41,632 nucleotides of DNA from positions 166,796-208,427 of the forward strand of contig KL197757.1 of assembly GCA_000697665.1 (NCBI GenBank), read 5' to 3'. This DNA is from Jaapia argillacea MUCL 33604 (lineage: Eukaryota; Basidiomycota; Agaricomycetes; Jaapiales; Jaapiaceae). Shown one piece after another: positions 1-41,632 of the stretch (position 1 is its first letter; each line of letters begins with the position of its first letter). The position numbers and the translations under genes are program-made. The notes beneath the pieces are model-generated. The model was not told where the DNA came from and ran no database searches. It was given only the letters and a program-made list of their open reading frames with translations.

Positions 1-155
1 AAGAGTTAATCAAATCTGGGCCCATACATGGGGAACACATACCTACAGCAGTGGGCCCACATGTATCCAGCATGTACAATAGGCTTGTGGGCCCACATGG
101 GCAAGGCCATAAGGTATGGTACATTGTCAAGTGGGCTGGACTGTTTAGTATGGGT
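1..155. other. Non-coding left edge with repeated GTGGGCCCAC palindromes
   Basis: I see no gene here. The 10-bp palindrome GTGGGCCCAC occurs twice about 35 bp apart, each time followed by CATG. This may be the edge of a repeat, but the element cannot be defined from this side. Confidence 0.3.
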
Positions 156-1674
156 TTAAGCATCTAAATGGTGTGCATGATCATGGTGGTAACCACCATT
201 GGTGAGAAACTTTCAGATACTGGATGAATCCTCAGGGGAAAATATGTGCCAGAGGGCGCCTCCAAGTTCGCCATCAGGACCAGGTGAGGCATGGAGAAGA
301 ATGTTGATAGTGTCAGTTGCATCGAGGTGTAACCTTGTTGTCCCATGGAAACTCTTGTCAGGAAGAGCAACATATAGTTTGGGCCCTGGGTACTGGTTAG
401 CGATTTGACACTCGAAAAAGGAGACCATGCACCTAAGTCAGGAGCTACACCATTTGATGGAAAGTGAGAGGTGATGTTGAAGACACCATCAGACCAGGTA
501 TAGTCAGGGACTGGCAGGGCCTTCTGGAAGTCATCATAGAGGGTTGAATACACAGTCCAAAAATGTTGGGTTGGTGGCCAATCCTGTCATGGCTTCAAAA
601 ACCATATAATGCAATGGAAACAAACCATACCTTCAACATGAGACTGGGCATAACTGTGTCTGGAGCATTGGAGAACATATGAAAGAAGTCTCTCAAAGTT
701 GACAAGTGTTTGGACTTGTCCTGGCAGTTTATAAGCTCACATTTGTCTGACCCAAAGTGTTGAATGAAGTACTCTGGGAAAAAGAGTTGATATACCTTTG
801 CACAGTCTAGGCAGATGTCGATTCCACAGTGGATACACATCCAAGAACTGGAGAAGATGGCCATTAGGCAGTACTCTAAGAGCAATTTGTCAAGAAATGA
901 AGCCAATGAGCGCAAAGGAACCAACTTACCACAGTACTCTCGCAGGGTCACAATCCAATTGCGTTTGATGATGCAACCTACACTTCTTTGCTCCTTCTCT
1001 CTCTGTAGCACTGGGAGTAGAAAGGCAGCAAGATGACACTTCAGGTTGATTCAGCGATGAATTCTAGTGAATGTCAAGGATTACGCACCTGCTTTCTAAC
1101 CAGATCCTCCTGTTTGTGCTTATAGTTGAAGACGGATGGATATGCTGGTGCAGCAGGGGTTTTTGATGGTTCTTTAAATTGAATGCCGAAAGGTTTTCCA
1201 TCTCGAACCAGAACCATCCTGAATTCTATTTGTGTTCAGCCAAAGTTAGAGTACCAGAATTTAATCTGGAGGTAGCTCACACCTTTGAATCGACAGCTCG
1301 TTCTACCAAGGGCTTTCATATTCCTACATTGCACACAGTCTTCCAGGTGGAAACCAGAGTAAAGACCCTTCAATTCAGTGCGAAAGGTCGAGCAGATGTA
1401 TAACTGAGGAATCTTTACTATGTCCCCAAGGCCAGTCAAGTTGTCTGTGTGATGAAGCATTAAATAAGATCTCTAAGATTATGAACATTTTGTACCTACC
1501 TGGGACCAAGCCAATCCTTTGCAACACTTTCTCCTTCTTCATAGATCTAATCCTCAAGAGTGCAGCGGACTTGCAGGTGGAACCTCCTTTGGTCAACACC
1601 CAGGCCATGGCAAACCTGCCAGCCTGACTTGCATCGAGATGTTCAGAAATACATGCACCTCTCTTGGCTTCCAT
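156..1674 (-). pseudogene. JmjC-domain-like protein, decayed 3' part
   Basis: Read on the minus strand. An upstream exon near 1011-595 carries a CIHCGIDICLDC zinc-ribbon or RING-like cluster. Exons near 553-159 give NGVAPDLG, a short intron (gtgcatgg..acccag), then GPKLYVAL and TTRLHLDATDTINILLH. HLD matches the iron-binding HxD of a JmjC beta-barrel, and the following LWHIFSPEDS segment matches the fold as found in large Agaricomycete JmjC proteins, by memory of the family. A TGA at 213-215 interrupts a conserved-looking EDSSSI-x-KFL run where Arg (CGA) would fit. The rest of the barrel is missing, so the copy is truncated. The 5' boundary is uncertain: I used the most upstream readable exon. 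Such proteins are common in mushroom genomes and are often transposon-linked. Demethylase activity should not be assumed. Confidence 0.55.
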
Positions 1675-2881
1675 GTTGCCAGTCTACTGCCCTGCAGTAC
1701 ATATGTTCTAGCCCCTTGCCCCCTTCCCTCTCCAGTTTGCTTGATTGTGACAACATACCCTTGAAATCAACTTGCCCAGTCCATCCTCTACAGTTCATGC
1801 TCCAACAATGTCCACAGTCAGGAGCTTGGAGAAGATGCTTTGAGGAAGGCTTTGGTTCCTCTGGTTTATCACACTACAGACCATTGTCAGTAAGGAGTCT
1901 CATTATTGGCCAATCTAGTATCACAGCTGATTTGAGGACCAGATCATCAGATCACCATCTCCACCAAGACAATATCTTGGATCAGCGCAGCGTGGATCAC
2001 AGTGCAGAAGAAGAGAAGGTGCGAGGGCTGGTGGAGTAGAGGTTCCCATCTCAGCAGAGACCAAGTTCATCATCCATACTACTTTTGTGTGTATCTGCCC
2101 ACTCCTAACATGAGTTTTTCTCTGGACATAATCACTGAACCAGCAACCAACTCATCCTCCCAAAATTCCATCAGTCTCACTAGCAGCGAACACCCAGGTT
2201 GACCCATATACTTCGATGTGAACCCACTGCTTTGGCACACAACCAATTGAGCTTGTAGGGCAAGGTCCTCATGACCACTGTGGTGGCTTCAGGTATCACA
2301 ACAGTACGACACAGTGAGGCGTCGCTGTTCAGAGCTTGAGTTGGGCTGATGGTGAGGGCGGTAAGGAGGGTGTTGAGTTGGAGGATACAATGGTGAGGGC
2401 TGAGGGCACATTTCCTGTGAGTGCTTTCCCCATGTTGGCCTGTGCAGTTATTTGATTATGGGCCAGTTTGATACACTAGGTTTACGCTGGAATTGGGGGA
2501 CTGTGTTGAAGTAGGAGATATGGCCTCAACGCCTAACATTGGGATGTTCATTATGTGGTTGCTTATGAGTCATGGTTGACATTGACATCAGCAAATTTAG
2601 AGCATTGTTTCTCCCATCCTTCAATCCTCCACCCAAGCTAGTGGCGGCATTTCTTCCGTGGGAGACTCGTTGGCTGTTTGGGAGGTCTGGAATGGTGTCC
2701 TAATACAGCGCACCACCTGGTAATCTTACACGCTGTATCATTCTATGTACACCTGAAACCATACAGTTCTGAGCATCATAAGACTCCAAGTGAGTGATAA
2801 GCTACACACCTATAGAAGCAGAGGGATCAGATAAGCGTCCTTATCTGTCAAATTCTCTCCCCTCTCAAAATAGAAGCCCAG
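1675..2881. other. No convincing gene
   Basis: Only short unsupported frames are visible on both strands, with no family motif. It may hold decayed 5' exons of the JmjC-like gene downstream on the minus strand. I found no repeat or RNA gene. Confidence 0.4.
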
Positions 2882-4801
2882 TCACTTCTCCTCCTCGTTG
2901 GCAAGATGAAGGAATTTGAGACTGTGTGACTTGGAGTATCTCGACACCTTGCAGAGTGTGTGTTCAACAAATATGACATCAAATCCCAGCTCCTGCTGGT
3001 CATCTTTAGTCAAATAAGTGTTGAGATGATCATAGACAACCCTGAATGCAGTGGTGATAGTGACAGCACTGGAAACGGATAGGAGACCCATGTTGGCCAG
3101 GGATGAATACACTCCCTTTTTGGTATTCTTCGATATCCATAAGCCAATATCTTCAATGGTCAGCATTTGGCAAATCCCAGTGTATGCAAGGTGGTGTGCT
3201 GCTTGGAACAAGGTCAGCTTGCTGCCGAACATTGGAATATTCAAGCTGGTGAGCAGTGCGAGGGCTTTGCTCTATGTCTTGGTGGGAGGCCCATTTTGAG
3301 TCCTGAAATCGCTATTTTTGGGATCCTGATTGAACAATGGACTGAGAAATTCTTGCCATTTCTGGGATATGGAGTCTGCGAACATGGGCTCAAACTTGGT
3401 TTCGATATCCTCCGCATTGCATTTGAATAAAGGATTATACTGGCCCCACACCCAAGGGTTGTTGAAGTGGAAAGGCGCTGATTCAGATGCTGGTGCGGCC
3501 TTGCAAAAACGCTTGATGCATTCATCGAGGGTGTTATAGTAGGTGGTTGGGCATTGCTTGATGAAGTCTGAAGTCTTTTGGGACTGACCTGTACTTCCAC
3601 ACAAGCAGAGCTGCAAGGCCGTTAGCCTCGGTCAGCATGTGAGGCAGTAGTTTCTCTGCGAAAAGCTTTACACCTTCTGATCCCTGTCAATGGGGATTGA
3701 AATTGTCAGTGGTTAGACTGGTATGAGGTTGACCAGTGGCGGCATGTAGGCCACTGTACAGCCGTCGCACAGCATCTGACCCAGCAGCAAGGCCCCGCTG
3801 TGCATTCAATGATTCTCACAGTACCAGACCCAGCATCCCAAACCTGGCTCTGAGTGTCTGTGACCCTGCATCCATGTGATCTTGCTCTTGTGATGAGTTG
3901 GTCAGAGTTTGCCCTGTGTTTTGGAGGGGAGGCAAAGGCAATGTACAAGCAACCAATTTGCTGTGAGACTTGGTCCATCTCTGTTGGCTGTTCAAGTCCT
4001 TAAATGCATGCCAAATGAAATTGGTGAGATCCTTGGATACCTCGGTGACACCAGGATGGGCTGTGGTGTAATTGCTGACCCAATCCATGAAGGGACTTAG
4101 GGCTGCTCATCTGGTGTCATCAAGATAGTTTCTGAAGGTTGGGATGTGCTTTGAGGTGTAGATTAAGCATGGATTTTCCAAGAACTTCTCCATATATGGA
4201 CTTGCAAAAATACCATCAGCCATCTCCAGGGTTTGCTGAAGTGCATAGCAGAATGCCCTGCGAACTAGCAATAGGTCAGAGACATGGGGTGTTACTTCAT
4301 CTGTTTTTTCTGTATTCAGTTGCAAACTCTTTGGTAGTTGCTTGCAGAGATCAGAGTTCATTTTGGCCAGCTCAGGTTTGACAAGTTGGGACCACCAAGT
4401 TTCACAAAGAGTCTGGCAGTAGAGCGGTCTCCTAGCATCCTTAGCTAGGTGAGTCGATGGAAGAGTGGGAAGATTGAAACATCGTTTTGGATTCCCTGAA
4501 TGACAGTTGTCCTCAATCCCAAGTAGAGTCTGCAGTGCAGAACAATCAGGCAGTGTGGCATTCAGAGGCACATCCTTCCGGTGAATTCCCTCTTTACACA
4601 TGGCCTCCTTAGTTTCTTCTTCCGAGCAAGGTATTGCATATGTGCATCCACATACTTGACCACCCAGACCACGATGTCTGCGAACTTTGGACAAGTGACC
4701 TTCAGTTGCAAAAGACCATCATCCAAGTACGAACTGATCAGCATGGCAGCAAGGTCAGGTCCTCGAATCTGGTACCACTCATATATGAGTGCCAGAGAGT
4801 G
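2882..4801 (-). pseudogene. C-terminal part of the large oxygenase-chromodomain protein
   Basis: The minus strand continues the same reading as the TET/JBP-like gene upstream, so I treat it as the 3' portion of that gene. Recognisable blocks in order are a segment near 4694-4107 (ending in IPTFRNYLDD), a block near 4088-3900 (PFMDWVSNYTT), a block near 3650-3290 containing NNPWVWGQYNPLF, and a last block near 3270-2882 containing LTLFQAAHHLAYTGIC and FVEHTLCK. I recall similar blocks in large uncharacterised Agaricomycete proteins, and no catalytic motif is evident. The frame shifts near 4600-4650 and in several other places, and a TGA at 4107-4109 sits where CGA (Arg) fits. Continuity with the upstream part is inferred from strand, spacing and uninterrupted coding character. 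Confidence 0.45.
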
Positions 4802-5003
4802 GCATATCTAAACCATGACCATTGCGGATGCGATATTGAGGTTTGACCCTGTAGCATATAAGAGTGGGATGGTGTGGCTGAGGAAATGAACTTGGTGCAT
4901 GAAAATAATACCGCCTGCCTCACCATTTTGATGTGCAACATTGTAAAGATCGTTGTTGTGGATGATGAGTTGGGTAATTGATCGGAAGTCCTGGACCTTT
5001 GAG

Positions 5004-5459
5004 TGTTGTGAACATGTTTGGACTTGTATATTTCCATTTATATTGTTTGTATTTTCATCAGACTTCATTCGTATTCGTATCATTTCCCTTGTCTATGATA
5101 CTTAGTACAACTCATCTTTATCTTATCTTATCTCAGATCCTGTACAGCCTCATACAGCCTTGCCATTGTTCTTTATCTCATTGTTCATTGTTCATTGTAC
5201 TTTGTCATTGTCTCAAACTTTAACTCATTCGATATTGTCTAAAGTACATTGTCTCACTCGTTATTGTCCATAGTACATTGTTCGACTCTTCATTGTTCCT
5301 GTAGTATATAAGGATGCCTAGCTACCTTGTAATCAGTAGCTTGTCCACTTGAACAATACAGCGCTTTAGTTGTATCCTTCAACCGGTTCGCTCCTCTCTC
5401 GTCATCCTCTACTCTTCAACATCGTAGCCTGAGTAGTAGTCGCTAAGGCGCTCCTAACA
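5004..5459. mobile_element. Solo LTR (456 bp) with TTGAG target duplication
   Basis: It starts TGTTGTGAAC, ends CGCTCCTAACA and is flanked by TTGAG at 4999-5003 and 5460-5464. The reverse complement (TGTTAGGAGCGCCTTAGC...) matches the partial LTR at 41,142 onward. No internal retroelement sequence remains, so it is a recombined solo LTR. Orientation is ambiguous: a TATATAAGG box favours the plus strand, while the purine tract before the right-hand copy favours the minus strand. It lies inside the oxygenase-chromodomain pseudogene. Confidence 0.88.
5107..5305. promoter_or_regulatory. Array of CATTGT (ACAATG) and TTATC motifs within the LTR
   Basis: Eight exact CATTGT hexamers and two near matches (TATTGT) lie between about 5160 and 5305, preceded by TTATCTTATCTTATC. 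ACAATG resembles the SOX/HMG-box core and GATAAG the GATA-factor core. The partial LTR at 41.3-41.5 kb has about nine ACAATG. Function as factor-binding sites is inference only. Confidence 0.4.
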
Positions 5460-8400
5460 TTGAGGAAGAGCTGATGGATCCATAACCCTTGGACTGCCGA
5501 AATGTTTTGAGGCGTGAATGTAGGACCTCCACCTTGCAAAGCTGCTGTAGTATGTAAAGGTGTGGTGCACTAAGATCAAGCAAGAGAGTAATGCCATCAG
5601 GGAGGGTGGAGGTCTTCTGTCGTTTCTGACTTGTATAGCCAGTGGGCTTGTTGAATTTCTGAATGAGTGATCGAAAACCCCTATTACCCAAGTTAGTCAT
5701 GCAAAGCAAATGAAAAAGAATGGACTCACGACAACGTTGATAATGGCTGCCAAGTGTCCTCTGATGCTCCAAATCCCTCCCAGCGAACGAGGTACTCAAT
5801 GCCACTCTGTGGTCATGTTGAAAAGTGATCATGTATTAGTAAGAATTCAGGCTTACCTTCACATGCCGTCTATTTACGATTTCTGAGACATCCCATTCTT
5901 CTCCGTCATCAAGATCCTCTCCAGCGTCTTCCTTGTCCTCGCCTTCATCATCCATCGCCCATGCAATCAGATTGATTCTGCGTTTCTTTGCGTTGACCTT
6001 TGCAGCCTGAGGCAAACAAGCACGATGTGTGCTGGGACTGGTTCCTGGATCAGAGCACCTTGGAGAAGCAGTTTCTTGACAAGGGGGACAATTGTTCATG
6101 TCACAAGGATGATCCAAAGCAGGACGCAGCTGAACAACAGGAAAAGGTGGGTGTTCTTCTCCCATCATGTCATCATCGCTGAGAGGGCTTTCTTCCCTCC
6201 GAAATCCCGCAGTGCTGGGACCATCAATTCCCTCTTCTGAGACTGTCGCCGCTGCTGAATCCTGGGGCGAAGTATTCTCGAGAGGCGGTGTTGCGATTGG
6301 TGGGGAGGGATGATGAGTGTCAGTGCAGAGAGAACGGTTTGAAGAGGCGTGCTGCAAAGGGGGATCAAGAACCTCAGAGGCTTCTAATATTGGGTTGCCA
6401 GCGTTGACGGAAGGAGTTTGACCTGGAAAGTTAGTCTCTTCTTCTCCCATCAAGTCATCATCACTGACATGACTCCTTTCCTTCAAAAATCCCACAGCAC
6501 TTGGACCATCTATTCTGTCTTCTGAGACTGTTGCAGTCACTGAACCCTGGTGTGAAGGATTCTCGAGAGGCAGTGTTGCGATCGGCGGGGGAGGACGATG
6601 AGCATCAGTGTTGTTGGCATTGACAGAAGGAGCTTGACCTGGAAAGCTTAGCTGGCGTGTGACCTCAGTCAATGGAAGTGGATGGAGAAGGAGGGGATGG
6701 TGCTCGAGTACAAGTGACAGAGGCTGAGAGGACCGTACTTGAGTGTCTGTATTTTCATGGCTTTTCACAAACTGCATTCTGGAGATGGGAATCCAGCTTT
6801 GGTCGATCTGGTCCATGTACCATGTGAATAGTCAGCAAAACTTGAGCATGCCTTTGGGATCAGAGATGATATCATATTTGACCAGTTCAAGCGCTTGTTC
6901 CTCACCCTTGTCACCCCTCCAGGAAAGCTGGCCAAGGAGTTGGTTGACAGTGAAGTTGTGAGTGATCAAGGAATGGGAAAGTGCATTGATAAACGCATAT
7001 ACAGCCTCTCGTGCCATTTGGTTGGCATGGGGTCCTCTACCACCAAGGATTTCAGTACCATGCTGTGCAAAGTTGAGAAACTTCTCCTTGTGTGCAACTG
7101 GAGCACCTTCATTTCCGAAGGTGAGAGGGGGTGTCATCGAGAGCTGAGCAAATATCATGTATGCCTGCAGAGCAGTATAATTGATGAACGCCAGGCGGAC
7201 ACCCTGATCCCCCTTCTGCCAAAGCTCCCAAAAGCCGAGTTCAATGAGGTACAGACGCAAATCCTCCTTGCTGATTGTCAGGTCAGAAGTGCCATGGATG
7301 GAAACTCCTTTAAATACAATAAAAATGATGGCATGGTTTCCTATTCGGACGTAAAGGCCATGCTGAGCGAGGCAAAAGGAGCCACTGTCGCTCCCTGGAT
7401 GAAGATGGCAGATGAGAAACCGGAAGAGTAACAGGATATCAGTGCACACCTGGAGGTAATTGAAGCAGAAGTGTCAACAAGGTGAATAGCCCCCTGTGAT
7501 TGTGTTGATCTGGGTGGAGATTGCCTTGACGGTCATCAATGGATTTGATGAGGGAATTACCATACAATGTAATGTTGACTTGGCAGCTGGTGCCATTTGC
7601 CTCCAATCCCCCAAAACCAACAACATTGTTGTCAGAGTGTAGAAACTCCCACATAGCATGTTCAAACTTCGACATGCATGTTGGCATGATAAGTCTTGAG
7701 AGCTCATAGAGATTGCAAAGAACCTTTTGTCGCTGAGCAGACCCTTGATGATTGTGCTTGCCAGGTTATACGAGCCGTCTGGAGACCCATCAGGAAGGTC
7801 TTTCTGGGAGTAGTCATTTCTCTTCAGAAACTGTTTGTAGAGTGGTGTGATACCCTTTGATGGTGATCCAAATGATTGGTCATACAGATCATCAACCAAC
7901 AGCTTGACCTTCTCGTATAGCCCCAACGATCTCAATGAGTCCATTGTCTGGACACAGGCAACGGTCTCTCATAGCCCAGTACCCACATTAACAAATGGGA
8001 ATCCAGGAACAAGTTTGATCTGCCCTGGGACTGGTCGTGTGACTGCTCTGCCATTCTCAAGGCGAGGTGTAGCCTCTGAAGGTAGCACCATCTGGAGAAT
8101 GCGCTTCCGAAGACTTGCATTGTTGGCCGTATTGCGAAAGGCCATGAAGCAACGTTGGCCAAGATACTCCAGATCAGGGGTGGCATTCACTGTGTATTGT
8201 GGAAGTGATTGGGGAAATGAACGGCCTGGCAGCAGGTCGCGAGGAGGATGCTGGTACAAGGTTGTATTAGTAGGGAGGGGGAGCAAACAGAGCTGTCGAC
8301 TATTCCATCAGAACTCATCAAAATCAGGTGCCTCAGGTTCAATTCCCTGCAGAGGCATCCCAGCTAGCAATTGTCCCAGCCCCTTCCCCGACTCAGGAGT

Positions 8401-9000
8401 TGAACCCTCACCAGCTTCTGCAGCCTCCAAGCCAATAGACAGAGCTAGAAGAATGGAAGTATCAAATCATTTTCAAGGGAGTGATAAAAGGCAGAGACAT
8501 ACCTACACATCCCTCCATCTCCTTGTCTACACCATCCAACATACTACACTCCTTTGGCTGAAGCCTTCCAACCGTCAATCCAGCAGCCAAGCTGCTGGGG
8601 TGTGTAGATACAGGCACTGCATGGTTAGCAGGCATGGCTTCTGTGGGTGGTGATATGGATTCATGAGCATGCCGAGAAGGATAGCCAATGGAATGGGGCT
8701 CACAGTTATAATTGCTCTCTCTAACCTCGAATGGTGAGTGTGATATCGAGCTGGTGTGAAGACTGGACCAAAGACTGGACCAGTGACAGGTCCAGTACCC
8801 TGGAAATTGTCAAAATTGGGGCAGACTCAGAGTCGTCAGAGGAGTGCAGAGGCAGGGTGAACTTACCAAGCAAGGCCTGATTTTCATGATGAGCATTAGG
8901 ACCCCATCGTGATTTTTGACCCTTGGAGCTTGCCTTGGAGTATTGGAGGTCCTCACATGCTTGTACAGATTGACATGCGTTCTTAGACAAGAAGTTTAGA

Positions 9001-9527
9001 TTATGATGAGAAGTCTTGCGTGCATCACTGCAGATCTAGACGAACTCTATTCCCAAATGCTCCCACAGCTTCAAGGCCATCAGGAAAAACAACCAGAAGC
9101 TCTAGGTTCTATAATTACCTAAATAGTTGTCATAGTGCCTAGATCATTTATACTAAGGGTATGCTGGGAAAAAAAGTTTTAAAGTTCCTTCTGACATTTG
9201 AAAAGTTCCTCAGAGATACTTATAGTAATCTTTGAGAGCATTGCTAGGGCTTTTTAGCTATAGAACTTGTATCATACTATAGAGAAAATCAGAGACTATA
9301 AATCACACCAGATCATAGATAGTGGACGGCATTATCATTGCACCACTATAGAAAAAGTATCTAGAGAGTTCAAAGGAATGTATATAATTACTTTTTGTCT
9401 AGTTACTCTAAATGCTATGAGAGGGAAGCGCCAGCCAGGAGAACACCAGAAGAATGGAGAACAGAAAAGAGACAGTCAAATTAGGAAGGAATAATAGTAA
9501 GCTGGAAGGAAGATGAAAGCGCCACCA
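9001..9527. other. AT-rich spacer, no gene
   Basis: AT-rich sequence with no credible coding frame. A 16-bp block, GGCCATCAGGAAAAAC (9075-9090), recurs exactly as its reverse complement at 32,163-32,178, also at the edge of an AT-rich spacer. This may be an end shared by two transposon copies. Confidence 0.4.
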
Positions 9528-11640
9528 TCAATCCTCTTGATCTTCCATCAGGGCTTCCAAGCTTGCAAAGTCTATGCTGGTCATGTCAGGGGCCTGGACA
9601 ACGCCATCAGCATCAATACCAGCATGAGAGCTAAGAAACAGGATTACATTAGAGGATGAGATATAGGAAAGGAAACTAACCAAACATGCTTGAGGAATCT
9701 GGACTTGTAGTTCGCCATCCATTTTGGAGAATTGTCTCCCAGGGTGTTGATATACGCCAGATGGCCATGATACCTTGATAGATAATGGTTCATAAACAAT
9801 TGTGTCAAAGATAGTACCTGGACTTATGTGTGCCTCCACTTAGTCTCAGAGAACTGGGACTTGACCAGCCCACCATCTTCCCACTGAGTCAAAGACACCT
9901 CCATCTATAGCCAGAACAATGAGAAGAGTTAATGAAGAGAATAAAAGCCTTACAAAAGTCATAGCCAACGCAATCAGTGGATTGGGGATGGTGTTGAACT
10001 TCTTGAAGTACCTCAAGCCCTCACTACATCCAGTCTTGAACCATTGCTTCTCCAGCAATCTGATGATGCCCTCATGAGAAAGAGGTTGTTGTGGATCAAA
10101 CTTCATCTCTGGCTGCAGAGCATATGCACGTTAGAGAGACAACAGAACTACAGAAGATGGAACTTACCTCGTATTTGATTCCACCATAAGTGAATCGACA
10201 CTGACCACTCCCAAGTAGACAACGTACTCTGACCTTGATGATGGCCTTGTTTGTAGAACTTAGAATGTTGTATTTGTTGATAAGGTCATCAGCCTTGGCC
10301 TTGACTTCCCCTCTGATCTGAGCAGCACCAGTCCAGACCTGCCTTGGTTGAGCATACTCAAGAAAAAGAAAATGAGAGAGAGAGATGTACATGTGCAATT
10401 GCTTTGGTCAAAAGTTCCTCATCATCTTGGACCCTCTCCCACTCCTTCCTCAGGACACTCCCTGTAGCTGCCGCCTCTTCCAATGCCAACTTGCATAGAT
10501 CATCTTTATCTTCCTCTGTATCTGGAAAGGCGTTCACAGTAGCAATGAGAAGACGAAGAAAAGTGTGACCCAAGGCAACAAGACCCAGGCCAGTGACTTT
10601 GAAGGGAGTTGAGGTACCAGACTTCTTCTTGGAAGATTTAGCCTTCTCAGGCTCCTCAAGCACCTCAGTCTTGGGCACCACCTTCTTCTTGAACTTGGGC
10701 TTCTTCTCCATCTCGGACTCTGCTAGAAACTAGATGTAAAGCTCAAACATTAGCTCAAGTAGCAGAGAAAGGACAGAAATATATGTACATCATCCTCAAA
10801 TTTAACCTCAACCCCAGTAGGACTCCTTCTAGCAGGCTCTAAATCCTCATCGTCACTGCCTTTTTGAGAGGCGTGGGATGAGATGGAGAAGGTGTCGGCG
10901 TCTTCAGTGCACTTGGAACCTTTGCTCTCATGATCACTCTCCTCCTTCTCTTCCTGGGAGTCCTGCTCCAAAGGAGTGTCCAGTTTGAGAAAGAAAATTA
11001 TCACTAGAGCAATAGACAGACTTACTGATCATAGACTTGGGAGCCTTAAAAGATCCTGCCAAGAGTAAATCCTCTTCATCAAGGTCCATGGAACTGGAAT
11101 TCATGGTGGTGGAGCGAGCACATTTGGAAGGAGGTTGGGAGGACTCATCTTCAGCTTCCTCAGCTGCTATCAAGTCAGCAGTGTGCTTCAGAATTGCTGG
11201 TGGAAAGTAAAGAAGGAAAATAAGTTAAAGGGGATAGTGTGATGTTGAATCTATAACGTACCCTGCTGTGCTTTGGCCTCAGTGTCATCTTTTCTTTTCT
11301 TGAGGTCCAAGAACAAAAGATGTTCCTCCTTGCTCAAAGTCATAGACTGAGCAAGAGGGACCACAGGAGTAGAGGCTTGAGAGGAAGCTGACAGAGAAGG
11401 AGTGACAGATCCACACTTTGCTGATGACAACACTTGCTTTGACTTGGGTTTGAGAGGAGGTGCTGAGGGAGGGGGATCAACAGGAGTTTTGGGCGCAGCC
11501 TTGCTCACAGGCTTGGGGTGAGGATGAGATACTTTGGGAGGAGGAGAAGGAGGAGGTGGGGATGGAGGATTTCCTGCAGCTCGAGCAGACTTTCTTGTTC
11601 CTGAGGTGGAGGAGGATGGAGCTTTGCGACGACTGGACAT
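9528..11640 (-). CDS. DUF6532-type protein (multi-exon, probably decaying)
   Basis: The start is an ATG at 11640 (MSSRRKAPSSSTSG). The N-terminal half is low-complexity: a Pro/Ser/Lys-rich stretch (PPSPPPPSPPPK), then an acidic segment (MDLDEEDLLL, SDDEDLEPARR). The C-terminal half matches my memory of DUF6532, an abundant uncharacterised Agaricomycete domain: LGHTFLRLLIATVNAFPDTE, then AQIRGEVKAKADDLINKY, then HEGIIRLLEKQWFKTG, then FNTIPNPLIALAMTF and a late QFSETKWRH. Several short introns separate these blocks, and the last exon ends in MEDQED and TGA (9528-9530). Two predicted splice junctions, near 11,260 and 11,030, are out of phase with the best reading, so the copy may be frameshifted. 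Function is unknown. It sits on the same strand between two oxygenase genes. Confidence 0.55.
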
Positions 11641-11835
11641 GATAGTATTAGAAGGGCTTGATAGATAGAAGGAGAGAGAAAGATAGAGAGGAACAAAGTT
11701 GGTGATGAACTGAGAGACGCTCAGGCAGTGTTTTTTAGGCAAAGATTCATGGTTGCATGTAACTGAAAGGACATGTTGTGATGTCATTGTAGACTAAAGT
11801 GTAAAACATAAAATTGTAAAGAGTCTAAAAAAGCA

Positions 11836-14814
11836 CTAACTATTCATAAACATATTCTCCTCCCACCTGTTTCTATCCTTTATCCAACTATGGAAGGAAG
11901 CATTGGCGTGAAGAACAATAGACCCTCGTTCACCATTGAAGTGAAGGTTGAAATGGGTTAGCTGGTAGGATCTGATGATCAAAGTGTCACCAGCATTTGT
12001 GTTGAAGACCAATCCTAACTCAAATAAACCTAAACCTCCTCCCTTGTGTGTGCCCCATGAAATAATAACACAGAGAAGGTGATCCTTCCTACCTCTGTGA
12101 CCCTTGGTAGTTACGTCAAGGTTGACAACGAGAGCAGAAAGTGGATAGCAGGCTGGTCTTGCATCCAATGGTAATTCATTGCAGAACTCAGAGAGAGAGT
12201 TGTAGTCTTCTGGAAAGAATTTGTGTACCTGAAGGGTGTACATGAGGAGGAGAAGAGGCACTAGAATCTAAGAAAAACTTACCAAATCATGGTTCCAATC
12301 AAATAGATCATCAAAGATGATCTCCATGTTGTGATAGATGACATTGTATTGACGTGTCTCAACCGACAGTCTTGGAGTGAGCTGGGTGTAATTGGTGTGG
12401 GTGACATGGACCTTCTTGCAATGGAAGGGGTGTACGTCTATGGGAGCCTCATGTCCCTACATGTTGGATCAGAGAGGGTAAAGAATCAGTCAAGGAAGGA
12501 GATGTACCTGAGTGCTGTGCCTATTGTACCAGGACCAATGGAAATTGTCAAACCTATGGTTGATTCCCAGGGCGCTGGAGTCCATGGGCGTCAAAGGATT
12601 TTGCCCCCCAAATACTCCAAACATGTTCCTGGATATGTTGGAACGTATGCTATCCAGTGTTGCAGTACATAGAAACGCCAGCGTGTCTCCATTTTTGTCC
12701 ACAATGAGAATGGATTGGCTGATAATTCATAAGTTAGACAAGCCAGATCCAAATAGACTGGTGGATGCTTACTTTGGGAAGAGATTGGAATCAATTTCTA
12801 TATATTGGTCTGTATGCCTCTTGCCTTCATGGAAATGATTTTGAAGCTTGGTAAAGACTCAAAGTTAATGAACGTCCATGCTTCAAAAGAAGAAGAGCTC
12901 ACAGCCTGTTTCAAATCCTCCATGGACATAGGCTTGTAGGCCTTTTGAGAAAGACCTCTCTCTCTTTCCGTCCATGCATAACTCTCCTTGCCCCCAGAAG
13001 GAACAGGATAGGTGGTATTGGTTTTCAGGGTAGGATTGTAGTCAACTTGTATGTGAGTGAACTTCATGGTATCCAAAATATGGCGGCGTTCAGAAAGAAG
13101 CTGACTGGCAAGGGAGGGATGAAGGGTACACTTTTGAACAGGAGAAATAGATGTCAAGCTGCATTCTGGAAGAGGCCAGAGACTTGGGCTGACGGTTGGA
13201 TAGAGAGGGTATGTGGGCCAGTGAAGGGACCTGGGTTTGAGCTGGAAGTGTCTGCAGAGGATTAGCTACATCTACATAAGGTGTCAAATTCAAGACTTAC
13301 TTAAGGTCAAATTGGTTGAAAACATAATCTGACCAAGTCAGATCAAACACATCTATGTACTCGTTGTCCAAGACCTCTGTTGGGATGTGGGGGAACAGGG
13401 AGGTGTTGAAGGCGAAGGGCGCGTTCTTCATGACTGTGTGAAGGGAGGGTATAATGCAATTGACTATAAGGGCGCCCATTGGGTGAGCTGTGGATGATTG
13501 TCAGTGAACGGCGTCCAGAAAACCATGAGTCTCAGAAAAAAAATACCAATATCTGGTTCTCTTAGAGAATTAGCCAGGTGAAGCACTGTATCTTGATTTA
13601 ACTTCTTGAACATCGTTCTCATCTCCAAGACAACAATGATGAATAGAGAATATAAACTACCTGAAAAAATACTTAGCAATTTGGAAGAGAAGGAGAGAGA
13701 AACAAAACTTACCTCCTGCAGAAAGACAAGCATACTTGGAACCATTACGAACCCACTTCTTGAAATCATCAAACCCTGGGTATCTATGGAACACCCAAAC
13801 GTGGTGGTCATATACATCTTGAATGGTCTTGTAGGGACATCCTCAGGCTTCTTCGCATGACTTGTCATCAGCTATAGTACTGAGGATAGAATATCAGATA
13901 TTCAATCAAGGAATCAATGTTTATCATAACAAAAGAAAGAGGAAGAGAAGACTAACCTCTGAACAAAGGCCTTCAACCTCATATACCCAAATATGCACTT
14001 CAACATCGCCTCACACAATGTTGACTCATTCTGTACACATACTTCAATCACCTCCTCCAAGGACCAGGATTGAGACACTCCATTGACCATAGATATAACT
14101 CTATCCATCCAACCCTCAGTCTCGTTGCTCGACTCCCCACCCTGGTGACAACGTCCTGCAAATTCTGAAATGAAGGTGGCAGAGGGCGGTGATATCTCCA
14201 TCCTTCCATTCACAGCAGTCCAGAGTTGGTGTGCTGGAACTTGACGCCCACCTCAGTTGCAAGAACTGCCCCTCCTCCTCCTCCTCCTCCCTCTCCCCCT
14301 TGTCCTCCCCCTGCCCATCTGAGCTTGATCTCCATCCTCAGCCCTGTCCCCAACACCAACACCATCCCCATCACTACCCTCATCTCTCACATCTTTCTCA
14401 TACAGCCTACCCCTAACCCTCTGACATGGTTGCCTTTGAACTAAGGAGCCAGATGTGGGTCGATTGTCATCAAGGGCGTTGTGGTTGTTGAAATCTTCCT
14501 GTTGTTCTTTGGGGTGAATGGTTTGGCCAGTGTATTGGAGGGAGTCAGCTATGAAAGGAGAGAGTTGAGGGATATGTAGGTGGTTAATCACTGTTCATAG
14601 CATCAAAGATATTAAACTCACATTGAAGCCCCCCATTGTCCAGCTCACCCACCCAGCACATTCTCTCCACCAGAGGAAACAGCTCCACATTCAACATAGG
14701 TGCTCCTGGGACCCTAAGCGCATCCTGCAAGAATGCAAGTAACTGTCGGTATTCTGTGGGTGACAGCTGACAGATGTTGATATTATCGCCTGATACTGAG
14801 AGGGGTACACTCAT
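11836..14814 (-). pseudogene. Second 2OG-Fe(II) oxygenase-like protein, active-site Asp changed
   Basis: The start is an ATG at 14814 (MSVPLSVSGDN). Exons carry an Arg-rich patch (GRTRGRGRRRRRR), a KTIQDVYDHHVWVFHRYPGF block, PMGALIVNCIIPSLH, HIQVDYNPTLKTNTTYP, and ALGINHRFDNFHWSWYNRHS. The catalytic barrel is in the last large exon: YPLSALVVNLDVTTKGHRGR, then GLGLFELGLVF and QLTHFNLHFNGERGSIVLH. From memory the family has HRD at the first iron site, but here it is HRG, so an iron ligand is missing. In-frame TGA occurs at 14253-14255 and, given the best splice phase, at 13843-13845; both fit CGA or TGG origins. I infer a TET/JBP-like or related oxygenase relic. It is adjacent to and codirectional with the DUF6532 gene. 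Confidence 0.55.
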
Positions 14815-14839
14815 TTCCCCTGGAAGACTGAATGACAAT

Positions 14840-15247
14840 GTGAAAGGACATCAATTGAGAATGAATAACCATAGACAATGAGAGTAACTCACATGAACAA
14901 CTAACAATGCTGGTTGATGAATGTCAAGAACGCAGAAAGGGTGACAGCATTGAGAACCAATAGTAAGCAGCAAAAAGTGATCAAGAGGATAGCAAGAACA
15001 CAGAGAACCCAGAAGAGTGAGAGAATGCAAACAGAAGTGAATATCCAGTGAAGTTGAATCACTAACGCCAACCAGAGAAAGCAGAATGCCCACAGAAAGA
15101 ACGGGTGTGAATGTTCAGTGAAGTCAGAATAGCCAATGCCAATGCAAAGTGTGCATACAGATGTGAACACGAAGTTGATTCGTGAACACTAAGTTGAATC
15201 GAGAACGCTAAGTTGAATCGTGAACGCTAAGATTGCGAACACTAAAT
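14840..15247. repeat. Degenerate minisatellite-like region
   Basis: Imperfect repeats built on GTGAAC/GAATCG..AACGCTAAGTT words. The clearest part is about four 19-bp units at 15,172-15,247 (GTGAACACTAAGTTGAATCG type). Similar words in the opposite sense (TTCACTCTGT) continue at 15,355-15,530 and 27,815-28,010, so this may be the subterminal repeat region of a DNA transposon. No gene is seen. Confidence 0.5.
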
Positions 15248-15530
15248 GCTAATGGGCTGTGCATCTGTGCTGGTACTACAGTAGTACAGGCACGGATCTG
15301 TGGCCTGTGAACTCCTTGCAGTCTCATGCATTCACTCCATCTGTCTTTGCGCAAGCTTTCACTCTGTCTTCCTGTGTTCACTCTGTTCTTGGGCATTTGT
15401 CTTGTTTTATCTTTGTGCCTCTATCTCGGGTCTTTGCTCTGTCTCTCAGGAGTTTGCTCTCTATCCTGGGAGTGTACTTTCTATCTCAGGTGCTTGGCTG
15501 TGTTTTCTCAAGTTCCTGTTGCTCTGTTGG

Positions 15531-16159
15531 CCTTGATGCACCACCCCTGGACTTCATGTATCAAGAACATGGAAGTTATCCACCCCTCTCCTCCGCTTTT
15601 TCAACTTTTCGCTTATTTGCTCGCCGTTTCGCGCGCTTCTCAGGCGCTTCGAACGCGTTCAATACCATCATATTCGCCTCCTCCCACCGCTCAAAACGAT
15701 GCCCGCATCGAGGGATTTGGTTGGAAACTGGCAGAGCTATAGGAGTTTTTGTGTTTTGGGAGAGATTTGGTTATAACTTGGGATCCGCCATATGTATTCA
15801 CTCAAATCTTGGATTGTTCTGACCCCCTCATTCTTCTCTCTGTTTTCCTTGATGCACCACCCCTAGACTTCAGGTATCAAGAACATGGAAGTTATCCACC
15901 CTCCTCCTCCGCTTTTTCGACCTTTTCGCTTTTTTGCTTGTCGTTTCGTGTGCATCTCAGGCGCTTCAAATGCGTTCAATACAATCGTATTTGCCTCCTC
16001 CTACCGCTCATAACGATGCCCGCATCGAAGGATTTGGTTGGAAACTGGCAGAGTTATAGGAGTTTTTGTGATTTGGGAGAGATTTGGTCATAACTTGGGA
16101 TCCATGGTATGTATTCACTCAAATCTTGGATCGTTCTGACCCCCTCAGTCTTCTCTTTT
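15531..16159. repeat. Tandem direct duplication, about 0.31 kb per copy
   Basis: Copy 1 is 15,531-15,846 and copy 2 is 15,847-16,159. Both start CCTTGATGCACCACCCC and end near GACCCCCTCA.TCTTCTCT. They are similar but diverged, and many differences are CpG against TpG or CpA. I do not recognise a coding function. Confidence 0.8.
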
Positions 16160-16618
16160 AATCACCCTCCTTGTGCCACCAATCGCTTCACTCCTTACCC
16201 CCCATTTGCTTGTTTTTGTTGTCACCCCACCACTCCCCCTGTACAACCCCAATTTTTTTTCAATTCGTTTCATTCTTTTATCAAATTACATTTGATTCAC
16301 TTGACTACTATGCCATCCTCGACACCATGTACTCCATATCATTGCTTCCCCTCAGAATTCCAATTTAATTGTAGATGTTATCTCGATGGTGAGAGTAGCC
16401 TTAGTGAGGATGCAGGGAACTCAGATAGGCCAGAGAGAGTGAAATTGCAACATACAAGCACAAAAGTGAACTCTACGTCAACATGTGAATGCTGAAGGCT
16501 AAACACTACAACAGTAGTATGACCAAGTACTCCTTGCCCTGAGCCTGTCGACTGATCTGCTGAGTGCAACACCTCCTCTTGCAGAACACAGGAGACTCCT
16601 GCATTCTGCTAGTTCTCT
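16160..16618. other. No gene recognised upstream of the Ty3 element
   Basis: A pyrimidine-rich stretch to about 16,300, then sequence containing AACACTACAACAGTAG. No credible coding frame. This is the pre-insertion flank of the Ty3 element, and its last five bases (16,619-16,623, CTTCA) are the target duplication. Confidence 0.4.
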
Positions 16619-16822
16619 CTTCATGTTACGAACCATGTCTCAGTAGGACTATTTTCACTTTTCTTCACTTCACCTCGCTTCACCTATGGACTATGGACTG
16701 CAGACTACAGACTACGGACTCCTATTTCCCTTTGACTCATCTTGACTCCTGTTTACTTACTCATCCTTACTACGGACTTACTCATCTGGACTGTGCTTAC
16801 TACAGACTGTGCTTTTATCCAG

Positions 16823-16830
16823 TATATATA
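16823..16830 (+). promoter_or_regulatory. LTR TATA box
   Basis: TATATATA, about 34 nt before the ATCTTGTTCA that would start the genomic RNA if the self-priming model holds. The spacing is conserved in the related solo LTR (TATA near 29,830, ATCTTGTTCA at 29,864). Confidence 0.6.
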
Positions 16831-16856
16831 CCTGCCTGTACTCGCTAATACTCCCC

Positions 16857-16866
16857 ATCTTGTTCA
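16857..16866 (+). promoter_or_regulatory. Predicted RNA 5' end complementary to the primer site
   Basis: ATCTTGTTCA is the exact reverse complement of TGAACAAGAT at 17,040-17,049, just inside the element. A Tf1-like element folds its own RNA 5' end onto the primer site instead of using a tRNA. The start site is inferred from TATA spacing. Confidence 0.55.
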
Positions 16867-17039
16867 CTTTGTCAATACATGTCTTTACTTGCATTCCTAC
16901 AAAGTCTGACTTGGTCTCTATCTGGTTTCCTCTCTTCTATCATCCTCATACCGCCTCACTCTGCGTTGCAACCTAAGTACCATCAGAGAAGTACACCATC
17001 TTGACTTCAGTACTTCATTGAAGTAATGACTTTAACACT

Positions 17040-17049
17040 TGAACAAGAT
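17040..17049 (+). promoter_or_regulatory. Proposed self-primed minus-strand primer-binding site
   Basis: TGAACAAGAT begins two bases after the 5' LTR. No TGG start, as expected for binding a tRNA CCA end, is present at the LTR border. It is complementary to LTR bases 16,857-16,866. Confidence 0.55.
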
Positions 17050-17333
17050 CTCCCTTCTACTTACCTTGCAACTTACTCTAACCTCATTATTTAACGAAGG
17101 TTATAGAGAAGTTAGACGATTACCACCACGCCTTCCAACACTACGATCCATCTGATCTTCGCCAGTCTTCTCATCATCATCATCAACTTCATTGTCAATC
17201 TATTGTTTTGGCCTACCATCCAAAAAATCAGGTTATCCTTGGTTAAAAACGACATATTCATCCTCCCTTTCACGCACTTCATCAATCTCAATATCACAGT
17301 CTATTTTTGCATTGCCCTTAGCAAAATAGTACG
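17050..17333 (+). other. Untranslated leader of the Ty3 element
   Basis: About 0.28 kb between primer site and gag ATG with no coding signal. Packaging sequences might lie here, but none can be recognised. Confidence 0.45.
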
Positions 17334-18489
17334 ATGGCTAGAGGAAGAATACGTCACTCAAAACCTATAAATTGGTTGTCTCTTACAAGATAACCTCCTC
17401 ACACCACCACGGAAGGTCTACCCCCATCCAGTTGATATCTTACCCTCCCTGAAGGGTGGACACTCCCCACACTTAAAACTGTTCTAGAAAACTTACCTGA
17501 CCACGTTGACAATCTCACTTATGACTCCATCTATGACACCCCATGTCTCTTCAGTTCTCCTATTGCAATACAAACAGGAGAAAAGCCAGGTTGGGACTAC
17601 CTACCAAAAGAAAATTACCCACCCCACGAGAATCTACCCAAATTAAAAGATTATCTCAATTGGTTGGTCAAACCAGGACCTTCCAAACCATGAGTAGCCA
17701 AAGACAAAGCAAGGAGAGGAATCAGTGAATCATCTCGTACATCACGAGCTGCAACCCCAATTTCCCTCAAAGTTCCACAAACTTCATCACCCTCTCCTAT
17801 TACATTTGGAGGATCCCCAACACCAGTAGTACCAGTACAAACCTTTGCTGCATTTGCACCTACAGCAGGACCATCCATGGTACCCATTATTCAAGAACCA
17901 GCTCCTCAGTATCCAACTGGTGAACCTATTGTTACATCAATCCCTCATCACTTTGAATCATATCGTCCTCCACTTGATTGATCTCCATCTCCCGATCCAC
18001 CTAGAGGATCTCCTGACCCTAACCCTAGTCATTAACCAGACGATTCAGACAACGATATGGCAGGAGATTCGAAAGAACCACAATTGTCTCCTCCTACTCC
18101 ATTCACTGGGGATAGGAAAAAGACAGCAAAATTCGTCTCTGAAGTCAAACTATTCATCGCAGCCAAACCAAAAGACTTTCCTACCAAATTTTCCAAAATA
18201 GCCTTCATTCTGTCCTACATGAAAGACGGACCAGCAGGATCATGGGCAATGAATTGGGTTAGCAGATATGATCCAGACACGGAATCGCTCCTAGACGTCA
18301 AAGAATTCTACAAAACTCTTGAAAAAGATTTTGCAGAAATCGATAAAGGACAATCTGCTTGTATGCAAATCCAAAACCTTAAACAAGGAAGGTTTTCGGT
18401 CGATTCCTTTACTGCTGCCTTCAACGAATTAGCAAGGCATACTGGGTTTAACGATATAGGACTCATGGAAGCCTACAAACATGGGCTTA

Positions 18490-18555
18490 TTGCCGTTTTC
18501 ATATATAATGTCAGTTCGGAAAAGAGAAAAGTTTTGTCTGAGAGGTCCAAGAGGT
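18490..18555 (+). repeat. Left terminal inverted repeat of the Tc1-like element
   Basis: Matches the reverse complement of 21,292-21,357. The first 36 bases are identical. Two of the three mismatches are TG or CA here against CG in the other arm. Confidence 0.92.
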
Positions 18556-18663
18556 AGCAAGAGGTCCGTGGAAATATGACAACTCAGTCACGCCTAACAG
18601 CGTGTTGGACTTGTTCGTGTCTTGAACGTCAATTGTCTGCTTCAACCCCCATTATCACCCACA

Positions 18664-20043
18664 ATGCCCATTGACTCGAACTATGACGGATCTGACGATG
18701 AGCAGGAGAACCAGCAGGCATAAGAGAGTGAGTAGCTTCTTCCTTATGCACATATAGTCTGCTAATGCCTTCTAGGCATTTTCAATGACGGGAAGGGAAT
18801 GGAGATTTCCGTTGACTTTACTCCATTACCAAACCGAAAGGACAAGAAATGCAAGAACAGCAAACCGAAGACCATTGGCAAGGTTGTCTACATTAACAAG
18901 AATGGCCTGGATGCCATCACGTTCTTGCAAACCCTCCTTTACCACCTCAGGCGCTCTGACCTCCTCCCACAATATCAGTTGGATGACCCTGATCCAGATT
19001 CTTTCAAATTCATCACATCATACACCATCCCACACCAAGTAACTAGCCAGATGACCATCGAGAGTGAGTCTGACTATGACACTTTCATGGAGATGCTCAA
19101 GAAGAAGCTGGAGAAGGCTGAAGTGAAGATTTTCATTGTTGAGAGGATGGTAAGTTTAGAACCACCTCACCTTTGGTCCATTTCAAATCACTCACTACTG
19201 CTAGTTCGAGAGACCTGACGAAGATGATGATGACGAAGAGGATGAAGAGGGGGGATTGAGGGTAAAGAAGAAGGTGAGTCACCATCTTGTCCTTTTCGAG
19301 TATGCACCTTGATGTTTCAGCACAGAAGAAGGTAGAACCGACTCCCGAGGAAGAAGAGCAAGGCCAAATCATCGAACAATTGCAACTCGAGCACCGCTGC
19401 GGCGATGCAAACTGCCTGCACTCCCTGTGCTTTGCGTCTCACGCGACTAGTTTACATGATCATATTCATTTGACATTCGCACATCTCCGTCAATGGGCAA
19501 GTGGTATTGTGAGTACCAAAGCCTCTCTTCTGATCAAACTATTTGAATGCTTGTATGTAGCAAAGTGGCCAAGACGGGGTTGACCTTCAGCATCCCCTGA
19601 ACACCAAGATCTTTGATATTGGTCGCCAAAACTTTGATATCCTCACTCAATGTCGTAATGCCCTGAATGGTAACTCCAGCAATAATCAGCCTCCGATCAG
19701 TATCCACTTCAACGGATTTGCTCAAGCTTTTGCCTCGCTCGGCCCCCAACAAGCCCAGCGAGCACCGGCTCTTCAAGCCCTACAGTATGTTCTGCCTCCC
19801 CATCTTACTTGCGAGCAAGCACTTGATAAACTCCCTCGTATGGGCCTTGCCGATTTCTGTGACTTGTACGACCTCAACCTTGAGATTGAGAACAAACTAG
19901 CTACCATCAAGATTACTGGACCTCATTCCCTCTCTTTCGTCAAGGACCTAGCCCTCCAAACTCACGGATTGCTGATCGGTGAAATTGCAAGTATCCGCGA
20001 TGCAGAACGGAGGTGGTTCGTTTCAGCAGAGGGGATGCCATAG
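18664..20043 (+). pseudogene. Unknown passenger gene inside the Tc1-like element (one in-frame TAA)
   Basis: Five exons with canonical 48-56-nt introns: 18664-18727, 18776-19149, 19205-19273, 19326-19508 and 19561-20043. All phases join correctly to give about 390 codons, with a single in-frame TAA at 18,721. A near-upstream Met (GMEISVDFT) could start a shorter intact protein. It begins with an acidic leader (DGSDDEQENQQ), then VVYINKNGLDAITFLQTLL, an acidic stretch (PDEDDDDEEDEEGG), a Cys/His-rich patch (HRCGDANCLHSLC, then LHDHIHLTFAHLRQWA), and a C-terminal segment with MGLADFCDLYDLNLEIENKL that may be helical. I recall multi-copy uncharacterised Agaricomycete proteins of similar layout. 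No enzymatic motif is seen. Introns show capture as DNA, not by reverse transcription. Confidence 0.75.
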
Positions 20044-20089
20044 CTCACTGTCACATTTCTTCTCCTTTCCTGTAATTGCTACAATGTGT

Positions 20090-21145
20090 TTAACCACACT
20101 CTCGAAAGAATCCATATGTCATAGCTGGAGTAATAATCTCACATGCGAGAGAAAGTTCGTAGTACAATGACTTTGAATCATAGAAGCCAATCCCACAGCA
20201 ACGTAGGTGGGATTTGATGGTGGAAAAGGCTTGTTCAATAGGGTTATAGTCTGGGGAATAAGGGGGAAGATACTCAAGACGGCATCCTTGGGTTTGGAGT
20301 CAGTTTGGTGACTATATGTGAGCACAAAGCATACCATAGCTCTCTACTAGGTCAACAATCTTGGGAGAGTGGTGGATTCGAGCATTGTCCATGACGAGGA
20401 CACTGTGAGGTCCAGGGTAGGGGTTGGTGAGAGGCAACTAGGGACTCAGTTAGCGGAAAATATGTATATTGGTTGGTCATCATACGACATCATCCCGGAG
20501 ATACTCAATGAAGGTATCCCGATGGAAAGAACCTTCAACAACACTTGATGTGATGATACCCTTGCTGAGGGCCATAGCAGCCACCATGGAGAACCTGCGC
20601 TTCCGGACAAACAGAGCATGCCCCTCACAGTGCTGCCCGATTGGTGACCAACCCCAGAGCCTTGCATACGTATGGTCATCCTTGGAAACCTCATCCATTG
20701 TCACCAGGTAATCTGCAGGATACTCCCCAATCCTGCGAGCAAAGTCGGCACGTATAGCGGGGTCCCTCTCTGCAGCCATCTTCTGAACACGCTTTACATT
20801 CAGTCCAGCTCGTTGGAAAGACTGATGGATAGTGGTGATGGAGGCTGGCAGGAAGCGATATTCGAGGAGGCAGCTAGCATATTCGTCGAGGAATAGGGTG
20901 GGCTTGTAACAAGTGAGAGTGAGAAGATGCTGGCAATCCTTGTTGTGGAGCTTTTGCAGTTGCCCTCGTCCAATTGCTTGGGCTTTGGCAACACTCCCTG
21001 TGGTATGATAGTGGTTGAGAGCACAATACAAGGTTCTTGTGGTGAAGCCAGTGATTTTCGAAATTTTGGTGTTGGTGTCTCGCCCTCAAATCTTCAGTCT
21101 GATTGCAGCAAGTTTGAGGTCGTTGCTGATTCTTCTGTTGCCCAT
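20090..21145 (-). pseudogene. Tc1-like DD34E transposase (one in-frame TGA)
   Basis: ATG at 21,145 (MGNRRISNDLKLAAIRLK). Three exons (21145-20486, 20437-20335, 20286-20090) with two 48-nt introns encode about 319 residues, normal for fungal Tc1-like enzymes. An N-terminal helix-turn-helix-like region is followed by a DDE_3-type catalytic domain: first Asp in YLVTMDEVSKDD, second in VLVMDNARIHHS, and Glu in LPPYSPDYNPIEQAF. Thirty-four residues separate the last two, i.e. DD34E. The ending YGFFRECG is followed by TAA. One TGA sits after RLKI near the N-terminus, where CGA (Arg) fits. The enzyme would cut at the terminal repeats and insert at TA. Apart from that stop it looks intact. Confidence 0.88.
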
Positions 21146-21291
21146 GATGAAGGAGGGGACAGATATGCCTCTAAAGTGGTGGCAACAAGAGGGACTCAAA
21201 GCAGAGGTTTCACGACTCGATTGCGCCCAATGCAAAGGGAGACTTTTTGCCCTTGTCTCTCAGATGTGACACTATCATCACATTTCCGTGG

Positions 21292-21357
21292 ACCTCTCGG
21301 ACCTCTCAGACGAAACTTTTATCTTTTCCGAACTGACATTATATATGAAAACGGCAA
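21292..21357 (-). repeat. Right terminal inverted repeat of the Tc1-like element
   Basis: Reverse complement of the left repeat, ending ATATATGAAAACGGCAA before the TA duplication. It keeps CpG at two positions where the left repeat has TG or CA. Confidence 0.92.
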
Positions 21358-21870
21358 TAAATGGGAAATCCTCGAACAGATCGTTAAACTGCCAAATCCA
21401 CCAGAAAGTCTGGCATCTCTCCAGGATATGGCAGCCAAATTCAAGTTACTAGGAGAAGTGGCAGCAGCAGAGAAAACTTGGCATGAAGGAAGAGGGAAAG
21501 GACTGATTTATCCCTCAGCCTTCCAGACCAATTGGCAGGCTCCATCTAGGGACTATAGTCAAGGAGTCCCTATGGATGTCGATGTGGCCAAAACTGGTCC
21601 AAAGAAACGATTCAAGAAACTCACTCCTGAAGAACGACTCAAGCTTCAAAAGAAGGGAGCCTGTTTCTTTTGTTGCAAACCAGGCCATTTCTCTGGACAA
21701 TGTCCTTTAAAAAAGGGCAAATCCTTTCAAGCCAGAACAGCTGATGCAACTGAGGAAGACGCACAGCCTAGTTCTATCATTGATCAAATCAAGGAACTGG
21801 TCACTCAGGTCGCAGAAGATGACCAGGGGGAACTTTTCATGGCTATGAAAGATGAGTTCTCCAAATTGGG

Positions 21871-21877
21871 TTTTTAA
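21871..21877 (+). promoter_or_regulatory. Possible -1 frameshift site between gag and pol
   Basis: Gag ends GGT TTT TAA. The T run lets the P-site TTT re-pair one base back, after which the next codon is TTA and the pol frame continues (LKRLALTADVKAW). It is not the textbook X XXY YYZ heptamer. An alternative is a one-base deletion in this copy. Confidence 0.4.
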
Positions 21878-24800
21878 AGCGCCTAGCATTGACAGCAGAT
21901 GTGAAGGCATGGACTAAGGTTCTTTCATCAGACAATAGATACGCTATATTACAAATGGACATTCCTGACTCAATTCGTGTATCCACTCTGAAGAAAAATG
22001 GAATTCCTTCCTTACGATTTGAGGTAGAATTTATTGGAAAGAACTGAAGCGCTGTAACAAAAACTCTACTCGACAGTGGAGCCACTGGAAACCTAATCAA
22101 TATTCAATTTGCTAAAAAGCATTGCATGAACATCCAGAAATTAGAACGACCTATCCCAGTTTACAATATCGATGACATGGAGAATTGAGATGGGAAAATC
22201 AAGTACTTTGTGGAACTTGACATGAAAGTCAAAGGATCAAAAAATACTTCCCATATCGAAACCAATCGATTCTATATCACCGACCTAGGACAAGAAAATG
22301 TCGTCCTAGGAACCGATTGGTTACACAAACACAATCCAGAAGTTGAATGGCAAAACTTCAATCTGAAGTTTACACGTTGCCCCAGTACCTGTCGCATACA
22401 GGGATTATGCACTATTCATGCAAAACCATCCGATCAACCTGCCACCACATTATGGGAAACCGAACCTGTGCATGTGTCATACACAACAAAACAGGGAGCG
22501 TTTTACGCCGTTGCAGACCAGGAGTCTACTCCACAATTGGTCCAAAATACGTCCTACATATTGCAACATCCTATACAGAAAAAAGGACGAGCCCTACAAA
22601 AAGCATCCAGACATCATATCCCATCTTCATGGACTACAGAACAAATGGAACCAGTGAACCCATTTGATCAGGTAGCCAACAAATGGCATCACAAAGGAAT
22701 TCAAACCTATTGAATTATCACCGGTCATCCAGACCCAATGGAACCAACCATCCCTGATTATGTCCCCTTGTCAAAACAACATAAAGTTCCAATCCCTGCA
22801 AAACACGCTGCAGGAATATGAATTCAGGCATATGGGAACAAATCAATCGAATTAGCATTAAAAGATGCTCAGAAAAGGGGAGAGAAAACATTTGAAGAAA
22901 TGGTTCCACTGGAATATCGAAAACACCAAAAAGTCTTTGAGAAAAAGGCTTCGGAATGATTCCCGAAGGAAAGAATTTGGGATCATGGGATAGAACCCAA
23001 GGAGGATTGGAAACCTCACAACTCCAAAACCTACTCGCTATCCCCCACAGAACAAAAGGAACTTGATGCATTTCTAAAAGAACAGCTGTGCAAAGGATAT
23101 ATTCAACCTTCAAAATCACCACTCTCCTCACCATTCTTCTTTGTTGACAAGAAGGATGGGAAACTCTGTCCCACACAGGATTATTGTTATCTCAATTCAC
23201 AAACCGTCAAAAACGATTATCCTATCCCCCTGATATCTGAATTAATCGATAAACTCAAAAATGCTAACGTTTATTCGAAGTTGGATCTGCGATGGGGATA
23301 CAATAATGTTCGTATCAAGGATGGAGATCAATGGAAAGCAGCATTCAAAACAAATCGCAGATTGTTCGAACCCATGGTCATGTTTTTTGGCCTTACCAAT
23401 TCACCCGCCACATTCCAAACCATGATGAATGAACTATTCAAAGACCTCATTGACCGAGGAGTCGTCATCATATATCTGGACAATATCCTCATCTTCATGG
23501 ACACACTAGAAGAACACAGGAAGATAATGCATGATGTTCTTCACATCTTGGAGGAAAACAATCTTTTCCTCAAACTGGAGAAATGTACTTTTGAAACATC
23601 AAAAGTTGAATACCTTGGAGTGATCGTCTCTCACAACCTTGTGGAGATGGATCCCATCAAGGTTTCTGGTATCCTTGATTGGCCTACACCAAAAACGGTC
23701 AAAGAGGTCCAATCTTTTGTAGGATTCTGCAATTTTTATTGACAATTCATCAAAGACTTCTCAAAAGTTGCACGACCATTATTCAAACTCACAAAAAAGG
23801 ATCACTCCTGGGATTGGACGAAAAAATGTGAAAATGCATTCCAAGAATTAAAGAAATTGTTCACTTCCTCTCCAACTCTGGTCATGCCTGATCCCAACAA
23901 ACCATTTTGCATCGAATGTGACACATCCGACTACGCGATGGGGGCTGTTTTGACACAACTAGAATCCAATACCAACTACCACCCTGTGGCCTATTTATCA
24001 AAATCACTATCCGACGCTGAACACAACTACAACATATACAATATAGAACTACTCACAATCATACGTGCCATGGATGCATGGCGACACTATCTGGAAAAAT
24101 GCAAACATATCATCAAGATCTATACAGATCACCAAAATCTGGAATATTTCACAACTGCTCAGAAACTCAGCCAATGCCAGGCTAGATGGGCCCAGTTCTT
24201 AACCCGTTTCAACTTCATGTTGATCCACAAGCCTGGGAAAACAAACAAATCAGATGGTCTTTCGAGATAAATCAACCATAAGGAGGGGGTAGAAACTGAC
24301 AATAAAGATTGCATACTTTTAGGACCCCAACTTTTCTCAAAATCGATCGACACAAAATCACTGTTTTGCACGAATCCCATCAGAAGAGGGAATGCCACAA
24401 CTGAAAACCCATCTGTTGCCTGACAAATCAGACTCAATATTCGACAAGCATTAACCTATATGACACTTACTGGAGATCAGGAGCTAAAAAACGAAATCCA
24501 AAAGAGTATGGAACTCGATGATGAAGTGTCAACAGCGATCCAAGTCATCAAGAAACAAGGACCTCAATCCTTAAGTAAAGGATTAGAGGAATGGAACTTG
24601 GAAGACAGGTTAATCCTCTACTGAGGAAAGATCTACGTTCCAAAAAATCACAACCTACGACAAAAGATCGTTCGATCTTGTCATGATCCACCAATCAGAG
24701 GACATCCAGGACAATACAAAACCCTGGAGATTGTGCAAAGAGACTATTGGTGGCCTGGAATGTCGATCTTTGTTAAAGAATATGTCAATGGATGCACTAT

Positions 24801-26190
24801 CTGTCAATCAATGAAACCTAGAACGCACCCAACCCAGGAACCGCTTCACCCTACAGAAATTCCAGAATGACCATTTGGAACTGTCACCAATGACTTCCTC
24901 ACAGGATTACCGGAAGCTGATGGATACGACGCTATACACATAGCCATGGACACATCCACCAAAACCGCTATTATCACACCCTGCCACAAAACAATAGACT
25001 CTGAAGGCACTGCAGAAATCCTCTATAACAATGCCTTTCGGTGTTATGGATTCCTGGACAAATTAATATCCGATAGAGGACCTCAATTCACATCAGCAGT
25101 ACTCAAAACCCTCCTTGATCGGTTTGGAGTGCGATCAGCACTCAGCACAGCCTTTCATCCACAAACCGATGGAGCCACAGAAAGAATCAATCAGGAAACA
25201 GAAGTCTATCTTCGAATGTTCTGTAATCGAAATCAGAACAATTGGCCATTGCTTCTACCAATCATAGAACTCACTCATAATACATGAGTACACTCCATCA
25301 CCAAGAAAACTCCATTCGAACTAATGCATGGTTTCACACCAAACATCGCCCCATCCCTGAAACCGGCACCAGATGTTCCCTGAGCAGATCTACAACTAGA
25401 ACAACTACGACAAGCAAGGAAAGAGGCTGAAGCATGTTTCATCATTGCTTCAGAAGCTATGAAGAAACAACACAACAAATATGGAGAGAAAGGACCCCAA
25501 TTCCTGAAAGGAGATTATGTTTGGCTAGAAGGAACAAATGTTTGAACTGAATATCCTTCCGCCAAACTGTCACCCAAATGCCATGGACCCTTCGAAATTG
25601 AAACCATCATAGCCCCTGGAACATATCGACTGAAACTACTGAAGAAATGGAGAATTCATCCAGTGTTTCATGCAGGACTTCTAACTCCATATGTTGAAAC
25701 CGATGCACACGGCCCCAACTTCACAAAACCCCTTCCAGATCTAATCGAAGGGGAAGAAGAATTTGAAGTCAAAGAAATCATCAACTTGAAATACACGAAT
25801 CAGAGGACCAAAAAGAATGTCAAATATTTGGTCAAATGGAAAGGCTATCCAGAGTCAGACAATACTTGGGAACCGATCGGAAACTTAAGCCACACATCAG
25901 AATACATCGAAGAGTTTCACAGAAAAAACCCTAAATCACCTCACCCAGCTTCCATTCTACTTGCCGTTTTGAAAGTACCAGAAGAACAATGGACTCATGC
26001 TTGGATTGACATAGAAGCAAATCATGCCCCAAGGCAATGCTTCCCTACAGCCCCAGAATTTTTACCGCAAAATCCTGACCCCAGGAATATAAGAAATCGA
26101 CTCCTGGACTTTATTCAACATCATTCCACTGTCCCAGTGAAATATCTGTACTCTCAATCTCTCAAGCTCACTCCTCGTCTCCCACTATAA
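21874..26190 (+). pseudogene. pol: pol of the Ty3 element (protease, RT, RNase H, integrase, chromodomain)
   Basis: One frame is maintained for 4.3 kb. Domains in order: protease (TLLDSGATGN, DSG active site); reverse transcriptase ([41 protein letters not shown] and [10 protein letters not shown], where the catalytic YxDD second Asp is Asn); RNase H (IECDTSDYAMGAVL); integrase zinc region (HxxxxxGHPG, CTICQ) and DDE core (TNDFLTGLPE, ISDRGPQFTS, DGATERINQE); and a C-terminal chromodomain (EFEVKEIINLKY, YLVKWKGYPESDNTWEP). In-frame stops: TGA at 22045, 22186, 22711, 22819, 22957, 23740, 24421, 24622, 24868, 25285, 25381 and 25543, and TAA at 24268. At several (23740, 25285, 25543) the family usually has Arg. 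The chromodomain would steer integration to marked chromatin. Dead copy. Confidence 0.93.
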
Positions 26191-26195
26191 CCAAC

Positions 26196-27358
26196 ATGTC
26201 TTCCACCTACTCTGATAATGGCTACAATGGCGAGTCTCCCCTCATCAAGTCACTCCCCGACCTCGTTCCATCCACCACTTCACTTCCACCTTATGGGTCT
26301 TCTTGCAAAGAAGACAACGATGATTTCGACAGCATCTATTACAACCCTCCAGCAAATGTAAAAAGAGAACCACTCTCTCCCCGCATCCCAACTCCCCTTC
26401 CTCCCCACATTCCAACTCCTATTGCTGCATACAGGACTACCTGTAAAACCGAGTCTCCAGTCACCACCTCACTGTCCACTCCACTCACGGAGCCACCAAC
26501 CCTCAAAAATCTGTGGCTTGGAACCAATTTTCGTGCCTCGTACAATGTATGGGGAAATACGGTTAACAATTGCAAGTCACCATCACCTTCTCCCCCACCT
26601 CTTCATCGATCTGGTTGCATCCCATCAACCAAATGTTGGAACTGTAACAGGTTTGGACATGAAAAATGAGATTGTTCTCGTCCCTGTATCATTCAATCTT
26701 GTCCTCGCCCATGCACTGCCAAAAAAACCTATTTCCCCACTACTCCTCCTCCTCATCATAGTCTCTCTTATCACCCCAAAACTCCTGACTATATCAGAAA
26801 CCCACAGCCACTTCCTCGAATTCCCACTCCAGCTTGATCCCCTATCCCTGTCCCGACACCCCCACCTCACCCTTGGACCTCCCCTGCTATCATCCTGGCC
26901 TATGTTGAACCAGAAGTTGGTCCTGCCTTCACATGGCCACCTCCTCCTACGAAGAAATTCATAGCTCGAGGCCCCAATATGATGCTGGCAGGTGCATACT
27001 CCAAACATTTGGAGTTCCTCAATCAACAAGAAACTCAGGCTCATCAAGGAGTCCAAGCAGCATTAGAGTTATGGATGTCTTGGGCTCGAATGCGAGAACA
27101 ACATCTTAATATAACTGTTGGACGAGATTGGCCACAAGTCACGCTTGTCTATCGATGAGCCCCCCCCCCCCCCCCCCACCAAACCAAGATCTCTACATTC
27201 CTCAAACGATCGACTATAATGGCCCACTCCCATTCAACAATATACAGGCCACCACTAGCAAAATTCGACTTGCAGAAATGCCCGGACCCTCTTGGGACGA
27301 ATGGAACAAGTTCACTGGGTCTCAAAAGCTCGCATTTCGGGAGAAATATTGGGCTTAG
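26196..27358 (+). pseudogene. Third ORF of the Ty3 element, zinc-knuckle protein of unknown role
   Basis: Its ATG lies five bases after the pol stop (context CCAACATGTC), which would suit reinitiation. It encodes about 385 residues: an acidic/Ser N-terminus (MSSTYSDNGYNGESP), Pro-rich segments, one CX2CX4HX4C knuckle (CWNCNRFGHEK then DC), more Pro-rich sequence, a segment AALELWMSWARMREQHL, and a conserved-looking tail (AEMPGPSWDEWNKFTGSQ) ending TAG at 27,356-27,358. TGA interrupts at 26667 (inside the knuckle, where Arg fits), 26835 and 27156. An 18-C run at 27,160-27,177 puts the tail in a different frame. It has no signal peptide or transmembrane segment, so I do not call it an envelope. 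A role in RNA binding or packaging is inference. Confidence 0.7.
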
Positions 27359-27369
27359 AAAGGGGATAG
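27357..27369 (+). promoter_or_regulatory. Polypurine tract
   Basis: AGAAAGGGGATAG directly precedes the 3' LTR and overlaps the end of the third ORF. It is the expected plus-strand primer. Confidence 0.75.
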
Positions 27370-27782
27370 TGTTACGAACCACATCTCAGTAGGACTATTT
27401 TCACTTTTCTTCACTTCACCTCACTTCACCTATGGACTATGGACTGCGGACTACAGACTATGGACTCCTATTTCCCTTTGACTCACCTTGACTCCTGTTT
27501 ACTTACTCATCCTTACTACGGACTTACTCATCTGGACTGTGCTTACTACGGACTGTGCTTTATCCAGTATATATACCTGCCTGTACTCGCTAATACTCCC
27601 CATCTTGTTCACTTTGTCAATACATGTCTTTACTTGCATTCCTACAAAGTCTGACTTGGTCTCTATCTGGTTTCCTCTCTTCTATCATCCTCATACCGCC
27701 TCACTCTGCGTTGCAACCTAAGTACCATCAGAGAAGTACACCGTCTTGACTTCAGTACTTCGTTGAAGTAACAACTTTAACA
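27370..27782 (+). repeat. 3' LTR of the Ty3 element
   Basis: 413 bp, TGTTACG..TTTAACA, followed by the CTTCA duplication (27,783-27,787). The same TATA and ATCTTGTTCA spacing is kept. Differences from the 5' LTR are almost all CpG transitions. Confidence 0.95.
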
Positions 27783-27787
27783 CTTCA

Positions 27788-28110
27788 ACTCTGGCTCTTT
27801 GTATCAAATTCATCAGGCGGTCACTTTCTATTATCAAAGTTCACTTTCTGCTATCGAGCTTTCACCCTCTATAGTCTGCGCTTGCTCTCTGTTGCTGTTT
27901 TTCTAATTGCTCTCTGTCCTCTCTGGTCATCGACATTTACTCTGGATCTTTGCTACACCCACTCATTGCAATCTCTGCTTTCATTCACATTCTATCTCAG
28001 GTGTTTACTTTCAGATGTTCACACACCATCTTAAACTCTTACTCTTCATTGATATACGTTCTCTCTCAATCTTAGCTCGGTCTTTTTTGACCTCAATCGT
28101 TCTCAGAATT
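27788..28110 (+). other. Upstream region of the Plavaka gene
   Basis: Non-coding and pyrimidine-rich, with repeated TTCACTTTCT and TTGCTCTCTGT words similar in style to 15.35-15.53 kb. It may contain the transposase promoter or subterminal repeats of the element. No clear TATA box. Confidence 0.35.
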
Positions 28111-31100
28111 ATGGTGAAGACCAAGATCTCTGATCTTCAAGATAGGACGTGCCCTGCATGTTCACGTGTGTACAACACAAAGGGAGGTATGCATTCCCAC
28201 CTCTCTCAATCTAAGAAGTGTGCTTGGTATAGAAAGGGAAAGAATAAGGAGGTTGAGGCAGGATTTTGGGAGGATGATAGAGATGGGATGAATGAGTTGG
28301 ATTTGGAATGGAGAGGTGATGATTTTGGAGGAGATGGACCTGAGGGTGTTGAGCGAGATGGAGATGAAGACGATCGTGATGGATTGGGAGGTGATATTGG
28401 AGATGGAGATGGAGAATTTCAGGATGTTGATCAGGGAGATGCAGGGCCCTCTCATCAGGGGAGATTTATGGAGGATGACAAGGATGAGAGAGTCATTGTA
28501 GAACATCCTACTGCTGGGAAGGTTCTACAAGTGGATAAGACGTTGCATGACATGTGGAGGAGGCATTTTGGGGAGAGATTGGAGAAGGGTACTGATCAGG
28601 ATGGTGACGTTGCAATGGATTCTGATGAGGATTCTATTGCTAATGGAGAGGTGGAAGGAGATGCATTTACGCCTTTTGCTTCTGAGTTGGATTGGAGGAT
28701 AGCACAGTGGGCAATACAGGAGTCACCTTGGTAAAGGGTCTTTTGATAGATTACTGGCTATACCTGGTGTGTGTAACTTCTATAATCATAATTTTTCCCT
28801 TGCTGATGTGGATCTTAGGTTAAGGAGAAGCTAGGACTGTCTTACAAAAATGTACTTGGTATTCACAAGCTTGTTGATTCCATACCTGAACGAGCTCCCT
28901 GGCTCCATCATCCTACGAGACAACCCAGAAGAGCAACATCTCATTCAGTACAGAGATATTCTCAAGCTTATTCAAAGTCTATTCACCAACCCAGCTCATG
29001 CTAAAGATATGAGATATGCTCCCATACGAGTATACAGTGATGCAGAGAAGACCCAGAGGATCTACCATGAGATGTGGACAGGAAGATGGTGGAACATTAT
29101 CCAGGTGAGTGCATGGATAAGTGCTCTGATTGTCTATGCCAAGAAGCTAATCTCTTCCATTTCTAGAACGCACTTCCCAGAGGAGCGACCGTAGCTCCAA
29201 TCATCATTTCCACCGACAAGACCCAGCTCACCCAATTCTCTGGCTCCAACAGCACCTATCCTGTATATCTTACCATTGGAAATCTTCCAAAGTCTATTCA
29301 CCGACGACCCTCAGAACATGGAACAGTTTTGTTGGGATATCTGTCTGCTGACAAAATCATGGGATCTGTTAAGAATCACACCATGCTACGCCTATTTTCA
29401 TTTTTCTTGTTGTTCGACACTCCTCATGGATATCTGATCCTTCCATATATGGGATCATCAAGCACTACGATCATATTCCTCCCGAACACAAGGGACGGGT
29501 TCATATCCCTTCAACATCCCTCCAGTACATTCTCACTCCTGATCATCAGACCTCCGGTGCATATCTGCACACTCAACCTTATCGTACCCAACCTCTGACA
29601 TTCTGACTCCTCGTTACATCAACACTCCATCTTCCAGTATGACCCAGGCCATGGACTACAGACCCCTACGTCTCTGACTCATAGATCAGACCATTGACTG
29701 TGGACTACAGACTACAGACCCCTAACTACAGACTCCTATCTTCCTGACTCATTTCGACTCATGTTTACTATTGTTCTACTACTGTTTTACTCATTGCTAC
29801 TACAGACTATGGACTGTGCTTCATCTTACTATATATACTTCCCTGTATTTGCTAGTATTCCCCATCTTGTTCACTTTGTCAATATAGATCGTTATCTCTA
29901 TTCACATTGTTCCAACTTGGTCTCTGTCTGATCATCTGTCTGGAAACCTCTGATAGTCTCTCATCCTCTCATTGTTCTACTTCTGTGGCTGTAGCCTAGG
30001 CATCATCAGAGAAGTATCAAAGTCTTTCATTGTATACTTTGTTGAAGTAACAATCATAACAGGATTGTCCTTATCCAAAGCTGAGAAAAAGGCCAAGATG
30101 CAGCACCTATTTCATGAGTCAATGCACACCATTCTGGAGCCCCTACACATCGCCAGGGAGAAGGGAGTGGAGATGATTTATGGAGATGGCAGTGTAGCCT
30201 CATCTTCCTGATCCTTGCTGCCTATGTTGCCGATTATCCCGAGCAGTGTTTGGTGACTTGTGCCAAGAGTGGTACTTGTCCCAAATGCCAATGCCCAGAC
30301 AAGGAGCTTGGGGAGTCCACACCTGGAGCATCTAGAACATCAGATTGGACTTTGAATGTCATTCACTCCGCTCAGAAGGAGGTGTCTAGTAAAACAGAGT
30401 TCTCCAAGCTCTGTATGTCCCAGGATGTCTCTGGATGTGTTCACAGACCTTTCTGGGAAGGTTTTCCATTTGCCAATATTCACAAATCTATGACGCCCAA
30501 CGTTCTTCACCAACTCTATCAGGGCGTCTTTAAACACTTGGTGACTTGGTGCAAGTCAGCTATGGGTAGCTCGGAGCTGGACAAACATATACAATGCCTT
30601 CTCCCATCTTTTGGTACCTGTCATTTCAAGAACGGAATTTCCGCCTTGTCCCAGATATCCAGATTGGAAAGGAAGGACATGGCTAGGATCCTTCTTGCCT
30701 GCTTGACCAGCAAAATACCCAAGGAGGGAATTATTGCTTGTTGCTCTCTCTTGGATTTCATCTAACAAGCTCAAAACCCAACCCACGATGACACCACTCT
30801 CAGCTACATGCAAACCACCTTGGATACATTCCATTGACACAGAGATATTTTTATCACCCTTGGCATATGCCAAAACTTTAATATCCCTAAATTCCACTCC
30901 TTGCTTCACTATATCAACACCATACATCTATATGGTACCACCGACAACTACAACACAGAGATGTTTGAGCGTCTTCACATTGACTTGGCTAAGGATGCAT
31001 GGCATTCTACAAACCACAAAGATGAACGCCTGCAAATGGTCAAGTGGGTTACACGACAGGAAAAGGTGGCATCCTTTACTAGCTATGTGGCATGGAGAGA

Positions 31101-31914
31101 ACGTCAGTGATCTGCAGCTAAACCTCAACCTCCCATCCTCAAAACTAAAGGAGGCTCCCCCATCAAGCTTACAAAATGTCCTCAGGCTCCTGGCTTCTCT
31201 TTAGACAAGATTGAGACTCTTCATTCCGCACCAGGCTTGACAAGAGATCTCATAAAATATCTAGCCCCTCTCTCCTCCATGACACCCACACATTACGACC
31301 TCCCATTTGATTGTCTTGATGTTTTTCATAACATCAAATTCTCTCCTCCTTCCTTGGATGATCAAAAGGAGGAGAAGGATGCAATCAAAGCCTTTCCAGC
31401 TCTCAAAGGAAAACCATCATGATTCGACACCGCTATTGTTGTGGTCAGTGATGAAGCACTTTCCACAGGCCTTGCAGGTATAATTCAAACATCCTGTTTC
31501 TGACAACTATATTGCATTTTCTGACTTCTTGTTTTAGGGACTAGAGTGGGATGTGTACGCTGCATATTCAAGCTACCTACCAAGATTTGGGATTCAGAGT
31601 TCCATGATCACATTTCCGCCCCTCATCAGTAGCCAAAGGAGCCTTTGGCTCACGTTGAGTGGTATAGCCCACTGGCTGGAGCCGCTGATCCCAACCATAT
31701 GATGTATGAGGTTAGCAAACCCTGCCCACAAGCTGACGGTACTCCTCCTGGTGCTGTGGTGTGTCTATCTGATGTTTGCCAGAGTTGTCAACTTGTTCCC
31801 AAATTTCCCAAAGAGCTCGACACTTCCTGAGAGAGTCATAAAGTGCTTGAACAGTGTAATGCATTTTTTGTAAACAACTGGACTTCTCTATACTCCTATC
31901 AGACTATCTGGTAG
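28111..31914 (+). pseudogene. Plavaka-type transposase, split by a solo LTR
   Basis: ATG at 28,111 (MVKTKISDLQDRTCPAC). An N-terminal zinc finger (CPACSRVYNTKGGMHSHLSQ) is followed by an Asp/Glu-rich stretch, ELDWRIAQWA, IYHEMWTGRWWN, IISTDKTQLTQFSG, GVEMIYGDG, YVADYPEQCLV with CPKC, NVLHQLYQGVFKHLV, HFKNGISALSQISR, TTDNYNTEMFERLHID and a tail ending SYQTIW-TAG. This block order is characteristic of Agaricomycete Plavaka/KDZ-related transposases, from memory. Introns: 28769-28818, 29105-29166 and 31478-31537. Damage: frameshifts near 28727, 28905 and 30200; stops TAA 30763, TGA 30835, TGA 31108, TGA 31420 and TAG 31630; and the LTR at 29367-30061. The reading frame continues once LTR plus one target repeat are removed. 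Confidence 0.85.
29367..30061 (+). mobile_element. Solo LTR (695 bp) related to the Ty3 LTRs
   Basis: Starts TGTTAAGAATCACACC and ends GTAACAATCATAACA, flanked by GGATC (29,362-29,366) and GGATT (30,062-30,066), a target duplication with one C/T change. It shares TATATATA, CCCCATCTTGTTCACTTTGT and the GAAGTAAC end with the 413-bp LTRs but is longer in U3, so it is a related family. It sits within the Plavaka coding frame. Confidence 0.85.
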
Positions 31915-32220
31915 CTTTCTGTACTATAGATTGTTGATGTCTACCTATGGCCAATATATGGAACTCTAAAACAAACTCAATTCTATATAGAGCTTTTTTG
32001 GGTCCTATGAAAAATTGTGGACATCTTCTAAAGTTATGTAGATTAAAATGTTCTAGATCTGTCTGGGCCTATAGTATGTAAGAGCTCTAAATAGGGTTTT
32101 GCATTCGTTTATGGAAGGTGCTATCTTTAGAAACCGTTGTCAAGTTCTTGGATCTAGAAACTGTTTTTCCTGATGGCCGACACACTGCAAGCCTGACAAC
32201 TCTGATCTCCTTGAGTTTAA
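31915..32220. other. AT-rich spacer downstream of Plavaka
   Basis: AT-rich, no gene. It contains GTTTTTCCTGATGGCC (32,163-32,178), the exact inverse of a 16-mer at 9075-9090, then CACACTGCAAG. It may be the 3' end of the transposon. Confidence 0.35.
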
Positions 32221-32233
32221 TCCTGAATCCGTG

Positions 32234-32511
32234 AACCTTATGGACAGCCATTCCGACCCATCCACTTCCCTGACTTGTTCAGTCCACTGGCTCAGGAGGC
32301 GCACACCATCTTGTCCTCATGTTTGTCTGCTTGTGGGGCTCTCAATGATTCAAACCTCCTCACTGCTAATGGCATCTACTGAGGCATGTGTGCTGGGGAG
32401 AACATGTTCCACGTGTTAGACCTGGGAAGGAAATATAGTTTTGAGGATTGGACGATGGATACGGGATGGGCTAAGCTTGCAGGGTGTTTGGGGCGGAGGG
32501 TTGATGGATAG
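32234..32511 (+). pseudogene. Unrecognised coding remnant
   Basis: A protein-like frame reads EPYGQPFRPIHFPDLFSP, AQEAHTILSSCLSACGAL, MCAGENMFHVLDLGRKYSF and EDWTMDTGWAKLAGC, with TGA after NGIY (a CGA-origin stop would fit) and TAG near the end. I do not recognise the family. It might be part of the neighbouring transposon or a separate gene fragment. Confidence 0.3.
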
Positions 32512-32808
32512 CCAGTTTGGTAGTGGGTGAAAATTTGATTAGGTGTTGGACACCGGGATGGTATGTTCCCCTCTTTCTTATTTTATACTCTTCATTCATA
32601 ATCGCTCTTGGGTGGTGCGTTTGGAATTAGACTGAGATTTGAGATGGCAGTCAAATGGGTATAGAGTGATTTTCTTGTAGGGTACTCTTTGGGCAGGTTG
32701 CTATGCATCGTATCAAAATGGTACATCCTCCTCTTTTCACCTTTGTCACTACTCATCCAGGATGCCTGTTGTACAGGAGGTCTATGTACTAGACCTCCGC
32801 CAGACAGG

Positions 32809-33438
32809 TGTCAGGATGTTCAGGAGATCTTCTGGGCTATGCCCCACCACAATCAAGTGATGATGTTCAGCACAACATTGGCAAAGGATATTTGGGTCAC
32901 ATGCAAGAAATTCATGGCCAATGTACATATTCGTAACCTCTGGTTGTGTGTCAGTCATTAAACAGTCATCTAGCCCCTTGAAATGTTTGTCGACAATGAG
33001 ACAAAAGTGACCACCATGGAATTGCAGCACCATTATGTAAGCTTGAGGGGGTTGCCAAGAACAGGAAGTTGAGTGAGTTGCTCGACACACTTGAATTCAA
33101 CGAGGTCTGTTGCATGGAGTTTTGGATGAGTTAATGGCTAACATCCAACTTTCCTCGCTAGGCGGTCATCTTTGTGAAGTCAGTAGCCAGGTGCATTGAC
33201 CTGGACAAGCTCCTGGCGTCTTGTAATTTCCTGAGTATCAGCATTCACTCAGGGTTGCAGCAAGAGGAGCGGTACGTGACTTCGCATCAGGTCCTATGAT
33301 ATTTCGATAATGCTTGCTCCACAGTATCAACCCTACATGCCCTTCAAGGCGTTTGAGAAGCATATCCTTGTGGCCACTGATATTGTCGGTTGTGGGATAG
33401 ATGTGGAGTGCAACCTCATTATGGCTGTCCCTGACTAG
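32809..33438 (+). pseudogene. Sub2/UAP56-like DEAD-box RNA helicase fragment
   Basis: Exons joined across three introns (32923-32973, 33105-33161, 33272-33324) give [94 protein letters not shown] and FKAFEKHILVATDIVGCGID. These correspond to motif III onward through motif V of Sub2/UAP56, the nuclear mRNA-export and splicing helicase. SAT appears as STT and GRGID as GCGID. Two one-base deletions, a stop at 33,436 and absent N-terminal motifs show it is dead. Retained introns mean a DNA-level copy, not a retrocopy. Several Arg-to-Trp or Arg-to-Cys changes fit CpG decay. Confidence 0.75.
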
Positions 33439-36400
33439 ATCCAAGTCGCTTACCCCCAAGTCCCACTTGCGCTGGTGCACATCCCCAATTCAATCCCAAC
33501 CCACCCACGTATCATTGGCACGATCCTCAATATAAACGTATGACCCTCAAACAACCCCCTGACCAGTATCGCGAATGGTACCCAGACTGACCAGACTCGT
33601 CATAGTAGCAATCAATGTCACTGCCATGTTGAACGTTGAGGGAGATCTCTCACACAATTACACATTCCAAGGGGTTTTAGTTGATCCAGCTCCAAATGCT
33701 TGGATGAAATGCTGTTGGACACTACGACAGACGAACCCAAGAGATTTAAACCAGATAGTTAAACTATACCTGGCCCTTGTCTGATGGACCCACACATATC
33801 ATTCATCAAACCCACCACAACCAACCACCCTCTACATACACCCATTTTCACCCCTTACCACTATCACTCCTGTGGTCGAAATTGTTCAGCCTTGCTAGAA
33901 CACTATATGATCCCCCATAGATCACCACACAGGCCCCCTCAACAAATTCCTAACCAACCCCAACCTCATGGACACTGACCCAAACATCAGCACTGTCTGT
34001 TTCACACTCGAATTCAAATCATCTGTTTGATAATCCAAGTGTGTTGGGTGTTGGGTGGGGACTGTGAATGTCAACAGAGGTGTGATGACGACTTTAGGTA
34101 TGTTGTCTTCTTCAATTTCGTGATATTGATTGAGTTTTGTAATTGTTGTTTCTGACGATAGCGTGATCTCCGGTCAGGTTTGGCCAATGGTGGGTACCTT
34201 CGGACAAATGCTCAAGGTCAACACATCTGTCGGCAATGTAGACTTCCCTCACATTCTGAAGAGGGACAATGTGTTGAGAAGTGGGTTCCTAGGCCTGAAG
34301 GACCTGGCATAGTTTGTGATTGGTAAGTTCCCTTATCATTCCCTCCAGTCAGTTTGTCCTCATCTGATTCTTGCCTTTGTTACATTTGTCATAGAAAGAT
34401 GAAACAAGTGGAACAGAAGGGAACCCTTAAGAATAACCAACGACTCTCGACCTCATCATTGATCCCTTTCACATGCTGGTGCCAACTTGATCCATCATTC
34501 ACAATCACATCCTCCTTCTGCCACCCACATCTTCCCAGTAGATCCCTGTCCCAAGTTCAGATTGATCAATTGATCAAATGATACCACACCCATTCACCAC
34601 ACTTCTGCAAGCACCAGGTTAGGTCCTGTTGAGACCCACCTCTTTGCTGCTCATCCATCCTTGCCCAACGAGAACACAAATGCAAACAGAGACCGAGGCC
34701 AGTACATTTAGCAATCAATGCTCGCTATCACGCCCATTGACGAAATCAACACCCATTCCTCCCTATACCAACATCAACCCTCTAGCTTTAGGTCCAGGTC
34801 CTCAATCCTGTCTGCCTTCCGTTTGTGGTCCTGGTACCCACGTGGAGATGTTGAAAGACAATCAAGATGCTCTCAAGGAGGTGAAGGATGAAGTTTCAGT
34901 TCGCAATCCATGTCGAATGGTCAAGCAGGCAAATGTGATACAACTTCACCCCCGTTCCTCCTGTAGCAGCTGGGATGCTTAGCATTTGTCTTCACTTGTT
35001 TCATTTGTTGTTTCATTCAAAGTGTACATATGCCATCCAACCATTCAAGCCATTCCTGCCACATGCATTGAGACAGACAGGAGTGCGCTTGGGGGGATTT
35101 GATGCTGTCAGACTTAAGAGCTGTAGAGCCCCAATATAGAACTGAGTTGCCACTTAACCAATGTTGGCACTAATCACCATCTCCTTCCACGTATGTGCAA
35201 TGGGTTACTTATTCTCGCTATATGGCTCTCAGAATTGTGATAAGGACAAATAGATTTGAAGGTCTTTGGGGGCAGATGGATGATGTTGGATCGTCCTTAC
35301 AGCAACCGTGACTTGGCCTCTTCAACTCCCTCCCCCTCCCCCAAGATGTCTGACTCTGAAATGGGTTCTCACTTGATCCCTCTCCACCTTCCACCATACA
35401 TTCCTTGGCCCTACAATTTCTCTTCATTTTCTGTGTTGCAGTGACAACTTAATTCTGCCACCATCGAGCAACATCTGAGCCTTTATCGCGCTAGCAAAGC
35501 ACTTACACTGATGTCTACCAACTTTGACATACCTGCAGGCTTATCAGCTACTACCTGCCAACAGGTGGTCCCGTTGTATTGTCCTCAACCACCAGGATTG
35601 CCATCCCATTCTGTTCCCCTTCCTCCAGCTGTACATCTAGTTGCTGGGACTCATAGGATTCACTCACCCTCTGCCAGAAGTCAGCATTTGTCACCTCTCA
35701 ACACCCAGATGATATATGGCTTCTATTCAAACGGAAGGTTCAACCAACTGGGTTGGGAGTTTCAATCCAGGAGGCACATGCAGGCAGTCATGTCCTCAAA
35801 GATCCGGATGAGATTGTATTTGGGCCAGATGCCCTGCCCATTTCCATCTGTTGGAAGGCAAGTCCTCTAGTTCCTCGACAGGTGCAGTGGTGCCTAGTTG
35901 ATTGTTTGCGACAGTGCCCTGGATACAGCCATCAATATTTCCACCAGTGTATCTTCTCAGCTCCCAAGCAATGAGCAGAAGCCTTTGGTGGCCTCACTCA
36001 CAAGCTGCTCTTGGAGAGATGTTGCCAGATCATCCTATCCTTCTTTTTGATGGTCAAGGTTAGATGCTTTATTGCAGTCTCTGCTAAAGACCTCCGTGAC
36101 TCAACTCAGATGGGTTATGATGACAAACCCAATCATGGAGGTGAAATATGGGATATCAATAGCTTGCAGTCGTCAGAGATTTTTGTCCTGGGAATCAAGC
36201 ATCTCCCTGATCCATTTTATGAGAAGAAATGGCATTGGCAGCTAGCTGTTGAGGTCTGCTCATTATTGCATGGCCTCTGAGTTCGGTCACAAATTCGTAC
36301 ATCTTCTCATGTAGTATTACAAAGTTGTAAACCAGTGGGCGGTTTGAGTTCATGAATATTAAACCCAGCCCAAACCACAACATTGAGATGATGGAAAGCG

Positions 36401-36607
36401 TTGTCGACATCTGTGGGTCCCACACCCTCCTACTGCTTGCCTGGTGCACCTGAATTTGCTCAAGGCTCTTTGCTCAGCACCGCCAGCCATCCAATAACCA
36501 CGTATATGGGGATTAAATAATTATCTTGCTTTGCCAGTCTCCCATCAGCTCCCATTCATTCAATAGTCCTACTCTTCACTACAACATCTGACTCTTCTGG
36601 TCACTCC
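33439..36607. other. Long stretch with no recognised gene
   Basis: Only short frames. A few are protein-like (near 33,590-33,780; 34,150-34,320; 35,510-35,970; 36,010-36,280, the last with HLPDPFYEKKWHWQL) but I recognise none. Some may be decayed exons or the 5' region of the CACTA element. No repeats or RNA genes were identified. Confidence 0.35.
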
Positions 36608-38337
36608 ATGCTCCTCTTCCCGACAGAATCGAGGAAGAAACTCTGCAAGTGTTGGTCCCATTGCCTGACGTACAATCCTGTGGCAAAGAAGTATGAAGGG
36701 GAAGGTTATCAAATCTCCAAGACATTGTGGAGGTGGCATCAGGAGGATGATCAGTTAGCCACTACAATCCTTGCCATTGAGGAACAGTTTGCCTCACAGG
36801 TACCAGGCTGTTGAATCCTAGACGTCTCTGATGGTGCTAACTCTGCCCCAGGTCCTGGCTGATGTCCCTTCCCTCAGCCAAGGCCAACATATCTTATTGG
36901 ATGTGGAAGGCAACACCATGTCCGCCAAGATTCCCAGCAAGCCCAGCGACTCCCAAGCTGACCAACTCTACTCCATCCAGCAAGAAGTCATCAAACACTC
37001 ACTCTACATCACTCCCCCACATTCCCTCATCTTTGTCAACAAACTGTCGCTTTCTGGTCCTTATCAGCACCCATTATTTGAAGGCCTGAGTCAACCAAAT
37101 TCTGGTCTTCATGTGCTCCAGAAGCAGTCCAGGACGAATGCATCATTTTTGCAGAATGAGTTTCGCCTTTGCAAGCTATTGCATACCGTCGAAATGCTGT
37201 CACCAAATTCATCAACCTTGAAACTGGAGAATAGGATTTGCAAAGAGTTGGCAGCTATTAATCTCTTTAAGGAAAATGAGTGGGCATGTCAGCGAGGCAC
37301 GTCAAAAAGCGACATCTGTGTCAACACAGGTGAGATCATCGTCTTCATATCTCAAGTAGGAATCGTGCTAAATACAGGATATCTAACAGAGTCCTACTTC
37401 TCACTGACAGCATTGAAGCACCCATCGCTGACTGCGGCCTATGTCACTGTTCTTACCATGTCAACTCTATACCAACTACCTCATCATGCTGCCAAAATAT
37501 TGCTCGCCGGTTTGCGTTCAGTATTTGCTGGTTCAAAGGACCTTTTGGCTTTGAAAGAATCCATTCCTCGTGATCCACACACCGTATTTTCCCAGTTCCA
37601 TCTCAATCCCATCACTCAGACGCATATAATGTGTCCAGCATGTTACCGTCTTTACCCATACAACACCAAGACCAACGTAATCCCAGATTGGTGTTCAAAC
37701 CATCCAACTCCATCCTGCAAACCTTGTGGGGTGCCTCTTTGGAAAGATCATCAGCTGGGCGAGACGACATTGAAAGTTCCAAGGGTGAAGTATCTTCACC
37801 AGGGAATGAAGGACTGGATAGGTTGATTGCTGTCTTGTGCTGGGGTGGAGGAGATTCTGGATTCCCCCCATCCCCATCCCGACGGATCCGCTCATGATTT
37901 CTGGGATGGTCTGGCATCGCGGAGCATGCTGGGGCCAGACCATAAACCATTTTTTCCTGTGCCAGATGGGGAGGGAAGACTGGTGTTTAGCCTGGCCGTT
38001 GATGGTTTCAACCCACTCCATATGAAGGAAGCAAAACAAACTGTATCCTCCACTGGGATCTTCATGGCTTGTTTGAACTTCCCTCCCCACCTCTGGTATC
38101 TCCATGAGAATATGTATCTTGTGGGTGTAATTCCTGGCCCCAATAAACCATCTATCAATCAAATCAACCATGCTATCAACCTGATCATGGATGACCTACT
38201 TGAGTTCTGGGACCCTGGGGTTTGGTTTTCAAGGACAGCAAAGTATAAACTAGGCCAACTGATCAGGGCAATCCTGATACCTCTAGTTGCTGATATGTTG
38301 GCAGCTCGTCAGGTGATTGGATTTGGATCAGCCACTT
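36608..38337 (+). pseudogene. CACTA (Tnp2-like) transposase, 3'-truncated
   Basis: Exon 1 (36608-36799) carries a Cys/His-rich leader (KLCKCWSHCLTYNPVAKKYE); a 52-nt intron (36800-36851) rejoins in phase at VLADVPSLSQ. Exon 2 continues to THIMCPACYRLYPYNTKT and CSNHPTPSCKPCGVPLW, then, after an in-frame TGA at 37824-37826 where family members have Arg, GVEEILDSP, FSLAVDGFNPLHM, VSSTGIFMACLNFPPHL, GVIPGPNKPSINQINH and FWDPGVWFSRTAKY. This is the characteristic block order of Agaricomycete CACTA/En-Spm transposases. It stops at about GFGSATSC near 38,337, where unrelated sequence carrying the Myb/SANT-like gene begins, so the C-terminal half is lost. The start codon at 36608 is a best guess. 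Confidence 0.82.
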
Positions 38338-39290
38338 CATGTTTCAATGCAAAGAGAGCAGACGGGCCTGTTGGCGCTTTGTGCTGACTTTGAGTAGAGG
38401 GGGTGGGGGTGCCAGAAACAGCAGAGAGTTTGCATTTGGTACCAGTTTGTGGTTTGAGGGGTGTCTTCTAAAGAGGTGTTAAAGAAGAAAATAATAATAA
38501 TAGGAACACATATAGGTGGAGCCTCCACCTCACTGTCTGAGGATGAAAGATCATCATCATCCTTTCCTCCTTTGCCACCCTCCACAACTGACTTCCCATC
38601 CTCACCATCTTCATCCTCTTCAGAAGCACCAGCACCTGTAGTAAGCCCCTCAAGCCCAGGACAGAACATGTGGGTCCCTTTCGCAGTCAATGACATGAGA
38701 CTTTGAACTCCATAGAAGTGAGTCCATCCCTTGTTATGAAATGGCTTCGCATTAGGGTGTTGCTGATGTGTTATCACAGTTACTCATAGATTGAGAAATC
38801 AGGTGAATGGTAGACATACCCTGATGTAAACATCCCATACACTCTTGTTTGACTTGTCAACGTTGGCACCCTTTTCATCAGACCACGAAAAACCTGATGC
38901 CTTTTGGAGGGCAATGACAATGAGATAGGTCTCCTTCAACTTTATCATCTATCACCAGCTATCCCTGACAGTAGTGAGAGGAGAACAAACCTTGGCCCAC
39001 TTGTTCTTGCACAAAGCTGGAGTTTTTGGCCCACCCAATGTACAAGTTCTCTCCAACTCCTCCAAAGCACCATACCAGGTGACAGCTTTAAAGTTCATGC
39101 CACCACCTGCCTCAGCATGGTGGTCCTCCAAATAGTCGATCAACGAAGTTTTGTCAATCACCCTCCAGGCTGCATGCAGAACCTGCGAAGTCTTCAATTT
39201 TGTGGAGGCAGGAGCAGATGGTTTGTCACACTCTTTTGCATGGGTATTGGAGGCCTTCGTGGCCTCAGTGTTATTTGGCTTCTTGGCCAT
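38309..39290 (-). CDS. Myb/SANT-like DNA-binding protein
   Basis: ATG at 39,290 (MAKKPNNTEATKAS). Exons 39290-38991, 38948-38820 and 38762 onward, with introns of 42 and 57 nt in phase. The Myb/SANT-like (Myb_DNA-bind_3 type) domain spans roughly residues 35-165: AAWRVIDKTSLIDYLEDHHA, CKNKWAK, IALQKASGFSWSDEKG, VWDVYIR and HPNAKPFHNKGW. An acidic/Ser-rich tail (GASEEDEDGEDGKS) follows. An AT-rich segment near 38,440-38,500 may be a third intron that was not resolved; after it a Pro/Ser/Thr-rich reading (LSAVSGTPTPSTQSQ) can run to a stop at 38,309. No stop interrupts the domain. Such proteins are often encoded by or near DNA transposons in mushrooms. Its 3' end overlaps the broken CACTA gene. 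Confidence 0.7.
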
Positions 39291-39299
39291 TGAGAGCAA

Positions 39300-40005
39300 G
39301 AATACACATTACATGGGGGCGCAGAGTATTGACAACAAGAAAATGGGCAAAAGAATTTGGGTGTGACTGGTCCACAGTCACACCAGACTGGTCCTGTTAA
39401 GGGTCCACCAGGTCCTATTGGCACTTTTGTAACTTTGTGCCACAGCAAGAATTGGGGCAAGAATCTGAATTCAGATTCTTGTGTTTTTGCAGTGGATTCT
39501 TCAATAATGTGGATTATTGAAGTTGTCAAACAGGGCCTTAAGATGCTGTACATTGCATATGGCAGCCGCTACAGCATCTCAAGCCTACTAAATGGGCTGC
39601 CCCATTGAAGGCATGGGACAGCTGTTAGGCTATCAGTGAACCTAGGTCATGATAGCTGACCCACTACCAACCAACACATATGAGGGTGGCCGCCCCTCTA
39701 GTAATACATTCTGGCCTGTACATTATCAACCCTTGTCAGTGGGTGTCGGTTCACTCAATAAAAATGGTGTTTGGTACCGTCAGGTGGTAGGTTAGTAAAG
39801 GGGTTAAATAGCTGAACAGTGTGTGTAGTGGGGAAGGATGTGCCTTGAGGTTCCAGCTATGATCCCATACATAGTCTTGGTGTTTGTTGTGATGCTTAAA
39901 ATGGGGCAGCAGATGCATAAATTGGAGTCAGGGACTCTGGCACTCCAGCACCGCTACTGATGTTCAAGTGGACAAGTTGAGGAATACAAAGGAGTATGGA
40001 CACCT
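39300..40005. other. No gene recognised
   Basis: Short frames only. It includes the upstream region of the Myb/SANT-like gene (39,291-39,500). No repeat defined. Confidence 0.4.
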
Positions 40006-40163
40006 TATACTGTACTGATACGACCAAAGTGGTAGTCACATGTCACAGACATTTTCCACCCATATTTGAAATATTCTTTTCTGGATTTTTCCATTTTTAT
40101 AAGCTCCTGAAAAATCAAAAAAATGCCAAAATCACACCACTTTGGTCATATCAGTACAGTATA
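40006..40163. mobile_element. MITE-like element, 158 bp
   Basis: Terminal inverted repeats of about 28 bp: TATACTGTACTGATACGACC at the left (40,006 on) and its reverse complement at the right (40,136-40,163), differing at one CpG (ACG against ATG). The interior is AT-rich with no coding. TA lies at both ends, as expected for Tc1/mariner-mobilised MITEs. It could form one long hairpin. Confidence 0.75.
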
Positions 40164-41112
40164 CTAGAGCCCAAAGAGTGGAATGTTGTAGAAAGGTATG
40201 GAACATACAAAAGATAGTGTCTAGGGAACAGGATAGAACAAGATAGAATGTCCAGAGAGTCATTAACCTGCTAAAGATATATAAATAGAGCAAGTCTGAG
40301 GGATCAAGAGAGATAAGACAAGATAAGATAAAAAATGAAACAGGTACTAGCAAATGTTGGGGAGTAAGTATATTCCCACTACTTTAGTAGTGGGTCTTGT
40401 ACCATTGTATGGTTTACAGGTGCTCTGCCATTTTTTCACTTGATTACAAAGCTGAGACATTCTTTTGTCTGAGCCTGAAAACCTGAGGGAGTTTCCATGT
40501 CCATCTCAAATACTCCACTGGCAAATGCCAATTGTCATGGACTACCATCCCCTGTATCCCAACATTCAAATCTAATGTCCCTCCATGGTTCACATCTCTC
40601 TCATGGCATTGGCATCCTCCTCGACGTATGGCAGCCCCAATCTCTGTTCAATCAACTTCACTCACATGGGCTGAACCACATCATTCCTTGCTTCATCATA
40701 TAGTTTGCGTGGGTGGAGCTGCTGCTGTCATATATCATTTGTTCTTGTGCAATATGTATTTATTGTTTGTGCCATTGTCCAATACAACACTTGCCCAGGC
40801 TGTCGTTTAAGAGAAGAAACTGGTGTCCATTCTGTGGATTTTTCTCTGGATGCATAGGTGAAGTTATGACAGTTCCTTTGCACAATAAATAGTTCCTGCA
40901 CCCCATCTAATCAATCCTGTGTGTACTGTATAAACTGAACTGCTGTGTCTGATACACTGAGAATTCTTTGAGTCCCATCCTTCCAAGACAACCCTGACCC
41001 CTTTGGGTGGTCAATTAAGTAGATATTGTATGACTGTCAAGTTAAGAATGATATGATATCTACGGTACTATGTTATGCATCATAATTGGAATCAACAAAA
41101 ACACAGTTGGTT
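40164..41112. other. No gene recognised; possible LTR-element internal sequence
   Basis: No coding domain found on either strand. A perfect hairpin CCCACTAC-TTTA-GTAGTGGG lies at 40,375-40,394. The end of this stretch is a purine tract that abuts an LTR, so part of it may be internal sequence of a non-coding LTR element. Confidence 0.35.
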
Positions 41113-41139
41113 CAAGGGGGAGAAAGGGAAGGAGGAGAA
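41113..41139 (+). promoter_or_regulatory. Polypurine-like tract before an LTR
   Basis: CAAGGGGGAGAAAGGG followed by AAGGAGGAGAA, two to three bases before TGTTATGAG. It resembles a plus-strand primer and would make the LTR a 3' LTR in plus orientation. Confidence 0.45.
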
Positions 41140-41141
41140 TG

Positions 41142-41632
41142 TGTTATGAGTGCCTTAGCGTTAGTGTAAGGTAGCGAATAAGGCTTGTAAGTCTTTTGGG
41201 TACTTCTTGCTAACTAGTACTCAGGCTACAATCTTGAGGCGATAGAGGATGATGATAGCAAGCAAACCGGTTGAAGGATACAACTAAAGCGCTGTATTGT
41301 TCAAGTGGACAAGCTACCAAATATAAAGTAGTTAGGTGTCCTTATATACTACAGGAACAATGGAGTATCGAACAATGTACTATAGACAATAACGGACGAG
41401 ACAATGTCTTAAGACAATGGCAAGTGAGTTAAGGTTCAGGACAATGACAATGGACAATGAAGACAGGACAATGAAACAAAGAACAATGATGAGGCTGTAC
41501 ATGACGTGTCATTGTGTGCTAATAATAGCACAAGGCCTGAGATAAGATAATGCCTGAGATAAGATAAGATAATACTGAGCCGAAGTATCATAGACAAGGG
41601 AAATAATATGAAGGCAGAAGGACTCCAAGAAA
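41142..41632. mobile_element. Partial LTR, cut by the window end
   Basis: Starts TGTTATGAGTGCCTTAGCG. It shares long blocks with the reverse complement of 5004-5459, including ACCGGTTGAAGGATACAACT and AAGCGCTGTATTGTTCAAGT, plus the ACAATG array and GATAAG repeats. Same family, inverted relative to the 5-kb copy and diverged by indels. The end is not visible. Confidence 0.82.

Follow-up and report, generated by a model that had tools for sequence, protein, structure and literature searches.

A convergent second gene in Tc1-like transposons of the fungus Jaapia argillacea

Tc1/mariner transposons are valued as tools, one protein being sufficient for their movement. According to the available text of one account, Tc1 elements are about 1300 bp long, are bounded by terminal inverted repeats (TIRs) of about 30 bp and hold a single ORF (PMC7325037). 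The ciliate TBE and Tec elements are described as multi-ORF exceptions of Tc1/mariner type (PMC7325037, PMC4724952), and the accessible part of the TBE report gives dN/dS values well below 1 for all three of its genes (PMC4724952). Among PIF/Harbinger-ISL2EU-Spy (PHIS) elements, the second ORF of the Nuwa groups encodes a Myb/SANT protein, as stated in the portion of the source at hand (PMC4482050). The available portion of a report on TET/JBP-carrying transposons does not mention Tc1/mariner among the superfamilies concerned (PMC12730594). Finally, a Mariner-type element of Marasmius oreades, MarorTcMar-18, is listed in the accessible text as 3,972 bp long, with a moving derivative of 1,120 bp (PMC9674265).

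The two-gene element of the window

The window is the whole stretch of DNA analysed here, 41,632 nucleotides of contig KL197757.1 from Jaapia argillacea MUCL 33604. It contains a two-gene Tc1-like element of exactly 2868 bp, whose limits are the following:

18488..18489, no strand: left TA target-site duplication (from the sequence and the empty site L056)
18490..21357, no strand: whole two-gene Tc1-like element, 2868 bp, with TA-flanked ends
18490..18555, plus strand: left terminal inverted repeat, 66 nt (TIR alignment)
21292..21357, minus strand: right terminal inverted repeat (TIR alignment)
21358..21359, no strand: right TA target-site duplication (from the sequence)

An earlier note on this DNA had described perfect TA duplications and TIRs of about 66 bp. 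TA is indeed seen at both ends (18488-18489 and 21358-21359) and the repeat length holds, the word perfect being true of the duplications and not of the TIR arms, which match over 66-69 nt at 95-96% identity. The insertion lies in a retrotransposon of Ty3 type, within its gag gene (Pfam Ty3_capsid, 6.6e-11); the left gag flank has 24 matches in the genome, the window's own included. Eight of these matches were aligned, L056, L060, L061 and L062 being informative and L057, L058, L059 and L063 uninformative. The empty site that the earlier note had proposed to look for was found most clearly in the related gag copy L056 (C36:144591), which reads GGGCTTAAATGGG, with a single TA and no insert, its path running from GGGCT through one TA to AATGGG; the gag loci L060, L061 and L062 are likewise uninterrupted by the insert, but are more diverged than L056. 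Genome searches with the window TIR family returned one full copy and one truncated copy, the latter a fragment at C66:1038-1863 that is 85% identical and that stops within the transposase, and is therefore uninformative on a former second gene.

The transposase is encoded on the minus strand and belongs to the DDE_3 family (Pfam, 2.2e-27). Its features, with exon limits set manually and with the help of aligned relatives, are:

20485..21145, minus strand: transposase exon 1 (N-terminus and first catalytic D)
20335..20437, minus strand: transposase exon 2 (second catalytic D)
20090..20286, minus strand: transposase exon 3 (catalytic E)
21086..21088, minus strand: in-frame TGA, at a position that is Arg in most aligned relatives (alignment to relatives)

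By hand count, the second catalytic D and the E are 34 residues apart in the window copy, in agreement with the DD34E transposase already recognized on one strand, where the in-frame TGA had gone unmentioned. This TGA, near the N-terminus, is also present in the truncated C66 copy. A possible N-terminal helix-turn-helix region gave an HTH_23 match at E 0.019, which does not reach the Pfam cut-off. In its TA duplication, its TIRs and a DDE_3 transposase of DD34E spacing, the window element shows three features by which the IS630-Tc1-mariner superfamily is recognized.

The second gene, hereafter also the passenger, lies on the plus strand in four GT-AG exons whose phases join, preceded by a possible leader:

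18664..18727, plus strand: possible first exon with an acidic leader, uncertain (direct reading of the sequence)
18799..19149, plus strand: exon of the N-terminal domain, with a putative PB1/ubiquitin-like strand-helix order from a low-confidence model (splice-finding script)
19205..19273, plus strand: acidic linker exon (splice-finding script)
19326..19508, plus strand: exon of the central Cys/His ... WA..I module (splice-finding script)
19561..20043, plus strand: last exon, with a putative SAM-like C-terminus and a TAG stop (splice-finding script)

The script picked the same four exons after training without any window sequence. A short acidic leader precedes the first predicted strand in the passengers of C31 and C52, and a similar one can be read at 18664-18727. 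From its ATG at 18664, however, this candidate leader meets an in-frame TAA at 18721-18723, the canonical GTGAGT donor at 18728 joining in phase; the alternative join uses a poor GTAGCT donor. The five exons with joining phases of the earlier note are thus secure for four and uncertain for the first, the fifth exon having probably been obtained with the weaker donor, four bases further on. The facing stops of the two genes had been placed 46 bp apart, and the measured stop-to-stop distance is 46 bp.

Relatives in the genome and homology of the second proteins

The transposase search of the genome gave 16 matches and the DDE_3 family search 27. Merged by hand where neighbouring, these matches correspond to 21 distinct Tc1-type transposase places, a lower bound. 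At 16 of the 21 places of this one genome, a convergent and homologous second gene is present, on the opposite strand and tail to tail with the transposase:

Two-gene places: C49 (window), C4:1455-1458k, C4:1490-1493k, C40, C34, C31, C52, C64
Two-gene places, continued: C33, C1, C16, C61, C23, C41, C15, C9
Two-gene places with both genes enclosed by TIRs: window, C40, C4:1455-1458k, C34, C31, C52, C64, C41, C15

Of the other places, two (C66 and C14) hold a truncated piece of a transposase, and three (C28, C22 and C10) fall in a distant lineage of Tc1 type. No second gene was found at these three, the C10 locus being partly masked; the one-gene elements C28 and C22 are bounded by TIRs, over a span of 1573-1574 bp, and none were found at C10 within its partly masked locus.

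Inverted repeats enclose both genes at 9 of the 16 two-gene places (74-97% matched), with matches of 97% in C34, 74% in C31, 82% in C52 and 80% in C64, while the TIRs of C41 reach 335 nt and the C15 locus is incomplete, one end being cut. Both ends carry TA in the window element, C40, C34, C31, C64 and C41; C52 has TG at one end, and the ends of C4:1455k and C15 could not be assessed for TA. The elements so enclosed measure 2.9-3.9 kb. At the remaining seven two-gene places TIRs were not found, the locus being short for most.

Models of the second gene were built for 12 of the 16 places, C1, C16, C61 and C33 being left out as their loci were too short. Ten of the 12 predict a protein of 316-460 residues, and retraining of the splice models altered three (C9, C15 and C31). 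The models of C15 and C4a are longer and probably overextended; the C9 and C15 models probably stop short of the real 3' end, and the C64 model probably lacks the N-terminus. Nine of the 12 modelled elements have a stop-to-stop gap of 16-223 bp, the stops of C23 overlap by 92 bp, and the long gaps of C15 (308 bp) and C9 (529 bp) arise because their models probably end too early.

A uniform check with a whole-passenger model, run on a single locus per place for the 20 places outside the window, gave a best piece of at least 34.5 bits in 15 of 15 positives and at most 5.9 bits in the five others, 11 of the positives having trained the model and the remaining four having close relatives in it. 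Since those 11 were part of the training, the independent test is leave-one-out. An HMM built from the 11 other passengers scored the window protein at 48.0 bits, against 2.9 for the best of 500 shuffles, and a second run, trained differently and with fresh shuffles, gave 46.8 bits, with a best shuffle of 10.8. In the first round, with close relatives withheld together, all 12 passengers scored above all 500 of their own shuffles; in the repeat round 11 of the 12 scored above all of theirs, the damaged copy C23 being passed by one shuffle in 500. Among 267 decoys, the best sequence outside the window's own gene reached 1.7 bits. The lowest leave-one-out scores, 5.8-10.4 bits, are thin on their own for C23, C64, C52 and C9, which are joined to the family via near relatives or module matches.

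On the window protein, the HMM match covers the N-terminal domain, the central module with Cys/His and a conserved WA..I, and some of the C-terminal domain. HMMs made exon by exon from three closely related passengers gave 8.6 bits for the window C-terminus and no match for its N-terminus, convincing detection being obtained only by models spanning diverse members.

Constraint and possible co-inheritance of the two genes

Between diverged passengers, dN/dS is defined for 11 pairs, where it lies at 0.12-0.35, and undefined for two more; the figures are rough, such pairs being close to saturation at synonymous sites. Five diverged pairs that were re-aligned gave 0.07-0.22, as against 0.96-2.06 in two shifted frames, with an excess of substitutions in the third codon position (0.16/0.17/0.51 in the case of C52 versus C31). 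Diverged transposases gave 0.09-0.13 (six pairs; three more undefined; C64 and C4b left out), and the window transposase versus C66 gave 0.27. For near-identical passengers the values are 0.41-0.75, like those of shifted frames (0.43-0.83), so that no constraint is visible after recent insertion; near-identical transposases gave 0.68-1.72, and stops occur in many copies, the window transposase included. Judged by these substitution patterns, copies are free to decay after insertion, and the lineages that still move are under constraint in both genes. The earlier note took the second gene to be one that a transposon family carries stably, as a passenger or an accessory, and named multiple copies and dN/dS as tests. 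This proposal is supported through distant relatives, with a convergent homolog at 16 of the 21 places and signs of purifying selection among diverged copies, whereas the two tests fail within the window's own TIR family, with its one full and one truncated copy. The note's expectation that similar proteins are multi-copy in mushrooms was examined in this one genome.

The distances between passengers follow those between transposases (Spearman 0.42 for 12 elements and 66 pairs, with 10 of 5000 permutations as high), more weakly when close copies are removed (117 of 5000 as high). The window transposase is only 33-43% identical to the transposases found beside homologous passengers. In the transposase tree, the passenger-bearing elements of this genome fall in several deep groups, and two deep groups also contain proteins of Mycena, Candolleomyces, Coprinellus and Agrocybe. 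These comparisons suggest that the second gene may be as old as the transposase clade. A label test for the passenger required three changes on the tree, a count as low being obtained in 500 of 500 shuffles; this tree held a single alignable plain row, truncated copies had a separate label, and C23, C22 and C10 were dropped for having fewer than 140 aligned residues. Because the passenger recurs beside deeply diverged transposases and is constrained, we regard it as almost certainly an old gene of the element that evolves under constraint, and not a recent capture from the host.

Origin, possible role and known systems

Genome searches with three passenger proteins gave 30, 4 and 10 exon matches (E <= 0.01), all within the transposase places listed above; these counts are lower bounds, which very distant paralogs would escape. 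No close copy of the window passenger was found elsewhere in the genome. In the protein collection, the spliced window passenger had no homolog at E <= 0.01 (1922 candidates) and its last exon none at E <= 1 (39 candidates), absences that say little, as the search depends on words of 5 residues in common and the passenger is fast-evolving. The window transposase had 401 matches in the collection, the source-named species among the best 120 of these 401 being mushrooms, so that fungi are represented there. Scans of viral contigs and of bacterial and archaeal genomes found nothing. Read against the several copies that the earlier note had expected, a window passenger with neither a close copy nor a protein-collection match would have passed for a refutation, had the transposase searches not brought out the relatives described above.

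No Pfam family was matched past the cut-off by any passenger or module tested. Single-sequence structure models were poor (mean pLDDT 40.6 and 47.5). For the N-terminal domain, a low-confidence model (mean pLDDT 47.5) predicts a beta-beta-alpha-beta-beta-alpha-beta order of PB1/ubiquitin-like type, and searches with the PB1 profile of Pfam and with PDB profiles gave no match to this domain. The top PDB profile matches of the C-terminal domain were SLA1 (0.059) and MAP3K15 (0.59), neither significant, both of which we take to be SAM-type; no SAM match was found for it in Pfam. Zinc-binding domains top the PDB profile list of the central module (0.13-0.35). GRPPK motifs, which are AT-hook-like, were seen in two of the six non-window passengers scanned (C9 and C4b).

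PB1-like and SAM-like domains usually mediate protein contacts and form polymers, and the second proteins of Harbinger, CACTA and MuDR elements help or control transposition. We propose that the window element belongs to a lineage of fungal DD34E Tc1-like transposons that is old and carries two convergent genes, one for the transposase and one for a second protein. The latter is predicted to begin with a PB1/ubiquitin-like domain and to end in a SAM-like one, with an acidic linker and then a central Cys/His module between them. As domains of these kinds are typical of polymers, the second protein may oligomerise, assembling with the transposase or on DNA of the element, and would aid or control transposition by acting in the synapsis of the ends, in nuclear loading or in dosage control. 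That the protein is a transposition accessory is quite possible, if somewhat short of probable, whereas an old constrained two-gene lineage blended with an accessory mechanism is, as a whole, a likely account. By a generalization as tentative as the accessory role itself, this fungal Tc1-type clade could be a two-component system, in which the transposase and a dedicated, co-inherited and polymer-forming protein were both present in the ancestor of the clade.

Other origins for the pair are hard to sustain. A pair of unrelated neighbours, or one insertion nested in another, misread as a single element might be suspected from the seven two-gene places where inverted repeats were not found, most of them with a short locus; this chance association is rejected by the TIRs and TA ends around both genes, by the empty site and by a convergent pair at 16 places, and its probability appears negligible. 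That the second gene is captured host cargo, an alternative raised in the earlier note, would suit its introns and its want of a transposase-like domain. The three genome searches, within their lower bounds, gave passenger matches at transposase-adjacent places only, which lends that alternative no support, and homologs sit beside transposases 33-43% identical to that of the window, so that a capture would have to be very old. A recent capture is largely refuted and was rejected here, and host cargo of any age is very improbable.

As to the role of the protein, an anti-silencing or self-regulating function fits nearly as well as the accessory one. A protein that polymerises on the ends of its element, so as to repress it or regulate its copy number, would make use of the same SAM-like and PB1-like modules, typical of polymers although the fold calls are weak, and would agree with the low copy number of the window TIR family; a low copy number is equally expected from silencing and decay, and we consider such a regulator rather improbable. 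Somewhat less unlikely is a protein that shields the element from host silencing, in the manner of VANC or TET, instead of aiding the transposition reaction. The truncated C66 copy bears signs of methylation-type decay, 24 of the 26 CpGs of the window copy reading TG or CA there, and fungal DNA transposons of many superfamilies carry TET/JBP dioxygenase genes, as reported in the available text of PMC12730594. Against a shielding function, no enzymatic or DNA-modifying Pfam domain was found in the passengers tested. The accessory role in transposition remains our tentative preference.

The retention of the second gene while transposases diverged to about 35% identity implies that in mushrooms something rewards carrying the second protein, be it efficiency, regulation or defence against silencing. 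If the two-component reading is true, the rule of one protein and two short ends would fail for a major eukaryotic lineage. The two-gene elements would also put a name to a number of fungal proteins now unassigned and offer a test system for the origin of accessory proteins in DNA transposons. Should the element already stand in a repeat database, the interest would lie in the conservation and the evidence of selection.

The window element resembles the Tc1 family (IS630-Tc1-mariner) in its TA target duplication, its TIRs and its DD34E DDE_3 transposase, and differs from a canonical Tc1, with its single ORF in about 1.3 kb, in having two genes in 2868 bp, a two-gene organization shared by 16 of the 21 places. 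TBE and Tec are likewise Tc1/mariner-type elements with extra genes; as far as the accessible descriptions go, they have three ORFs, which include 22-kDa and zinc-finger/kinase proteins in TBE and a site-specific recombinase in Tec, and, compared through these descriptions, domains of that kind were unmatched by Pfam in the fungal second protein. Several PHIS groups also combine a DDE transposase with a separate second protein, according to the available portion of PMC4482050, but their transposase belongs to a different superfamily and their target is of TWA type instead of TA; Pfam gave no Myb/SANT match in the fungal second protein. The fungal DNA transposons that carry TET/JBP genes, mushroom ones among them, share with our elements a conserved non-transposase gene, whereas that gene is a dioxygenase, one not found by Pfam in the fungal second protein, and the transposons are Kyakuja, Zisupton, Plavaka and others (PMC12730594, available text). 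The length given for MarorTcMar-18 would fit two genes, a guess from length. The titles and abstract starts of open-licence PMC articles, a scope that excludes Repbase reports and subscription papers, disclosed no two-gene fungal Tc1 element. A fungal Tc1-like lineage bearing a second gene is apparently new, and it joins DNA transposons, those of mushrooms included, for which second proteins are already known.

The second copy of the element and the shared TGA

The window's element has a second copy in the genome, at C66; this one is truncated and adjoins retrotransposon-like sequence.

1038-1860 of locus L006 (C66): truncated second copy of the window's element
21086-21088, minus strand: in-frame TGA in the transposase

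CpG decay is apparent in the C66 copy, which carries TG or CA at 24 of the 26 CpGs of the window copy. The TGA is common to both known copies and occupies a codon that is mostly a conserved Arg; the two copies either received it from a parent that was mobilised in trans, or CpG decay struck this codon twice.

The interrupted gag gene and other ORFs of the window

18057-18557 and 21360-21877: two parts of a Ty3-type gag, split by the window's element
27907-28734: long ORF with a zinc-finger-like CPAC motif
36831-37826: long ORF, apparently part of a mobile element

The left gag part has 24 matches in the genome, its own included, and neither long ORF has a Pfam match at E <= 0.01.

Other Tc1-type elements of the genome

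L075, about 2824-3158, minus strand, and L070, about 899-1160: motifs of AT-hook-like type, RGRPPK and GRPPK, in the C9 and C4b passengers
L073 (C52), 1504-2288: inverted-repeat sequence with arms of 127 and 112 nt

A motif scan of the window's passenger and six others found these AT-hook-like motifs to be absent from that of the window. The inverted-repeat sequence is probably a small nested insertion that brings the C52 element to 3871 bp. L033 and L036, which belong to a distant lineage, are ordinary Tc1 elements with a single gene; they span 1573-1574 bp, and three of their four ends read TACACTGAGGGACAAAAGT from the TA onward.
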